Assembly: GCF_019091085.1 (NCBI RefSeq)
Contig: NZ_JAGXJY010000012.1
Coordinates: forward strand, 62,001-126,000
Origin: Mesorhizobium sp. GbtcB19
Lineage (GTDB): Bacteria; Pseudomonadota; Alphaproteobacteria; Rhizobiales; Rhizobiaceae
Length of the DNA: 64,000 nt
Direction of reading: 5' to 3'
This document shows positions 1-64,000 of this stretch, one piece after another. The notes beneath the pieces were generated by a model. It was not told where the DNA came from, made no database searches, and worked only from the letters and a program-made list of their open reading frames with translations. Both the position numbers and the translations under genes were made by a program. Positions within the stretch are counted from its first letter, which is position 1. Each line of letters begins with the position of its first letter.

Positions 1-624
1 GTGGAGAGGTGGCAAAGCGCACGGTCAGGCGCCGGCCGAATGAGGTGACGGCCTCGCCGCGGCCGACATCCACCGCGATGTCCTCAAAGCCCAGCACGCG
101 GCCGTCGAGCGGAAACGACGCCTTGTAGGCCGCCTCCTTGACCGCGAACAGGATGCGGCCGCCCAGCTTCGGGTCGAGATCGCCCAGGCGGTCTTGCGGC
201 GCGGCGACGACGGCAAGAAGGTCGTGGGGCAATGGCAAGGCGGGCTCGATGTCGACGCCGACGCTTTTGATCGAGTCGGATCGCGCGGCGACGGCCACGG
301 CCATCGCGTCGTCATGCGCGATCGAGCCGACAATGCCGGCCGGCCAGATCGGGTTTCCCGATTGGCCGCGCAATATTGAGAGATCAACGCACTCCAGGCG
401 CCGCAGCAATTCGTGCGCGATGTTGCGGCCCGCCCCCGTGGCGGCGCGCGCGCCGGGTTCGCGCGTGGCCATCGAGGCGTTTTCCTCCGGCAGCAAATAC
501 TGCTCGTCGCCGGCTTGGATATGACGGCAGCCGATGCTGAGGCCGGGTGGCGCGAGGCCGGCCAATGCCTGCTCGACGGCGCGTTCGATGCTTGCTGACG
601 TGCCTTGCGGCCGGGTGCTCAACG
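1..624 (-). CDS. 4'-phosphopantetheinyl transferase (EntD/Sfp type), 3' end cut by window edge
   Basis: The enzyme transfers the phosphopantetheine arm of CoA to the conserved serine of carrier-protein domains. The minus-strand frame read leftward from 624 carries the EntD-like block LLPEENASM near residue 47, then GNPIWPAGIVGSIAHD, the Mg-binding GVDIE and the FAVKEAAYKA motif, in family order. It is still open at base 1, so the C-terminus is missing. The first in-frame start is TTG at 624-622, three bases after the stop of the upstream acetyltransferase; an internal ATG at about 484 would remove part of the conserved N-terminus. It is third in an operon with a Pls-type synthetase whose carrier domain is its obvious substrate. 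That partnership is inferred from linkage. The family call is firm. Confidence 0.88.
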
Positions 625-626
625 CT

Positions 627-1097
627 CTATCCGCCCAGTTCGAGCACGGCGATCATCTCGTCGTCTTGGTCCAGTCCCTGCTCGACGAAACCGAAGCCGG
701 CGTAAAGCCGGCGCGCCGCCTCGTTCTCCGGCTCATAGCAGATCAGAACACGGCGGACGTGGCTGAGCCGGGCAATCTCTTCCAGCGCCTTGGCGACGGC
801 GGCACGGCCAAGGCCTTTGCCCTGCTCGCGACGGTCGATCATGAAGCGATAGATGATCGCCTCGTCATCGTCCTCGGGCGCGCTGTACATCAGAAATCCG
901 ACGACGCGCCCGGCGGCGACCACCGCCCGGGCGATCGCCTCGTCGTCCTGCCGGGCCTCGGCCAGCGATTCGGCGTTGGATGCGACGAACCCCTGCTGCT
1001 CCGGCAACAGTTCGAGCGCCCGTATCGCCGCCCGGTTGCCCTTGCCGACAGGCTCCAGGGCAACCGGCTGGCCGCTCGTGCCGGCGGGACGCGTCAC
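627..1097 (-). CDS. GNAT-family N-acetyltransferase
   Basis: This 156-residue acetyl-CoA-dependent N-acetyltransferase has the acetyl-CoA loop QGKGLGRAAVAKAL near residues 93-106 and the C-terminal NEAARRLYAGFGF block. The N-terminal stretch LLPEQQGFVASNAESLAEA resembles diamine/spermidine acetyltransferases of the PaiA/SpeG kind, so a basic amine or amino acid is a plausible acceptor (inference). The start is GTG at 1097-1095, which overlaps the synthetase TGA as GTGA and indicates translational coupling. It lies between a peptide synthetase and a phosphopantetheinyl transferase. It could modify the precursor or product, or confer self-protection; the sequence does not decide this. Confidence 0.85.
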   Translation of the reverse strand: MTRPAGTSGQPVALEPVGKGNRAAIRALELLPEQQGFVASNAESLAEARQDDEAIARAVVAAGRVVGFLMYSAPEDDDEAIIYRFMIDRREQGKGLGRAAVAKALEEIARLSHVRRVLICYEPENEAARRLYAGFGFVEQGLDQDDEMIAVLELGG

Positions 1098-4000
1098 GGG
1101 GCGTGCCCGATTTCCATCGCGCGCGCATCGATCGGCGTCACCACGCCATAGAGCTTCGCCGGGTTGCCGCGCCAGACCGTGTTCGGCTCGAGCACCTCGC
1201 CCTTCATGACGAAGCAGTCGACGTCGGCCACCGATCCCTCACCCATCACCACCGCGTAGTGGACGAAGGAGGATGGCGCCAGCGTGCAGCCATTGCCGAT
1301 GCGGATGTAGTCGGACTTGAACGCGCCTTCCTCCAGCGAGTGCGGCTGGATCACGCAGCCTTCGTTGAGCGTCACGTCGTCGCCGATCTCCACCAGCGAC
1401 CGCTCGGTGATGATGCTGCCGCCGTCATAGAGCCGCAGCCCGACCTTCACCCCCAGCATGCGCAGGATGATCGGCCGGAACGGGGTGCCGGTGAACAGAC
1501 CCATGATCGGCGAGTCGGACAGCTTCCAGTGACGTTCGTGCCGCCAGAAGACCGGGTCGTAGATCGTCGCCATCCTGGGCTTCAGCCGGCGGAAGCCGAG
1601 GCTGGCGCGCTCCAGGAAGATGTAGAACGGGATGCCGATCGCCGTGGTCAGCATCACCGCCACGAACATCGCCGTCGCCCCCCATTCGGTATAGTAGTTG
1701 AGCGCGCGGTCCCAGATGGCGAGCGTCAGGAACAGGACCAGCCACTGCGCGGCCACGAACATCAGCGCGGTGACGAGGTTGTGCAGGTTCTTGAGCGGCA
1801 GGCGACGGCTGCGCTCCTTGTCGGAGATCAGTCCGAGAAGCTCCTTGTCGCGATTGACCATGCGCGGAATCTCGAAGGGCGGCGAGCCCAGAAGCCCGAC
1901 ATTCTCGCGCATCGGGCCGTCCACCGGCACGTGCACCTTGGTGCCCAGCAGGCAATTGTCGCCGACGCGGGAATCCGGTGAATAGATGATGTTGTTGCCG
2001 AAGAAGTTGCGTTCGCCGACCCGCGTATGCTCGATGCGGAAGGAATTGGCCGATTTCTGCATGTTGACCATGAACAGGCCGTCGGACACCATCGTGTGCG
2101 AGCCGATCTCGCTCAGCTGCGGGTTTTCGTGCCGCTGGTTGGTGCCGAAATTCGAACCGGTCTGATCCACCTTGTTCAGCTTCCAGCCGATGGCGCGCAG
2201 ATAGTAGACGACGGCCGAGCTGTCGCCGAACAGCACGTTGAGCAGCCGCACATTGCTGATCAGCTCCAGCATCGTTTGCAGCCAGTAGTGGAAGCCGTAG
2301 AGCGAATAGTTCCGGCCGGGCTTCAGCACGAGGTTGAAGAGACGCGGCACGATCGCCGCCAGCAACACCCCGCCGATGATGAAGCCGGCCACGGTGACCG
2401 TGGTGCCGATCGCCACGACGCCGATGGTCTCGTCGTAGTCGTCGCCGACATTTTCCCAGTAGCTGTGGAACAGAAGCGGGAACGGTGTGACGATGGCGAA
2501 CAGGATGAAGAGCTGGATCGCCTCATAGATGAAGCGGCGCGCCCTGGACAGTGGCACGTTGGGGACGGTGCAGTAATTCGCATCGGTCGGGATCGCCGGT
2601 GATCCGTGCCAGCGCTCGCCGGCCGGGATCGACTGCCCGCGATGCAGCGACGAGGCATGGCCGAGCTGTGTTCCGTCGCCCATGCGGGTGTCGATGTCGA
2701 GCGTCGATCCGACGCCGACAAAGGCGTTGTTGCCGATGTCGACGGGTCCGGTATGGATGTAGCCGGCCTGCGCGCGGAAACCGAGGATCGTCGAGTCCTT
2801 GCGCAGGATCGAGTTGTCGCCGATGGCGATCAGGTCGGTGCAGACCGGAACCGCCCTGCACTCGACCACGGTGCGGCTGCCGAGCCGCGCGCCGAGCAGG
2901 CGCAGATAGAGGCTGTAGAGCGGGCTGCCGCGGAACAGCACGACCGGGGCGCTCCGAACCAGCGTCTTCACGACCCAGAAGCGATAGTAACGCCAGCCCC
3001 AGATCGGAAAGGTTTCGGCCTTCCAGCGGCCGACCAGCAGCCATTTGGCGACGATGGCGAAGCCGCTCAGGCCGAAGAACACGCCGGCGGACAGAACGAC
3101 GCAGCGCATATAGAGGTCCGGCGCATCGTCCAGCGCGTCATAGACCCAGTTGAGGCCGTCATTGATCAGCCACAGCGCGGCATACCAGTAAGCCGCGTAA
3201 AAGATCAGCTGGCCGAAGCCGGTGGCCCAGATGGCAAGATTGGAGGCCCGATGCGTCAGCATGGGTTCGCTTGCGGCAACCGCCGCCATCTGCGGCGCCC
3301 GCAGGTAATCGGCGAGCTTCGCCACCGTCGGGTGCAGGTAGATGTCGCGCATCGACGTCGTCGACCAGGCCTTGCGCGAACGGATGCGCGCGCAGAACCT
3401 GGCCATCAGCAGCGAGTTCGCGCCGAGATCGTCGAAGAAGTGATCCTCGATCGAGATATCCTCGAACTTCAGCACGTCCTGCAGCGTGTCGACGAGGAAC
3501 TTCTCGTCCTCGTTGCGCGGGTCGATCATCGCGTGGCCGGCGGCGACGCGGGCGCTCGTCGGCTTCGGCAGCTTCCGCAAATCGACCTTGTTGGAAACGG
3601 TCATCGGGATCGCGGGCAGCTGTTCCAGATAGGCCGGAACCATATAGTCGGGCAGCCGCCGCTTGAGCTCCTGCACCAGCACGGTGCGGTCCACGCCGTC
3701 GCCGCCGCTCTTGGGGGCAAAATAGCCGACCAGTTCCGTGCGCTCGGGCTCGATCTCCCAGGTCGTGACCGCCGCCTGCGCGATGCCCGGCTGATCCAGA
3801 AGCACGGCCTCGATCTCGCCAAGCTCGATGCGGTAGCCGCGGATCTTCACCTGCGTGTCGATGCGGCCGTGATATTCGATATCGCCATTGTCGTTGACGC
3901 GGCCAAGGTCGCCGGTCCGGTAGATGCGGCCGCTGGGATTGTTCGGCAGGCCGATGAAATCCTTGATGAAGCGCTGTTCGGTGAGTTCCGGCCGGTTGAG

Positions 4001-5164
4001 GTAGCCGACCGCCACGCCCATGCCGCCGATGCAGACCTCGCCAAGTTGATCGCCGGAGAGCACTTCCGGCTTTTCAGGATCGAGAATGGCGATCGAATAG
4101 GTGGGCAGCGGCTTGCCGATGGTCACCGGCTCGTCCGGGGTCAAAAAGGCCATCGTCGCGGTGACCGTCGCTTCGGTCGGCCCATAGGTGTTGAGGATCT
4201 TGCGGCCCGGCTTTGCCCAGCGGGTCACCAGCTTCTGCGAGCAGGCCTCGCCGCCGACCAGGATCGCGCGCAGGCTTGGCGCGTCGCTCTCGATCGACGA
4301 CAGCAGCGTCGGGCTGCAGGCCATGCAGGTGATGTTGTGCTCGCGCAGGAAGCTCGCCAGCTCCTCGCCCACGAGTGGCTGCTGGCCCGGCGCCGGCACC
4401 ACGGTGGCGCCCGCGGCAAACGGCACCCAGATCTCTTCCGAGGAGAAGTCGAAGGCGATGGTCATGCCCTGATAGACGCGGTCGCCCGGCTGGTAGCCAT
4501 AGGACGCCGCCGCGACGCGGATGAAGTTGCAAAAACTCTGATGCGTGATGACCACGCCCTTTGGCTTGCCCGTGGTGCCCGAGGTGTAGAGGATGTAGCA
4601 GGTCTGATCCTGGCTGCCGTCCGGCAAGGGCGCCGTTTCCGGCTGCAGCGCGATCTCGGACTCCGCCGAATCGATCGAGATATGCGGAACGGGCAGACGC
4701 GCCACGCGCGCCGCATAGCCGGAAACGCTGATCACCATGGTGACGTTGGCGTCCTCGATGATCATCACCATGCGATCTTCGGGAAACGCGGTGGCCAAAG
4801 GCACGAATGCCGCTCCGGCCTTCATCACGGCGAGCACGGCGATATAGGTTTCGGCCGAGCGGTCGAGCAGAAGGCCGATCCGGTCGCCAGGCTTCACGCC
4901 GCGCTCGATCAAAAGATGGGCGAACTGGTTGGCCCGGCTGTTCAGTTCGCGGTACGACCACGGCCGGCCGCCGGAAATGACCGCGGGGGCTGCGTCGAAG
5001 CGGCTCGCCAGGTCGCCGAAGAATCGGTCGAGCCGCTCATGCGGCTCGCCTTTCTGGATGAAATCGGGGCCGATCAGAATCTGCTCGCGCGCCGGCGCTT
5101 CGGTTGCTGCTTTGGCCTGGCGGGAATTCTGCTTGGCGGGCTTGGTGGCTTCATTGAGAGACAT
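1094..5164 (-). CDS. Pls/PosA-family single-module nonribosomal peptide synthetase (A-T-membrane)
   Basis: This 1356-residue membrane peptide synthetase has an adenylation domain at about 35-535: A3 ILYTSGTTGKPKG at 191-203, A5 NTYGPTEAT near 325, A7 YRTGDL near 415, A8 IDTQVKIRGYRIELGEIE, and an A10-like lysine in SNKVD. A carrier domain follows at about 550-620, with DDLGANSL placing the phosphopantetheine serine at 584. The remainder alternates three pairs of membrane helices (about 645-715, 860-925, 1110-1170) with soluble hexapeptide-like blocks. This is the topology of epsilon-poly-lysine synthetase and its relatives, and the length matches. The A4 region is FDFSSEE: Asp239 aligns with the amino-group anchor, and Glu243 sits where a basic side chain would be read (inference). 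There is no separate condensation or thioesterase domain. The product is unknown. Confidence 0.9.
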   Translation of the reverse strand: MSLNEATKPAKQNSRQAKAATEAPAREQILIGPDFIQKGEPHERLDRFFGDLASRFDAAPAVISGGRPWSYRELNSRANQFAHLLIERGVKPGDRIGLLLDRSAETYIAVLAVMKAGAAFVPLATAFPEDRMVMIIEDANVTMVISVSGYAARVARLPVPHISIDSAESEIALQPETAPLPDGSQDQTCYILYTSGTTGKPKGVVITHQSFCNFIRVAAASYGYQPGDRVYQGMTIAFDFSSEEIWVPFAAGATVVPAPGQQPLVGEELASFLREHNITCMACSPTLLSSIESDAPSLRAILVGGEACSQKLVTRWAKPGRKILNTYGPTEATVTATMAFLTPDEPVTIGKPLPTYSIAILDPEKPEVLSGDQLGEVCIGGMGVAVGYLNRPELTEQRFIKDFIGLPNNPSGRIYRTGDLGRVNDNGDIEYHGRIDTQVKIRGYRIELGEIEAVLLDQPGIAQAAVTTWEIEPERTELVGYFAPKSGGDGVDRTVLVQELKRRLPDYMVPAYLEQLPAIPMTVSNKVDLRKLPKPTSARVAAGHAMIDPRNEDEKFLVDTLQDVLKFEDISIEDHFFDDLGANSLLMARFCARIRSRKAWSTTSMRDIYLHPTVAKLADYLRAPQMAAVAASEPMLTHRASNLAIWATGFGQLIFYAAYWYAALWLINDGLNWVYDALDDAPDLYMRCVVLSAGVFFGLSGFAIVAKWLLVGRWKAETFPIWGWRYYRFWVVKTLVRSAPVVLFRGSPLYSLYLRLLGARLGSRTVVECRAVPVCTDLIAIGDNSILRKDSTILGFRAQAGYIHTGPVDIGNNAFVGVGSTLDIDTRMGDGTQLGHASSLHRGQSIPAGERWHGSPAIPTDANYCTVPNVPLSRARRFIYEAIQLFILFAIVTPFPLLFHSYWENVGDDYDETIGVVAIGTTVTVAGFIIGGVLLAAIVPRLFNLVLKPGRNYSLYGFHYWLQTMLELISNVRLLNVLFGDSSAVVYYLRAIGWKLNKVDQTGSNFGTNQRHENPQLSEIGSHTMVSDGLFMVNMQKSANSFRIEHTRVGERNFFGNNIIYSPDSRVGDNCLLGTKVHVPVDGPMRENVGLLGSPPFEIPRMVNRDKELLGLISDKERSRRLPLKNLHNLVTALMFVAAQWLVLFLTLAIWDRALNYYTEWGATAMFVAVMLTTAIGIPFYIFLERASLGFRRLKPRMATIYDPVFWRHERHWKLSDSPIMGLFTGTPFRPIILRMLGVKVGLRLYDGGSIITERSLVEIGDDVTLNEGCVIQPHSLEEGAFKSDYIRIGNGCTLAPSSFVHYAVVMGEGSVADVDCFVMKGEVLEPNTVWRGNPAKLYGVVTPIDARAMEIGHAP

Positions 5165-5396
5165 TGGGAACCTCGCGGGCTCGTATCCGCCCGCAATACA
5201 TGATTGATGAAAAGACTTAAACCAACGAAGTCTAACCAGGGCGCGCCTTGTGCGCGGCGGTGAAATGATCGTGCCGCGGCGTGTCAGACTGGGAGCTGGC
5301 CGACTTCAAGCAGGCCTATGCTGCCGCACTGATGGCCGATCCGTGACGATCGCACGACTTCACGATGATTTGATTGGGCAGCGCCCTCATAGGCGA

Positions 5397-6284
5397 TCAA
5401 ACGGCGATAGCGCGGATGTCGGCATTATCGAGGCAGTAGGGCGCGTAGCGGAAATCACGGATCCCCACGACCCGGTCGTTGTGCCAGTCCAGGAGCATGA
5501 AGCCACGCACCGCATTGTCCGCCTGCGGGTTGCGGATCAGGATCGCCGGCCGTCCCTCGACAAAGCCGAGCGACAGCGCCCAGTCGGCGGCGCGGTTGTA
5601 ATTGCCGAAATAGGTCGAGGCCTGCTGCTTGCCGCTGAGCCGGGTGCGGTTGACGACCTCGAGCTCGATATCCTCGGCAATCAGCGCCCTGACGGCATCG
5701 AAGTCGCGGGCATTGAACAGATCGATGTAGCGGCGCAGGCGGCGCTCTTCTGCCGGATCGAGCTTCGGCATCGCAACTTCGTCGGATATGGCTGCCAGCG
5801 CCTTCAATTCGGCCCGGCCGCGATGCAGCGCCGCCTTGGTTGCCGCCAAGGTCGCCCCCGTCACCTCGCAGGTCTCAGTGAGGCTGAGGCCGAGCACGTC
5901 AGTTAGGATGACCGCCGCGCGCTGCGCCAGCGTGAGCCGCATGAAGGTGCGCAGGCTCGTTGCCGCCGCAAGTCTTGCCTCGGCGTCGGCCGAAAGGTCC
6001 TCTATTGCCGTCATGTCGGCCTCGGTTGTTCGTGAGCGCTCGCGCTGGCGGCGGCGCAGGTGATCCTGCGCCGCATTGTGGGCGATGCGGAACAGCCACT
6101 GCTCGGGGCGCTCGACCAATGCACCGCCGTCATGCGCCGCAAGCGCCTTCACGATCGCCTCCTGCACGATATCCTCGCCCTCGATCGTCGAACCGGCCAT
6201 GCGGGCGGCATAGCGGTGCAGTTTTGGCCGCAGGCCGACGAGCAAGGATTCGAGTTCCGCGCGGTCGAATCTGGCTGAGCTCAT
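5397..6284 (-). CDS. ECF sigma factor with C-terminal SnoaL-like domain (SigJ/ECF41 type)
   Basis: This alternative RNA polymerase sigma factor has 295 residues from the ATG at 6284. The start is chosen because GAGGA lies five bases upstream; an in-frame ATG at 6317 has no comparable site. Sigma region 2 (LRPKLHRYAARMAGSTIEGEDIVQEA) is at about 18-45 and region 4 (LTLAQRAAVILTDVLGLSLTE) near 120-140. From about 175 a SnoaL/NTF2-like fold follows (RRYIDLFNARDFDAVRALIAED). Sigma factors of this architecture use the C-terminal domain as a built-in regulator instead of a separate anti-sigma factor. It follows a small gene in the same direction, across from a divergent VOC gene. Targets are unknown; autoregulation is plausible. 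Confidence 0.9.
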   Translation of the reverse strand: MSSARFDRAELESLLVGLRPKLHRYAARMAGSTIEGEDIVQEAIVKALAAHDGGALVERPEQWLFRIAHNAAQDHLRRRQRERSRTTEADMTAIEDLSADAEARLAAATSLRTFMRLTLAQRAAVILTDVLGLSLTETCEVTGATLAATKAALHRGRAELKALAAISDEVAMPKLDPAEERRLRRYIDLFNARDFDAVRALIAEDIELEVVNRTRLSGKQQASTYFGNYNRAADWALSLGFVEGRPAILIRNPQADNAVRGFMLLDWHNDRVVGIRDFRYAPYCLDNADIRAIAV

Positions 6285-6322
6285 CGTCCTCGTTCTCTCA
6301 ATCGCGGCTCGAGCCATGCCAG

Positions 6323-6637
6323 TCAGGCCGGCGCGGTCTCGTTCGCCAGCATATGGTAATTGGCGACGATCTTCGCCGGCGACCTGGCAAGCGGTGTCGA
6401 GCGCCGATCGGCGTGATCGGCGCTGAAAGCCTTGAACGCATCGAGTTCGGTCAGCGCCGAGCTGTCCTTGTCATAGCCGACGAGATGGACGAATTCGCCA
6501 TTCTCCAGTTCGAGCACCAGATAGCGTACGGTTTGCGGCTGCGTCTCATCCAGGGCTTCGAGCACTTTCGCCACCAGCGCCCGGTTCTCGGCGATGCTGG
6601 CGTCCTTCACGCCGTAGCGGATGAAATTGTAGGTCAT
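6323..6637 (-). CDS. small conserved protein upstream of the ECF sigma gene
   Basis: The product has 104 residues. The start at 6637 is set by AAGGAGA six bases upstream; the longer open frame to 6754 would read through the intergenic palindrome. No catalytic motif is recognised. The sequence has an alternating hydrophobic pattern (TVRYLVLELENGEFVHLVGYD) that would suit a small alpha/beta ferredoxin-like dimer, but I cannot name the family. It lies 38 bases upstream of the sigma factor gene and is probably co-transcribed with it. ECF41-type sigma genes are often adjacent to small stress or oxidoreductase-like genes, so it may be the cognate target or a sensor (inference). Confidence 0.75.
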   Translation of the reverse strand: MTYNFIRYGVKDASIAENRALVAKVLEALDETQPQTVRYLVLELENGEFVHLVGYDKDSSALTELDAFKAFSADHADRRSTPLARSPAKIVANYHMLANETAPA

Positions 6638-6686
6638 GGTCGTCTCCTTCGACGGGTTTGCGAAGGAAAGACGTTCCGGTTCGGCG

Positions 6687-6716
6687 AAAAGATTCTCGTC
6701 GACCTGAGAATCTTTT
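6687..6716. promoter_or_regulatory. perfect inverted repeat between divergent genes
   Basis: AAAAGATTCTC at 6687-6697 and GAGAATCTTTT at 6706-6716 form a perfect 11-base inverted repeat with an 8-base spacer. It lies 50 bases upstream of the small gene at 6637 and 67 bases upstream of the VOC gene at 6784, the only divergent promoter region here. Its symmetry and position suggest an operator for a dimeric regulator. As RNA it could also form an 11-bp hairpin ending in U residues in either direction. Confidence 0.6.
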
Positions 6717-6783
6717 TGTCTGCGCCAATCGTCTTTCACGTGTCGAGACCGCATTCGCGGCCTCCGCGATGAGGAGAGACATC

Positions 6784-7149
6784 ATGCATATCCAGTTTGC
6801 CGAGCTGCCGGTATCCGACCAGGACCGCGCCAAGGCGTTCTACACCGACAACCTTGCCTGCCAGGTCATCGCCGACCAGCCGATGGGCGATAGCGGCTGG
6901 CGCTGGGTGGAACTGGCCTTCCCGCACGCGGTCACCAATCTGCATTTTATCCGGCGAGCCGATGCATCGCCGAGCGCAGAGCCGGTGATGGTCCTGGTCG
7001 ACGACAATGTCGAGGCAACGGTCGCATCGCTCAAGGCAAAGGGCGTCGAGATCGTCAGCGAGCCGCAGCAAGCGCCATGGGAGCCGGGCCGCACCATCGC
7101 CGAATTCCACGACAGCGAAGGCAACCGCATGGTGCTGGCAAGCCGCTAG
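6784..7149 (+). CDS. VOC-superfamily (glyoxalase/bleomycin-resistance type) protein
   Basis: This 121-residue single VOC module starts at the ATG at 6784, preceded by GGAGAG. It begins with the characteristic FAELPVSDQDRAKAFYTDNL and ends with GRTIAEFHDSEGNRMVLASR, where the last metal-binding Glu is usually found. VOC proteins bind a metal and act as lyases, dioxygenases or antibiotic-sequestering proteins; the substrate cannot be told from sequence. It is transcribed away from the ECF sigma cassette and may belong to its regulon, as small VOC genes often neighbour ECF sigma genes (inference). Its TAG stop coincides with the first bases of an intergenic repeat. Confidence 0.85.
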   Translation: MHIQFAELPVSDQDRAKAFYTDNLACQVIADQPMGDSGWRWVELAFPHAVTNLHFIRRADASPSAEPVMVLVDDNVEATVASLKAKGVEIVSEPQQAPWEPGRTIAEFHDSEGNRMVLASR

Positions 7150-7249
7150 AGCAATTCCAGGAAAAGTGTGGGCGGGTTTCCGTTCGGAATTGCGTAAAAA
7201 CAAAGGGATAGAGCGTTTCGCCGTTTCCGGGAAACGGTGAAACGGTCTA
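7147..7249. repeat. rhizobial intergenic palindromic repeat, family A, copy 1
   Basis: The element starts TAGAGCAATTCCAGGAAAAG, continues with a mirror segment ending in GGAATTGCGTAAAAACAAAG, then a second hairpin (GCCGTTTCC/GGAAACGGT) and ends GTCTAG. The same sequence recurs at 32094-32195 and 55061-55120 in reverse orientation. It fills the whole gap between two convergent genes, and its terminal TAG and CTA are the stop codons of both. It probably forms hairpins that act as a bidirectional terminator. Confidence 0.85.
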
Positions 7250-8461
7250 GGCCAGGGACGGCTCCGCGGAGATTTCAGCCTTCCGGCCTCGTGTCCATAT
7301 CGAACGCAGCATCCATGCGGCGAGAAACAGCGGGACCAGCACACCCACGCAATATCCGGCGTGGGCGAAGGAATGCGCGACGAACGGCCAGAGCCAGCAA
7401 ATCGCCAGGATCAGACGAGGCGGCCTTGAAGGCATCGTGGCGAGCAGCGCGACGGCCACGGCCATGCCGATCGTGTCGTAAGTGTAGCCATAGGGCGTGG
7501 CGAGGATTGCCAGGACGGCGGTGAGCGCCACGCGTTCCTGATGCGAAACCGGGCGCCCCGGGCGCCAGAGCCAGACCGCCGCGGCTATGCAAGCGACGGT
7601 CGCGACCCCCTGCACGCCATAGGCGCCCGTCACCCCGATGCCGATGGCCCTCATCGTGAAAAACACCGTTATCGCGTGGTATTGATAGGGCTGCGGATAG
7701 GGAGCCTCCATGATCGCCGTCATCAAGGGACGGGTTTCGGTCAGGAACAGTCGCCAGACATCGAAGCCGAAGAACATACCGGTGGTGACGGCGATCGCGA
7801 GCGTGGTCCCGATGGCGGCGACAATGGCACGCCAGTTGCCGCTGGCGAGCAGGCAGAAAGGCACGAGGATGCCAAGATGCGGCTTGATCGTCAGCAGACC
7901 GAACAGGATGCCGGCCAGCAGCGGGCGCCTGGGCGCCACCGCGAGGCCTCCGATCAAAAGCGCGGCCGTCAGAGCGCCGTTCTGGCCGAACACCGAGTTC
8001 CAGATCACGGCCGGACTGAGCACGATCGCCAGCTCCACCGCCGCTCCGAGCTTCAGCGGCCGGATTGCCAGCCACAGGCACAAAACGGTGCCGGCCGTCC
8101 AGACCAGGTAGGCTGGCAGGATCGGCAGAGCCGCAAGCGGAACGCCGAGCAGCAGGATGCTCGGCGGATAGCTCCATTCCTGATTTGGCAGGTCGGGCGA
8201 GAACATGTCGCGCAGCGCGGCGCGATAGGCATCCACGTCGAAAACGACGGCGACGTGGCCGTCGGCGGCCATGCGCGAACCTGCCCAGAGATTGGTGAAG
8301 TCCCAGTAGGGGAGTCTGAGCGAAAGTTCGGAGAATCCCCTGCTGTCGAGGTCCCACAGCCTGCTCAGGTAGAACTGCGCCATCCACAGGCCAATGATCG
8401 ATACGATCGTCACGATGGCCACGTCGGAAAGGCTGCGGGTGCTGATCCGGTTCGGTTCCAT
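7247..8461 (-). CDS. GT87-like multi-pass membrane glycosyltransferase (DUF2029)
   Basis: This is a 404-residue integral membrane protein from the ATG at 8461; GAGG is upstream, and an in-frame ATG at 8479 is the alternative. It has about ten hydrophobic helices. The first extracytoplasmic loop contains FTNLWAGSRMAADGH and a downstream EWSYPPSILLL, the pattern of GT-C polyprenyl-phosphate mannosyltransferases (GT87/PimE-like). Such enzymes transfer a sugar from a lipid-linked donor on the periplasmic side. The acceptor is unknown and no other sugar-transfer gene is adjacent. Its stop codon falls in the last bases of the neighbouring intergenic repeat. The family call is moderate and the activity is inferred. 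Confidence 0.75.
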   Translation of the reverse strand: MEPNRISTRSLSDVAIVTIVSIIGLWMAQFYLSRLWDLDSRGFSELSLRLPYWDFTNLWAGSRMAADGHVAVVFDVDAYRAALRDMFSPDLPNQEWSYPPSILLLGVPLAALPILPAYLVWTAGTVLCLWLAIRPLKLGAAVELAIVLSPAVIWNSVFGQNGALTAALLIGGLAVAPRRPLLAGILFGLLTIKPHLGILVPFCLLASGNWRAIVAAIGTTLAIAVTTGMFFGFDVWRLFLTETRPLMTAIMEAPYPQPYQYHAITVFFTMRAIGIGVTGAYGVQGVATVACIAAAVWLWRPGRPVSHQERVALTAVLAILATPYGYTYDTIGMAVAVALLATMPSRPPRLILAICWLWPFVAHSFAHAGYCVGVLVPLFLAAWMLRSIWTRGRKAEISAEPSLA

Positions 8462-8522
8462 GGGACCTCGGTTTCGCAACCGCCATGTAATCCCGGCGTC
8501 CTTAAGATCGCGTTGCCCGCTT

Positions 8523-9146
8523 TCATCCGGGCATCGGCACCGTCACCCGCCGCAACGTCAGATTGATGCGGCCGCCATGCTTCAACAGCGCCGACGTCGC
8601 GGGGTAGATGCGGTCGACGCCGTGGAAGGCGAGGCGGCCTTCGCCGCCAAGCACGACGACGTCGCCGCTTTTCAGCCTGAACGATTTCGTGCCGCCTTCG
8701 CGCGTCGACTGGCCGACCCGGAACAGGCAGTCGTCGCCCAGCGAGACCGACACCACGGGCGCGGCGAAATCCTTCTCGTCGCGATCCTGGTGCAGGCCCA
8801 TTTTGGCATCCGCCGAATAGAAATTGACCAGGCAGGCCTCGGGCGGATGCGGGTACGCCGAAACCTCGCGCCACAATTGCAGCAAAGCCTCGGGGATCGG
8901 CGGCCAGGGCTCGCCCGTCACCGGATGCGTCGGCTGGTAGCGATAGCCGCCATCCTTGTCGGTCACCCAGCCAAGCGCGCCGCAATTGGTCATGCGCACG
9001 CTCATCTCCTTGCCCGTGCGCGGCATGGCCGGCACATAGAGCGGGGCTGCCTGCACGACGCGCCTGATCTCCTCGACCAGCGCCTCCTGGGCGGGGCGCG
9101 CGAGGTAACCCGGCATATGGCGGACGCCTTTCGGCAAAACGAGCAT
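8523..9146 (-). CDS. alkB: alpha-ketoglutarate-dependent DNA/RNA dealkylase AlkB
   Basis: AlkB oxidatively removes 1-methyladenine and 3-methylcytosine lesions using Fe(II), O2 and 2-oxoglutarate. The 207-residue protein has the full facial triad H119-x-D121 (LHQDRDEKDF) and H175 (LAFHGVDRI), plus the 2-oxoglutarate-binding arginines in RINLTLRR (193, 199). The nucleotide-recognition lid includes GYRYQPTHPVTGEPWPPIP. Length and motif spacing match bacterial AlkB. It stands alone, with no ada gene in the window, downstream of the LysM gene terminator. Confidence 0.95.
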   Translation of the reverse strand: MLVLPKGVRHMPGYLARPAQEALVEEIRRVVQAAPLYVPAMPRTGKEMSVRMTNCGALGWVTDKDGGYRYQPTHPVTGEPWPPIPEALLQLWREVSAYPHPPEACLVNFYSADAKMGLHQDRDEKDFAAPVVSVSLGDDCLFRVGQSTREGGTKSFRLKSGDVVVLGGEGRLAFHGVDRIYPATSALLKHGGRINLTLRRVTVPMPG

Positions 9147-9184
9147 GGGTCGATCCTGTTGACTGGCCCAAGCATGCCACCGGC

Positions 9185-9216
9185 AAAAGAAAACGGCGAC
9201 CCGAAAGCCGCCGTTT
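9185..9216 (-). terminator. rho-independent terminator after the BON-LysM gene
   Basis: Read on the minus strand, a GC-rich stem (AAACGGCGGC paired with GTCGCCGTTT) with a short loop is followed by TTCTTTTGC. It lies 24 bases beyond the stop of the BON-LysM gene and before alkB, so it should separate the two transcripts. Confidence 0.75.
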
Positions 9217-9239
9217 GCCCGATTTCCGCGATATGCCCG

Positions 9240-9716
9240 TCAGGCCGGGTTGAGATCCGGTATGCGCAGCACCTGGCCCGGATAGATCTTGTCGGGATGC
9301 GTCAGCATCGGCTTGTTGGCCTCGAAGATGACGTTGTTCTTCGCGCCCTGACCCTTGCCGTAGGATTTTTCGGCGATCTTCCAGAGATTGTCGCCCTTCT
9401 GCACCGTGTAGAATGTCGGTTCCTTGGCCGACGCCGCCTGGCCGGCTCCGGGCGCGACTTTCAGCTCGTCGGCCTGCACCTTGGAGACGCCGAGCGTGTT
9501 GCCGACCGCGATCACCGCTTTCTCGAAGACCGACTGGTCCTTGACCGTGCCCTTCAGCACCGCGGTGTCGCCCTGGACGACGACGTCGACGCCGTCGGTG
9601 CCGAGCTTGTGCGAATCCAGTTCCTTCTTCAGTGAATCCGCGGTCGGCGATGCTTCGTCCTCACCGCCGATGCCGAGCTTCTTGCCGACGCCTTTGACGA
9701 AATCGAAAATACCCAT
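9240..9716 (-). CDS. lysM: BON-LysM domain protein (YgaU/Kbp type)
   Basis: The 158-residue soluble protein has an N-terminal amphipathic segment (MGIFDFVKGVGKKLGIG), a BON domain at about 30-88 (GVDVVVQGDTAVLKGTVKDQ) and a C-terminal LysM domain at about 100-152 (YTVQKGDNLWKIAEKSYGKG to YPGQVLRIP). This is the architecture of E. coli YgaU/Kbp, a cytoplasmic potassium-binding protein. No signal peptide is visible, so a role in cell-wall binding should not be assumed. It is a single-gene transcript with its own terminator. Confidence 0.92.
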   Translation of the reverse strand: MGIFDFVKGVGKKLGIGGEDEASPTADSLKKELDSHKLGTDGVDVVVQGDTAVLKGTVKDQSVFEKAVIAVGNTLGVSKVQADELKVAPGAGQAASAKEPTFYTVQKGDNLWKIAEKSYGKGQGAKNNVIFEANKPMLTHPDKIYPGQVLRIPDLNPA

Positions 9717-9795
9717 TGCTGGTCTCCTCGCTGTTGCAGCAATCGGAGCTTGCCATCTGCAACCCTGAATTGGAAGCAGCCGATTTCAACGGTGC

Positions 9796-10245
9796 TTAAT
9801 CATTCTCGACCCGGCCGCGCAGCTTCTTCACCGTCGAGCGGCCTGCCTTGCTCTTGAGGCGGCGCTCCACTGCGCCTTTGGAAGGCCTGGTCTTCTTGCG
9901 CGGCGGCGGTGGCGGTTCGGCCGCCTTGGCGATCAGCGCGGTCAGTCGCGCCCGCGCATCGGCGCGGTTCTGCTCCTGGGTGCGGAAGCGGCCCGCCTCG
10001 ATGACGATGACGCCGTCCTTGGTGGCGCGCTGGCCGGCAAGCTTGATCGCGCGGGCGCGGACCCGCTCGGACAGGCCCGAAGCGTTTGCCGCGTCGAAGC
10101 GCAGCTGCACCGCGGTGGCCACCTTGTTGACGTTCTGTCCGCCCGGACCGGAGGAACGGATGAAATCCTCATGCAGGTCGCCGGGGCGGATGACCGCTTC
10201 TCCCGATATGATGATGTCGTCGTCGCTCGCCATGCGCGCAGTCAT
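9796..10245 (-). CDS. arfB: alternative ribosome-rescue factor ArfB (YaeJ)
   Basis: ArfB hydrolyses peptidyl-tRNA on ribosomes stalled without a stop codon. The 149-residue protein has the class-I release-factor catalytic motif SSGPGGQNVNK with GGQ at 35-37. Its basic, unstructured C-terminal tail (PPPPPRKKTRPSKGAVERRLKSKAGRSTVKKLRGR) enters the empty mRNA channel in this family. Length is typical. An internal ATG at 10233 is an alternative start. It backs up trans-translation and is common in alphaproteobacteria. Confidence 0.95.
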   Translation of the reverse strand: MTARMASDDDIIISGEAVIRPGDLHEDFIRSSGPGGQNVNKVATAVQLRFDAANASGLSERVRARAIKLAGQRATKDGVIVIEAGRFRTQEQNRADARARLTALIAKAAEPPPPPRKKTRPSKGAVERRLKSKAGRSTVKKLRGRVEND

Positions 10246-10260
10246 GGCGCGGCGGCGACC

Positions 10261-10291
10261 AAAAGAAAAGGCCCGACTTGAAGGCCGGGCC
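10261..10291 (-). terminator. rho-independent terminator of pckA
   Basis: On the minus strand the stem GGCCCGGC/GTCGGGCC with loop CTTCAA is followed by TTTTCTTTT. It lies 27 bases beyond the pckA stop codon and upstream of arfB. Confidence 0.85.
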
Positions 10292-10317
10292 CTGGAGGGA
10301 ATGCCTGGAGACGGTTG

Positions 10318-11928
10318 CTACTCTGCCGCTTCCTGCAGGCGCGGCGCCGCGCCCAGGATGGTGGCGTCGACGTGACGCTCGAACTTCTCGAAATTGGTCG
10401 CGAACATGTTGACCAGCTTAGAGGCCTGGCGGTCGTAACCGGCCTTGTCCGCCCAGGTCGAGCGCGGGTCGAGAATGGCGCCGTCGACGCCCGGAACCGC
10501 CACCGGCACCGCGAAGCCGAAATTGGCGTCGGTGCGGAACTCGGCCGATTTCAGCGAACCGTCGAGCGCGGCGCCCAGAAGAGCGCGCGTCACCTTGATC
10601 GGCATGCGGCGGCCGGTGCCGTAGGCGCCGCCGGTCCAGCCGGTGTTGACCAGCCAGCAGTCGACGCCGTGGCTGGCGATCAGCTCGCGCAGCAGATTGC
10701 CGTATTCGGACGGATGGCGCGGCATGAACGGCGCGCCGAAGCAGGTCGAGAACGTCGCCTCCGGCTCTGTGACGCCCTTTTCCGTGCCGGCGACCTTGGC
10801 GGTGTAGCCGGACAGGAAGTGGTACATCGCCTGCGCCGGTGTCAGCCTGGCGATCGGCGGCATCACGCCGAAAGCATCGGCGGTCAGCATGATGATGTTT
10901 TTCGGGTGACCGGCGCGGCCGGTCTTCGAGGCATTGGGGATGAAGTCCAGCGGATAGGCGCAGCGCGTGTTCTCGGTCAGGCTGCCGTCGTTGAAATCCG
11001 GCACGCGGCCGGCATCGAGCACGACGTTCTCCAGCACCGTGCCGAAGCGCTGCGTGGTGGCGAAGATTTCCGGCTCGGCCTCTGCCGAAAGCCTGATCGT
11101 CTTGGCGTAGCAGCCGCCCTCGAAATTGAAGATGCCGTGCGGACCCCAGCCATGCTCGTCGTCGCCGATCAGCGTGCGCGACGGGTCCGCGGAAAGCGTC
11201 GTCTTGCCGGTGCCGGACAGGCCGAAGAACACAGCGGCGTCGCCGTCCGGCCCCTCATTGGCCGAGCAGTGCATCGGCATGACGCCCTTTGCCGGCAGCA
11301 GGTAGTTCAGCATGGTGAACACCGACTTCTTCATCTCGCCGGCATAGGACGTGCCGCCGATCAGCACGATCTTGCGGCTGAGATCGACCGCGATCACGGT
11401 TTCGGTGCGGGTGCCGTGGCGCGCCGGATCGGCGCGGAAGGAGGGCAGGTCGATGATCGTCATGTCGGGGACGAAGCGCTCGAGTTCGGCGGCTTGCGGA
11501 CGGATCAACAGGTTGCGGATGAACAGCGAATGCCAGGCGAATTCGGTGACGACGCGGACCGGCAGCTTGAGGTCGGCGTCGGCGCCGCCAACCAGGTCCT
11601 GGACATAGAGATCCTTGTCCGCCGCATGGGCGCGGAAGTCGGAAAGCAATGCCTCGAACTGGGCGGGCGAGATCGCCTTGTTGTTGTCCCACCAGACATG
11701 CGGCTCGGTCGCCTCGTCGCGCACGACGAATTTGTCCTTCGGCGAACGCCCGGTGTGCTGGCCGGTCTCGGCGAGCAGGGCGCCCTGCGCGGTCAATCTC
11801 GCCTCGCCGCGCCGGATCGCTTCCTCGTAGAGTTCGGCCGCACCGAAATTGTAGCGCACCACGCCCGTGGTCTTCAGGCCGATCGCGTCAATCGCGCAGT
11901 CGGGGTTGCGTTTGCCGGCTTCCGACAT
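10318..11928 (-). CDS. pckA: phosphoenolpyruvate carboxykinase (ATP)
   Basis: The enzyme converts oxaloacetate plus ATP to phosphoenolpyruvate, the first gluconeogenic step during growth on C4-dicarboxylates. The 536-residue protein has the kinase-1a P-loop [11 protein letters not shown], the metal-binding region [10 protein letters not shown] and the substrate loop RCAYPLDFI, at full family length. The start at 11928 has GAGG eight bases upstream; the longer frame to 11955 lacks support. It is monocistronic with a clear terminator. Two LacI-type operator cores lie upstream, which fits control by PckR, the LacI/GalR-family regulator of pckA described in Sinorhizobium. PckR itself is not in the window. 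Confidence 0.97.
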
Positions 11929-12032
11929 CAAATTTCCTCTCTGGATTGGCCGCATCTGACGGGTGATTTCCCGGAGCCCGCGCTGGGGCTGCCAGGTTCA
12001 GAACCAGAAAAGCCGAATGATATCAAATCTTT

Positions 12033-12070
12033 AATCGATTTAAAAAATTTGAAAGTTGTTTAAATCGTTT
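12033..12070 (-). promoter_or_regulatory. pair of LacI/GalR-type operator cores upstream of pckA
   Basis: Two matches to the LacI/GalR half-site core AANCGNTT are present: AATCGATT at 12033-12040 and AATCGTTT at 12063-12070. Their centres are exactly 30 bp apart (about three helical turns), in an AT-rich island unlike the surrounding DNA. The longer inverted repeat CGATTTAAA (12036-12044) / TTTAAATCG (12059-12067) spans both. The sites lie about 105-142 bp upstream of the pckA ATG. The rest of the 340-bp pckA-chvI gap shows nothing else I can name. Confidence 0.6.
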
Positions 12071-12268
12071 ATATGTGCAAAAACCCATAGGGGTTGCCCA
12101 AAGGATTGGCAGGCTTCACTCGTCCAATCCCAATACGGGTGCGATCGTGTGTGACGGCAGGCCGCCCGTGACTTCGGACCGGGCCCGTGCCACATTTTGT
12201 ACCCAATTTGTCCTGCAAAAGCCCCTTCTCGACGACAGAAGGGACAGCTCATGAGGGAGCCGCTTGAA

Positions 12269-12970
12269 ATGGCAACAATCGCGCTTGTCGACGACGACCG
12301 CAACATTCTGACCTCGGTGTCGATCGCGCTCGAGTCCGAGGGCTATCGGGTCGAAACCTACACGGACGGCGCGTCGGCGCTGGAAGGCCTGGCGGCGCGG
12401 CCGCCGAACCTCGCCATCCTCGACATCAAGATGCCGCGCATGGACGGCATGGAACTGTTGCGCCGCATGCGCCAGAAGTCGGACCTGCCGGTCATCTTCC
12501 TGACCTCCAAGGACGACGAGATCGACGAATTGTTCGGCCTCAAGATGGGCGCCGACGACTTCATCCGCAAACCGTTCTCGCAGCGCTTGCTGGTCGAGCG
12601 GGTGCGCGCGGTGCTGCGCCGGACCAGCGCCCGCGAGGCGGCGGCCAAGGCGCCCACCCAGCAGGCCCGCTCGCTCGAACGCGGCCAGTTGGTGATGGAC
12701 CAGGAGCGGCATACCTGCACCTGGAAGGGCGAGCCGGTGACGCTGACGGTGACCGAGTTCCTCATCCTGCATTCGCTGGCGCAGCGCCCGGGTGTGGTAA
12801 AAAGCCGTGATGCGCTGATGGATTCGGCCTATGATGAACAGGTCTATGTTGACGACCGCACCATCGACAGCCACATCAAGCGGCTGCGCAAGAAGTTCAA
12901 GGCCGTCGACGACGACTTCGAGATGATCGAAACCCTTTACGGAGTCGGGTACCGGTTTCGAGAGGCGTGA
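12269..12970 (+). CDS. chvI: response regulator ChvI
   Basis: This OmpR-family response regulator of the acid/envelope-stress two-component system is essential for host interaction in many rhizobia. From the ATG at 12269 it has 233 residues: a receiver domain with phospho-acceptor D52 in [13 protein letters not shown], conserved K in FLTSKDD, and a winged-helix DNA-binding domain ending [15 protein letters not shown] and [11 protein letters not shown]. The start aligns with other ChvI proteins, which begin M[13 protein letters not shown]. An in-frame ATG at 12251 with AGGGA upstream would add six residues and cannot be excluded. chvG follows after a 147-bp gap filled by a repeat. Confidence 0.95.
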
Positions 12971-12975
12971 GATAG

Positions 12976-13092
12976 GGAATAGGCAGTAGGCAGATAGTCG
13001 GTAATCAGCTTGAATGGTGCGAGCGGCCAGTTAATGCATCGCTGCAATTTCAGCCATTTCTCTTTGCCTACTGCCTACTTCCTACTGCCTAC
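12976..13092. repeat. heptamer (TGCCTAC) inverted repeat between chvI and chvG
   Basis: Four consecutive TGCCTAC-type heptamers occur at 13065-13092 (the third is TTCCTAC). Two reverse-complement heptamers, ATAGGCA and GTAGGCA, lie at 12979-12992. The arms GGAATAGGCAGTAGGCAG (12976-12993) and TGCCTACTGCCTACTTCC (13065-13082) can pair with two mismatches, closing a loop of about 70 bases. The element occupies nearly all of the gap between two genes expected to be co-transcribed. Confidence 0.8.
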
Positions 13093-13117
13093 TCACCAAA
13101 CAGGGAACTGCTAGTCG

Positions 13118-14902
13118 ATGGCAGTGGAAGTAGAGCGAGGCAGACGGGCGGGCGCGGCAAGGCGTCCGCCGCGTATCGTGCCCGCCTTCGTGTCGAAATT
13201 CACGGTGCCGATGCGCCGGTTTCTCGGCCATCACATCTTCTCCAGCCTGACGCGGCGTATCCTGTTCCTCAACCTGGCCGGCCTCGCCGTGCTGGTCACC
13301 GGCATCCTTTATCTCAACACCTTCCGCGACGGACTGATCGACGCGCGCGTCGAAAGCCTGATGACGCAGGGCGAGATCATCGCCGGCGCGATCGCGGCTT
13401 CGGCGACCGTCGAGACCGATTCGATCAGCATCGATCCGGAAAAGCTGCTTGAGCTGCAGGCCGGCGAAAGCCTGGGACCTGGCTCGGACCAGCTCGACAA
13501 TCTCGACTTCCCGATCAATCCCGAGCGCGTCGCGCCGGTGCTGCGAAGGCTGATCTCGCCGACGCGCACACGCGCCCGCATCTACGACCGGGATGCCAAT
13601 CTTTTGCTGGATTCGCGTCATCTCTATTCGCGCGGCCAGATCCTGCGCTACGACCTGCCGCCCGTCGACGACGAGCAGCCCGGCATTGTCGAGCGGGTTG
13701 AGAAGTTTGTCTTCGACTTCTTCCGCAACAAGGACCTGCCGGTCTATCACGAGCAGCCCGGCGGCAATGGCGCCGCCTTCCCGGAAGTGGTCAAGGCGCT
13801 GACCGGCAGCCCGTCGACCATCGTGCGGGTGAGCGAGCAGGGCGAGCAGATCGTCTCGGTAGCGGTGCCGATCCAGCGTTTTCGCGCTGTATTGGGTGTG
13901 CTGATGCTGTCCACCGAAGGCGGCGATATCGACAAGATCGTCGCGGCCGAGCGCAAGGCGATCCTGCGCGTGTTCGGTGTGGCGGCTTTGGTCACCGCCA
14001 TCCTGTCGATGCTGCTCGCCTCCACCATCGCCAATCCGCTGCGGCGGCTGTCCGCCGCCGCGGTCCGCGTGCGGCGCGGCGTCAAGAGCCGCGAAGAGAT
14101 CCCGGATTTCTCCGACCGGCAGGACGAGATCGGCAATCTGTCCATCGCCGTGCGCGACATGACGAATGCGCTGTACGCGAGAATCGAGGCGATCGAGAGT
14201 TTTGCGGCGGACGTGTCGCATGAACTGAAGAACCCGCTGACGTCGCTGCGCAGCGCGGTCGAAACGCTGCCGCTGGCGAAGAACGAGAACTCGCGCGGCC
14301 GGTTGATGGAAATCATCCAGCACGATGTGAGGCGGCTCGACCGGCTGATCACCGACATCTCGGATGCCTCGCGGCTCGACGCCGAGCTGGCGCGCGAGGA
14401 TGCGGCGATCGTCGACCTGAAGAAATTCACCACCGATCTGATCGCCGTCTCGCGCGAGACGACGCGCAACAAGAAGGCCGTCGAGATCGAGCTCAAGGTC
14501 GCCAAGCTGCCGGCCGGCGCCAAAGGCTATTTCGTTTCCGGCCATGATCTCAGGATCGGTCAGGTCATCACCAACCTGATCGAGAACGCGCGCTCCTTCG
14601 TGCCCGACGAGCATGGCCACATCGCCATTTCGCTGGCGCGCGCGGGCAAGTTCAACATCATCACCGTCGACGACAATGGTCCAGGCATCCGGGCGGAGAA
14701 GATCGACCGCATCTTCGAGCGCTTCTACACCGACCGGCCGGCCGGCGAGGCGTTCGGCCAGAATTCCGGCCTCGGGCTGTCGATCAGCCGCCAGATCGTC
14801 GAGGCGCATGGCGGCACGCTGACGGCCGAGAACATCCCCGGCACCAAGCCCGGCGAGATCAAGGGCGCGCGCTTCGTGGTGACGCTGCCGGCGGAAGGCT
14901 GA
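13118..14902 (+). CDS. chvG: sensor histidine kinase ChvG
   Basis: The inner-membrane kinase partner of ChvI has 594 residues. A cytoplasmic N-terminus is followed by TM1 (ILFLNLAGLAVLVTGILYL, about 48-66), a large periplasmic sensor domain (about 70-280) with DRDANLLLDSR, TM2 (about 287-307), a HAMP linker, the HisKA box ESFAADVSHELKNPLTSL with His368, and the catalytic domain (NLIENA; DNGPGI; GLGLSI). Family order and length are complete. It controls envelope, exopolysaccharide and motility genes in related bacteria through the periplasmic ExoR inhibitor; exoR is not visible here. hprK follows 10 bases later, so expression is probably shared. Confidence 0.96.
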   Translation: MAVEVERGRRAGAARRPPRIVPAFVSKFTVPMRRFLGHHIFSSLTRRILFLNLAGLAVLVTGILYLNTFRDGLIDARVESLMTQGEIIAGAIAASATVETDSISIDPEKLLELQAGESLGPGSDQLDNLDFPINPERVAPVLRRLISPTRTRARIYDRDANLLLDSRHLYSRGQILRYDLPPVDDEQPGIVERVEKFVFDFFRNKDLPVYHEQPGGNGAAFPEVVKALTGSPSTIVRVSEQGEQIVSVAVPIQRFRAVLGVLMLSTEGGDIDKIVAAERKAILRVFGVAALVTAILSMLLASTIANPLRRLSAAAVRVRRGVKSREEIPDFSDRQDEIGNLSIAVRDMTNALYARIEAIESFAADVSHELKNPLTSLRSAVETLPLAKNENSRGRLMEIIQHDVRRLDRLITDISDASRLDAELAREDAAIVDLKKFTTDLIAVSRETTRNKKAVEIELKVAKLPAGAKGYFVSGHDLRIGQVITNLIENARSFVPDEHGHIAISLARAGKFNIITVDDNGPGIRAEKIDRIFERFYTDRPAGEAFGQNSGLGLSISRQIVEAHGGTLTAENIPGTKPGEIKGARFVVTLPAEG

Positions 14903-14912
14903 TCCGACCGGC

Positions 14913-15374
14913 ATGTCCGACCCTGCCGTGAAGCCCGAAAACATCCATGGAACGGCGATCCTTATCGGCGATTGCGGCGTCCTCATCACCGGGCCGTCAG
15001 GCGCCGGCAAGACGACACTGGCGCTGACGCTCATCGACCATTGCCGGGCGCGCGGACTGTTTTCGTGTCTGATCAGCGACGACAGGCTGCTTGCCGTGGC
15101 GCATGGCGGGCGGCTGGTCTGCCGCGCGCCGGCCGCCATCGCCGGCCTCGCAGAGGTGCCAGGTTTCATTCCATGTCCGTTGCCGTTCGAGCCGGGCGGC
15201 GTGATCGACCTGCATATCCGGCTCGTGCCGAAGGAAGAAATGGCCCGTTTCCAGGAAGATATCAGCGAGCCGGTCGCAGGCTGTCCTGTGCCACGCATCG
15301 ATCTTGCCGAGCGCAACGCAGCCTCCGCCCTGCCGGCGGTTATGGCGCGGCTGTCGATCCAGCCTTTTTCATGA
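14913..15374 (+). CDS. hprK: HPr kinase/phosphorylase, short alphaproteobacterial form
   Basis: The enzyme phosphorylates and dephosphorylates HPr on its regulatory serine. The 153-residue protein is only the C-terminal catalytic half of the Bacillus-type enzyme, as is usual in alphaproteobacteria. The Walker A motif ITGPSGAGKTTLAL is at 25-38 and the catalytic LISDDRLLAV near 53-62, followed by RAPAAIAGLAEVPG. The N-terminal domain of Gram-positive HprK is absent, which is the family norm here and not a truncation. Its position between chvG and the PTS genes supports the known link between ChvG/I signalling and the regulatory PTS. Confidence 0.93.
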   Translation: MSDPAVKPENIHGTAILIGDCGVLITGPSGAGKTTLALTLIDHCRARGLFSCLISDDRLLAVAHGGRLVCRAPAAIAGLAEVPGFIPCPLPFEPGGVIDLHIRLVPKEEMARFQEDISEPVAGCPVPRIDLAERNAASALPAVMARLSIQPFS

Positions 15375-15538
15375 TCCGTCCCGGGTTTTTTGTTGCGATG
15401 CGTCAAAATGGCCCGGGCCGCCGCAATTTTGGGCTTGTCAACCGGCCGCGCGTCGACAAGATAGCGCTCCCGCCGCCTGGAATGGCTGGCGAACATAAGA
15501 TACGCCTGTGAAGCGGCGATGACGGGAGCCACCAGAGA

Positions 15539-15940
15539 ATGATCGGACTCGTGCTCGTGACGCACGGTCAACTCGCCACCGAGTTCCGGCATGCCGTAGA
15601 GCATGTCGTCGGGCCGCAAGACAATTTCGAAACCGTGGCGATCGGCGCCGACGACGACATGGAGCAGCGCCGGGCCGACATTGTCGACGCGGTTGCGCGC
15701 GTCGACACCGGCGCCGGCGTCATCGTGCTCACCGACATGTTCGGCGGCACGCCCTCGAACCTTGCCATCTCGGTGATGGAATCCGGCCGCACCGAGGTCA
15801 TCGCGGGCATGAACCTGCCGATGCTGATCAAGCTTTCGTCGATCCGCAAGGGCGACAACATGGCCGCCGCGCTCGACGAGGCACAGGCCGCGGGCCGCAA
15901 ATACATCAACGTCGCCAGTCAGCTCCTGAGCAGCAAATGA
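15539..15940 (+). CDS. PTS EIIA component, mannose/ascorbate family (regulatory)
   Basis: This 133-residue EIIA-Man-type protein has its phospho-acceptor His9 in LVLVTHGQLATEF and the conserved DMFGGTPSN segment at about 74-82. It accepts phosphate from HPr. No EIIB, EIIC or EIID gene is adjacent, so it most likely acts in regulation, not sugar uptake, as known for the incomplete PTS of alphaproteobacteria. Its last codon overlaps the HPr start as ATGA, so the two are translationally coupled. The gene is commonly called manX or ptsIIA; I leave the symbol open. Confidence 0.93.
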   Translation: MIGLVLVTHGQLATEFRHAVEHVVGPQDNFETVAIGADDDMEQRRADIVDAVARVDTGAGVIVLTDMFGGTPSNLAISVMESGRTEVIAGMNLPMLIKLSSIRKGDNMAAALDEAQAAGRKYINVASQLLSSK

Positions 15941-16233
15941 ACGCACCCGCGCCGCAGACGGATGAGGTGGTGCGGGAGTTCCCGATCATCAATCAGCGCG
16001 GCCTGCATGCGCGCGCTTCGGCCAAGTTCGTCCAGGTCGCCAGCGGCTTCGATGCCACCATCCATGTCGAGAAGGACGGCGTGAAGGTCGGCGGCACTTC
16101 GATCATGGGCCTGATGATGCTGGCGGCGAGCCCGGGCTATTCCATCCGCGTGATGGCCAGCGGCCCGGAAGCCTTGCCTGCTATGGACGCGCTGGAACAG
16201 CTGGTGGCCTCGCGTTTCGGCGAGGAAATCTAA
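15937..16233 (+). CDS. ptsH: HPr family phosphocarrier protein
   Basis: This 98-residue phosphocarrier has the active-site histidine His24 in NQRGLHARASAKF and the regulatory serine Ser55 in GGTSIMGLMML, the target of HprK. It relays phosphate from EI-Ntr (encoded elsewhere) to the EIIA next to it. Presence of both the His and Ser sites together with hprK argues that this PTS is controlled by seryl phosphorylation. The start overlaps the EIIA stop by four bases. No transport EII is linked. Confidence 0.94.
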   Translation: MNAPAPQTDEVVREFPIINQRGLHARASAKFVQVASGFDATIHVEKDGVKVGGTSIMGLMMLAASPGYSIRVMASGPEALPAMDALEQLVASRFGEEI

Positions 16234-16272
16234 TTTCCTAACCGCGGATCTCACGCCTCAAGACATGCGCGC

Positions 16273-16288
16273 ATAAAGATTTCTTTAT
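16273..16288 (+). promoter_or_regulatory. palindrome upstream of ahcY, possible operator
   Basis: ATAAAGA-TT-TCTTTAT is a perfect 7+7 inverted repeat with a two-base centre, 112 bases upstream of the ahcY ATG, in an AT-rich patch of a GC-rich gap. Short AT-rich palindromes of this form are typical sites for ArsR-type regulators, and SahR-like regulators of the S-adenosylhomocysteine cycle belong to that family. The assignment is inference. Confidence 0.45.
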
Positions 16289-16399
16289 ATCCCATTGTCG
16301 TCCCGCGGCCGATCTGCTAGTCAAGCCGGCAACCGCGCCCTCCCATGCGCCTCCCGGCGCCGGCGCGCCTTTGAGAAAAAATCACACCGGAGCACTGCC

Positions 16400-17800
16400 A
16401 TGACGGGTAGCAAGGACTATGTGGTCGCCGACATCTCGCTTGCCGGCTGGGGCCGCAAGGAGATCGAGATCGCCGAAACCGAAATGCCGGGCCTGATGGC
16501 CTGCCGCGAGGAGTTCGGCGCCAAGAAGCCGCTCAAGGGCGCGCGCATCACCGGCTCGCTGCACATGACCATCCAGACGGCGGTTCTGATCGAGACGCTG
16601 AAGGCGCTGGGCGCCGACGTCCGCTGGGCCTCCTGCAACATCTTCTCGACGCAGGACCATGCGGCGGCGGCGATCGCCGAGGCAGGCATCCCGGTGTTCG
16701 CCATCAAGGGCGAGTCGCTGGAAGACTATTGGGACTACACCGACCGCATCTTCCAGTGGACCGACGGCGGCACCTCCAACATGATCCTCGACGATGGCGG
16801 CGACGCCACCATGTACATCCTGCTCGGCGCCCGCGCCGAGGCCGGCGAGGACGTGCTGTCGAACCCCGGCAGCGAAGAGGAAGAGATCCTGTTCGCCCAG
16901 ATCAAGAAGCGCCTGAAGGCCTCGCCCGGCTTCTTCACCAAGCAGCGCGAGGCGATCCGCGGCGTCACCGAGGAAACCACCACCGGCGTCAATCGCCTCT
17001 ACCAGCTGCAGAAGAAGGGCCTGTTGCCCTTCCCGGCGATCAACGTCAACGACTCCGTCACCAAGTCGAAATTCGACAACAAATATGGCTGCAAGGAATC
17101 GCTGGTCGACGGCATCCGCCGCGGCACCGACACCATGATGGCCGGCAAGGTCGCGGTGGTCTGCGGCTATGGCGACGTCGGCAAGGGCTCGTCCGCCTCG
17201 CTGCGTGGCGCCGGCGCCCGCGTCAAGGTCACCGAGGTCGACCCGATCTGCGCGCTGCAGGCGGCGATGGACGGCTATGAGGTGGTGACGTTGGAAGACG
17301 CGGCTCCGACGGCCGACATCGTCATCACCACCACCGGCAACAAGGACGTCGTCACGCTCGACCATATGCGGTCGATGAAGGACATGGTGATCGTCGGCAA
17401 TATCGGCCACTTCGACAACGAGATCCAGGTGGCGTCGCTGCGCAACCTGAAATGGACCAACGTCAAGCCGCAGGTCGACCTGATCACCTTCCCGGACGGC
17501 AAGCGTATGATCCTTCTGTCCGAGGGACGCCTGCTCAACCTCGGCAACGCCACCGGGCATCCGAGCTTCGTCATGTCGGCCTCGTTCACCAACCAGGTGC
17601 TGGCGCAGATCGAGCTTTTCTCCAAGCACGGCCAGTATCAGAACCAGGTCTATGTGCTGCCCAAGCACCTCGATGAGAAGGTGGCGCGGCTGCATCTCGA
17701 CAAGCTCGGCGCCAGGCTCACGGAGCTGTCCGGCGAACAGGCCGCCTATATCGGCGTGACGCCGCAGGGTCCGTTCAAGCCGGAACACTACCGCTATTAA
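16400..17800 (+). CDS. ahcY: adenosylhomocysteinase
   Basis: The enzyme reversibly hydrolyses S-adenosylhomocysteine to adenosine and homocysteine, relieving product inhibition of methyltransferases. The 466-residue protein contains [15 protein letters not shown] near the N-terminus, the NAD-binding [10 protein letters not shown] and the C-terminal PEHYRY. The insert [20 protein letters not shown] is the extra segment of the long bacterial form. The start at 16400 has CGGAG upstream. It follows the regulatory PTS genes after a 166-bp gap with its own palindrome, so it probably has a separate promoter. A strong terminator follows. Confidence 0.98.
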
Positions 17801-17828
17801 CCAAAGCGAAATTATCTACCAGATATTG

Positions 17829-17866
17829 AAGCCGGGTGGTTGACTTTCCGCCCGGCTTTATTTTTT
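17829..17866 (+). terminator. rho-independent terminator of ahcY
   Basis: AAGCCGGG (17829-17836) pairs with CCCGGCTT (17851-17858) across a 14-base loop, followed by TATTTTTT. It begins 29 bases after the ahcY stop codon. Confidence 0.9.
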
Positions 17867-17990
17867 GCGCCAATGATTCTTCACGCCGATTCCGGCAGGC
17901 GTTATTGTTGTGATTCGCGGTCCGGGGACAGGATGGGCCGGGGACGCATTCAGGGCGGTCTTGCATTCAAGCGGCGAAGAGGACCAAGAC

Positions 17991-20570
17991 ATGCCGGGGG
18001 ATTACCCGCTACGCGCGGGAAAGGCCGTTTCCGGCGGCCATGAGGATTCGAACGAGGCCGGCCTTGCCGTAAGGGGCGGCGGTTTTCGCGACGGCGCGCG
18101 GCAGGCCCTGTTGCTTGCCACTTCGGCGCTTGCCAGTCCGCTGCTTGCCTTCGCCGCCCACGCCGAGACACGCATCCCGGGAAAGGCCGCAGCGCCGGTC
18201 AGCGCCGTCGAGGTCATGCAGCTCGCCATGTTCGTCGGCGTCATGGGCGCCGCACTTGTCTCGGCCATCTTCCTGATCCGCGAGCGCGCCCGCACTGCTT
18301 CGCAGAATGTCCAGCTCAGGTCCCGCATCGCCGACGTCAATGCGGCGCTGCAGCGTTCCGAGGCGCTGCTCAATCTGCGCGACCAGCGCCTGATCGTCTG
18401 GACAACGGACAACAAGAAGGCCGAGTTGATCGGCAGCCTGCCGCTGGAAAGCGGCGCGCCCGACGACCGGTCGGCTTTCCTGGCTTTCGGCCGCTGGCTG
18501 ATGCCGCGCTCGGCGGCGGCGCTGGAGCATGCGGTCGCCGCTCTGCGCGAACAGGCGAAAGCCTTCGACCTTGTCATCGAGACCCAGGCCGGTGTGCCGC
18601 TGGAAGTGCATGGCCGCAAGAGCGCGGCGCATGTGCTGGTGCGCTTCGTCTCGCTGTCGGAGACACTCCGCAGCCAGGCCAGGCTTAAGATCGAGAACCA
18701 GCGGCTCAGCGCCGAGTACGACACCATGGTCGGCCTGCTCGACGCTTTGAAGATGCCGACCTGGCTGCGCGCGGCGGACGGCCGGTTGCAATGGGTCAAC
18801 CGCGCCTATGCCGAGGCGGTGGAGGCGGAAAGCCCGGCCGCGGCGGTGCGCGACGCCAAGGAATTCCTCGGCGGCCAGGCACGCGAGCAGATCGCCGAGC
18901 AGCACAAGTCGCGCCCGGTCTTCGAACAGACGCTTTCCACCGTGATCGAAGGCGACCGCCGCATGTTCGCGGTCACCGACTTCGCCGGCGCTGACGGCTC
19001 GGCGGGACTTGCCTGCGACACAAGCGCGGCCGAGACGATCCGCGCCGAATATGAGCGGACCGTGCGCAGCCATGCCGACACGCTCGACCAGCTGAACACC
19101 GCGGTGGCGATCTTCGACACTGACGAAAAGCTGCGCTTCTTCAACCAGGCCTTCCAGAAGCTGTGGGGTCTCGACTCGGGCTTCCTGCTCAGCGCCCCTT
19201 CGAACACGCTGCTGCTCGACCGGCTGCGCTCGGAAGGCAGGATCGCCGAACAGCCGGAATGGCGGCGCTGGAAGGAGAACCTGCTCAGCGCCTATCGCGC
19301 CGTCGAATCGCAGGAGCACTGGTGGCACCTGCCGGACGGCAAGACGATCCGCGTCGTGGCGAACCCGCAGCCGAAGGGCGGGGTGACCTGGGTGTTCGAG
19401 AACCTGACCGAGAAGATGGACCTCGAAAGCCGCTACCAGACCGCCGTGCGGGTGCAGGGCGAGACGCTGGACAACCTCGCCGAAGGCGTGGTCGTGTTCG
19501 GCCCGGACGGGCGGCTGCGGCTATCCAATCCGGCCTTCGTGGCGCTGTGGGGGCTGACGGCGGAAGCGGTCAAGCCGAACGTCCATGTTTCGGCGATCCG
19601 CGACCTGTGCGACCAGCGGGCAGCGAACAGCCCATGGGGCGGCTTCGTCGCCGCGGTCACCGGCTTCGACGACGAGCGCCGCGACCGCCGCGGCCAGATC
19701 GAGCTCGTCAACGGTACCGTTCTGAGCTACGCGGTGATCCACCTGCCGAACGGCCAGGTGATGATCACCTTCGTCGACGTCACCGACACCGTCAATGTCG
19801 AGCGGGCGTTGAAGGACAGGAACGAGGCGCTGGAGAAATCCGACCAGCTGAAGAACGAATTCGTGCAGCACGTGTCCTACGAGCTGCGCTCGCCGCTGAC
19901 CAACATCATCGGCTTCACCGAACTGCTGTCGCTGCCCGCGACCGGGCCGCTGACCGCGAAGCAAAGCGAATATGTCGAGCATGTCGGCTCGTCGTCGTCG
20001 GTGCTGCTGACCATCGTCAACGATATTCTCGACCTGGCGACCGTCGATGCCGGCATCATGCAGCTCGACATTTCCGAAATGAACATCGACCGGACGATCG
20101 CGGCGGCCGCCGAACTGGTCGCCGACCGGCTGGACGAGCACCGGATCAAGCTCGAGATCGATGCGGCGGAGGCGCCGGCGAGCTTCCATGGCGACGAGAC
20201 CCGTATCCGCCAGATCCTCTACAACCTGCTCAGCAACGCGGCGAACTACGCGCCCGAGGCGAGCACGATCCGGCTTACCTGCCGCAGGTTGGCAGATGCC
20301 GTCGAGTTCTCGGTGCATGACGATGGCCCCGGCATGCCGCCGGACGTGCTGGAATCGGTCTTCCGCCGCTTCGAGCCGCGCGCCAATGGCGGGCGGCGGC
20401 GCGGCGCCGGGCTGGGGCTCTCGATCGTCAAGAGCTTCGTCGAACTGCATGGTGGGAGCGTGCGCATCGAGACCGGCCAGGACAAGGGCACCACGGTGAT
20501 CTGCACGTTCCCGGACAAGCCTTCAGGTATCCCGGACACGCCGGCGGGCATCCGCGACGCGGCCGAGTAG
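17991..20570 (+). CDS. divL: DivL-type PAS-domain histidine-kinase homologue with Tyr at the phospho-acceptor position
   Basis: The 859-residue protein from the ATG at 17991 (AGAGGA upstream) has two N-terminal hydrophobic segments (about 38-57 and 73-97), a coiled region, several PAS domains (about 250-560), a HisKA-like dimerisation helix and a HATPase domain (NLLSNAANYAPE, DDGPGMP, GAGLGLSIVKSF). The H-box reads QHVSYELRSPLTNIIGF: Tyr630 replaces the usual histidine. This is the hallmark of DivL, the pseudo-kinase that controls CckA-CtrA cell-cycle signalling in Caulobacter and, by homology, in rhizobia. The ATP-binding site looks intact. tsaE-amgK, murU and addBA follow, a conserved neighbourhood. 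Confidence 0.92.
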   Translation: MPGDYPLRAGKAVSGGHEDSNEAGLAVRGGGFRDGARQALLLATSALASPLLAFAAHAETRIPGKAAAPVSAVEVMQLAMFVGVMGAALVSAIFLIRERARTASQNVQLRSRIADVNAALQRSEALLNLRDQRLIVWTTDNKKAELIGSLPLESGAPDDRSAFLAFGRWLMPRSAAALEHAVAALREQAKAFDLVIETQAGVPLEVHGRKSAAHVLVRFVSLSETLRSQARLKIENQRLSAEYDTMVGLLDALKMPTWLRAADGRLQWVNRAYAEAVEAESPAAAVRDAKEFLGGQAREQIAEQHKSRPVFEQTLSTVIEGDRRMFAVTDFAGADGSAGLACDTSAAETIRAEYERTVRSHADTLDQLNTAVAIFDTDEKLRFFNQAFQKLWGLDSGFLLSAPSNTLLLDRLRSEGRIAEQPEWRRWKENLLSAYRAVESQEHWWHLPDGKTIRVVANPQPKGGVTWVFENLTEKMDLESRYQTAVRVQGETLDNLAEGVVVFGPDGRLRLSNPAFVALWGLTAEAVKPNVHVSAIRDLCDQRAANSPWGGFVAAVTGFDDERRDRRGQIELVNGTVLSYAVIHLPNGQVMITFVDVTDTVNVERALKDRNEALEKSDQLKNEFVQHVSYELRSPLTNIIGFTELLSLPATGPLTAKQSEYVEHVGSSSSVLLTIVNDILDLATVDAGIMQLDISEMNIDRTIAAAAELVADRLDEHRIKLEIDAAEAPASFHGDETRIRQILYNLLSNAANYAPEASTIRLTCRRLADAVEFSVHDDGPGMPPDVLESVFRRFEPRANGGRRRGAGLGLSIVKSFVELHGGSVRIETGQDKGTTVICTFPDKPSGIPDTPAGIRDAAE

Positions 20571-20579
20571 CCAGCCTAT

Positions 20580-22091
20580 ATGACAGGGATGGTGCTCGAG
20601 CGTTTTCTCGCCGACGAGGCGGCAACGGCAAGGCTTGGCGAGGATCTCGCCATGGCGTTGCGCGGCGGCGACGCGATCGCACTCAAGGGCGATCTCGGCG
20701 CCGGCAAGTCGACACTGGCCCGCGCGTTGATCCGGGCGCTCGCCGACGACGCCAATCTCGAAGTGCCGAGCCCGACCTTCACGCTGGTGCAGAGCTACGA
20801 GACGCGCGTTCCCGTCCACCATTTCGACCTCTACCGGCTGTCGGCGCCGGATGAGCTCGACGAGCTCGGCCTCGATGATGCGCTGAGCCAAGGTACGGCG
20901 CTCGTCGAATGGCCGGAACGGGCCGGAGACCGACTGCCGACAAGCGCGCTGTGGGTCGATCTGGCCGAGCATGGTGAAGGCCGCGTTGCGCGTTTGTCGG
21001 GCCAGGGACCGGTCTTCGAGCGCGTGGCGAGATCGCTGGCCATGCGCGACTTCCTGGCTTCCGCCGGATGGGGCGAAGCCAGCCGCCGCCACTTCGTCGG
21101 CGACGCTTCCGCCCGCTCCTACGAGATCGTCGCGCTGCCCGGCCAGGCGCCGCGCGTGCTGATGAACTCGCCGCGCCTGGTGCTCGGCCCGCCCGTGCGC
21201 GACGGCAAGCCCTATGCTGTGATCGCCCACACGGCGCAATCGGTCGCGGCCTTCGTCGCCATCGACAGGGCACTGCTTGCGGCCGGCGTCAGCGTGCCGG
21301 TGATCCATGCCCAGAACCTCGACCAGGGCTTTCTGCTCATCGAACATCTCGGCTCGGAAGGCTTTTTGAGCGGCGACGGCCAGCCGATCGCCGAGCGCTA
21401 TGAGGCAGCAGCGGAACTGCTGGCCATGATGCATGGCAAGGAATGGCCCGCGCGCATGGCGGCCGCGCCCGGCGTGTTCCACGACGTGCCGCCTTTCGAT
21501 CGGGAAGCCATGCTGATCGAGGCCGACCTGCTGGTCGACTGGTATGTGCCATGGATTACCGGCGAGCAGCCCGACAGCGAATTGCGGGCAGGCTATCACC
21601 GGGTGTGGAATGAGCTCCTCGATCGCCTCGCGGGCAGCGAATACACGCTGACGCTGCGCGATTTCCATTCGCCCAACATCATCTGGCGCGCGGAGCGATC
21701 CGGCCTCGACCGGCTCGGCATCGTCGACGTCCAGGACGCGCTGATCGGCCCAGCGGCCTATGACGTCGCTTCGCTTGCCATGGATGCGCGCGTCACCGTC
21801 TCGCCCGAGATCGAGCGGCGGACGGTGGCTGCCTATGTCGCGGCGCGGCGCGCAACCGGCGCCTTCGACGAGGCCGGCTTCGCCGAGGCCTATGCGATCA
21901 TGGCGGCTCAGCGCAATTCGAAGATCCTCGGCATCTTCGTGCGGCTCGAAAAGCGCGACGGCAAGCCTTACTATCTGAAACACCTGCCGCGCATCCGCGA
22001 TTATCTAAGGCGGGCGCTGGCGCATCCGGCGCTGGCTGGCCTGAAGGAATTCTACATGGCCCACGGTCTGCTCGAGGAACGGGTCCCATGA
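20580..22091 (+). CDS. TsaE-AmgK fusion: tRNA t6A ATPase plus cell-wall sugar kinase
   Basis: This 503-residue protein joins two enzymes. Residues 1-155 are TsaE (YjeE), the ATPase of the tRNA threonylcarbamoyladenosine complex: Walker A GDLGAGKSTLARAL, SPTFTLVQSY, HFDLYRL, LVEWPER. Residues about 160-503 are an aminoglycoside-phosphotransferase-fold kinase of the AmgK type, with catalytic LRDFHSPNIIW and metal-binding GIVDVQDALIGPAAYD. AmgK phosphorylates N-acetylmuramic acid or GlcNAc at the anomeric carbon during peptidoglycan recycling. murU, the next enzyme, starts inside the final codons (four-base overlap). The fusion is a recurring arrangement in Hyphomicrobiales and is not a frame error. 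Confidence 0.93.
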   Translation: MTGMVLERFLADEAATARLGEDLAMALRGGDAIALKGDLGAGKSTLARALIRALADDANLEVPSPTFTLVQSYETRVPVHHFDLYRLSAPDELDELGLDDALSQGTALVEWPERAGDRLPTSALWVDLAEHGEGRVARLSGQGPVFERVARSLAMRDFLASAGWGEASRRHFVGDASARSYEIVALPGQAPRVLMNSPRLVLGPPVRDGKPYAVIAHTAQSVAAFVAIDRALLAAGVSVPVIHAQNLDQGFLLIEHLGSEGFLSGDGQPIAERYEAAAELLAMMHGKEWPARMAAAPGVFHDVPPFDREAMLIEADLLVDWYVPWITGEQPDSELRAGYHRVWNELLDRLAGSEYTLTLRDFHSPNIIWRAERSGLDRLGIVDVQDALIGPAAYDVASLAMDARVTVSPEIERRTVAAYVAARRATGAFDEAGFAEAYAIMAAQRNSKILGIFVRLEKRDGKPYYLKHLPRIRDYLRRALAHPALAGLKEFYMAHGLLEERVP

Positions 22092-22825
22092 AGCCCCCAA
22101 CCATGACGCCGACGACCGCGATGGTGCTGGCGGCCGGGCTTGGCAAGCGCATGCGGCCGATCACCGACACGATGCCGAAGCCGCTGGTGACGATCGCCGG
22201 CAAGACCTTGCTCGACTGGGGGTTGGACAGCCTCGAGGCGGCCGGCATCGCCAGGGCCGTCGTCAACGTGCATTACCTGCCCGAGCAGATCGTCGAGCAT
22301 GTCGCCAGCCGCAAAGCGCCGAAGATCGTCATCTCCGACGAGCGCGAGGCGCTGCTCGAATCGGCGGGCGGCATCGTCAAGGCACTGCCGCTGCTTGGCA
22401 GCGAACCCTTCTATATCATCAACGCCGATACCTTCTGGATCGACAGCGGCAAACCCAGCCTCGAGCGTCTCGCCCTTGCATGGGACGCCGCCAGAATGGA
22501 TATTCTGCTGATGCTTACCGATCTCGACTCAGCGACCGGGCATTGCATCGGCACCGATTTCCTGGTGGCGCCCGACGGCGCGCTCCAGCGCTCGAAGGGC
22601 GACCCGGCTGGGCTGATCTATGCAGGCGCTGCGATCGTCCATCCGCGCATTTTCGAGGGTGCGCCCACAGGCTCGCATTCGCTCAATGTCTATTTCGACA
22701 AGGCGATCGCCGCCGGGCGCCTGTTCGGCATCAAGATGCACGGACGCTGGATCACCGTCGGCACGCCGGACGCCATCCCCGCCGCCGAGGCGGCCGTCGC
22801 CGGCGCCCTAGCGAAGGCGGTATGA
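22088..22825 (+). CDS. murU: N-acetylmuramate-1-phosphate uridylyltransferase
   Basis: MurU converts MurNAc-1-phosphate and UTP to UDP-MurNAc, so recycled wall sugar bypasses MurA, the fosfomycin target. The 245-residue nucleotidyltransferase has the signature MVLAAGLGKRMRPITDTMPKPLV at the N-terminus, IINADTFWID near residue 115 and the C-terminal ITVGTPDA. It lies directly after the AmgK domain and overlaps it. Adjacency of kinase and uridylyltransferase makes the recycling role more likely than a general sugar-1-phosphate function. Confidence 0.93.
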   Translation: MKPPTMTPTTAMVLAAGLGKRMRPITDTMPKPLVTIAGKTLLDWGLDSLEAAGIARAVVNVHYLPEQIVEHVASRKAPKIVISDEREALLESAGGIVKALPLLGSEPFYIINADTFWIDSGKPSLERLALAWDAARMDILLMLTDLDSATGHCIGTDFLVAPDGALQRSKGDPAGLIYAGAAIVHPRIFEGAPTGSHSLNVYFDKAIAAGRLFGIKMHGRWITVGTPDAIPAAEAAVAGALAKAV

Positions 22826-25800
22826 GCGGCGCGCGCCGCGTCCTTTCCATCCCACCCGGAGCGCCGTTCCTGCCGACGCTGGCGGAGGCGTTGCTCGACG
22901 GGCGCCTGATCCCCGGCTTCCGCTTCGACGGCGAGCCGCTGGCGCTCGCCGACGCCACCATCTATGTGCCGACGCGGCGCGCGGCGCGGGCGCTGCGTGG
23001 CGCCTTCGTCGACCGGCTTGGGCAGCGCTCGGCCATCCTGCCGACGGTGCGGCCGCTCGGCGAGTTCGACGAGGACGAGGCGGCCTTCGACGCCGAATCG
23101 GCGCCGGCCATCGAGCTTGCACCGCCGATCGCCGCGCAGGAGCGGCTGCTTTTGCTGGCGCCTTTGGTGCGCGCCTGGAAGGAAAGCCTGCCGGCGCATG
23201 TCCGGGCTCGGTTCGACGAGGAATTCGTCGTGCCGACCTCGGCCGCGGACGCAATCTGGCTGGCGCGCGACCTTGCCGGGCTGATGGACGAGATCGAGAC
23301 CGAAGGCACGGACTGGGCGAAGCTCGCGACGCTGGTCACCGGCAACCTCGCCGGATGGTGGCAGGTGACGCTCGATTTCCTCGGCATCGTCACCGACAAC
23401 TGGCCGAAGCTGCTAGAAGAACGCAACCGCTCGAACCCCGCGGCGCATCGCAGCGCGTTGATCCGCCTGGAGGCGACGCGGCTGAAGCGCAATCCGCCGG
23501 CAGGACCGGTGATTGCTGCCGGTTCGACCGGTTCCATTCCCGCCACGGCCGAGCTGCTTGGCGTGATCGCCGGACTGCCCAACGGCGCCGTCGTGCTGCC
23601 GGGGCTCGACCGCGAACTGGACGAGGCATCCTTCGCCGCGATCACGGCGCCCGGCGCGCGCCCGGCGACGCTGGGTCACCCGCAATACGGCCTCGCCAAG
23701 CTGCTCGGCGGTATCGGCATTCCGCGCCGCGATGTCGAGGACATCGTCGCGGCGCCATCTCCGCTTGCGCTGCGCGCGGCTCTTGTCGGCGAAGCGTTGC
23801 GGCCGGCCGAAACCACGGAGTATTGGACCGAGACGCGGCCACGCTTCACGGCGAGCGATGTCGAACAGGCGCTTGCCGGCGTGACGCTGGTGGAGGCGGC
23901 GAACGAACGCGACGAGGCGGCGGCAATCGCCATCGCGCTGAAGCGCGCCGTCGAGACGCCGGGCAAGCGCGCGGCGCTCGTCACCGGCGACCGCGCGCTG
24001 GCGCGGCGGGTTTCGGCCGAGCTTCTGCGCTTCGGCGTCGTCGCCGACGATTCCGGCGGCGCGCCGCTCGCCAACACGCCGGCCGCCAGCCTGCTCAGGC
24101 TGGCGCTCAGCGCCGCGTTCCGGCCCGGCGATCCGGTGGGCCTGCTCGCCTTGCTCAAGCATCCGCTGCTCGGGCTCGGCCTGGAACGCCGGAGCGTGCG
24201 CAAGGCCGCCGAACTCGTCGAGCTGGTCGCCCTGCGGGGAGGCACGGGCCGGCCCGATGTCGCATCTCTCGACGCGCTTTTCGAGACACGGCTCGCGGAG
24301 CTGAGCGGCGACACAAGGCAGCCTTTCTGGTTTTCGCGCCTGTCCGTACGCGGCATCGAGCAGGCGCAAGGCATGCTTAGCCGCCTCATCAACGCGCTCT
24401 CACCGCTGACGGCGACGCGCCAGGAGAACGACGCCGATATCACAACACTGACGCGCGCGAGCGTGGTTGCGCTGGAGGATCTGGGCCGCGCGGTCGATGG
24501 CAGCCTGACCGACCTTTATGCCGGCGACGCCGGCGAAAAACTCGCCGATCTGCTGCGCGGGCTGGTCGCCGCATCCTCGCCCTTCACATTCGCGGCCGGC
24601 GAATGGCCCGACGTGATGGAGGCGCTGATCGCGCCGGAGACGGTGAAGCCGGCGCAGGGCACCGACCGCAACATCGCCATTTGGGGCGCGCTGGAAGCCC
24701 GGCTGCAGAACGTCGATACGCTGGTCATCGGCGGGCTCAATGAAGGGGTCTGGCCGCGCAAACCCGAGAGCGACCGCTTCATGTCGCGGCTGATGAAGAC
24801 CGGCATCGATCTCGAGCCGCCGGAACGCCGCATCGGTCTTGCCGCGCATGATTTCCAGATGGCGATGGGTACGAAAGAGGTCGTGCTGACGCGTTCGGCG
24901 CGCTCCGGCGATGCACCGGCGGTGCCGTCGCGCTGGCTGCAGCGCATGCTGACCTTCATCGGCAAGGAGCCGGCGACGGTATTGCGCGGGCGCGGCGACG
25001 CGCTGCTTGCCTGGGCACGCGCGCTAGACGCGGGCGAAAGGAAGGATTTTGCGGCGCGCCCGCAGCCTAAGCCGCCGCTCAGCCAGCGACCGCGGCACTT
25101 CTCGGTCACCGAGATCGAGACGCTGCGCCGCGACCCCTACGCGGTCTATGCGCGGCGCATCCTCGGCCTGATGCCGCTCGAGCCGCTGATCCGCGATCCG
25201 GGCGCCGCCGAACGCGGCACGCTGTTCCACGAAATCTTGCATCTGTTCTCGCGGCGGGTCGAGGATCCAAGAGCGCCGAACGCGCTGGCAAGCCTCATCG
25301 AGGCGGGTCGTGTTTGCTTTGCCGACGCAAAGCTTCCACCCGACATCGAGGCTGTCTGGTGGCCGCGTTTCGAAAAGCTCGCCGAAAACATCATCGAATG
25401 GGAGCATGGCCGGGCCGATGCCGTTGCCCGGCGCCATGCCGAGGAACGCGCCGAGAAAACGGTGGTCGGCCGCACCGGCGTGACGCTGTCCGGCTACGCC
25501 GACCGCGTCGACCTGCTTGCCGGCGGCATGGCGGACATCCTCGACTACAAGACCGGCTCCTCGCCCTCGAAAGCGCAGGCGCACACGCTGCTGTCGCCGC
25601 AGCTGGCGCTGGAAGGCGCGTTGCTCCGGCGTGGCGCCTTCAAGGAGCTCGGCATTCGCGAGCCTTCGCAGCTTGCCTTCGTGCGGCTGAAGCCGAATGG
25701 CGAGGTGTTCGAGGAATCGATCCTCGAATACAACCGCAAGCCCCGCACCGCCAATGACCTTTCCGAGGAAGCCTGGGCGCGGCTGGAACGGCTGCTCTTC

Positions 25801-25941
25801 CACTATGCCGACCCGACCACCGGCTATCTGTCGCGCGCGCTGCCTTTCCGCGAGGGCGAAGCCGACGGCGACTACGACCACCTGGCGCGCGTGCTGGAAT
25901 GGTCGGCCGGCGGCGCCAGCGAAGACGAGGCGGAAGGATGA
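22822..25941 (+). CDS. addB: double-strand break repair protein AddB (alphaproteobacterial type)
   Basis: AddB is the helicase-like/nuclease subunit of the AddAB complex, which resects DNA ends for RecA. The 1039-residue protein starts with PTRRAARALRGAF (a degenerate helicase fold) and has conserved GLNEGVWPR and PERRIGLAAHDF segments. Its C-terminus holds a PD-(D/E)XK nuclease domain with GTLFHEILH and the catalytic ADILDYKTGS. The start ATG overlaps the murU stop as ATGA, and the stop overlaps the addA start. Expression with cell-wall recycling genes reflects conserved order and does not imply shared function. Confidence 0.95.
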   Translation: MSGARRVLSIPPGAPFLPTLAEALLDGRLIPGFRFDGEPLALADATIYVPTRRAARALRGAFVDRLGQRSAILPTVRPLGEFDEDEAAFDAESAPAIELAPPIAAQERLLLLAPLVRAWKESLPAHVRARFDEEFVVPTSAADAIWLARDLAGLMDEIETEGTDWAKLATLVTGNLAGWWQVTLDFLGIVTDNWPKLLEERNRSNPAAHRSALIRLEATRLKRNPPAGPVIAAGSTGSIPATAELLGVIAGLPNGAVVLPGLDRELDEASFAAITAPGARPATLGHPQYGLAKLLGGIGIPRRDVEDIVAAPSPLALRAALVGEALRPAETTEYWTETRPRFTASDVEQALAGVTLVEAANERDEAAAIAIALKRAVETPGKRAALVTGDRALARRVSAELLRFGVVADDSGGAPLANTPAASLLRLALSAAFRPGDPVGLLALLKHPLLGLGLERRSVRKAAELVELVALRGGTGRPDVASLDALFETRLAELSGDTRQPFWFSRLSVRGIEQAQGMLSRLINALSPLTATRQENDADITTLTRASVVALEDLGRAVDGSLTDLYAGDAGEKLADLLRGLVAASSPFTFAAGEWPDVMEALIAPETVKPAQGTDRNIAIWGALEARLQNVDTLVIGGLNEGVWPRKPESDRFMSRLMKTGIDLEPPERRIGLAAHDFQMAMGTKEVVLTRSARSGDAPAVPSRWLQRMLTFIGKEPATVLRGRGDALLAWARALDAGERKDFAARPQPKPPLSQRPRHFSVTEIETLRRDPYAVYARRILGLMPLEPLIRDPGAAERGTLFHEILHLFSRRVEDPRAPNALASLIEAGRVCFADAKLPPDIEAVWWPRFEKLAENIIEWEHGRADAVARRHAEERAEKTVVGRTGVTLSGYADRVDLLAGGMADILDYKTGSSPSKAQAHTLLSPQLALEGALLRRGAFKELGIREPSQLAFVRLKPNGEVFEESILEYNRKPRTANDLSEEAWARLERLLFHYADPTTGYLSRALPFREGEADGDYDHLARVLEWSAGGASEDEAEG

Positions 25942-28900
25942 AATATCCGATCCCCTCCGATACCGCCGCCAGCCAGGCGCGCGCCTCCGACCCGGCCAAT
26001 TCCGCCTGGGTGTCGGCCAATGCCGGCTCGGGCAAGACGCATGTCCTGGCGCAACGCGTCATCCGGCTGCTGCTCAACGGCACCGACCCGTCGAAGATCC
26101 TGTGCCTCACCTATACGCGGGCGGCTGCCGCCAACATGTCGAACCGTGTCTTCTCGACGCTGTCGGAATGGACGGCGCTGCCCGATGCTGAGCTGGCGGC
26201 CAGGATCGCGGCGCTCGACGGGCGGGCCGCCGACCGCGACATGATGCGGCGCGCGCGGCGATTGTTTGCCGAGGCGCTGGAGACGCCGGGCGGACTGAAG
26301 ATCCAGACCATCCATGCCTTCTGCGAATCGGTGCTGCATCAGTTCCCGCTCGAAGCCAACATCCCGGCGCATTTCGAGATGCTCGATCCGCAGATGGAAG
26401 CCTCGCTGTTCGGCGATGCCCGGCGCGACATGATCTCGGGCGCGGGCGCCGGCGTCGAGGGCCTGGCGGAAGCCTTCGCCACCGTTCTGGAGCGCGGCGG
26501 CGAGTTTGGGCTGGATTCACTGCTTGCCGAAATCGTCAGCAAGCGCGACGAACTGCGCGACTTCGTCGCCAGGCTCGGCAAGGATCGGGATTTCCGGCCG
26601 CTGTTCGCCGAATTCGGCTTCAGGCACGGACAGACGGCCGAGGACATCGCCGCTTCCCTCTGGCCGTTGCCCGGCTTCGCGCCCGGCCAGTTCGCCGAAT
26701 TCGCGCAGGCCGCCGAAGCCACCGACGCGCGGCAGGTGCTGAACAATGTCGTCCCCTATGCGCGCGGCGCATTCGCCGAAGCCGATCCGATCCGCCGGCT
26801 GCGGCTGCTGGCAAAGGCCTTTCTCAAGGCGGACGGCGACCCCTATGACCCGCCCAAGATATTCAAGAAGGCGCTGGTCGACCGGCTGCCGGATCTGCCG
26901 GAACGCTACCTGGCGGCGGCCAAGGCGATCCTCGACGTGTCGGACCGGCTGGCGCTGTTCCGCATGCTGGAAGGGACTGCTGCGGCGCTCGCGGTCGCCG
27001 GCTGGCTGATCGCGCGCTACGAGCAGTTGAAGCGCGGTCGCGGCTTCCTCGATTTCAACGACCTGATCACCCGCACGGTCAGCCTCTTGTCGCGGCCCGA
27101 TGCCGGGCCATGGGTGCAGTTCAAGCTCGACCAGGGCATCGACCACATCCTGCTCGACGAGGCGCAGGACACCAGCCCGGACCAGTGGGAAGTGGTGAAG
27201 AAGCTGACGGAGGAGTTTTTTGCCGGGCTAGGCCAGCGCGAGGCGGTCAGGCGCACGGTGTTTGCCGTCGGCGACGAGAAACAGTCGATCTACTCCTTCC
27301 AGGGCGCAGCACCTGATTCCTTTGCCGAAAGCCGGCTATTGTTTGCCGGCCGCGTTCGCGACGCGGAAGCCGCCTTCGCCAATTTGAAGCTCACCTGGTC
27401 GTTCCGGTCGAGCGACGATGTGCTGGCGGCAGTCGACCGCGTCTTCGCCGAGCCGGGGATCAGGCGCGGCATCAGCCACGATCCGGATCCACTCAGCCAC
27501 AAGGCGATCCGCAATGACGCGCCGGGCTATGTCGAGGTGTGGCCATCGGTCGGCGCCGAAATGGTCGAGGAACCGGACGACTGGACCTTGCCGGTCAACC
27601 ATGCCAGCGCGCCGGCCGTGCGGGTGGCCGAGCATGTGGCGACGACCATCCAGAGCTGGCTGCGCAATGGCGAAATCATCGAAGGCAAGGGCAGGAAGCT
27701 GACCGCCGGCGACATCCTCGTCCTGGTGCGCAAGCGCGACCGCTTCGTCCATGCGCTGTCGCGCAGCCTGAAGAACCGCCAGATCCCGGTCGCCGGCGCC
27801 GACAGGCTGAGCCTGCCCGGCCATATCGCCGTGCAGGACCTGATCGCGCTTGGACATTTCCTCATCCAGCCGGAGGACGACCTTTCCTTGGCCGCCGTGC
27901 TGCGCAGCCCGATCTTCGAGGTTTCGGAAGAAACGCTGCTGGCGCTTACCGGCGAGCGGCCGAAGGGCCAGTCGCTGATTGCCTCGCTGCGGCAGCATGC
28001 GACCGAAGATGTGGGCCTCGCCGCAGTCGTTAGCCGGCTCGACGCCTGGGCGACTGAAGTGGCGTTCAAGCCGGTGTTCGAATTCTATGCCGCGGCGCTG
28101 GCGCGCGACGGGTTGCGGCGCAAGATGACGGCGCGGCTCGGGCCGGAGGCCGGCGACATCCTCGACGAATTCCTGAGCTTCTGCCTGGCCGAGGAACGCA
28201 CTGGACTGCCGGGGCTGGAATCCTTCCTGTCGACACTGGAAAATGCCGGTCCCGAGATCAAACGCGAGATGGACCAGACGCGCGACGAAGTCCGCGTCAT
28301 GACCGTGCACGCCGCCAAGGGCCTCGAAGCGCCGGTCGTCTTCCTCGTCGATGGCGGCTCGGCGCCGTTCAGCGACCAGCATCTGCCGCGGCTGATGCCG
28401 TTCGAAAGCTCGGGCGCTGAGTGGAAAGGCAAGGGTTATCTCTGGCGCTCGGCCAGCGACGTCGCCAATGGCGTCTCGAAGGCGGCTTCGGCGCGGGCGC
28501 GCGAGCTGGCGGATGACGAATACCGGCGGCTGCTCTATGTCGGCATGACGCGCGCCGAGGACCGGCTGGTCGTCTGCGGCTATCACGGCAAGCGGCAGCC
28601 AAGCCCCGGCACCTGGCATTCGATCGTCAGCCGGGCTTTGCTGAGCGCCCCCGAAAGTGCCGAACGCCGGCATCCCGCGACGGCCGATGTGGCCGTGCAT
28701 CGCTTCCATATGACGAAACTGCCGCCGGTGGCGCTGACGGGCGTCGAGGAGGCGGGGCCCTTCGAACACACCGCGCCGCTGCCCGAAAACCTGTTCCGGC
28801 CGCTGCCGCCCTATGAGGAGCTGCCGCGGCCGCTTTCGCCTTCCGGCGCCTCGGCGCTGATCGATGAAGCGAAGGAAGTTCTCCCCGACACGCGTTCGCC

Positions 28901-29450
28901 GGTGCTCGACGCCGCCGCCGAGCCGGGCTTCGCGGTGGTGCGGGGCCTTGCCTTGCACAAGTTGCTGCAGATGTTGCCCGGCATTGCCGAGGCGGAAAGG
29001 CGGGAGGCTGCGGAGCGCTATCTGGCGCGCGCCGGTGCCGACTGGCCGGATGGTGAGCGTGACAAGGCGCTGGAGGCGGTGCTGTCGATCCTGTCCGACG
29101 TCCGCTTCGGCCCGTTGTTCTCGCCGTCCTCGCGCGCCGAAGTGGCGATCATGGGCAGCCTCGAGGTGAAGGGCAAGCTGCGCTCGATCTCCGGCAAGAT
29201 CGACCGGCTGGCGGTCACGCCGGAAAGCGTCTCGATCGTCGACTACAAGACCAATCGGCCGGCACCCGGGAAGCTGGCGGAGGTGCCGCCTGCCTACGTG
29301 CTGCAGCTCGCGCTCTACCGCGCGCTGCTTCAGCCGCTCTATCCCGGGCGCGGGGTGACGGCGGCGCTGCTGTTCACCGAAGCGCCGCGGCTGATCGAGC
29401 TACCGGCCAAGGTCATGGACGACGCCCTTGCCCGACTCACGGCAGCGTGA
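25938..29450 (+). CDS. addA: double-strand break repair helicase-nuclease AddA
   Basis: AddA is the UvrD-family 3'-5' helicase and nuclease subunit of AddAB. The 1170-residue protein has Walker [15 protein letters not shown] near the N-terminus, Walker [26 protein letters not shown] (motif III), [16 protein letters not shown] (motif V) and [13 protein letters not shown] (motif VI). The C-terminal RecB-like nuclease has GLALHKLLQ and catalytic [11 protein letters not shown]. All key residues look intact. The start lies within the addB stop (four-base overlap). trxA follows after 74 bases. Confidence 0.97.
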
Positions 29451-29524
29451 CACAAGAACTGCTTGAACATCGCCGCCACAACCACCACATTTGGTGCAAC
29501 CCGAGTTTTCGAAAGGATTTCAGC

Positions 29525-29848
29525 ATGGCCACCGTCAAGGTCGACAATGGCAATTTCCAGGCCGATGTGCTCAACGCCAAGGAGCCGGTTGTGGTGGATT
29601 TCTGGGCGGAATGGTGCGGCCCGTGCAAGATGATCGGCCCGTCCCTGGAAGAGATCGCCAAGGAGCTCGGCGGGAAGGTCAAGATCGCCAAGCTCAACAT
29701 TGACGAGAATCCCGAGCTTGCCGCGCAGTTCGGCGTGCGCTCGATCCCGACGCTGATGATCTTCAAGGGTGGCGAAGTGGCCGACATGAAGGTCGGCGCG
29801 GCACCGAAGACCGCGCTGTCGCACTGGATCAACGGCGCTATCGCCTGA
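29525..29848 (+). CDS. trxA: thioredoxin
   Basis: This 107-residue classical thioredoxin is a cytoplasmic disulfide reductase. Active site WCGPC has Cys31 and Cys34, cis-proline segment [11 protein letters not shown] is near residue 73, and DFWAEW precedes the active site. The start at 29525 has AAAGGA eight bases upstream. It lies downstream of addA in the same direction and is followed by a good terminator, so it may be expressed both from read-through and from its own promoter. Confidence 0.97.
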
Positions 29849-29872
29849 GCCAATCCGAAAAATTCAAGAACG

Positions 29873-29898
29873 AGCCCGGCCATCGCGCCGGGCTTTTC
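29873..29898 (+). terminator. rho-independent terminator of trxA
   Basis: AGCCCGGC (29873-29880), loop CATCGC and GCCGGGCT (29887-29894) are followed by TTTC. It starts 25 bases after the trxA stop codon. Confidence 0.88.
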
Positions 29899-29977
29899 TT
29901 TGGCGCCATCGCTGACGGCGCTCTGGCCCTGACGTTTCGGCACGCCATCTCCTTTGCTAGCGCAAAAGGAGAGCTCC

Positions 29978-30259
29978 ATGACCGGAACAGCCAAGGCCAC
30001 AGTCCATGTCGACAATGAGCGGGTGATCGTCACCGAATATCGCTTCGCGCCCGGCGCCAACACCGGCTGGCATCGCCACGGCCACGACTATGTCGTGGTG
30101 CCCCTGATGGACGGCAAGGTGAAGCTGGTGACCAAGGACGGCGAGTCCTTCGCCGAGATGAAGCAAGGCGCTCCCTATTTCCGCAGGGAAGGCGTCGAGC
30201 ACGACGTCATCAACGCCAATGACGGCGAATACGCCTTCATCGAGATCGAGCTGAAGTAG
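29978..30259 (+). CDS. small cupin-domain protein
   Basis: This 93-residue single-domain cupin starts at the ATG preceded by AAGGAGAGCTCC, a strong ribosome-binding site. Motif 1 is GANTGWHRHGHDYVVVPLMDG, with two histidines and a later Glu/Asp as potential metal ligands. Motif 2, YFRREGVEHDVINAND, supplies a third histidine. Small cupins of this kind are usually cytosolic metal-binding proteins of unknown substrate. It is probably a single-gene unit, converging on the VOC gene at 30284. Confidence 0.85.
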   Translation: MTGTAKATVHVDNERVIVTEYRFAPGANTGWHRHGHDYVVVPLMDGKVKLVTKDGESFAEMKQGAPYFRREGVEHDVINANDGEYAFIEIELK

Positions 30260-30283
30260 CTTCTCACGACCAATCCAGGTCCG

Positions 30284-30703
30284 TCACCAGTCGGCGACGC
30301 GATCTCCGCCGGTAAACTGCGCGCTTTTGCCGGTGTATTCGAACAGTTCGATCTTCACCCCGTTGGGGTCGGCGATCCAGGCTTGAAAAGTATCGTCGCA
30401 GGCGAGCTTCTTCGGCGTCACTGCGATGCCTTGCGACCGGATGTGGGCGATGGCGGCGTCGATGTCCTCCACCTCCAGGCAGAAATGGTTGATCTGGTTG
30501 GTCTCGCTGAAACTGGCCTCAGTCTTCTCGAACACCTCGACTTGGCTGCGGCCGCCGCAATCGAGATAGAAGCCGAAAATCCTGCCGTCGCGCAGGAAAT
30601 TGAACCGCGTTTCCATGCCGAGCACGTCGCGGTAGAAGCGGCGCGTCGCCTCCAGGTCATGCGCGAAAATGCAGACATGGGCGAGCTGCTTGACCTTGAT
30701 CAT
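30284..30703 (-). CDS. VOC-family protein (glyoxalase I-like)
   Basis: The 139-residue protein has two beta-alpha-beta-beta-beta modules. VKQLAHVCIFAHDLEATRRFYRDVLGM supplies a first metal His, VEVFEK a Glu, INHFCLEVEDIDAA a second His, and WIADPNGVKIELFEY the last Glu, so the four-ligand VOC metal site appears complete. The start at 30703 has AAAGGAA upstream; a longer frame to 30742 is less likely. It resembles lactoylglutathione lyase-like proteins, but I cannot name the substrate. Confidence 0.87.
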   Translation of the reverse strand: MIKVKQLAHVCIFAHDLEATRRFYRDVLGMETRFNFLRDGRIFGFYLDCGGRSQVEVFEKTEASFSETNQINHFCLEVEDIDAAIAHIRSQGIAVTPKKLACDDTFQAWIADPNGVKIELFEYTGKSAQFTGGDRVADW

Positions 30704-30757
30704 GGCCGGTTCCTTTCGGCCCCCCGCCGACATCCGCAGCACTATCTTGATCTCAGC

Positions 30758-32083
30758 TTATGTCGGCGGCGTGCCGTTCTCGGCCAGCACCGCGCCGGCG
30801 AGATAGAGCGAGCCGCCGATGAGAATGCGCGGCGCCGGGCCGTCCCATGAGTCGCGCAACAGCATCAGCGCGCTGGCGACGGAGCTGACCGGCTCGGCCG
30901 ACAGCCCGGCCTCTTCGGCACGCAAGGCCAGCTCGTCGTTCGGCACGCCGGCATCGCTGCTGGTCACCGGCACGGTGTAGACATGGCGGGCAAGGCCCTT
31001 GAAGGCGCTGAAATAGCCGGTCTGGTCCTTGGTGTTGATCATGCCGGAGATCAGGACCAGCGGCCTCGGGTTCTTTTCCTCCTGCTCGGCCAGCGCCTCG
31101 GCGATGACGATGCCGGCGCCGGGATTGTGGCCGCCGTCCAGCCAGATCTCCGCGCCCTTCGGCGCGAGGTCGACAAGCTTGCCCTGGGTCAGCTTCTGCA
31201 TGCGCGCCGGCCAGGCGACATGGGTCATCGCCTTTTCGGCGGCGCGATGGCTGATCTCGAAGCCGGCCGCCTTGACCGCGGCGATCGCCGCCGCGGCGTT
31301 GGCGTATTGATGACGCCCGGGCAGGCGTGGCGAAGGCAGGTCCATCAGCCCGTCCTCGTCCTGGTAGACCATGCGGCCGTTCTCCTCGAAGGCGAGGAAG
31401 TCCTGGCCATAAACCACCGTCGGGCAATCCAGTCGCTCGGCCGTCTCGATCAGCACCTGAAGCGCGGTATCGCTTTCCTGGGCGCCAATCACCACCGGGC
31501 AGCCGCGCTTCATGATGCCGGCCTTTTCGGCCGCGATCAGCTCGACGCGGTCGCCGAGATAGGCCTCGTGATCCATCGAGATCGGCATGATCACAGAAAC
31601 CGCCGGCCGCTTGACGACGTTGGTGGCGTCGAAGCGGCCGCCGAGGCCGACCTCGATGATCGCCGCCTCCGCCGGATGTTCCGAAAACAGGATGAAGGTG
31701 ACGGCGGTGAGGATCTCGAAGACGGTTATCTTCTGGCCGCCATTGGCCTCGGCGACGCGGGCGATGGCCTCGGCGAAAATATCGTCCTCTACCAGCTTGC
31801 CGCCGCCTTCGGCCGCCAGCCGGTAGCGCTCATGCCAGTTCACCAGGTGCGGCGAGGTATGGACGTGGACGAGATGGCCGGCCGCTTCCAGCAGCGCGCG
31901 CGAGAAGGCGGCGCAGGAGCCCTTGCCATTGGTGCCGGCGATGTGGATGACCGGCGGCAGCCGGTCCTGCGGATTGCCGAGGCGTTCGAGAAGCCGTGTG
32001 ACGCGGTCCAGCGAAAGGTCGAAGCCTTTCGGATGCAGCGTCATCAGATGTTCGATTTCGCGTTCGGCGGAAAGCGTTGTCAT
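30758..32083 (-). CDS. folC: bifunctional folylpolyglutamate synthase / dihydrofolate synthase
   Basis: FolC adds glutamate to dihydropteroate and extends polyglutamate tails on folates. The 441-residue Mur-ligase-fold protein has the P-loop HIAGTNGKGSCAAF at about 47-60, HTSPHLVNWHERYRL, and GLGGRFDATNVV near 165. The C-terminal domain has WLDGGHNPGAG, which binds glutamate. It is last in the trpF-trpB-trpA-accD-folC transcript. The accD-folC linkage is common in proteobacteria. The gap to accD holds repeat elements that may attenuate transcription. Confidence 0.96.
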   Translation of the reverse strand: MTTLSAEREIEHLMTLHPKGFDLSLDRVTRLLERLGNPQDRLPPVIHIAGTNGKGSCAAFSRALLEAAGHLVHVHTSPHLVNWHERYRLAAEGGGKLVEDDIFAEAIARVAEANGGQKITVFEILTAVTFILFSEHPAEAAIIEVGLGGRFDATNVVKRPAVSVIMPISMDHEAYLGDRVELIAAEKAGIMKRGCPVVIGAQESDTALQVLIETAERLDCPTVVYGQDFLAFEENGRMVYQDEDGLMDLPSPRLPGRHQYANAAAAIAAVKAAGFEISHRAAEKAMTHVAWPARMQKLTQGKLVDLAPKGAEIWLDGGHNPGAGIVIAEALAEQEEKNPRPLVLISGMINTKDQTGYFSAFKGLARHVYTVPVTSSDAGVPNDELALRAEEAGLSAEPVSSVASALMLLRDSWDGPAPRILIGGSLYLAGAVLAENGTPPT

Positions 32084-32093
32084 GATGGAATCC

Positions 32094-32242
32094 TAGAGCG
32101 GTTCATCATTTCATGGAAATGCAGAACCGCTCTCTCTTTTTTGTTGACGCAATTCCGGACGGAAAACCGTTTCACACTTTTCCTGGAATTGCTTTAGCGC
32201 ATGGCCCCGAAACCGGGAATCGGTTTCGGAACGGCCATGCGC
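32094..32242. repeat. intergenic palindromic repeats between folC and accD (family A copy 2 plus a second palindrome)
   Basis: First is a hairpin AGAGCGGTTC (32095-32104) / GAACCGCTCT (32124-32133) followed on the plus strand by CTCTTTTTT. Then comes GACGCAATTCCGGACGGAAA running to CACTTTTCCTGGAATTGC, the same element as at 7147 and 55061. A separate palindrome, GCGCATGGCC (32197-32206) / GGCCATGCGC (32233-32242), follows. Together they fill most of the 222-bp accD-folC gap. Confidence 0.85.
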
Positions 32243-32305
32243 AAATCAGAGGCTACAGCACGCAACGCGTGAAGCAATCAGGGCGGCGCGACCAAGGATG
32301 TCGCG

Positions 32306-33232
32306 TCAGGCCGATGGCCGCGCCTCAGTATTGACCACCGCCGGCGGCAGGATCTCCGGCTCGAGCGGCTTTTCGGCTTCCGGCACCTTCAGTAGCATCC
32401 TCAACAGCCGCGCGATGGTCTGGCGCATTTCGAGGCGAGAGACGACCATGTCGACCATGCCATGCTCCATCAGATATTCGGCGCGCTGAAAACCGTCAGG
32501 CAGCTTTTCGCGAATGGTCTGCTCGATGACGCGCGGCCCGGCAAAGCCGATCAGCGCGCCGGGCTCGGCGATCTGGACGTCGCCCAGCATGGCGTAGGAA
32601 GCGGTGACGCCGCCGGTGGTCGGATTGGTCAGCACGACGATATAGGGCAGGCCGGCTTCCTTGAGCCGGTCGACGCCCACGGTGGTGCGCGGCAATTGCA
32701 TCAGCGACAGGATGCCTTCCTGCATGCGGGCGCCACCGGAGGCCGCGAACAGGATCAGCGGCCGCTTGCGCTGCAGCGCGACCTCGAAGGCATGCACGAT
32801 GGCTTCGCCGGCGGCCATGCCGAGCGAGCCGCCCATGAAGGCGAAATCCTGCACGGTGACGATGACCGGCAGCCCGTCGATGGTACCGGCGCCGTTGAGG
32901 ATCGCATCCTCCAGGCTGGTCTTGGCCTTCGCCTCCTTGAGGCGGTCGGTGTAGCGCTTCTCGTCGCGGAACTTCAGCGGATCCTGGACGACCCTGGGAT
33001 TTTCCAGTGTCTCGTATTTGCCGTCGTCGAAGAAGTATTTCAGCCGCTCCTTGGCCGAGATCTTCATGTGGTGGCCGGAAGCCGGGATGACGAACTGGTT
33101 GGATTCGAGATCCTTGTGGAAGATCATCTCGCCGGTCTCGGGATCCTTGATCCAGAGGTTCTCTGGCATGTCGGTGCGCCTGCCGAGCATCGAATTGATC
33201 TTCGGGCGAACGTAGTTCGTGATCCAGTTCAT
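32306..33232 (-). CDS. accD: acetyl-CoA carboxylase carboxyltransferase subunit beta
   Basis: AccD with AccA forms the carboxyltransferase that makes malonyl-CoA for fatty-acid synthesis. The 308-residue protein begins [16 protein letters not shown] as in other rhizobial AccD and contains [24 protein letters not shown] and [17 protein letters not shown]. The E. coli protein has a four-cysteine zinc ribbon at about residues 27-49. Here the aligned segment ([17 protein letters not shown] to [10 protein letters not shown]) has no cysteine, and I see none in the whole protein. Other rhizobial AccD proteins also diverge there as far as I recall, so function is likely kept. It lies between trpA and folC. 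Confidence 0.96.
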
Positions 33233-33271
33233 CGCTTCGGCTCCTGTCCCTGTGAGGAAGAGGTAGGAAAA

Positions 33272-34111
33272 CTATTCGGCGGCAGCAAGGCGGGCCGAGC
33301 GGACGCCCTGGGCAAGGCCGCTGACCAGGGTGGCGACGGCTTCGGCCGGATCGGCTGTCTTCTCGCCCTTCGGCCCAAGCACATTGGCGATCGCGTTGAC
33401 GATCGCCGTGCCGACCACGACGCCGTCGGCCGAGGCGCCGATGACGCGCGCCTGCTCGGCGGTCTTGACGCCGAAGCCGACGCAGACCGGCAGGGCCGTG
33501 TGGCCCTTGATGCGGGTGACCGCCGCCGAGACCTTGGCGGTGTCGGCCAGCGCCGAGCCGGTGATGCCGGTCATCGAGACGTAATAGACGAAGCCGGAGG
33601 TGTTTTCCAAAACCTTGGGCAGGCGTTTGTCGTCGGTGGTCGGCGTCGCCAGGCGGATGAAGTTGACGCCGGCCTTCAGCGCCGGAATGCAGAGCTCCTC
33701 GTCCATCTCCGGCGGCAGGTCGACAACGATCAGGCCGTCGATGCCGCTTGCCTTGGCGTCGGCGAGGAAGCGGTCGACGCCGTAGATGTAGATCGGGTTG
33801 TAGTAGCCCATCAGCACGATCGGCGTGTCATTGTCGCTGGCGCGGAAATCGGACGCCATCTTCAGCGTCTTGGCCAGCGTCTGGCCGCCCTTCAGTGCCC
33901 TGAGGCCAGCCGCCTGGATGGCCGGCCCGTCAGCCATTGGGTCGGAGAACGGCATGCCGAGTTCGATGACGTCGCTGCCCGAGGCAGGAAGCGCCTTCAT
34001 GATCGACAGCGAGGTGTCGTAGTCGGGGTCGCCGCCCATGATGTAGGTAACGAGAGCCGGACGGCCTTCGGCCTTCAGTTTCGCCATGCGGCGGTCGATG
34101 CGGGTGGTCAT
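33272..34111 (-). CDS. trpA: tryptophan synthase alpha subunit
   Basis: TrpA cleaves indole-3-glycerol phosphate to indole, which is channelled to TrpB. The 279-residue TIM barrel has the catalytic Glu in [17 protein letters not shown] and catalytic Asp in [11 protein letters not shown]. The phosphate-binding region [11 protein letters not shown] is also present. The start ATG is two bases from the trpB stop, so translation is probably coupled for equimolar subunits. No leader peptide or attenuator is visible upstream of trpF. Confidence 0.97.
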
Positions 34112-34113
34112 TG

Positions 34114-35334
<1,221 letters not shown>

Positions 35335-35360
35335 CGCCGCTCTCCTAATGTGAATGTGCT

Positions 35361-36020
35361 TCAGGCGGCGCGGTCGTCGCGCGCGGCCCTGACGGCCCGG
35401 AAAAACTGCTCGATCAGCGCCGGATCCTTGACGCCCGGAGCGCTTTCCACGCCGGACGAAATGTCTATTCCGGGTGGATTGGCCAGTCTCAGGGCATCGC
35501 CGATATTGGCGGCGTTGAGCCCTCCGGAAAGCATGTAATCAAGCCCGGCGTCAAGGCCGGCAAGGATGCGCCAGTCGAAGGCGACGCCGTTGCCGCCCGG
35601 GAGTTGCGATCCCTTCGGCGGCTTGGCGTCGAACATGAAGCGATCGGCGATGCCGGCGAACGGCTTTACGCGGTCGAGATCTGCAGCCTCGCTGACCGAA
35701 AACACCTTCATGACCGGCAGGCCGTAGCGCGCCTTGAGCTCCGCCACCCGCTCGGGCGTCTCGGAACCATGCAACTGCAGCATGTCCGGCTGCATTTTTG
35801 CGACGATGTCGTCCAGGAATGCATCGTCGGCATCGACGGTGACGGCAACCGCGAGCGCCTTGCCGCGCGCCGTTTCGCGCAGCCGCCCGGCCTCGGCCGG
35901 CTCGACATAGCGCGGGCTCTTGGCGAAGAAAATAAAGCCGACATGGCTGGCGCCGCCGGCAAGGGCGGCGGCCATCGCGGCGTCGGTCTTCAATCCGCAG
36001 ATCTTGATGTCGAGCGTCAT
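35361..36020 (-). CDS. trpF: phosphoribosylanthranilate isomerase
   Basis: TrpF carries out the Amadori rearrangement of phosphoribosylanthranilate. The 219-residue TIM barrel starts [11 protein letters not shown], with the catalytic Cys in KICGLK and catalytic Asp in [17 protein letters not shown] and [12 protein letters not shown] are family blocks, and [17 protein letters not shown] binds phosphate. The start at 36020 is chosen by family alignment, since the open frame extends upstream to 36206 without homology. It is the first gene of the trpFBA-accD-folC transcript and is divergent from the small gene at 36130. Confidence 0.96.
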
Positions 36021-36129
36021 GGGCCGGGCTTGGCACGAAAAGCCGCGAGAGTCGAGAAAAAGCATGCTGTTGCCGGCTCTGCGGAAAACACTACCTTGAT
36101 ATAGGAAGCACAGGCGGGAGCAGACAGTC

Positions 36130-36348
36130 ATGGCCGACCAGACCATCGCCGAACTCAGGCAGAAGATCGCGCAGGCGCGCGAGGTGATCGCGCATCTGAT
36201 GGACAAGGCCGCTTTCGACGGCGCCGAGGCGCACCGGGCGCTGGACTATTTTGGCAGCGATGCCTTCGACCGGAATTTCCTGCCATGGCCGCAACATGGC
36301 CACGAAGGGTTGCGGCCGGAGGAGTTGAACGCGGCGAATGATGATTGA
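36130..36348 (+). CDS. small conserved protein of unknown function
   Basis: The product has 72 residues from the ATG at 36130, with GGGAG nine bases upstream. It is mostly helical and charged, ADQTIAELRQKIAQAREVIAHLMDKAAFDGAEAHR, with a short C-terminal tail FLPWPQHG. There are no cysteines, no signal peptide and no membrane segment. It is divergent from trpF. I do not recognise a named family. Sequence composition matches the neighbouring genes and the ribosome-binding site is good, so I treat it as a real gene. Confidence 0.65.
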   Translation: MADQTIAELRQKIAQAREVIAHLMDKAAFDGAEAHRALDYFGSDAFDRNFLPWPQHGHEGLRPEELNAANDD

Positions 36349-36379
36349 GGAAGTTGCGTCCTGAACCCGGTAGACGCTG

Positions 36380-36548
36380 GCGGGACAGCACCCCCCTCTG
36401 GCCTGCCGGCCATCTCCCCCGCAAGGGGGGAGATCAGCAGCTCCGCCGGCGGCACCTCTCTTGCAACGTCGATGATTGGCGAAAGAGGTCGCGACATCCA
36501 ATCTCCCCCCTCGTGGGGGAGATGCCCGGCAGGGCAGAGGGGGGGCGC
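36380..36548. repeat. RIME-like mosaic palindromic repeat, family B, copy 1
   Basis: The element begins GCGGGACAGCACCCCC and contains two hairpins, CATCTCCCCCGCAAGGGGGG (36411 on) and AATCTCCCCCC/GGGGGAGAT (about 36500-36523), joined by CTTGCAACGTCGATGATTGG. It ends CCCGGCAGGGCAGAGGGGGG. Copy 2 at 47402-47573 has the same order of parts. The architecture matches rhizobial intergenic mosaic elements. Confidence 0.85.
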
Positions 36549-36603
36549 GAAGGAACTCCGTCGTCTCAAACGTTGCGCGCATGCGCGCAGCAGCAGGGGA
36601 GAG

Positions 36604-37395
36604 CTACTCAAACACAATCGCCTGCAACGCCCCGCCATTCCGCTTCAGCCAGTCCTTGCAGCGGTCGGTATCCGGGCAAAGCTTCTCGCACAGCTTCCAG
36701 AACTTCGGGCCGTGGTTCATCTCCTTGAGATGCGCCACCTCATGCGCCACCAGGTAGTTTATCACCGCCGGCGGCGCCATCATGATGCGCCAGGAGAAGG
36801 AGAGGTTGCCCTCCGAAGTGCATGACCCCCAGCGGCTGGAGGTATCCTTATACCTTATCGCCTTGGCGCGCTTGCCGATCGCCTCGGTGTGCTTGACCAC
36901 CAGCTTCTCGATCTCCTTCTTGGCCTCGCGCTTGAGGTAATCGGCGATGCGGCGCGGCAGATGGATGCGCTCGCCATGGACGATCAAAAGCGGGCCGCGG
37001 TCGTCGCGCGCCACGGTGATGGTGCCGCGCTTCGAAGGCTCATGCACGATGCGGTGCGGCACGCCGCGAACCGGAATCCTGATGCCCGGGCGCACCTGCG
37101 GCCTCGTCGGCACCTTGGCCAGGCGCTGCTCCAGCCAGTCCTGATGGCGGTCGAGGAATTTCTCGACCTCGCCGCGGCGCAAGCCGGGCGGCACGGTGAC
37201 GCGCAGGCCCTGGCCACCGGAATCGATGCGCAGCGTCAGCCGCCGGGCCCTGGCGCTTTCGACGATTTTCAGCGGCAGCGTGCGGCCGGCGACGCAATGT
37301 TCGCGCTCTACGACGGGCGCGGCCTTTTGCTTGGCGCGCTCCACGACGGGCGCGGCCTTGGGCTTGGTCAGATTGCGAAAGAAGCCGAGGGTCAT
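36604..37395 (-). CDS. YgjP/SprT-like zinc metallopeptidase (DUF45)
   Basis: The 263-residue protein carries the gluzincin motif HEVAHLKEMNHGPKFW: HExxH with a third His in NHGP. Ahead of it are KAIRYKDTSSRWGSCTSEGNLSFSWR and INYLVAHE, the DUF45/YgjP signature. The start at 37395 is chosen because residues before MTLGFF have no family resemblance. A duplicated 12-residue segment (KAAPVVER twice) lies near the N-terminus, residues about 12-31. The function in bacteria is unclear; related SprT proteins act on DNA-protein crosslinks. Confidence 0.9.
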   Translation of the reverse strand: MTLGFFRNLTKPKAAPVVERAKQKAAPVVEREHCVAGRTLPLKIVESARARRLTLRIDSGGQGLRVTVPPGLRRGEVEKFLDRHQDWLEQRLAKVPTRPQVRPGIRIPVRGVPHRIVHEPSKRGTITVARDDRGPLLIVHGERIHLPRRIADYLKREAKKEIEKLVVKHTEAIGKRAKAIRYKDTSSRWGSCTSEGNLSFSWRIMMAPPAVINYLVAHEVAHLKEMNHGPKFWKLCEKLCPDTDRCKDWLKRNGGALQAIVFE

Positions 37396-37515
37396 GGCTG
37401 GACGATACGCGATTCGAAAAAAACGGCCAGTGGAGGGGTGCCACATAGAGAACAAAAAAGAAACGGCGCCGCTAGACGCGACGCCGCATATCATGCCGAG
37501 ACCTGTCGCGGGATC

Positions 37516-37995
37516 TCAGTCGTCGAGCAGGTTCGTACCCTTGCCGCGCTTGGAAGCAGGCTTATCGCCCGACTCGGTAGTGGTCGGCGCGGTATGCTTG
37601 TTGCGGTTGGCCATGAAGCGGTCGAACTCGTCCTGATCCTTGGCGCGGCGCAGTTCGCGGGCATAGTCGTCGAACTCGGTCAGCATCTCGTCGAGCTTGC
37701 GGCGTTCTTCGGCCAGGCGCTCGAGCTCCTTCTCGCGCCAGTCGTCGAAAGCGACATTGCCGGTGCGGGTCGAACCGTGGCCCCAGCGGGCCGCCTTGTC
37801 GGAACCGCGGCGGCAGCCGGCGAAGATGCCGTCCGTGGCGCGGTTGACGTCGCGCTTGAAGCCCTCGAGCCGGTCGCCCCAGATGATGTAGGCGAGCATG
37901 GCGAAGCCGAGCGGCCAGAACACCATGAAGCCGATAACCATCAGCGCGATGGTGGCCGGCGTCCAGGCCGGACGGATCAATGCACTCGTGTTCAT
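37516..37995 (-). CDS. DUF2852 membrane protein
   Basis: The 159-residue protein starts at the ATG at 37995, with GGGAGAA directly upstream. A membrane segment with a short break (TIALMVIGFMVFWPLGFAMLAYIIWG, about 14-39) is followed by a soluble, highly charged helical tail (FDDWREKELERLAEERRKLDEMLTEFDDYARELRRAKDQDEFDRFMANR) that could form a coiled coil. This matches the alphaproteobacterial DUF2852 family, of unknown function. It stands alone between a metallopeptidase and benE. Confidence 0.85.
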   Translation of the reverse strand: MNTSALIRPAWTPATIALMVIGFMVFWPLGFAMLAYIIWGDRLEGFKRDVNRATDGIFAGCRRGSDKAARWGHGSTRTGNVAFDDWREKELERLAEERRKLDEMLTEFDDYARELRRAKDQDEFDRFMANRNKHTAPTTTESGDKPASKRGKGTNLLDD

Positions 37996-38110
37996 TTCTC
38001 CCAATCCTTCCGTTGGAGACAGCCAATCCGGCTGCGTGGAATCGAAATGGGAAGGCGAAATAGGCTATTCAAGACAAATCCGGCCAAAACCGGCGAAGCG
38101 CCTGAAATGA

Positions 38111-39253
38111 TTATCGCTTTTTGAGTTTGTCGAGGAAAAGCACTGCCATGCCGGCGACAAGGCCCCAGAACGCCGCGCCGACGCCGAACAGGGTGAGCCC
38201 GGAGGCGGTGACGGCAAAGGTGATGGTGGCGGGCATGCGCTCCGCCTCGTCCCTCAGCGCGATCGACAGGGCATTGGCCAAGGACGCCATCAGCGCCAGC
38301 CCGGCGACCAGTACGATCAGGCTCTGGGGCAGGACGGCGAAGATCGCCACCAGCGAAGCGCCGAAGATCGCGAAGATCAGATAGGCCAGCGCATAGAACG
38401 GCCCGGTCTTCCAACGCTCGGCGGGGTCGGGGTGCACGTCCGGGCCGGTGCAGATTGCCGCCGAGATCGCCGCCAGATTGGTGGTGGCGGCGCCGAATGG
38501 CGCCGACAGCAGCGAAAACAGGCCGGTGACGCCGATCAGCGGTCCGGGTTCGGGGTGGTAGCCGGCCGCGCGCAGCACGGCGAGGCCGGAAAGGTTCTGC
38601 GAGGCCATGGTGACGAGATAGAGCGGCAGCGCCAGGCCGACGATCGCCTTGGCGGTGAAAACAGGAGCAATCAGCGTCAGCGTCGACAATTCCGGCGCCG
38701 GCAGGCCGCCGACACGGCCGGTGAGGAAGGCGGCGAGCCCGCCGCCGACCAGTACCGCCAGCACCGACAGCGACGGGTTGAACAGGCGGATGACGAAAAA
38801 CGCTGCGATCAGCGGCAGGATGAGCCAGGGGTCCGCCGGGATAGCCTTCACCGCATTGATGGCGAAGGTGACGACGATACCGGCCAGCATGCCGGAGGCG
38901 ACGGACGCCGGTATCCGCGCGATCAGCCTGGTCAACGGCTTGAACAGGCCGGTGGCGATCAACAGGACGCCGGTGACGATGAAAGCGCCGACCGCTTCGG
39001 GCATGGTGAAGCCGCTGGAGGCGGCGACCAGCGCCAGACCCGGCGTCGACCAGGCGGTGATGACAGGCATTTTCGTGCGCCAGGACAGCCACAGGCATTC
39101 GATCGCCATGGCAAGGCAGATCGCGGTCACGCCGCTCGCGGTCTCGACCTGCGTCGCGCCGACCGCCTTGGCGGCGGCGATGACGATGGCGAGCGTCCCG
39201 CCAAAGCCGACGATCGCCGCGACAAAGGCGGAAATCGGGATCGAAACGCGCAT
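38111..39253 (-). CDS. benE: BenE-family benzoate/H+ symporter-like permease
   Basis: The 380-residue integral membrane protein has about twelve hydrophobic helices and the BenE blocks ITAWSTPGLALVAASSG, GMLAGIVVTFAINAV and SAPFGAATTNLAAISAAICTG. The family resembles nucleobase-ascorbate transporters and imports benzoate with protons in some bacteria. No aromatic catabolic gene is nearby, so the true substrate is open. The start at 39253 follows the hydrolase stop by two bases, so the two genes are likely co-translated. Because of the context, the family symbol is tentative. Confidence 0.82.
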   Translation of the reverse strand: MRVSIPISAFVAAIVGFGGTLAIVIAAAKAVGATQVETASGVTAICLAMAIECLWLSWRTKMPVITAWSTPGLALVAASSGFTMPEAVGAFIVTGVLLIATGLFKPLTRLIARIPASVASGMLAGIVVTFAINAVKAIPADPWLILPLIAAFFVIRLFNPSLSVLAVLVGGGLAAFLTGRVGGLPAPELSTLTLIAPVFTAKAIVGLALPLYLVTMASQNLSGLAVLRAAGYHPEPGPLIGVTGLFSLLSAPFGAATTNLAAISAAICTGPDVHPDPAERWKTGPFYALAYLIFAIFGASLVAIFAVLPQSLIVLVAGLALMASLANALSIALRDEAERMPATITFAVTASGLTLFGVGAAFWGLVAGMAVLFLDKLKKR

Positions 39254-39255
39254 CG

Positions 39256-40026
39256 TCAGCTGGCCCGCCTGACCATGTCGCCGACGGCGCGCTTCAGCAT
39301 ATCGAGATCCTCGGGTCGGGACAGGCGATGGTCGCCGTCCGGGATCAAGGACAGCGTCACGTCGTCGGCGGGCAGCATGGAGGCGAGCTTCAAGGCATGG
39401 CCCGAAGGCACGTCCGGATCGGCCAGGCCCTGCAGGATGTGCACCGGACAATGCGTGTCGATCGGCCCGGTCATCACCCGGTTGGCGCGGCCGTCCTCGA
39501 TCAGCGCGCGCGTGTAGATATAAGGCTGGTCCGAATAATCGGACGGCTCGGCGAAGAAGCCCTTTTCCTGCAAATCCTGCCGTTGCGCGCCGGTCAGCAC
39601 CGGCTCGATCAGCTCGACGGTGAAATCCGGCGCCGGGGCGAGCAGCACAAGCCCGGCAACGCGGTCGTCACCCGCCTTGCGCAGTTCCTGCACCATGCGC
39701 AGCGCGATCCAGGCCCCCATCGATGAGCCGACAAGGACCTGCTTGCCCTTACCGAAGCGGCGAAAGACGGCGAGGCTCTCGGCCAGCCATCTGGAGATGG
39801 TGCCGTCGGCGAATTCGCCGCCCGATTCACCATGGCCTGAATAGTCGTGGCGAAGATAAGCGTGGCCCTCGCCGCTGGCCCAGGCGGCAAGCGTCTCGGC
39901 CTTGGTGCCAAGCATGTCGGACTTGTAGCCGCCGAGCCAGACCACGCCAGGCGCCGCGCCCCGCGCCTGCCGGACGGCGATCTTCGACCCGTCCACATCG
40001 ATGAATACCGGAGCGCTGGCGGTCAT
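39256..40026 (-). CDS. alpha/beta hydrolase (ABHD10-like)
   Basis: The 256-residue hydrolase has the nucleophile elbow GSSMGAW (Ser near residue 100), an acidic residue in QGLADPDVP and the catalytic His in DGDHRLSRPED, completing a Ser-Asp-His triad. LGGYKSDMLGTKAETL and RHDYSGHGESGG near the N-terminus match the ABHD10-like esterase/thioesterase group. The start at 40026 has GAGGA upstream. It precedes benE by two bases, which suggests a shared role such as hydrolysing a small ester or thioester whose acid is transported (inference). Confidence 0.85.
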   Translation of the reverse strand: MTASAPVFIDVDGSKIAVRQARGAAPGVVWLGGYKSDMLGTKAETLAAWASGEGHAYLRHDYSGHGESGGEFADGTISRWLAESLAVFRRFGKGKQVLVGSSMGAWIALRMVQELRKAGDDRVAGLVLLAPAPDFTVELIEPVLTGAQRQDLQEKGFFAEPSDYSDQPYIYTRALIEDGRANRVMTGPIDTHCPVHILQGLADPDVPSGHALKLASMLPADDVTLSLIPDGDHRLSRPEDLDMLKRAVGDMVRRAS

Positions 40027-40150
40027 GACCTTGTCCTCTCGGCCGGTCTTTTGACACAGGCGGTGGTTCAACGAAAAGTGCTCGCGGCATTTCTTTGCTT
40101 GGTGCAGACAATTGCCAGGCGGCAGGTGATTTTCCGGCGCGGCTATGCTA

Positions 40151-40180
40151 TTGACTCACGCCCCGCGCTCACCACATAGG
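40151..40180 (+). promoter_or_regulatory. possible promoter of infC
   Basis: TTGACT at 40151-40156 is a good -35 element. A weak -10-like CATAGG lies 18 bases further on. It is 62-91 bases upstream of the infC start and is the only credible promoter-like pair in the 215-bp gap after the divergent hydrolase gene. Confidence 0.35.
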
Positions 40181-40241
40181 CGCGTCCACCTATTTTGACT
40201 CTACAGAAACCCTGAACGAAACGGCCGAGGAGACCACGACC

Positions 40242-40778
40242 ATTCGCAGACCTTTTAAAGCAGCGGCGCCCACCAAGGACGGCCCGCGCTCCAACCGAGA
40301 CATCCGGGTTCCCCGGGTCCAGCTCATCGACGCCGAAGGCCAGAACCGCGGCGATGTTTCCATCAACGACGCATTGCTGCTCGCCGAAGAGGCCGGGCTC
40401 GATCTCGTCGAGATATCGCCCAATGCGGTGCCGCCGGTCGTCAAGATCCTCGATCTCGGCAAGCTGAAATACGCCAACCAGAAGAAGGCGGCCGAAGCGC
40501 GCAAGAACCAGAAGGTCATCGAGATCAAGGAGATCAAGATGCGCCCGAACATCGACAGCCATGACTACGACACCAAGATGAAGGCGGTGCGCCGCTTCTT
40601 CGAGGAAGGTGACAAGGTCAAGCTGACGCTGCGCTTCCGCGGCCGCGAGATGGCGCATATGGAGCTCGGCATGCAGCTTCTGAACAAGGTGCGTGAGGAA
40701 GTGGCCACCATCGCCAAGGTCGAGGCCGAGCCGAAGCTCGAAGGCCGCCAGATGATGATGGTTCTGGCGCCGCGCTGA
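40242..40778 (+). CDS. infC: translation initiation factor IF-3, ATT start
   Basis: IF-3 checks start-codon pairing on the 30S subunit. The C-terminal part ([29 protein letters not shown], then [41 protein letters not shown]) is unmistakable, but no ATG or GTG precedes it in frame near the true N-terminus. The conserved rhizobial N-terminus ([33 protein letters not shown]) begins at ATT 40242-40244, with GAGGAG eight bases upstream, giving 178 residues. AUU is the classic infC start, which allows IF-3 to repress its own translation. The first in-frame ATG, at 40374, would delete the N-domain. An in-frame CTG at 40212 is a weaker alternative. Confidence 0.93.
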
Positions 40779-40927
40779 TCGAGGAAGGCGCGGCCGTCGA
40801 CACCGTCGCGCCCATCACGCTTTCGCGAGTTGCCGGGCCGCGTTGCATCCGCTCTCAAATCCGCCCGAATTGCCGGGCACGGCGTCCCGACGATCGGCGG
40901 GGCGCCTGTTTTCAATCCGATCGCTAC

Positions 40928-40990
40928 TCGACGATCGAGTTCCTCGATCGCGAGCCAATCGACGATCGGGTTTCCCTGATCACGAGCAAA
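40928..40990. repeat. imperfect tandem duplication downstream of infC
   Basis: Unit 1 (40928-40958, starts TCGACGATCGAGTTCC) and unit 2 (40959-40990, starts TCGACGATCGGGTTTCCC) are adjacent and about 80 percent alike. They are rich in CGATCG. They lie in the 228-bp gap before the methyltransferase gene; the rest of that gap shows nothing I can name. Confidence 0.6.
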
Positions 40991-41006
40991 CGCGATCGGA
41001 TGGGTC

Positions 41007-41654
41007 ATGGTCGATGAAGTGAAGGTCCCTGCCGACAACCGCAACGAAGGGTTGGGCGGCTACCAGCACATGCGCCGGATCGTGCTGGCGGTGCTGGTCG
41101 TGGTGCTGTTTGCCGCGCTGCTGTTCGGCCAGTCTTCCTTTCCGCCAGACACGCCAATGCACGAGTCGATCGAGATGTTCGGCGTGCTGCTGATCTTCCT
41201 CGGCATCGTCGGGCGGCTGTGGTCGACGCTCTATATCGGCGGCCGCAAATCGGCCGAGGTCGTCACCGGCGGGCCTTATTCGATCACCCGCAACCCGCTC
41301 TATCTGTTCTCGACGGTGGCGGCCGCCGGCGTCGGCGCGCAGATCGGCTCCTTCACCGGCATCGTCTTGTTTTCGGTGCTTTGCGCCGGCGCCTTCCACA
41401 TCGTCATCCTGCGCGAGGAGCGGTATCTGAAAGAAGTGCTCGGCGCGCCTTACCAGGCCTATCTCGCCAAGGTGCCGCGCTTCTTCCCCAAGCTCTCGCT
41501 CTACCAGGAAGGCGATACCGGCAGCTTCAGGCCCCGCCTCTTGTTGAACACGCTGCTCGACGGGCTGGTGTTCCTGGTGGCGCTGCCGGCCTTCGAGCTG
41601 ATCGACGGCATGCAGCAGTCGGGGATGCTGCCGGTATGGTTCACCCTGCCCTAG
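41007..41654 (+). CDS. isoprenylcysteine/phospholipid methyltransferase-family membrane protein
   Basis: The 215-residue protein has TM helices at about 24-42, 57-72, 97-130 and near the C-terminus. The ICMT/PEMT signature GPYSITRNPLYLFSTVAAAG sits between helices, and REERYLKEVLGAPYQAYLAKVPRFFP binds SAM in this family. It probably methylates a lipid or prenyl-type substrate at the membrane; the substrate is unknown. It is inserted between infC and rpmI, which in many bacteria are adjacent. Its TAG stop is formed by the first bases of a large intergenic repeat. Confidence 0.87.
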   Translation: MVDEVKVPADNRNEGLGGYQHMRRIVLAVLVVVLFAALLFGQSSFPPDTPMHESIEMFGVLLIFLGIVGRLWSTLYIGGRKSAEVVTGGPYSITRNPLYLFSTVAAAGVGAQIGSFTGIVLFSVLCAGAFHIVILREERYLKEVLGAPYQAYLAKVPRFFPKLSLYQEGDTGSFRPRLLLNTLLDGLVFLVALPAFELIDGMQQSGMLPVWFTLP

Positions 41655-41795
41655 GGTGGCTGATATTCAGGTGAGGCCGGCCTGCAAATGGCGGCTTCCT
41701 GCGCTTCCGGTGCTCACGTACTTTAAGTACGCTCCGATCCGGTTCTCGGAACCCACCATTTTCGTCTTGGCCTGACCTGAATCTCAACCACCCTA
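41652..41795. repeat. 144-bp inverted-repeat element between the methyltransferase gene and rpmI
   Basis: Outer arms TAGGGTGGCTGATATTCAGG (from 41652) and its mirror ending CCTGAATCTCAACCACCCTA (to 41795) pair over about 40 bases with a few mismatches. An inner palindrome GTACTTTAAGTAC lies at 41718-41730, next to a GGTTCTCGGAACC-type hairpin. It has no coding capacity. The remaining part of the 326-bp gap (41796-41980) holds only the rpmI leader, where I see no named motif. Confidence 0.85.
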
Positions 41796-41980
41796 CCCAG
41801 CAGGACAGCGCGTCGCACGGCGAGGTGTTGCACCCGCGCCCTGTTTGATCTATAGGACCGCCGTTCCAAGAAAACCGCCCGGCAGGGCATGCCGTGGCGG
41901 TTTCATTTGCTTTTCGGGCTTTGGTCGGCCCGAAGCGAGAAAAGAAGCGCGATGGTGCGCCACCAATACGGAGTAGCAAA

Positions 41981-42184
41981 ATGCCCAAGATGAAGACCAA
42001 ATCGGCCGCCAAGAAGCGGTTCAAGATTACTGCCACCGGCAAGGTGCTGTCGGCTGCCGCCGGCAAGCGCCACGGCATGATCAAGCGTTCCAACAAGTTC
42101 ATTCGCGATGCCCGCGGCACGATGGTTCTGGCTGAACCGGACGGCAAGAAGGTCATCAAGAATTTTCTGCCGAACGGCCTCTAA
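41981..42184 (+). CDS. rpmI: 50S ribosomal protein L35
   Basis: The 67-residue basic protein [20 protein letters not shown], with [19 protein letters not shown] and the C-terminal KNFLPNGL, is full-length L35. The start at 41981 has GGAG nine bases upstream; the longer frame from 41894 is not family-like. It is followed by rplT after 37 bases. In many bacteria L20 represses this pair by binding the leader, but I do not see enough structure here to call that site. Confidence 0.98.
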
Positions 42185-42221
42185 TCCCTCGGCCTGGACA
42201 ACGTTTTAAGGAGATCATGAC

Positions 42222-42623
42222 ATGGCACGCGTAAAGAGAGGCGTTACCGCCCACGCCAAGCACAAGAAGGTCCTGAAAGCCGCCAAGGGTTTCTACGGCC
42301 GTCGCAAGAACACCATTCGCATCGCCAAGCAGGCGGTGGAGAAGTCGCTGCAATACGCCTACCGCGACCGCAAGAACCGCAAGCGCTCGTTCCGCGCGCT
42401 GTGGATCCAGCGCATCAACGCGGCGACCCACGAGCACGGCCTGACCTATGGCCGCTTCATCGACGGCCTCAACAAGGCCGGCATCGAGATCGACCGCAAG
42501 ATCCTGTCGGACATGGCCATCCACGAGCCGCAGGCTTTCGCCGCACTGGTGGCCAAGGCCAAGGTCGCGCTCGAATATCTGAAGAACACCACGCCGAATG
42601 CTTTTGAGAGCGCTGTCGCCTAA
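42222..42623 (+). CDS. rplT: 50S ribosomal protein L20
   Basis: The 133-residue protein [30 protein letters not shown] has the canonical L20 N-terminus and the [11 protein letters not shown] core. L20 is an early 50S assembly protein that binds 23S rRNA. The start has AAGGAG upstream. A rho-independent terminator follows before pheS, so the ribosomal and synthetase genes are at least partly uncoupled. Confidence 0.98.
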
Positions 42624-42661
42624 GCCAGCGCTTCCCAAGCATTTTTAGGACTGATTTGGGG

Positions 42662-42696
42662 AACCCGCGCTGGCTCGGCTGGCGCGGGTTTTTCTT
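42662..42696 (+). terminator. rho-independent terminator after rplT
   Basis: AACCCGCGC (42662-42670) pairs with GCGCGGGTT (42682-42690) around an 11-base loop, then TTTCTT follows. It lies 39 bases after the rplT stop and ahead of pheS. Confidence 0.88.
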
Positions 42697-42778
42697 ATGC
42701 CCGATGCAACCAAAATGGCACCCGCGTAACCAAAATGGTGACGCTGCAATGCCAGTCATCAATCGAGAGAGCTTCGCC

Positions 42779-43876
42779 GTGAACGCCACCGCTGGAAATC
42801 TTGAAACCCTTGAAGCTTCGCTGATGGCCGACATTGCGGCCGCGGCCGACGAGCCGGCGATCGAGGCGGTGCGCGTCTCGGCGCTGGGCAAGAAGGGCTC
42901 GGTCTCCGAAATGCTGAAGACGCTGGGCGCCATGAGCGCCGAGGAGCGGCAGGTGAAGGGCCCGGCGATCAACGGCCTCAAGAACCGCGTCACCGAGGCG
43001 CTCACCCAGCGCAAGGCGGAGCTGAAGGATGTGGCGATCGCCGCACGGCTCGCCGCCGAAACGGTCGACGTGACCCTGCCGGTGCGCCAGTCGCCGGCCG
43101 AGCGCGGCCGCATCCATCCGATCAGCCAGGTGATCGACGAGATCGCGGCGATCTTCGGCGATCTCGGCTTCGCGATCGCCGAAGGCCCGGATATCGAGAC
43201 CGACTACTACAATTTCACCGCGCTGAATTTCCCCGAAGGGCATCCGGCGCGCGAGATGCACGACACCTTCTTCTTCCAGCCGGATGAGAAGGGCGAGCGC
43301 AAGCTTTTGCGCACGCACACCTCGCCCGTGCAGATCCGCACCATGGAGCGGCAGAAGCCGCCGATCCGCATCGTCATCCCCGGCAAGACCTACCGCCAGG
43401 ATTCCGACGCCACGCATTCGCCGATGTTCCATCAGGTCGAGGGGCTGGTGGTCGACAAGACGGCCAATGTCGCCAACATGAAGTGGGTGCTGGAGGAGTT
43501 CTGCAAGGCCTTCTTCGAGGTGCCGTCGGTCAAGATGCGCTTCCGGCCGTCCTTCTTCCCCTTCACCGAGCCCAGCCTCGAGGTCGACATTCAGTGCGAC
43601 CGCTCGCGTCCTGGCGAAGTGCGCTTCGGCGAGGGCTCCGACTGGATGGAGATCCTGGGCTGCGGCATGGTGCATCCGAACGTGCTGCGCGCCGGCGGGC
43701 TCGACCCCGACGAATATCAGGGCTTCGCCTGGGGCATGGGCATCGACCGCATCGCCATGCTGAAATACGGCATGCCGGACCTGCGCGCCTTCTTCGACGC
43801 GGATGTGCGCTGGCTGTCCCATTACGGCTTCCGGCCGCTCGACCTGCCGACGCTGTTCGGGGGACTGTCGACATGA
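42779..43876 (+). CDS. pheS: phenylalanine-tRNA ligase alpha subunit
   Basis: PheS is the catalytic alpha subunit that charges tRNA-Phe. Class II motifs are present: [18 protein letters not shown] (motif 1), [12 protein letters not shown] and [20 protein letters not shown] (motif 2), and [14 protein letters not shown] (motif 3). The N-terminal coiled coil starts at once. I place the start at GTG 42779, since the sequence then aligns with relatives and GAGAG lies upstream, giving 365 residues. An ATG at 42749 without a ribosome-binding site would add ten. The stop overlaps the next gene as ATGA. Two direct AACCAAAATGG copies 20 bp apart lie upstream (42708, 42728). Confidence 0.96.
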
Positions 43877-44340
43877 CTGCTCCCCACACCGGGAGTTGCC
43901 GCTGCGGCGCCGTGCGGTTCGAGGCCTCGGCCGAGCCGCACCACATCAGCTATTGCCATTGCGGCGACTGCCGGCGCGCCAGCGGCGCGCCGGTGTCGGC
44001 CTTTGTCGGCTTCCTGGCCGACCAGGTCGCGCTCAACGGCAAATCGCTGAAAAGCTACCGCAACGGTCCGGTGGAGCGCACGTTCTGCGGCATCTGCGGC
44101 TCGCCGATCGCCTATACCGACAAGCGGCTCGACAACCAGATCTATTTCATGCTCGGCGCCATGGACATGCCGGCCTATTTCAGGCCGACCGTGCATGCGC
44201 ATGTGCGCGAGCAACTGCCCTTCCTGCACATGCCCGACGCCTTGCCGCGCGAGCTGAAAACCAGCGTGCCCAGACCTGGCGAACAAAGACCTGGCGAACA
44301 AAGACCCGAAGAACCAAGATCCGACGGAATCCAGTCATGA
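43873..44340 (+). CDS. GFA/CENP-V-fold zinc protein inserted between pheS and pheT
   Basis: The 155-residue protein has the GFA zinc-cysteine pattern: [10 protein letters not shown] near residue 10, [14 protein letters not shown] near 30 and [11 protein letters not shown] near 75. This is the fold of glutathione-dependent formaldehyde-activating enzyme, but most members have unknown substrates. It overlaps the pheS stop and the pheT start by four bases each, so it is co-translated with both synthetase subunits. The C-terminal tail [18 protein letters not shown] is low-complexity and encoded by a 15-base tandem repeat, so the true domain ends near residue 130. Confidence 0.9.
44272..44316 (+). 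repeat. 15-bp in-frame tandem repeat in the GFA gene tail
   Basis: Two identical units AGACCTGGCGAACAA (44272-44286, 44287-44301) and a diverged third (44302-44316) encode R-P-G-E-Q-type pentapeptides. Unit length is a multiple of three, so copy-number change would keep the frame into the overlapping pheT start. Confidence 0.85.
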
Positions 44341-46745
44341 AATTCACCCTCTCCTGGCTCAAGGACCATCTCGAGACCGACGCCTCGCTTGCCGAGATCG
44401 TCGAGCGGTTGACCGCGATCGGCCTCGAAGTCGAGCATGTCGACGACAAGGCCGGCCTGAAACCCTTCGTCATCGCCAAGGTGCTGACGGCGGTGCAGCA
44501 TCCCGATGCCGACCGGCTGCGCGTGCTGACCGTCGACACCGGCGACGGCAAGGCGCCGGTGCAGGTGGTGTGCGGCGCGCCCAACGCCCGGGCCGGCCTG
44601 ATCGGCGCGTTCGCGGCGCCCGGCACCTATGTTCCGGGCATCGACGTGACGCTCTCGGTCGGCAAGATCCGCGGCGTCGAAAGCCACGGCATGATGTGCT
44701 CGGAGCGCGAGCTGGAGATCTCCGACGAGCATAACGGCATCATCGATTTGCCGCAGGACGCGCCGGTCGGCACCAGCTTCGCGGCCTACGCGCATCTCGA
44801 CGATCCGGTCATCGAGATCAACCTGACGCCGAACCGCCCGGACGCCACCAGCGTCTACGGCATCGCCCGCGATCTCGCGGCAAGCGGGCTCGGCCGGCTC
44901 ACCGGCGGCGCGATCATGCCGCATGCCGGCGAAGGCCTGTGCCCGGTCAAGGTCACCATCGAGGCGCCGGAGCTTTGCCCCGGTTTCGCGCTCAGGCTGG
45001 TGAAGGGCGTCAAGAACGGCCCGTCGCCGAAATGGCTGCAGCAGCGGCTGATCGCCATCGGGCTCCGGCCGATCAGCGCGCTGGTCGACATCACCAATTA
45101 CGTCACCTTCGACCGCGGCCGTCCGCTGCATGTCTTCGACGCCGCGAAGGTCGCCGGCAACCTCGTCGTGCGCCGCGCCAGGGACGGTGAAAAAGTGCTG
45201 GCGCTCGACGGCCGCGAATACACGCTGACGCCCGAAATGTGCGTGATCGCCGACGACAATGGCGTCGAATCGATCGCCGGCATCATGGGCGGCGAGCATT
45301 CGGGCTGCGACGAGAACACCACCGACGTGCTGATCGAATCCGCGCTCTGGGATCCGATCACCACCGCTCGCACCGGCCGCACGCTCGGCATCATCACCGA
45401 CGCGCGCTACCGCTTCGAGCGCGGCGTCGATCCGGAATTCATGGTGCCGGGCGTCGAGTTGGCGACCAGGCTGGTGCTCGATTTCTGCGGCGGCACACCG
45501 AGCGAGATGGAGGTGGCGGGCTATGCCGGCCACAAGGCGAAGGTCGTCTCCTTCCCGCTGTCGGAAGTGAAACGGCTGACCGGCATCGAGGTGCCGAAGG
45601 CGGAGGCGCTGGACATCCTGACCCGTCTCGGCTTCGAGCCGCAGGGTTCGGGCGACGTCGTCAAGGTCAAGGTGCCCTCCTGGCGGCCGGATGTCGACGG
45701 CAAGGCCGACCTGGTCGAGGAGGTGATGCGCATCCATGGCGTCGACAACATCTTGGCCCAGCCGTTGACCTCGCATGACGCGGTCAATGGCAGGATCCTG
45801 ACCACGCTGCAGGTGCGCACGCGCGCGGCCAAGCGCGCGCTGGCCGTGCGCGGCATGATGGAGGCCGTCACCTGGTCGTTCATCCCGGCCAAGCATGCCG
45901 AACTGTTCGGCGGCGGCCAGACGGCGCTGAAGCTCGCCAACCCGATCGCCGCCGACATGTCCGACATGCGGCCTTCGCTGCTTCCCGGCCTGATCGCAGC
46001 GGCGCAGCGCAATGCCGACAAGGGCATCGGCGACGTGGCGCTGTTCGAGGTGTCGGGCACCTATGAGGGCGATGCGGCCGACCAGCAGCGGCGTGTTGCC
46101 GCCGGTGTCAGGCGCGGCACCGCCAAGCTCGACGGTGCGGGGCGCAGCTGGGCCGGCAATGCCGGGCCGGTCGGCGTGTTCGACGCCAAGGCGGACGCGA
46201 TCGCGGCGCTCGAGGCCTGCGGCGCGCCGGTCGACCGGCTGCAGATCGAGCCAGGCGGCCCGGCCTGGTATCACCCCGGACGCTCCGGCACGATCAAGCT
46301 CGGCCCCAAGACCGTGCTCGGCACCTTTGGCGAGTTCCATCCGAGGACGCTTGAAACGCTCGACGTGTCCGGGCCGATCTGCGGCTTCGAGGTTTTCGTC
46401 GATGCCGTACCGGAGCCGAAGACCAAGCCGACACGCACCAAGCCGAAGCTGGAGCTGTCGCCCTTCCAGGCGGTGAAGCGCGATTTCGCCTTCGTCGTCG
46501 ACAGGACGGTCGAGGCCGGCACGCTGGTGCGGGCAGCGCTCGCGGCCGACAAGAAGCTGGTCACCGGCGTTTCGGTGTTCGACGTCTTCGAGGGTGCCTC
46601 GCTGGGTGCTGCCAAGAAGTCGATCGCCATCGAGGTATCGATCCAGCCGGTCGAGAAGACGCTTACCGACGAGGATTTCGAGATGCTGGCCAAGCGCATC
46701 GTCGAGAACGTCAACAAGCAGACGGGCGGCGTGCTGCGCGCGTAG
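44337..46745 (+). CDS. pheT: phenylalanine-tRNA ligase beta subunit
   Basis: PheT is the editing and tRNA-binding subunit. The 802-residue protein has an N-terminal [12 protein letters not shown], a tRNA-binding OB domain at about 40-150 ([33 protein letters not shown]), B3/4 editing domain with [18 protein letters not shown]5 domain, catalytic-like core, and a C-terminal anticodon-binding domain ([17 protein letters not shown] to [18 protein letters not shown]). Length is typical. It starts within the GFA gene stop. Confidence 0.97.
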
Positions 46746-46783
46746 GCATTGCCGGCAGGTGGCGAATCGTCCTCCAAAGGGCG

Positions 46784-47386
46784 ATGAGCCATCTCCGCTA
46801 TTCCGGCCTTCCCTTCGAAGAGCAGCGCGCTGCGTTCCTGAGGATCGTCGCGGCCGACTCTCTGCTTGGCGAGACGCTGGCGCGGGTGCGGGAATTTGCC
46901 TTGCCGGATTGGCTGGTGGTCTCGGGCGCGCTCTATAACAGCGTCTGGAACCATCTCACCGGCAAGCCGCCGGGATACGGCATCAAGGATGTCGACCTGT
47001 TCTATTTCGATGACAGCGACTTGTCCTACGAGGCCGAGGATGCGGTGATCCGCCGGGCGGCGGCGCATTTCGACGGATTGAAGCTGCCGGTCGAGGTGCG
47101 CAACCAGGCGCGCGTGCATCTGTGGTATCCGGCGAAGTTCGGGCAGGAATGTCCGCAGTATAGCAACGCAAGCGAGTCCATCAGCTATTTCGCCTCGAAG
47201 ACCCATGCGGTGGGGGTGCGGTACGATGACGAAGGGCGGCTCGATCTGGTGGCGCCGTTCGGGCTCGACGATGTTTTCTCGTTCCGAATCGTGCCCAACC
47301 GGGTGCTGGATAATCAGCGGACGCATGAGGCGAAGGGGAGAAGGGCGCAGGAGTGCTGGCCGGAGATTAGCGTGGTGCCGTGGTAG
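46784..47386 (+). CDS. nucleotidyltransferase-fold protein (PF06042-like)
   Basis: The 200-residue protein has a nucleotidyltransferase-type metal site KDVDLFYFDDSDLSYEAED near residues 68-86 (D-x-D plus later acidic residues) and the downstream VEVRNQARVHLWYPAKFG, as in the family often annotated nucleotidyltransferase family protein. The core SGALYNSVWNHLTGKPPGYGIKD precedes it. The substrate is unknown. It is unlike toxin-type MNT proteins and has no HEPN partner next to it. It follows pheT by 38 bases and may be read through from that operon. Confidence 0.8.
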   Translation: MSHLRYSGLPFEEQRAAFLRIVAADSLLGETLARVREFALPDWLVVSGALYNSVWNHLTGKPPGYGIKDVDLFYFDDSDLSYEAEDAVIRRAAAHFDGLKLPVEVRNQARVHLWYPAKFGQECPQYSNASESISYFASKTHAVGVRYDDEGRLDLVAPFGLDDVFSFRIVPNRVLDNQRTHEAKGRRAQECWPEISVVPW

Positions 47387-47401
47387 GACATTAGAGAAGT
47401 C

Positions 47402-47573
47402 GGCGGGACAGCACCCCCCCTCTGCCCTGCCGGGCATCTCCCCCGCAAGGGGGGAGATTGGCAGCTTCGTCGCCGGCACCATTCTTGCAACGTTGCCGAT
47501 TGGCGAAAGCAAAGGCGACATCTGATCTCCCCCCTTGCGGGGGAGATGGCCGGCAGGCCAGAGGGGGGTGCCT
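47402..47573. repeat. RIME-like mosaic palindromic repeat, family B, copy 2
   Basis: The element starts GGCGGGACAGCACCCC, with hairpin ATCTCCCCCGCAAGGGGGGA (about 47436-47458), a central CTTGCAACGTTGCCGATTGG, a second hairpin GATCTCCCCCCTTGCGGGGG (about 47524-47546), and ends GGCCAGAGGGGGGTGCC. The parts and order equal those of 36380-36548; the centre differs by small substitutions. Confidence 0.85.
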
Positions 47574-47633
47574 CGCGCTAACGTCTCAACAAAAAGGGCG
47601 CCGAAGCGCCCCTCTCATTTGCATGTTGCGTAC

Positions 47634-48629
<996 letters not shown>

Positions 48630-48709
48630 GACGCATCTCCTTGTTGCGATGGGAGGGAAATAAGGTCTTGCAGTCCGTTCGATAATCGGCTCTCTTTTGC
48701 ACGACTTGA

Positions 48710-48722
48710 TCTATAAAATAGA
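48710..48722. promoter_or_regulatory. LysR-type T-N11-A palindrome in the divergent AKR-LysR gap
   Basis: TCTATAAAATAGA is a perfect 5+5 inverted repeat with three central bases, and has the T-N11-A form that LysR-family regulators recognise. It ends three bases before the LysR-gene ATG and 81 bases upstream of the aldo/keto reductase ATG, so it would suit autorepression. Confidence 0.55.
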
Positions 48723-48725
48723 ACA

Positions 48726-49616
48726 ATGGACCGAACCAACCTCTCCCAGCTCGCCGTGCTCGCCACTGTCGCCCAATGCGCCAGCTTCCGTCGTGCTGCG
48801 CGCGAGCTTGGCATCGCGCCGTCGGCGGTCAGCCACGCGGTGTCGAGCCTGGAAGCGCGACTCGGCGTGCGGCTCCTGGCGCGCAGCACACGCAGCGTCG
48901 CGCCGACCGAGGAAGGCGCGCAGCTTCTAGAGCGCCTGCGCCCGGCGCTCTCCGAAATCGACCTGGCACTGGAAACGGCAGTCGAGGCGCGCGACCGGCC
49001 GGCGGGCAATCTGCGGCTCACCGTGCCGCGCACGGCCGCCCACCTGACGCTCACGCCCAGGCTCGGCGCCTTTGCCACAGCCTATCCCGATATCGTGCTG
49101 GAGATCGCCATCGAAGACCGCTTCACCGATGTGGTCGAAGGCGGCTTCGATGCCGGCGTGCGCCTCGGCGAAAGCCTGCAGCGCGACATGATCGCGGTGC
49201 GCATCGGGCCAGACCTCCGCGGCGCGGTGGTCGCCGCGCCGTCCTATTTCGCTTCCATGCCGAAGCCGCGCCATCCCCGTGACCTCGCCGACCATCGCTG
49301 CATCCGCTTCCGCTTTTCCAGCGGCATCCTCTACCGCTGGGAATTCGAGAAGGACGGCGAGGAAATCGAGATCGCGGCGCAAGGGCCGCTGATCCTCGAC
49401 GAGGACCACCTGATCGCCCAGGCGGCGGTCGACGGCGCCGGTCTCGCCTTCGTCTTCGAATCCTATGTGCGGGCGCCGCTCGCCGATGGCCGCCTGATCC
49501 GCGTGCTGGAGGATTGGTGCCCGTCTTTCGAGGGCTTTTTCGTCTATTATCCAAGCCGCAGGCAAATGCGGCCAGCGCTGAGGGCGTTTGTCGATTTCTT
49601 CAAAGTCACAGCCTAG
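48726..49616 (+). CDS. LysR-family transcriptional regulator
   Basis: The 296-residue regulator has an N-terminal winged helix-turn-helix (LSQLAVLATVAQCASFRRAARELGIAPSAVSHAVSSLEARLGVRLLARSTRSVAPTEEG, about 6-65) and a periplasmic-binding-protein-like effector domain (RLTVPRTAAHLTLTPRLGAFATAYPDI onward, about 92-290). It is divergent from the aldo/keto reductase gene and shares a short control region with it, the usual LysR-target arrangement. The effector is unknown. Confidence 0.93.
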   Translation: MDRTNLSQLAVLATVAQCASFRRAARELGIAPSAVSHAVSSLEARLGVRLLARSTRSVAPTEEGAQLLERLRPALSEIDLALETAVEARDRPAGNLRLTVPRTAAHLTLTPRLGAFATAYPDIVLEIAIEDRFTDVVEGGFDAGVRLGESLQRDMIAVRIGPDLRGAVVAAPSYFASMPKPRHPRDLADHRCIRFRFSSGILYRWEFEKDGEEIEIAAQGPLILDEDHLIAQAAVDGAGLAFVFESYVRAPLADGRLIRVLEDWCPSFEGFFVYYPSRRQMRPALRAFVDFFKVTA

Positions 49617-49659
49617 CCTGCAGCAAAACCACGCTTCAAAAGCGTTTCTGAAAAAAATC

Positions 49660-49845
49660 GGCGTCGGCGCCGCCCCTCATCTGCCTGCCGGCATCTTCTC
49701 CCCGTTGAACGGGGAGAAGGGGCTGGCCGCAAGGCCGGCGCCTTTTCCTGCGACTTCTGAGATTAGCGAAATCGTCGGCGACAGCCTCTTTCGCCCCGTT
49801 TACGGGGAGAAATGCCCGGCAGGGCAATGAGGGGCAGCGCCGGCG
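49660..49845. repeat. palindromic intergenic repeat, family C
   Basis: Outer arms GCGCCGCCCCTCATCTGCC (from 49668) and GGCAATGAGGGGCAGCGCC (to about 49842) pair imperfectly. Inside are hairpins CTCCCCGTTGAACGGGGAG (49698-49716) and CCCCGTTTACGGGG (about 49794-49807), and GGCCGCAAGGCC. It occupies most of the 320-bp gap between the LysR gene and the cytochrome gene; nothing else is seen there. It is related in design, but not in sequence, to family B. Confidence 0.8.
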
Positions 49846-49936
49846 TTGAGAGGATTTCTCTCCGATCCAAATTCGAGGGCAGGCAACGTTTGATGTCAAG
49901 CCGGAAGAAAGCCGGCGCCGGTAACGTTCGCCTCGC

Positions 49937-50506
49937 ATGCAGTCCATCACCAACACCCCCACCCGCTACGGCTGGGCCATGATCATCCTGCACTGGCTGA
50001 TCGGCATCCTCTTCATCGGCCAGTTCGCGCTCGGCTTCGTCATGGTGCGCACGACAAGCCAGCGGACGTCTTTCGAGCTGATCCAATTGCACAAATCCGT
50101 CGGCTTCCTGCTGCTCGGCCTGATCATCCTGCGCATCGCCTGGCGGCTTCGCAATGCGGCGCCGACCTTGCCGGGTTCGGTCGGCACGCTGGAGCGCAAG
50201 ACCGCGCCACTGGCGCATTTCGCGCTCTATGCCTTCCAGATCGCGCTCCCCTTGTCAGGCTGGGCGCTTGTCTCGGTGTCGACGCTGGAAATCCCGACCA
50301 TGCCGTTCAACCTGTTCGTGATGCCCAATTTGCCGCTGACCGAGTCGGACGCCTCGGAGAGCTTTTGGACGTCCGTCCATTGGTATCTCGCCTATGCCGG
50401 CATCGCGCTGGTGGCGCTGCACATCGCGGCGGCGCTGCGCCACCATTTCCTGCTGCGCGACACTGTGCTCACGCGCATCATCACACCTTCGTCAGCCAAG
50501 GAATAG
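49937..50506 (+). CDS. cytochrome b561-family membrane protein
   Basis: The 189-residue four-helix membrane cytochrome has heme-ligand candidates His19 in MIILHWLIGILF, His52 in LIQLHKSVGFLLL, and histidines in SVHWYLAYAGIALVALHIAAALRHHF. Helices lie at about 13-33, 50-70, 90-112 and 138-165. Members pass electrons between quinones and periplasmic acceptors. The next gene encodes a secreted YceI-type protein; the cytB-yceI pair is frequent in proteobacteria and suggests quinone-linked chemistry at the periplasmic face. Confidence 0.92.
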   Translation: MQSITNTPTRYGWAMIILHWLIGILFIGQFALGFVMVRTTSQRTSFELIQLHKSVGFLLLGLIILRIAWRLRNAAPTLPGSVGTLERKTAPLAHFALYAFQIALPLSGWALVSVSTLEIPTMPFNLFVMPNLPLTESDASESFWTSVHWYLAYAGIALVALHIAAALRHHFLLRDTVLTRIITPSSAKE

Positions 50507-50575
50507 AACAGGCCGGTCATTCGTTGATGCGGCGAGATGACGGCAATGCGCTGTCTCACCAAGAGGACCATTCTC

Positions 50576-51148
50576 ATGAAAGCGCGCATCTTCGGATTGG
50601 CGGCTTTTGCCGCTTGCCTTGCCATGCCTGTCTACGCGGTGGCGCTCAGCGACGCCGCCGGCAGCTACACGATCAGCCCGTCGGGCTCCTCGATCCGCTT
50701 CACCATAGGCAAGGCGGGCGGCGGCGGCTTCGACGGCGCCTTCGGCCGCTTCAAGGGCACGATCCGCATCGACAATGGCGATGTCGGCCGCTCCAAGGTC
50801 GACCTCACCATCTATCCCGAGAGCGTCGGCACCGGCCAGGGCCGCATCGACGCCTTCCTGCGCTCCGACGCGGTGTTCGACGCAACCAACAATCCGGAAA
50901 TCCAGTTCCGTTCGACCAGCGTGACCCGCACCGGCGACACGACGGCGCTGGTGATCGGCCGGCTGACGGCACGCGGCAAGACGTTTTCGGAAAAGTTCAC
51001 CGCCGAGCTCGGCGGATTGAAGGGCGGGACCATCAAGTTCCACGTGACCGGCAAGGTGCTCAGGTCACGCTACGGCATGGATGTCGGCACGCCGCTCTAT
51101 TCCAACATCGTCGACTTCGACATGACGCTGATGGGGAAAAGGGGCTAG
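50576..51148 (+). CDS. YceI-family periplasmic lipocalin-like protein
   Basis: The 190-residue exported protein has a signal peptide MKARIFGLAAFAACLAMPVYAVA at 1-23. It then has YceI blocks: GSYTISPSGSSIRFTIGK, FGRFKGTIRIDNGDVGRSKVDLTIYPESV, DAVFDATNNPEIQFRSTSV and YGMDVGTPLYSNIVDFDM. The start at 50576 is chosen by the signal peptide and GAGGA eight bases upstream. Members bind polyisoprenoids such as ubiquinone in a beta barrel, which fits the adjacent b561 gene. Confidence 0.93.
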   Translation: MKARIFGLAAFAACLAMPVYAVALSDAAGSYTISPSGSSIRFTIGKAGGGGFDGAFGRFKGTIRIDNGDVGRSKVDLTIYPESVGTGQGRIDAFLRSDAVFDATNNPEIQFRSTSVTRTGDTTALVIGRLTARGKTFSEKFTAELGGLKGGTIKFHVTGKVLRSRYGMDVGTPLYSNIVDFDMTLMGKRG

Positions 51149-51270
51149 TTCTAAGCCCCGCCTTCTCGGGCCCGAGGATGACGAAGGCGCTTTGCGACCC
51201 GCGTCTCGCATTGGCTTTTCTCCAGAATTGGGGCACACCTCCATCGATGTAATCGACATGGAGAAGCGTG

Positions 51271-52257
51271 ATGTTCCGATGGGGTGTTCTGTCGACGGCG
51301 AAGATCGGCCGCGAGCAGCTTTTGCCGGCAATCGTGGATTCGGAGAACGGCGTTCTGTCGGCAATCGCCAGCCGCGACCTGTCGAAGGCCAAGGCACTGG
51401 GTGAGCGTTTCGGCGCCCGCCATGCCTTCGGCTCCTATGAAGAACTGCTCGCCTCCAAGGAGGTCGACGGCGTCTACATCCCGCTGCCGACCTCGCAGCA
51501 TGTCGAGTGGACGGCAAAGGCGATCGAGGCCGGGAAACATGTGCTGGTCGAGAAGCCTCTGGCGCTCGATGCCAAGGACATCCCACCGCTGATCAAGCTG
51601 CGCGATGAAAAGAAGGTGCTGGTCTGCGAGGCCTTCATGGTCACCTACCACCCGCAATGGATCAAGGTGCGCGATCTCATCGCCAGCGGCGCCATCGGCC
51701 GGCTGCGCCATGTCCAGGGCGCGTTCTCCTACTACAATGTCGACCCCAAGAACATGCGCAACCAGCTCGATCTCGGCGGCGGCGCGCTGCCCGATATCGG
51801 TGTCTATCCGACGGTATCGACGCGGTTTTCGACCGGCAAGGAGCCGCTCCGCGTGCAGGCCACCATCGAGCGCGATAAAACTTTCGGCACCGACATCTAT
51901 TCCTCGATTCGCGCCGATTTCGGCGATTTCGAGCTGTCCTTCTATCTGTCGACGCAAATGGCGGCGCGCCAGGTGATGGTGTTCCACGGCGAGAAGGGCT
52001 TCATCGAAGTGTTCGGGCCGTTCAACGCCGGGCTCTACGAGCATCACCGCATCGAACTGCACAACCAGAACCACACCGAAGCGCAGGTGTTCCGCTTCCC
52101 CGGCACGCAGCAATACCGGCTGGAATGCGAAGCCTTCGTGCGCGCCGCCCAGGGCGGCAAGGACCGCGTCTTCACGCTGGAGGAATCGGTGCTCAACCAG
52201 AAGGTCATCGACGCCATCTTCCGCGCCGGCGAAAAGGACGGCTGGGAGAACGTCTGA
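51271..52257 (+). CDS. Gfo/Idh/MocA-family oxidoreductase
   Basis: The 328-residue NAD(P)-dependent oxidoreductase has a Rossmann fold at about 1-120 with [17 protein letters not shown] and the signature [16 protein letters not shown], Lys being the catalytic residue. The C-terminal domain has [18 protein letters not shown], which holds the active-site Asp. It probably oxidises a sugar, inositol or related polyol. The start at 51271 has GGAG seven bases upstream. No sugar transporter is adjacent. Confidence 0.92.
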
Positions 52258-52293
52258 ACGCGATAAATTCGCCGGCTAATTCTCGGAGGAAAA

Positions 52294-53949
52294 ATGGCTG
52301 ACGCGGACGTGATCATTGTCGGCGCGGGGCTGGCCGGCCTCATCGCCGCCGCGGAACTGGCGGAGGCCGGCAAGAAAATCATCATCGTCGACCAGGAGCC
52401 GGAACAGTCGCTGGGCGGCCAGGCCTTCTGGTCGTTCGGCGGGTTGTTCCTGGTCGATTCGCCCGAGCAGCGGCGCATGCGCATCCGCGATTCGCACGAT
52501 CTTGCGCTCGAGGACTGGATGGGCACTGCCGCCTTCGACAGGCCAGAGGATTTCTGGCCGCGCAAATGGGCCGAGGCCTATGTCGGCTTCGCCGCCGGCG
52601 AAAAGCGCTCCTGGCTGATGGAGCGCGGCATAAAGTTCTTTCCGGTCGTCGGCTGGGCCGAGCGCGGCGGCGGCAATGCTGTCGGCCATGGCAATTCGGT
52701 GCCGCGCTTCCACATCACCTGGGGCACCGGCCCCGGCGTGGTCGAACCCTTCGTGCTGCGCGTGCGCGAGGCGCAAAAGCGCGGGCTGGTTGAGTTCAAA
52801 TTCCGTCACCGGGTCAACGAGATCCTCCGCACCGGCAACATTGTCATGGGCGTGCGCGGCGATGTGCTGGAAGGGAGCAGCGTCGAGCGCGGCCGCAAGA
52901 GTTCTCGCGACATCGCCGGCGATTTCGAACTTCATGCGCAAGCCGTCATCGTCGCTTCCGGCGGCATTGGCGGCAATCACGAGCTGGTGCGCCGGAACTG
53001 GCCGCAGCGCCTCGGCGCGCCACCGCAGCGGATGATCACCGGCGTGCCGGACCATGTCGATGGACGCATGCTGGCGATCGCCGAACAGGCGGGCGGCAGG
53101 ATCATCAACCGCGACCGCATGTGGCACTATGTCGAGGGCATCAAGAACTGGGCTCCGATCTGGACGGAGCACGCCATCCGCATCCTACCCGGGCCGTCCT
53201 CGCTGTGGCTCGACGCGCGCGGCAAGCGGCTGCCGGTGCCGCTTTATCCGGGCTTCGATACGCTGGGCACGCTCAGCCATATCATGGGCACCGGCTTCGA
53301 CTATTCCTGGTTCATCCTGACGAAGAAGATCATCCAGAAGGAGTTCGCGCTGTCGGGCTCCGAGCAGAACCCCGATCTGACAGGAAAAAGCTGGCGGCAG
53401 GTGCTGGGCCGCGCGACGTCCGGCATTCCCGGTCCGGTGAAAGCCTTCATGGAAAAGGGCGAGGATTTCATCGTCGAGGCCGATCTTTCCAAGCTGGTGG
53501 CGCGCATGAACGCGCTGGCCGGCGGCGAGCCGCTGCTCGATGTCGCGCAGGTCGAGCGCGAGATCCGCGCCCGCGACATGCAGCTCGATAACCCGTTCTC
53601 CAAGGATGCGCAGATCACCGCGCTGCGCGGTGCGCGCGCCTATCTTGGCGACAAGCTGATCCGCACCGCAAAACCGCACAAGATGCTCGACCCGGCAAAC
53701 GGCCCGTTGATCGCGGTGCGCCTCAACATCCTGACCCGCAAGACGCTGGGCGGGCTCGAGACCGATCTCGACAGCCGCGTGCTCGACGCGGCCGGCGAGC
53801 CGGTGCCGGGGCTCTATGCGGTGGGCGAGGTGGCCGGCTTCGGCGGCGGCGGCGTGCATGGCTATGCGGCGCTGGAAGGCACGTTCCTCGGCGGCTGCAT
53901 CTTCTCCGGCCGCAGCGCCGGGCGGGCGGCGGCGGCCACGATTGCGTGA
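52294..53949 (+). CDS. FAD-dependent dehydrogenase, KstD/fumarate-reductase-like
   Basis: The 551-residue flavoprotein starts after GGAGGAAAA, an excellent ribosome-binding site. The FAD site VIIVGAGLAGLIAAAELAEAGKKIIIVDQEPE is at 6-38, and FWSFGGLFLVDSPEQRRMRIRDS follows. SGGIGGNHELVRRNWP and the C-terminal GLYAVGEVAGFGGGGVHGYAALEGTFLGGCIFSGRSAG bind FAD. The family includes 3-ketosteroid dehydrogenases, but no steroid genes are nearby, so substrate is open. It lies 36 bases after the Gfo/Idh gene, and the two may be co-transcribed. Confidence 0.9.
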   Translation: MADADVIIVGAGLAGLIAAAELAEAGKKIIIVDQEPEQSLGGQAFWSFGGLFLVDSPEQRRMRIRDSHDLALEDWMGTAAFDRPEDFWPRKWAEAYVGFAAGEKRSWLMERGIKFFPVVGWAERGGGNAVGHGNSVPRFHITWGTGPGVVEPFVLRVREAQKRGLVEFKFRHRVNEILRTGNIVMGVRGDVLEGSSVERGRKSSRDIAGDFELHAQAVIVASGGIGGNHELVRRNWPQRLGAPPQRMITGVPDHVDGRMLAIAEQAGGRIINRDRMWHYVEGIKNWAPIWTEHAIRILPGPSSLWLDARGKRLPVPLYPGFDTLGTLSHIMGTGFDYSWFILTKKIIQKEFALSGSEQNPDLTGKSWRQVLGRATSGIPGPVKAFMEKGEDFIVEADLSKLVARMNALAGGEPLLDVAQVEREIRARDMQLDNPFSKDAQITALRGARAYLGDKLIRTAKPHKMLDPANGPLIAVRLNILTRKTLGGLETDLDSRVLDAAGEPVPGLYAVGEVAGFGGGGVHGYAALEGTFLGGCIFSGRSAGRAAAATIA

Positions 53950-54043
53950 ACGGAGGGCGTGGGTGATCGCCGCTTCAGCGACAACGCTGTAGGCTTTTTC
54001 GGTCAACGACCGAGGTCCCAACGCCAATCACAACGGGAAGAGC

Positions 54044-55018
54044 ATGCGCATCATCGTCTATGGCATCGGCGCGGTCGGCGGCGCCATCGCGGCTCAGCTG
54101 AGTTTTGCCGGACATGACGTCATCGGCATTGCCCGAGGCCGGCAGCTCGACGCCATCCGCGCTTCGGGGCTGACGCTGTCCACCGTGCAAGGCACCAGGA
54201 CCGCGCACTTTCCCGTGCATGCCGATCCGGCGGAGATTTCGTTCAGGCCGGACGATGTCGTGCTGCTGACGATGAAGACCCCTGATACGCCCGGCGCGCT
54301 GCAACGGCTCAACGCCGCCGGCGTGGCCGCGCAGTCGGTATTCTGCTTCCAGAACGGCGTCGCCAACGAGGCGCTCGCCTTGCGTTTCTTCGCCAACGTC
54401 TATGGCGCGACGGTGATGCTGCCGGCCGATTACGACACGCCCGGCCAGGTCGCGGCCTATTTCGCGCCCAAGATCGGCGCCTTCGACATCGGCCGCCATC
54501 CTTCCGGAACCGATGACACCGTCGACAAGCTGTGCCGGGTTCTCAGCACGGCCGGCTTCATCGTCGACCCGCGGGACAATGTGATGAGCAGCAAATACCG
54601 CAAGCTGCTCGCCAATCTTCGCAACATCATCGACGCGGCGCTGGGCGACACCGGGCTACAGCGGAAATGGTATGCCAAGGCGCGCGCCGAGGCCGAGGCG
54701 GTGCTCACCGCCGCCGGGATCGACTGGGACAAGACTGACGCCTTGGCCCGCGAGGAACTGACCATAACCGCCGTCCCGGGACGCGAGCGCGTTGGCTCCT
54801 CGACGCTGCAGAGCATTGTGAGGGGGACCGGCTCTCTCGAAACCGACTTCCTCAATGGCGAGATAGTCCTTCTCGGGCGGCTGCATGGCATGGCCACGCC
54901 CGTCAACGCCGCCTTCTGCAAACTGTCGATCGAGCTGGCCAGCGGCCGCATGCAACCACAGTCGGCCGGCGACGACACGATCGTTTCCATGATCGATGCG
55001 ATCGACAAGACCGGCTAA
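54044..55018 (+). CDS. PanE/ApbA-family 2-dehydropantoate reductase-like protein
   Basis: The 324-residue protein has the NADPH-binding motif IIVYGIGAVGGAIAAQLSFAGHDVIGIARG at 3-32, FCFQNGVANE at about 102-111, and a C-terminal helical domain with the conserved KYRKLLANLRNIIDAAL lysine. Ketopantoate reductase makes pantoate for CoA, but many paralogues act on other 2-oxoacids, and panB/panC are not in the window. The distant coaA gene at 58290 does not by itself support a pantothenate role. Confidence 0.85.
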   Translation: MRIIVYGIGAVGGAIAAQLSFAGHDVIGIARGRQLDAIRASGLTLSTVQGTRTAHFPVHADPAEISFRPDDVVLLTMKTPDTPGALQRLNAAGVAAQSVFCFQNGVANEALALRFFANVYGATVMLPADYDTPGQVAAYFAPKIGAFDIGRHPSGTDDTVDKLCRVLSTAGFIVDPRDNVMSSKYRKLLANLRNIIDAALGDTGLQRKWYAKARAEAEAVLTAAGIDWDKTDALAREELTITAVPGRERVGSSTLQSIVRGTGSLETDFLNGEIVLLGRLHGMATPVNAAFCKLSIELASGRMQPQSAGDDTIVSMIDAIDKTG

Positions 55019-55060
55019 TCGAAAGGGATTTGAGGCTTAGGCGGGTTACTCGGCCTTGCT

Positions 55061-55120
55061 CTTTGTTTTTACGCAATTCCGGACGGAAAACCGCTCACAC
55101 TTTTCCTGGAATTGCTCTAG
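55061..55120. repeat. rhizobial intergenic palindromic repeat, family A, copy 3
   Basis: TTTGTTTTTACGCAATTCCG continues to CACTTTTCCTGGAATTGC and CTCTAG, the reverse complement of the element at 7147. GCAATTCC (55073-55080) and GGAATTGC (55108-55115) form its stem. It overlaps the end of the next minus-strand gene and supplies its stop codon. Confidence 0.88.
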
Positions 55121-56660
55121 TTCCAGCGTTGCGCAGCAGCACCTGCACCTCGTCATCCTCGGCAATCTGCTGGTAGTTTCGCATGAAGTCGACGTAATCC
55201 TGCTGCCGGGAAAGCTCCGCGATCCAGTTCTTGTCGGCCTTTTGGACGATGATCACGGCGGGCTGTTTGGCTTGGAGCTCGGCGAGCTTGTCATTGATGT
55301 AGCGATCCGTGATCTGCCGGTAGTGGTTCGCGGCAACCTTGTTGCCGTTCCGTGTCTCGACCAGGAAAAAATAGAGTGCGGTTGCGCCAAGCCAGTCGCT
55401 GCAATAGCTCGAGATCCATCGTCCGTCCACCATGCGCGTCAGCGGATGGCCGGCCGCGATATCGGAACCGACAAGCGCGACCGTCGGCTGTTGGACGGCG
55501 GCCTTGATCTTGGCGACCAGTTCGGCATTTGGTTTCAGCGTTTCCGTGAATGGAATGGCGCTGCCCAAGATGATGGCAGCCAACAGCACCTTGCGCAACG
55601 GCTCCATTGCCGTGCCAGGCGACCTGGATGTTGCCGGGTCGACTTGTGCCATCCTTAACAGCAGGGCTGCCAGAATCAGGCTGAAGGCCGGAAGCGCATG
55701 ATACGGCCAGCCCTTGGCCTGGTAGATCAGCGGCACCGTCGCAGCCAGCGAAGCGAGCGTGAACACGCCGACCAGCGGCGACAACGGCAACCCCGGCCGA
55801 ACAAAGCGCAGCATTACAAGCGCGGCCACATAGATCGGTCCATAGGCCGTCAGCAGCGACTGAATGGTCTCCACCCGCACGCGCATATAGGTGTCGGCCA
55901 GCATCGGGTAGATGACGCTCAGGAATTCCGGATAGAAATACTGGACGGCAATGACATAGGCGACGCAGACCAGGCCGATCACCCAATATTCGGTGGCGAA
56001 AAGCGTCCGGATCGACCGGCGGCGCCAGGCCACGTAGAGCGCCGGAACAAGTACGACCAGTGCGTAATAGGGCTTCACCAGAACCAGGACACTGCTGCTA
56101 AGCCCGGCAAGAACCGCCGTCTGAAGGCCCGGCGCTCGTCCCTCGATCGGCGCCGCGCGCCACGCCGTCAGCATCAGCAGCGGCAAAAACAGCGCAATCC
56201 CGACCTGCTCGCGTTCGCTGAAAGCATTGCCCGGGAAGATGATCAGCAGCGCCAGGAACAGGGGCAGCATCGGAAACAGCGCGCGGTTCTCGGCAAACCC
56301 CGCCCGTCTGGCGATCAGGGCGGCAAGGCCCAGTCCCGCAAGGCAAATCGCATAGCTGCAGACATGGACCACGATTTCCGGCGACACGCCGAGCGCGCGC
56401 GCGAGCACGACCGCTGGCATGAGCATCCAGGGCGTAAAAGGCGGATTGGTTTCAACCAGGTCGATATACAGCCGGTCTCCGGCGAGCATCCGCTCGCACA
56501 TGGTAATTATCCAGCTGGTGTCCGGTATGACGCCCCATCTTGTCTGCCAGGCAATGGCGGCGCCCAGCACCAGCAGGCAAAGAAGCGCTGTCCGTGTCCG
56601 TCGGCTGCCGGCGTCGAGCCCCAACACATCGGCGCTTTGCCGCCCTTGGATGGCCGTCAT
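55095..56660 (-). CDS. polytopic membrane protein, GT39/ArnT-like glycosyltransferase
   Basis: The 521-residue integral membrane protein has about ten helices. The first large loop, DTSWIITMCERMLAGDRLYIDLVETNPPFTPWML, has acidic and ETNPP-type residues typical of GT-C fold lipid-linked sugar transferases, followed by FSEREQVGIALFLPLL. A soluble C-terminal domain follows the helices. The start at 56660 has AAAGGGGG upstream. It is the third gene of a GT2-GtrA-GT-C cassette that probably builds and transfers a lipid-linked sugar across the membrane. The last seven residues, RAIPGKV, and the stop come from a repeat, so the native C-terminus was probably different. Confidence 0.78.
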   Translation of the reverse strand: MTAIQGRQSADVLGLDAGSRRTRTALLCLLVLGAAIAWQTRWGVIPDTSWIITMCERMLAGDRLYIDLVETNPPFTPWMLMPAVVLARALGVSPEIVVHVCSYAICLAGLGLAALIARRAGFAENRALFPMLPLFLALLIIFPGNAFSEREQVGIALFLPLLMLTAWRAAPIEGRAPGLQTAVLAGLSSSVLVLVKPYYALVVLVPALYVAWRRRSIRTLFATEYWVIGLVCVAYVIAVQYFYPEFLSVIYPMLADTYMRVRVETIQSLLTAYGPIYVAALVMLRFVRPGLPLSPLVGVFTLASLAATVPLIYQAKGWPYHALPAFSLILAALLLRMAQVDPATSRSPGTAMEPLRKVLLAAIILGSAIPFTETLKPNAELVAKIKAAVQQPTVALVGSDIAAGHPLTRMVDGRWISSYCSDWLGATALYFFLVETRNGNKVAANHYRQITDRYINDKLAELQAKQPAVIIVQKADKNWIAELSRQQDYVDFMRNYQQIAEDDEVQVLLRNAGTRAIPGKV

Positions 56661-56697
56661 CGCCTTTCCCCCTTTGAGCGGACGCGACCACCGGCGC

Positions 56698-57132
56698 TCA
56701 TCGGGCTGCCCCGACAAAGACGAACCTGCGCAGGATTATGAAATTCAGGACCGGAACCATGATGCAGGCCAGGATCACCGGCACCGACGGCGCGAATCCG
56801 GCGAGATCTGTAAGAACCGTGGCCAGCCCGACGGAGAGGAGAAATCCGAGCGCGGTGGCGCAGGCAAAGCGAGCGGCCTCGAAACCGATCGCACCATCGG
56901 ACATGAAGGTCACGAGGCGGTGCCCCCAGTAGGAAAACACCGCGGCGATGCAATAGGCGACGACCGAAGCGATCGTTGCCGGCACACCAAACCCGTGCCG
57001 GTCCGCAAGGGCTAGCGCGCCCGTCGCATAGATCAGCGTCGACAGGCCGCCGATTGCGGCAAACCGCAGGACACGCGCTGGCTCTGAACGGCCCATCGCC
57101 CAGGACCAGAATGGATGCCTGACGGGGGCCAT
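56698..57132 (-). CDS. GtrA-family membrane protein
   Basis: The 144-residue protein has four membrane helices (VLRFAAIGGLSTLIYATGALAL, ATIASVVAYCIAAVFSYWGHRLVTF, FACATALGFLLSVGLATVL, VPVILACIMVPVLNFIILRRFVF), the GtrA/DPMS fold. GtrA proteins are thought to flip bactoprenol-linked sugars, and are usually encoded beside a GT2 GtrB-like synthase, as here. The start is uncertain: ATG 57132 is used, with GTG 57168 and TTG 57180 in frame upstream. It lies between the GT2 and GT-C genes. Confidence 0.85.
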   Translation of the reverse strand: MAPVRHPFWSWAMGRSEPARVLRFAAIGGLSTLIYATGALALADRHGFGVPATIASVVAYCIAAVFSYWGHRLVTFMSDGAIGFEAARFACATALGFLLSVGLATVLTDLAGFAPSVPVILACIMVPVLNFIILRRFVFVGAAR

Positions 57133-57182
57133 CTCCTCGCTAGCGGCAAACGCGCCTTCGGATTTCACCGCCTGCCGCAAAG

Positions 57183-58217
57183 TCAGCCGAGCCGCCGTTC
57201 GCGCGCCGCGGGCATATCCTTTGATGCCTCGGCGTTTCGCATCGCGGCAATCGCTTCCTCGAAGCCGGTCAGTCGATCGATCACATAGAGCGGCCGCCGC
57301 TTCACCTCGGCATGGATGCCGCCGACATAGAGCCCGATGATGCCGGTCATGAAGAGATTGATGCCGGACAAGAAGGAGATGATCACCACGGTCGACGTCC
57401 AGCCATGCACGACGCTGCTGACGAAAAGCCAGGAAAACAGCGCATAGACGCCGAGCAGGGCGGCAAAGCCCGAGATGGCCAGCCCCGCCCACAGCGCCAG
57501 CCGCAGCGGCTTGTCGGAAAAACTGACGATGCCGTGCACCGCCAGCCGCACCATCTTCCAGAACGGGTATTTGGTTTCGCCCGCGGCCCGCTCCGGCCGC
57601 TCGAACGCCACCGCCGTCTGCTTGAAGCCCATCCAGCCGAACATGCCGCGCACGAAGCGGTCGCGCTCCGGCATGCGCTTGAACGTATCCAGCGCCTTGC
57701 GTCCGACAAGGCGGAAATCGCCGACGTCGCGCGGGATGTCGACCGACGTCATCTGTTCGAGCACGCGGTAGAACAACTTGGCGGTGAGCCGCTTGAACAG
57801 CGTATCGCCCTCGCGTCTGGTGCGGCGGGCGTAGACGATCTCGTAGCCTTCCTTCCATTTGGCGACGAGGTCGAGCACCACTTCGGGAGGATCCTGCAAG
57901 TCGGCGTCCATGACGATCACGGCATCGCCGGCCGCCGCATCCATGCCGGCGGTGATCGCGATCTGATGGCCGAAATTGCGTGACAGTTCGATCAGCCGGA
58001 AGCGCGGATCCTCGGCTGCCATGCCGCGCAAGAAGATGACGCTGGTGTCATGGCTGCCGTCGTCGACGAAGATGGCTTCGGCGCCGGCGTCGAGCTTGTC
58101 GAGCAAGGCCGTGATCCGCCGCACGAGCAACGGCAGCACCGCCTCTTCATTGAAGATCGGAATGACCAGGGAATAAACCGGGGCTTTGCTGCCCGCGGCA
58201 TTGCTCGCGTTGACCAC
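57183..58217 (-). CDS. GT2 polyprenyl-phosphate glycosyltransferase (GtrB/DPM1-like)
   Basis: The 344-residue GT2 enzyme has YSLVIPIFNEEAVLPLLVRRI at 15-35, FVDDGSHDTS at about 50-59, and the DXD-type metal motif VIVMDADLQDPPEVV near 100. Two C-terminal helices (LALWAGLAISGFAALLGVYALFSWLF, STVVIISFLSGINLFMTGIIGLYVGG) anchor it. It transfers a sugar from a nucleotide donor to polyprenyl phosphate on the cytoplasmic side. The start is GTG at 58217, with GGGAG six bases upstream; this site partly overlaps a hairpin. It leads the three-gene GT2-GtrA-GT-C cassette. Confidence 0.92.
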   Translation of the reverse strand: MVNASNAAGSKAPVYSLVIPIFNEEAVLPLLVRRITALLDKLDAGAEAIFVDDGSHDTSVIFLRGMAAEDPRFRLIELSRNFGHQIAITAGMDAAAGDAVIVMDADLQDPPEVVLDLVAKWKEGYEIVYARRTRREGDTLFKRLTAKLFYRVLEQMTSVDIPRDVGDFRLVGRKALDTFKRMPERDRFVRGMFGWMGFKQTAVAFERPERAAGETKYPFWKMVRLAVHGIVSFSDKPLRLALWAGLAISGFAALLGVYALFSWLFVSSVVHGWTSTVVIISFLSGINLFMTGIIGLYVGGIHAEVKRRPLYVIDRLTGFEEAIAAMRNAEASKDMPAARERRLG

Positions 58218-58223
58218 CTGTCG

Positions 58224-58245
58224 CTCCCAACCCGCCGGGGTTGGG
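58224..58245 (-). promoter_or_regulatory. hairpin overlapping the ribosome-binding site of the GT2 gene
   Basis: On the minus strand CCCAACCC (58245-58238) and GGGTTGGG (58233-58226) form a perfect 8-bp stem with a four-base loop. The ribosome-binding site GGGAG (58228-58224) shares three G residues with the 3' arm. No U-tract follows, so it does not look like a terminator. Confidence 0.5.
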
Positions 58246-58289
58246 GTACAACCTATTCGGGATTGCCTAAGCTGCCGTTAACCCGATGG

Positions 58290-59249
58290 TCACAGCTTCC
58301 TCAACGCCACTTCCTCGATCAGGTGGTTGGCGCCCTTGCGCAGGATGAGGTCGGCCCGCGCCCGGGTCGGCAGGATGTTCTCGCGCAGGTTCTTCAGGTT
58401 GATGTTGGCCCAGAGCCCCTCGGCGATGGCCCGCGCGGAATCCTGCGACAGTTGCGAATAGCGGTGGAAGAAGGAGTCCGGATTGCGGAAGGCGGTCTCG
58501 CGCAGCCGCATGAAACGCTGGATGTACCATTGATGGATCAGCTTTTCGTCGGCATCGATATAGATGGCGAAGTCGAAGAAATCGGACAGGAACGGCACGA
58601 TCTTGCCGTCCTTCGGCAGCTTGCCGGGCTGCAGGACGTTGATGCCTTCGAAGATCAATATGTCGGGACGGTCGATGGTGACGAACTCGCCGGGAATGAC
58701 GTCGTAGGTCAGATGCGAATAGACCGGCGCGCTGACGCTGCTTTGCGCCGACTTGATGCCGGACAGGAACCTGAGCAGCGCGCCGACGTCGTAGCTCTCG
58801 GGAAACCCCTTGCGCTCCATCAGGTTCTCGCGGCGCAGGATCTCGTTCGGCAACAGGAACCCGTCGGTGGTGATGAGATCGACCTTCGGGCTCGACGGCC
58901 AGCGCGCCAGCAGCTCCTTCAGCACGCGCGCCGTGGTCGACTTGCCGACCGCCACCGAGCCGGCGATGCCGATGATGAAGGGTGTCTTGACGACGTCTTG
59001 CGCATTGAAAAAGGCCTGGCGCTGCCTGAACAGCAACTGGCTTGCCTCGACATGGGCCGACAGCAGCCGCGACAGCGACAGATAGATGCGCTTGACCTCT
59101 TCGAGGTCGACAGGGTCGTTGAGCGAGCGCAGCCGGTCGATCTCGTCGCCGGTCAGCGTCAGCGGCGTGTCGGCACGGAACTGCGACCATTGCTCGGCCG
59201 AGAAGAAACGATAGGGGGAATATTTCTCGGTCGGAGCAAGCTGATCCAT
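58290..59249 (-). CDS. coaA: type I pantothenate kinase
   Basis: CoaA phosphorylates pantothenate, the first committed step of CoA synthesis. The 319-residue protein has the P-loop [18 protein letters not shown] near 92-109, [20 protein letters not shown] and FEGINVLQ, all family hallmarks. The start at 59249 has AAGGGCAGG upstream. It lies 23 bases beyond hisE as the last gene of the his operon; this hisE-coaA linkage is common in rhizobia although the pathways are unrelated. Confidence 0.97.
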
Positions 59250-59272
59250 CGCTTTACCTGCCCTTCTGCCGG

Positions 59273-59596
59273 TCAACCCTTTGACCGGGCTGCCTTTTCG
59301 GCGATGCCCGAACGGCCGGTGCGGCCCTCGAGCTCCTTGAGCACGTCGTCCAGCGGAACGCCCGCTATGCCGAGGACGACAAGCCAATGATATATAAGAT
59401 CCGCACTTTCCGAAACGAGCGCCTGCCGGTCGCCGCGGATGGCGGCGATCACGGTTTCCACAGCCTCTTCGCCGAGCTTCTGCGCCGCCTTGTCGATGCC
59501 CTTGGCGAACAGCTTCGCCGTCCACGAGTCCGGGTCGCCGGAATGGGCGCGCTGATCGATGATGGTTTCCAGCTCGGCGAGCGAAAATTGAGCCAT
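59273..59596 (-). CDS. hisE: phosphoribosyl-ATP diphosphatase
   Basis: HisE removes pyrophosphate from phosphoribosyl-ATP, step two of histidine synthesis. The 107-residue MazG-fold protein has [28 protein letters not shown] and [14 protein letters not shown], carrying the metal-binding Glu/Asp residues. It is monofunctional, not fused to HisI. It follows hisF by nine bases. Confidence 0.97.
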
Positions 59597-59605
59597 GACA
59601 GCCGT

Positions 59606-60400
59606 TTAAGGCCGTTGAACCGTCGAGTCCAGCCGCATCGGCAGGCCAGCCTTTGCCATATGCGCCTTGGCCTCGGCGATCGTGTAGGTGCCGAAATGGA
59701 AGATCGAAGCGGCAAGCACGGCGCCCGCATGGCCGTCGCGAATGCCTTCGACCAGGTGATCGAGCGAGCCGACGCCGCCCGATGCGATCACCGGCACGCG
59801 CACCGCGTCGGCGATCGCGCTGGTCAGCGCGATGTCGTACCCGGCCTTGGTGCCGTCTCGGTCCATCGAGGTCAGCAGGATCTCGCCGGCGCCGCGCTCG
59901 ACCATCTTTCTGGCGAAGTCGACGGCGTCGATGCCGGTCTTCTCGCGTCCGCCATGGGTGAAGATCTCCCAGCGATCGGCCTCGCCGGCAGCCGAAACCT
60001 TCTTGGCGTCGATGGCGACGACGATGCACTGGTTGCCGAACTTGTCGGCGGCTTCCGCGACGAAATCCGGGTTCTTCACCGCCGCCGTGTTGATCGACAC
60101 CTTGTCGGCGCCGGCCAGCAGCAGCTTGCGGATGTCGGCCACCTGGCGCACGCCGCCGCCGACAGTGAGCGGCATGAAGCATTGCTCGGCCGTGCGGGCG
60201 ACGACGTCGAAGATCGTCTCGCGATTGTCCGACGAGGCGGTGATGTCGAGGAAACAGAGCTCGTCGGCGCCGGCCGCGTCATAGGCCTTGGCGGCCTCGA
60301 CCGGATCGCCGGCATCGACGAGATCGACGAAATTGACGCCCTTGACCACGCGACCGTTCTTGACGTCGAGGCAAGGGATGACTCGGGCCTTCAGCATCAT
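59606..60400 (-). CDS. hisF: imidazole glycerol phosphate synthase cyclase subunit
   Basis: HisF forms imidazole glycerol phosphate and AICAR from PRFAR with ammonia from HisH. The 264-residue TIM barrel has catalytic Asp in [16 protein letters not shown] and in [15 protein letters not shown], and phosphate-binding [17 protein letters not shown] and [16 protein letters not shown]. The ATG at 60400 overlaps the stop of the upstream arginase-family gene as ATGA and has GGAAGG upstream; a second ATG follows at once. Confidence 0.97.
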
Positions 60401-61236
60401 TTGCCTTCCAGGGTCGAGAGCAGCTCGACCACCAGCTCGCCGACCAGCGGCGGCACGTCGCCCTTGGGGTCGAAGGCCGGATCGTAGGCCGAAATGGTCA
60501 GCCCGGCGATGGCGAGCGGACCGGCGAGGCCGCACATGGCGGTGCGCACCTGTTCTGGCGCCGGTCCGCCAGGCGCGGTGTAGCGGTTCGCCTGCAGCTT
60601 CTCCGGATCGTGTACGTCGAGGTCGACATGCATGTGCACCCGTTTGGCGCCGTCGATCTTCAGCCTTTGCGCCGCGCTCTTCCAGTCCGGGCATTCGGTC
60701 CGGATGATCGGCAGCTTCTCCAGCAGTTCCTTTTCCGCCGCGTCGAGGTCGCGCGCATTGACCAGGACGCAGCGCGACGGATCGACCGGCTTGAAGCCGG
60801 GAATCTGGCCGGCCATCGGCCGCCAGCAGAGGCCGAGCACGGTGGCCAGCGCCATGCCGTCGAGGAAACCGGTGGTGGTGGTCTCCGGCGTGTTGAGGTC
60901 GCCATGCTGGTCGGCCCAGATGATGGCGTCGGCGCCGGCGCCCGCCACGGCGCCCGCGGCGGTCAGACAGTTGCCGGCCAGCACGATCGGAAACCGCTTC
61001 TTGTCCAGCGCCATGCGGACCTCGCCCGATACGGCGTTGCAGACGGCAAAGCCGGTGCCGATCTCGCGCTCGTCTTCATCCTCGACCACCTTGCCGATGT
61101 CGGTCACGTCGACATCGTGGCCGGCGAGCTTCAGCGCCTCGGCCAGCCCGCCGGAGATCAGCGCGTCCGGACCCTGGCCGCAGCCGCCGTGGAAATGGCC
61201 GCTGTCATAGGATGCCAGGATGATCGAAATGTTCAC
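60397..61236 (-). CDS. arginase/agmatinase-family protein inside the his operon
   Basis: The 279-residue ureohydrolase-fold protein keeps three of the usual metal-binding segments in modified form: [16 protein letters not shown] (the DAHxD site, with His and second Asp retained) and [14 protein letters not shown] (DxDxxDP). The first site, normally GGDHS with a metal-binding His, reads [10 protein letters not shown], so that ligand is absent. [12 protein letters not shown] near the N-terminus is arginase-like. It overlaps hisA upstream and hisF downstream by four bases each. A ureohydrolase on arginine, agmatine or formiminoglutamate is possible. A histidine-degradation or nitrogen link is attractive but unproved. 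Confidence 0.85.
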
Positions 61237-61979
61237 GGTCTTGCCTCCGCCCTCTCGCCGCGCAGGATCGCCAGCGCCTCGGCCGGGTCGATACGCCCGT
61301 CATATAGGGCGCGGCCCGAGATCGCGCCTTCGAGTTTTTGCGCGTCGGGCATGGTCATACGCACGATGTCGGCGATCGAGGCGAGGCCGCCGGACGCGAT
61401 CACCGGGATCGACACCGCCTCGGCGAGATCGATCGTCGAATCCCAGTTGATGCCGGAAAGCACGCCGTCGCGGTCGATGTCGGTGTAGATGATGGCCGCG
61501 ACGCCCGCGCCTTCGAATTTCTTCGCCAGCTCGATGACGCCGAGCTCGGAGGCCTCGGCCCAGCCTTCCACGGCGACCTTGCCGCCCTTGGCGTCGATGC
61601 CGACGGCGACCTTGCCCGGGAATGCCTTGCAGGCCTGCTTGACCAGCTCCGGCTCGCGCACCGCGACCGTGCCCAAAATGACGCGGGCCAGACCGCGATC
61701 CAGCCAGTCCTCGATCTGCGGCAAGGTGCGGATGCCGCCGCCGAGCTGCACCGGGTTCTTCGTCGCCTTCAGGATGGCGCCGACCGCGGCGCTGTTGACG
61801 CTCTGGCCCTTGAAGGCGCCGTTGAGGTCGACGACGTGCAGCCACTCGAAGCCCTGGTCCTCGAAGGCCTTGGCCTGGGCCGCAGGATCATCGTTGTAGA
61901 TGGTGGCGGTGGCCATGTCACCGTGTTTCAGGCGCACGCATTTGCCGTCCTTGAGATCTATTGCCGGGAACAGGATCAC
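61233..61979 (-). CDS. hisA: phosphoribosylformimino-5-aminoimidazole carboxamide ribotide isomerase
   Basis: HisA converts ProFAR to PRFAR. The 248-residue TIM barrel has the catalytic Asp in [16 protein letters not shown] and in [13 protein letters not shown], and the phosphate loops VQLGGGIRT and [12 protein letters not shown]. The start is GTG at 61979-61977, overlapping the stop of the preceding 32-codon reading frame as GTGA. The stop overlaps the arginase-family start. Confidence 0.97.
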
Positions 61980-62074
61980 GGTCGGGCACCCTCGACGATG
62001 ACGAAATGGGCACTGGAGCCGGCACGGTCCCGCGCATCGATCAGCGCGATCCAATAGCCCTTCTTGGCTGTCAT
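61976..62074 (-). pseudogene. 32-codon remnant of a DUF1330 gene, coupled between hisH and hisA
   Basis: This short frame starts at ATG 62074-62072, overlapping the hisH TGA by one base (TGATG), and ends at TGA 61978-61976, overlapping the hisA GTG (GTGA). The peptide begins [13 protein letters not shown] and ends [10 protein letters not shown]. These resemble the first strand (KGYWI-x-RVDV) and the last strand (DLVIVEGYDGPQ) of DUF1330 proteins, which have about 95 residues; the middle is missing without loss of frame. An in-frame internal deletion is the simplest reading. The remnant still bridges ribosomes from hisH to hisA. Family assignment rests on short end segments. Confidence 0.6.
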
Positions 62075-62724
62075 CAGGGCCTCCATTTCAGGAAATTGGT
62101 GATCAGCGCCAGGCCGAGCGCCTGGCTCTTCTCGGGGTGGAATTGCGTGCCGGCAAGGTTGTCGCGGGCAACGGCCGCCGTTACCGGGCCGCCATAATCC
62201 GCAGTTGCCAGAACTTCGTCCGCCTCCCGCGCATCGAGATGATAGGAATGGACGAAATAGGCGTGCAGCCCCTCCGGGCCGGTCTCGATGCCGGAAAACA
62301 GCGGATGGGGGCGGACAAGCTCGATCGTGTTCCAGCCGATCTGCGGGATTTTCAGCGTTGGATCGGAGGGTTGGATCTCCTTGACGTCGCCAGCGATCCA
62401 GCCGAGGCCCTTGGTGACGGTCTTCTCCAACCCGCGTTCCGACATCAGCTGCATGCCGACGCAGATGCCGAGGAATGGCCGTGCCTTGCGCAGAGCCGCC
62501 TCCTCTACCGCCTCCCACATGCCATCCACGGCATGCAATCCGGCGGCGCAATCGGCATAGGCGCCGACACCCGGCAACACGATGCGGTCGGCGCCGCGCA
62601 CGCGCTCGGCATCGGCCGTAAGCTCGATCGTCGCGGCGAGGCCCGCCTCATGCGCGGCGCGCTCGAAGGCCTTGGTGGCCGAGCGCAGATTGCCCGAGCC
62701 GTAGTCGATGATGGCTACCCGCAT
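62074..62724 (-). CDS. hisH: imidazole glycerol phosphate synthase glutaminase subunit
   Basis: HisH hydrolyses glutamine and feeds ammonia to HisF. The 216-residue class I amidotransferase has the nucleophile Cys in [11 protein letters not shown], the catalytic His-Glu pair in [13 protein letters not shown], and the N-terminal [13 protein letters not shown]. Length is standard. It follows the DUF2628 gene by one base and is coupled to the DUF1330 remnant. Confidence 0.97.
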
Positions 62725-62725
62725 C

Positions 62726-63199
62726 TCAGGACCTTCCAGGCGTGTGGGTCAGTCCCAGCGCCATGCCGGTCTGCGGTGGCCGCGCCAGCGACGCGTCCGG
62801 TACGATGCGCGGCATCGGCGCCGGCTCTGCCTCATAGTCATCGGCCTCCGCCGCATAGCGCAGCTCGGCGTCGCCGAGATTGGCGGCCTCGACCACGCCC
62901 CATTCGCGCCAGCCGCGCCGGCGCAGCGCCGCAATGCGCAGGGGCTGGCCTTCGAACCCGACATAGAGCGAGACCAGCAGCGACAGCATCGATCCGGCCC
63001 ATTCGAGCCCGAGCCGCTCACCGACCGCCGACAGCACCGCCATGACGACGAAGGCCAACACCGCCTCGATCCACAGACGGTTCCAGGCGAGCCAGAGCGG
63101 CGAGAACAGGAAGCCCAGCCAGGTGAAGCTGTCGCGCACGAAATGGATGTCTTCGGCTTTCTCGCCGGCCGGCGGTTCCATCACGACATAGATCGCCAT
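62726..63199 (-). CDS. DUF2628 membrane protein within the his operon
   Basis: The 157-residue protein has the DUF2628 N-terminus ([31 protein letters not shown]) with two or three hydrophobic segments at about 28-60 and 68-85, and a proline-rich soluble tail ([22 protein letters not shown]). Function is unknown. It lies between hisB and hisH with gaps of three bases and one base. DUF2628 genes in this position recur in rhizobial his operons as far as I recall, so the linkage is probably ancestral. Confidence 0.88.
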
Positions 63200-63202
63200 A
63201 GC

Positions 63203-63799
63203 CTATCCTTTCAGGGATCCCTTGGTGGAAGGCACCGCGTCGGGCTGGCGCGGGTCTGGCTCAAGTGCGGCGCGCAGCGCGCGCGCCACCGCCTTGAAGC
63301 AGGTTTCGGCGATGTGATGGTTGTTGGCGCCGTAATGGTTGGTCACATGCAGCGTGATGCCGGCATTCTGGGCCAGCGCGTGGAAGAATTCGCGCACCAG
63401 TTCGGTGTCGAACGTGCCGATCTTGGGCGACGAGAAGGCGAGGTTCCAGACCAGGAAAGGCCGGCCGGAGACGTCGATCGCCGCCCTGGTCAGCGTCTCG
63501 TCCATGGCAAGGTCGATCGAGGCGTAGCGCATGATGCCGCGCCGCTCGCCCAGCGCCTTGCTCAGCGCCTGGCCGATCGCGATGCCGGTATCCTCGACCG
63601 TGTGGTGGTCGTCGATATGCAGATCGCCCTTGGCCTTGATGGTCATGTCGATCAGCGAATGACGCGACAGCTGGTCGAGCATATGGTCGAAGAAGCCGAC
63701 GCCGGTCGAAATGTCGGCTTTGCCTTTGCCGTCGACATGGACCGAAACGGAAATCTCGGTTTCCCTGGTCTTGCGGCTGACTTCGGCGGAACGCGTCAT
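63203..63799 (-). CDS. hisB: imidazoleglycerol-phosphate dehydratase
   Basis: HisB dehydrates imidazole glycerol phosphate. The 198-residue monofunctional enzyme has the metal-binding repeats [33 protein letters not shown] and [18 protein letters not shown] plus [17 protein letters not shown]. It is the first gene of the his operon as seen here. The 201 bases upstream to the window edge must hold the promoter; I see an AT-richer stretch (CATACATATGG near 63937) but no clear consensus. Confidence 0.97.
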
Positions 63800-64000
63800 C
63801 GCTCTGTCCTTGTTGCCCCGCTCGGAGGCTTCGGGCTTGAAAACGAGAGCCTTCTATCAGCATGATCCGGTGATTGCCAGTTGCCATTCCGGTCGCTATC
63901 GGGCTGGCCTGGAGGCGGTTTGCAATCGTTAGCCTCATGCATACATATGGCCGATCCAACTCACTCGTACCGCGCCAATCGCCTTCAAGAGGGATAGCGC

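Follow-up and report, generated by a model that had tools for sequence, protein, structure and literature searches.

The closest described system is the double operator of Sinorhizobium meliloti and Ensifer aridi, where the motif TNNAANCGNTT of the LacI-family regulator PckR occurs at two sites upstream of pckA (PMC8877191, citing diCenzo); the locus studied here has the same gene, motif, number of sites and kind of regulator, in a different genus. The predicted PckR regulon includes pckA, zwf-pgl-edd, eda and mdh-sucCDAB (PMC4052901). PckR activates pckA in both Rhizobium leguminosarum and S. meliloti, and in a R. leguminosarum pckR mutant pckA is down and zwf is up (PMC11406972). Published accounts describe activation of pckA and fbaB, repression of zwf-pgl-edd and, in the presence of PEP, lowered expression of the genes with double sites (PMC8877191; PMC11406972). 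Cra/FruR of the enterobacteria is likewise a LacI-family switch between glycolysis and gluconeogenesis, one that PckR partially replaces in function, although it is found in other bacteria and is treated as a regulator separate from PckR (PMC4052901).

In the window (the whole stretch of 64,000 nucleotides that was analysed), pckA and a divergent chvI-type gene are separated by 322 bp, and a pair of predicted operators sits in the AT-rich middle of this intergenic region.

10318-11928, minus strand: pckA, phosphoenolpyruvate carboxykinase (ATP); NF006822, 1022 bits, cut-off 806 (scanned as 10318-11955)
12030-12043, no strand assigned: pckA-proximal predicted operator TTTAATCGATTTAA; core AATCGATT at 12033-12040, centre 108 bp upstream of the pckA start
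12060-12073, no strand assigned: pckA-distal predicted operator TTAAATCGTTTATA; core AATCGTTT at 12063-12070, centre 138 bp upstream of the pckA start
12251-12970, plus strand: chvI-type response regulator gene, divergent from pckA

The pckA start is the ATG at 11928, with GAGGAAAT ahead of it. Reading the sequence directly returned the two cores of the original prediction at the same coordinates, 30 bp apart from CG to CG. Both cores fit AANCGNTT and both extend to the symmetrical 14-mer TNNAANCGNTTNNA. As even palindromes with a central CG, TTTAATCGATTTAA and TTAAATCGTTTATA have the form of LacI/GalR-type operators, and both match the published PckR motif in both half-sites. On the pckA strand the distal core reads AAACGATT, and in the stack of pair-bearing pckA loci AAnCGATTTAAA. 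The AT-rich island claimed for the pair was borne out (GC of 0.20 in the lowest 60-bp interval, 12020-12079, and of 0.32 over 12000-12099). The pair had also been said to be in phase on the helix, which is nearly but not exactly so, 30 bp being 2.86 turns (at 10.5 bp per turn), some 50 degrees short of three.

Conservation of the pair was assessed in named genomes (the best 80 of at least 593 candidates), where pairs were sought within 350 bp upstream of pckA. Cores exactly 30 bp apart are present in 62 of these 80 loci, in 61 cases without an intervening core and additionally in L093. Spacings of 29-31 bp account for 68 of the 79 loci with enough upstream DNA (L061, with only 118 bp, was left out), the distance being 29 bp in L031, L038, L043, L075 and L089 and 31 bp in L049. 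The 11 exceptions among the 79 comprise eight with one core (six Roseibium/Labrenzia loci, Chelatococcus L090 and Kaistia L092), two without a core (Camelimonas L088 and Amorphus L095) and one with an 18-bp spacing (L091). Twenty dinucleotide shuffles of each of 81 pckA upstream regions produced no 30-bp pair. Absence of the motif from close relatives had been named as the observation that would tell against the prediction; the motif is present in them, every Mesorhizobium-titled locus among the best 80 of at least 593 having the 30-bp pair except that of M. ephedrae, which has a 29-bp pair.

The upstream regions were stacked in 62 rows (61 loci and the window) chosen by a looser core pair. 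Because only pair-bearing rows were taken, the core columns are fixed in this stack, as they are in a 20-row mdh stack. Columns that are free of this choice are conserved as well: all 62 rows have the A after the distal CG, 60 of the 62 have the proximal AATCGATT at its place, and the AT flanks are kept. On the pckA strand the consensus reads AAaCGATTTAAA, a spacer, TTTAAATCGATTAAt and then TTGAtaT, the last of these belonging to a block just downstream of the proximal operator.

12017-12029, minus strand: conserved block GATTTGATATCAT (consensus TTGAtaTnat in the pckA stack)

The TG of this block, likewise free of the choice of rows, is identical in all 62. The distance between the block and the proximal operator is constant, and the block is kept even in Rhizobium loci whose promoter is apparently different and more downstream.

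The genome has 22 matches to the LacI-type HTH. The PckR candidate among them, L117 (G000:C214:181421-182440), scores 37.5 bits for the LacI HTH against a cut-off of 27 and has a LacI-type ligand domain. When the LacI loci of three genomes were compared, it alone had close orthologues in Hoeflea (80%), Ensifer (77%) and Aurantimonas (70%); the next best locus, L116, has one, in Ensifer only (71%). The Ensifer and Rhizobium-like orthologues of L117 are 88-89% identical to each other, in line with the 89% reported between the PckR proteins of R. leguminosarum and S. meliloti (PMC11406972), which supports the assignment of L117 as PckR. L117 fits PckR, an indirect identification by orthology, drawn from sequence conservation rather than from a named reference sequence. 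Roseibium sediminis, with one core at pckA, has a best L117 relative of about 50% (L263). No core lies within 350 bp of pckA in Amorphus or in Camelimonas; the four LacI loci of Amorphus are only about 34% identical to L117, and Camelimonas gave no LacI matches. The start codon of pckR is apparently CTG in all eight of the genomes compared from the window's genus (L117, L215-L221), with GGGGAG or GGGAG ahead of it, and GTG, ATG or TTG in the seven other genomes compared. In L217 and L218, ATG, GTG and TTG are all absent between the upstream stop and this CTG.

Protein and pair were also compared across a draw of 151 genomes of the family, with an L117-type protein called at E 1e-100 or better and a strict pair pattern (AAMCGATT-N22-AAWCGATT) counted anywhere in the genome, not only before pckA. 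The protein is found in 140 of the 151. The strict pair occurs in 85 of these 140 genomes versus none of the 11 without the protein (Fisher p 7e-5), a comparison confounded by phylogeny; seven of the 11 are 2.0 Mb or smaller, so that the co-occurrence is supporting evidence only. The remaining 55 protein-bearing genomes are without the strict pattern, and its backwards control matched once in the family draw. A draw from the order (297 genomes) has the strict pattern in 15, namely 12 of 13 family members and three outsiders. None of the 62 outside-family genomes with a distant relative of L117 (E up to 1e-60, at most 53% identity) has the strict pair, and the three outsiders that have it are all without such a relative; the association of protein and pair is therefore shown for the family only.

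The 14-mer, of which there are 40 genome-wide, is found before the best copies of zwf, eda and mdh, that is before all three further predicted PckR targets tested, and is absent from the weaker second match of each search. It ends 74 bp before the profile match and 46 bp before the ATG of zwf (C215), and lies about 120 bp before the start of eda (C311) and about 145 bp before that of mdh (C630). A second, partial core accompanies it in this genome at 45 bp (zwf), 87 bp (eda) and 28 bp (mdh). The 30-bp pair itself, which the original prediction proposed to look for at other PckR targets, is not shared by these genes. At eda the full 14-mer adjoins a divergent trhO-type gene, and the partial match is about 30 bp upstream of the eda start. 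Whereas single sites are reported at zwf and eda2 of S. meliloti, each of the two genes here has one full 14-mer and one partial match, and a description of them as single-site genes was dropped.

The mdh region was compared in 30 loci, the best ones from a search of 61 genomes (the present one included) of which 59 gave a match. A core pair at exactly 28 bp is present in 21 of the 30 and at no other spacing, the remaining nine having one core or none; in shuffles such a pair arises 0.0017 times per genome. Just upstream of the distal mdh operator a near-palindrome, TTGACGTTTACGTAA, is conserved in most of the 20 stacked rows (e.g. L205, L266-L294) and shows a possible resemblance to the LiuR motif.

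Elsewhere in the genome the 14-mer TCTAATCGCTTAGA (L015:1501-1514 = G000:C111:432079-432092) lies about 130 bp before the gene for pyruvate dehydrogenase E1-alpha, and its TCTAA recurs, on one or other strand, in the zwf and mdh sites. The sequence makes pdhA a possible extra PckR target, as a single-genome lead; the main text of PMC4052901 does not name pdh. Besides the pckA pair, the 40 14-mers include one close pair, 22 bp apart (G000:C270:7279-7314). A LacI gene is nearby, and the 8-kb stretch that holds this pair contains three further 14-mers. This cluster probably belongs to a local operon with its own repressor.

The PckR interpretation, which the original prediction had based on Sinorhizobium, is well supported at the level of sequence by the 30-bp pair of most pckA loci, the encoded PckR-like protein and the 14-mers before zwf, eda and mdh. 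The best explanation of the whole is, with high confidence, that the pair is a PckR double operator at pckA, for which we infer the binding, the regulatory sign, the effector and the position of the promoter. PckR could not be identified from the motif by itself, since operators of the LacI family in general fit AANCGNTT and, of the 40 14-mers, at least four are within 200 bp of another LacI-type gene. That proximity and the number of LacI-type HTH matches in the genome would also suit the use of the pair by another regulator of the family, for instance a sugar repressor resembling ThuR or AglR, acting either by itself or as a competitor of PckR; in E. aridi, predicted ThuR motifs occur twice upstream of pckA and overlap the PckR motif (PMC8877191). 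Such a regulator is improbable here, given that close orthologues in Hoeflea, Ensifer and Aurantimonas were found for the PckR candidate only among the LacI loci compared, and that the motif is common to zwf, eda and mdh, all of them predicted PckR targets.

In 77 of the 80 loci (the best 80 of at least 593 candidates) pckA has a divergent chvI homologue upstream of it, and Brucella BvrR is reported to bind the pckA-bvrR intergenic region (PMC9491525). The pair might accordingly serve mainly chvI, or the conserved element might be a site for ChvI (BvrR) in the same intergenic region. Both sites, however, are closer to the pckA start than to the chvI start, the CG-centred palindrome is the shape of a LacI-family site (PMC4052901) and a similar pair is found at mdh; we regard a role centred on ChvI as very unlikely.

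Local motif counts were uninformative as a yardstick for sites, the 8-bp core being without enrichment in the window (9 found versus 11.7 expected). The window holds two copies of the 14-mer, both of them between pckA and chvI (0.38 expected), and two or more arose in 7 of 100 whole-window shuffles. When only the island was shuffled (12000-12099, n = 20,000), two cores appeared in 0.09% of cases and two 14-mers in none. Over the whole genome (6.72 Mb) the 40 14-mers are fewer than the 76 of a backwards-read control. A form of the core with AT-only flanks, WWWWAATCGATTWWWW, gave no matches. The decisive evidence is conservation rather than the local motif count: chance matches of a loose motif to AT-rich DNA, however well they agree with the unenriched core and with the whole-window shuffles, are refuted by the single spacing kept in 62 of the 80 loci versus none in shuffles, and their probability is negligible.

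Two candidates were found for the pckA promoter.

12006-12034, minus strand: candidate pckA promoter TTAAAG (12034-12029), 17 bp, TTTTCT (12011-12006); weak, by eye and by analogy with mdh
12017-12044, minus strand: alternative promoter-like match TTTAAA-16-TATCAT; consensus match (1 found versus 0.3 expected), overlapping the proximal operator

With the first, a weak proposal, the operator centres would be near -37 and -67. With the second, the proximal operator would lie between the promoter boxes. Rhizobium-type pckA loci have a different CTTG-N17-TANNNT further downstream (by eye, from the stack). A plausible mdh promoter in this genome is TTGAAT-N17-TATTCG, abutted by the proximal operator (by eye); it would give the mdh operators an activator-like placement, centred at about -38 and -66.

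For the PckR double operator we propose the following mechanism. PckR is a member of the LacI/GalR family that regulates central carbon metabolism globally in rhizobia and their relatives. Each palindrome would be bound by one dimer, such that the two dimers would sit side by side on nearly the same face of the helix, upstream of the pckA promoter or at its edge. Bound PckR would raise pckA transcription when gluconeogenesis is needed, transcription would fall once a glycolytic intermediate, which the published model takes to be PEP, had released the protein, and the same protein would repress zwf-pgl-edd and eda. A more tentative extension, less likely than not, is that PckR reads a spacing code: operator pairs about three turns apart (pckA 30 bp, mdh 28 bp) would activate, and wider pairs (zwf 45 bp and eda 87 bp in this genome) or single operators would repress. 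At the activated genes such a code would bring two dimers together on almost the same side of the helix, immediately upstream of the RNA polymerase. If it is true, it would be spacing rather than the number or strength of sites that decides between activation and repression throughout the family, and the mdh-suc operon, possibly with pdhA, would be ruled likewise.

Earlier reports place double PckR sites at pckA in Sinorhizobium and Ensifer, so the pair described here is another member of a known regulon. The Rhizobiales PckR regulon of Ravcheev et al. (2014), which includes Phyllobacteriaceae, shares pckA, zwf, eda and mdh as predicted targets; the text passages compared do not describe the 30- and 28-bp pair spacings (PMC4052901). 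The fixed 30-bp spacing, the 28-bp mdh pair and the possible pdhA site are likewise unmentioned in the text passages covered by the analysis, and no claim is made that they are unpublished. The notable detail of this known switch is the rigidly kept spacing of its operators.

Rhizobia inside nodules live on dicarboxylates. The regulator that switches these bacteria between sugar breakdown and gluconeogenesis has its operator pair confirmed here in a Mesorhizobium-like genome, and the separate, rigid spacings at pckA and mdh allow a direct test of the way in which a single protein of the LacI family may activate some genes and repress others.
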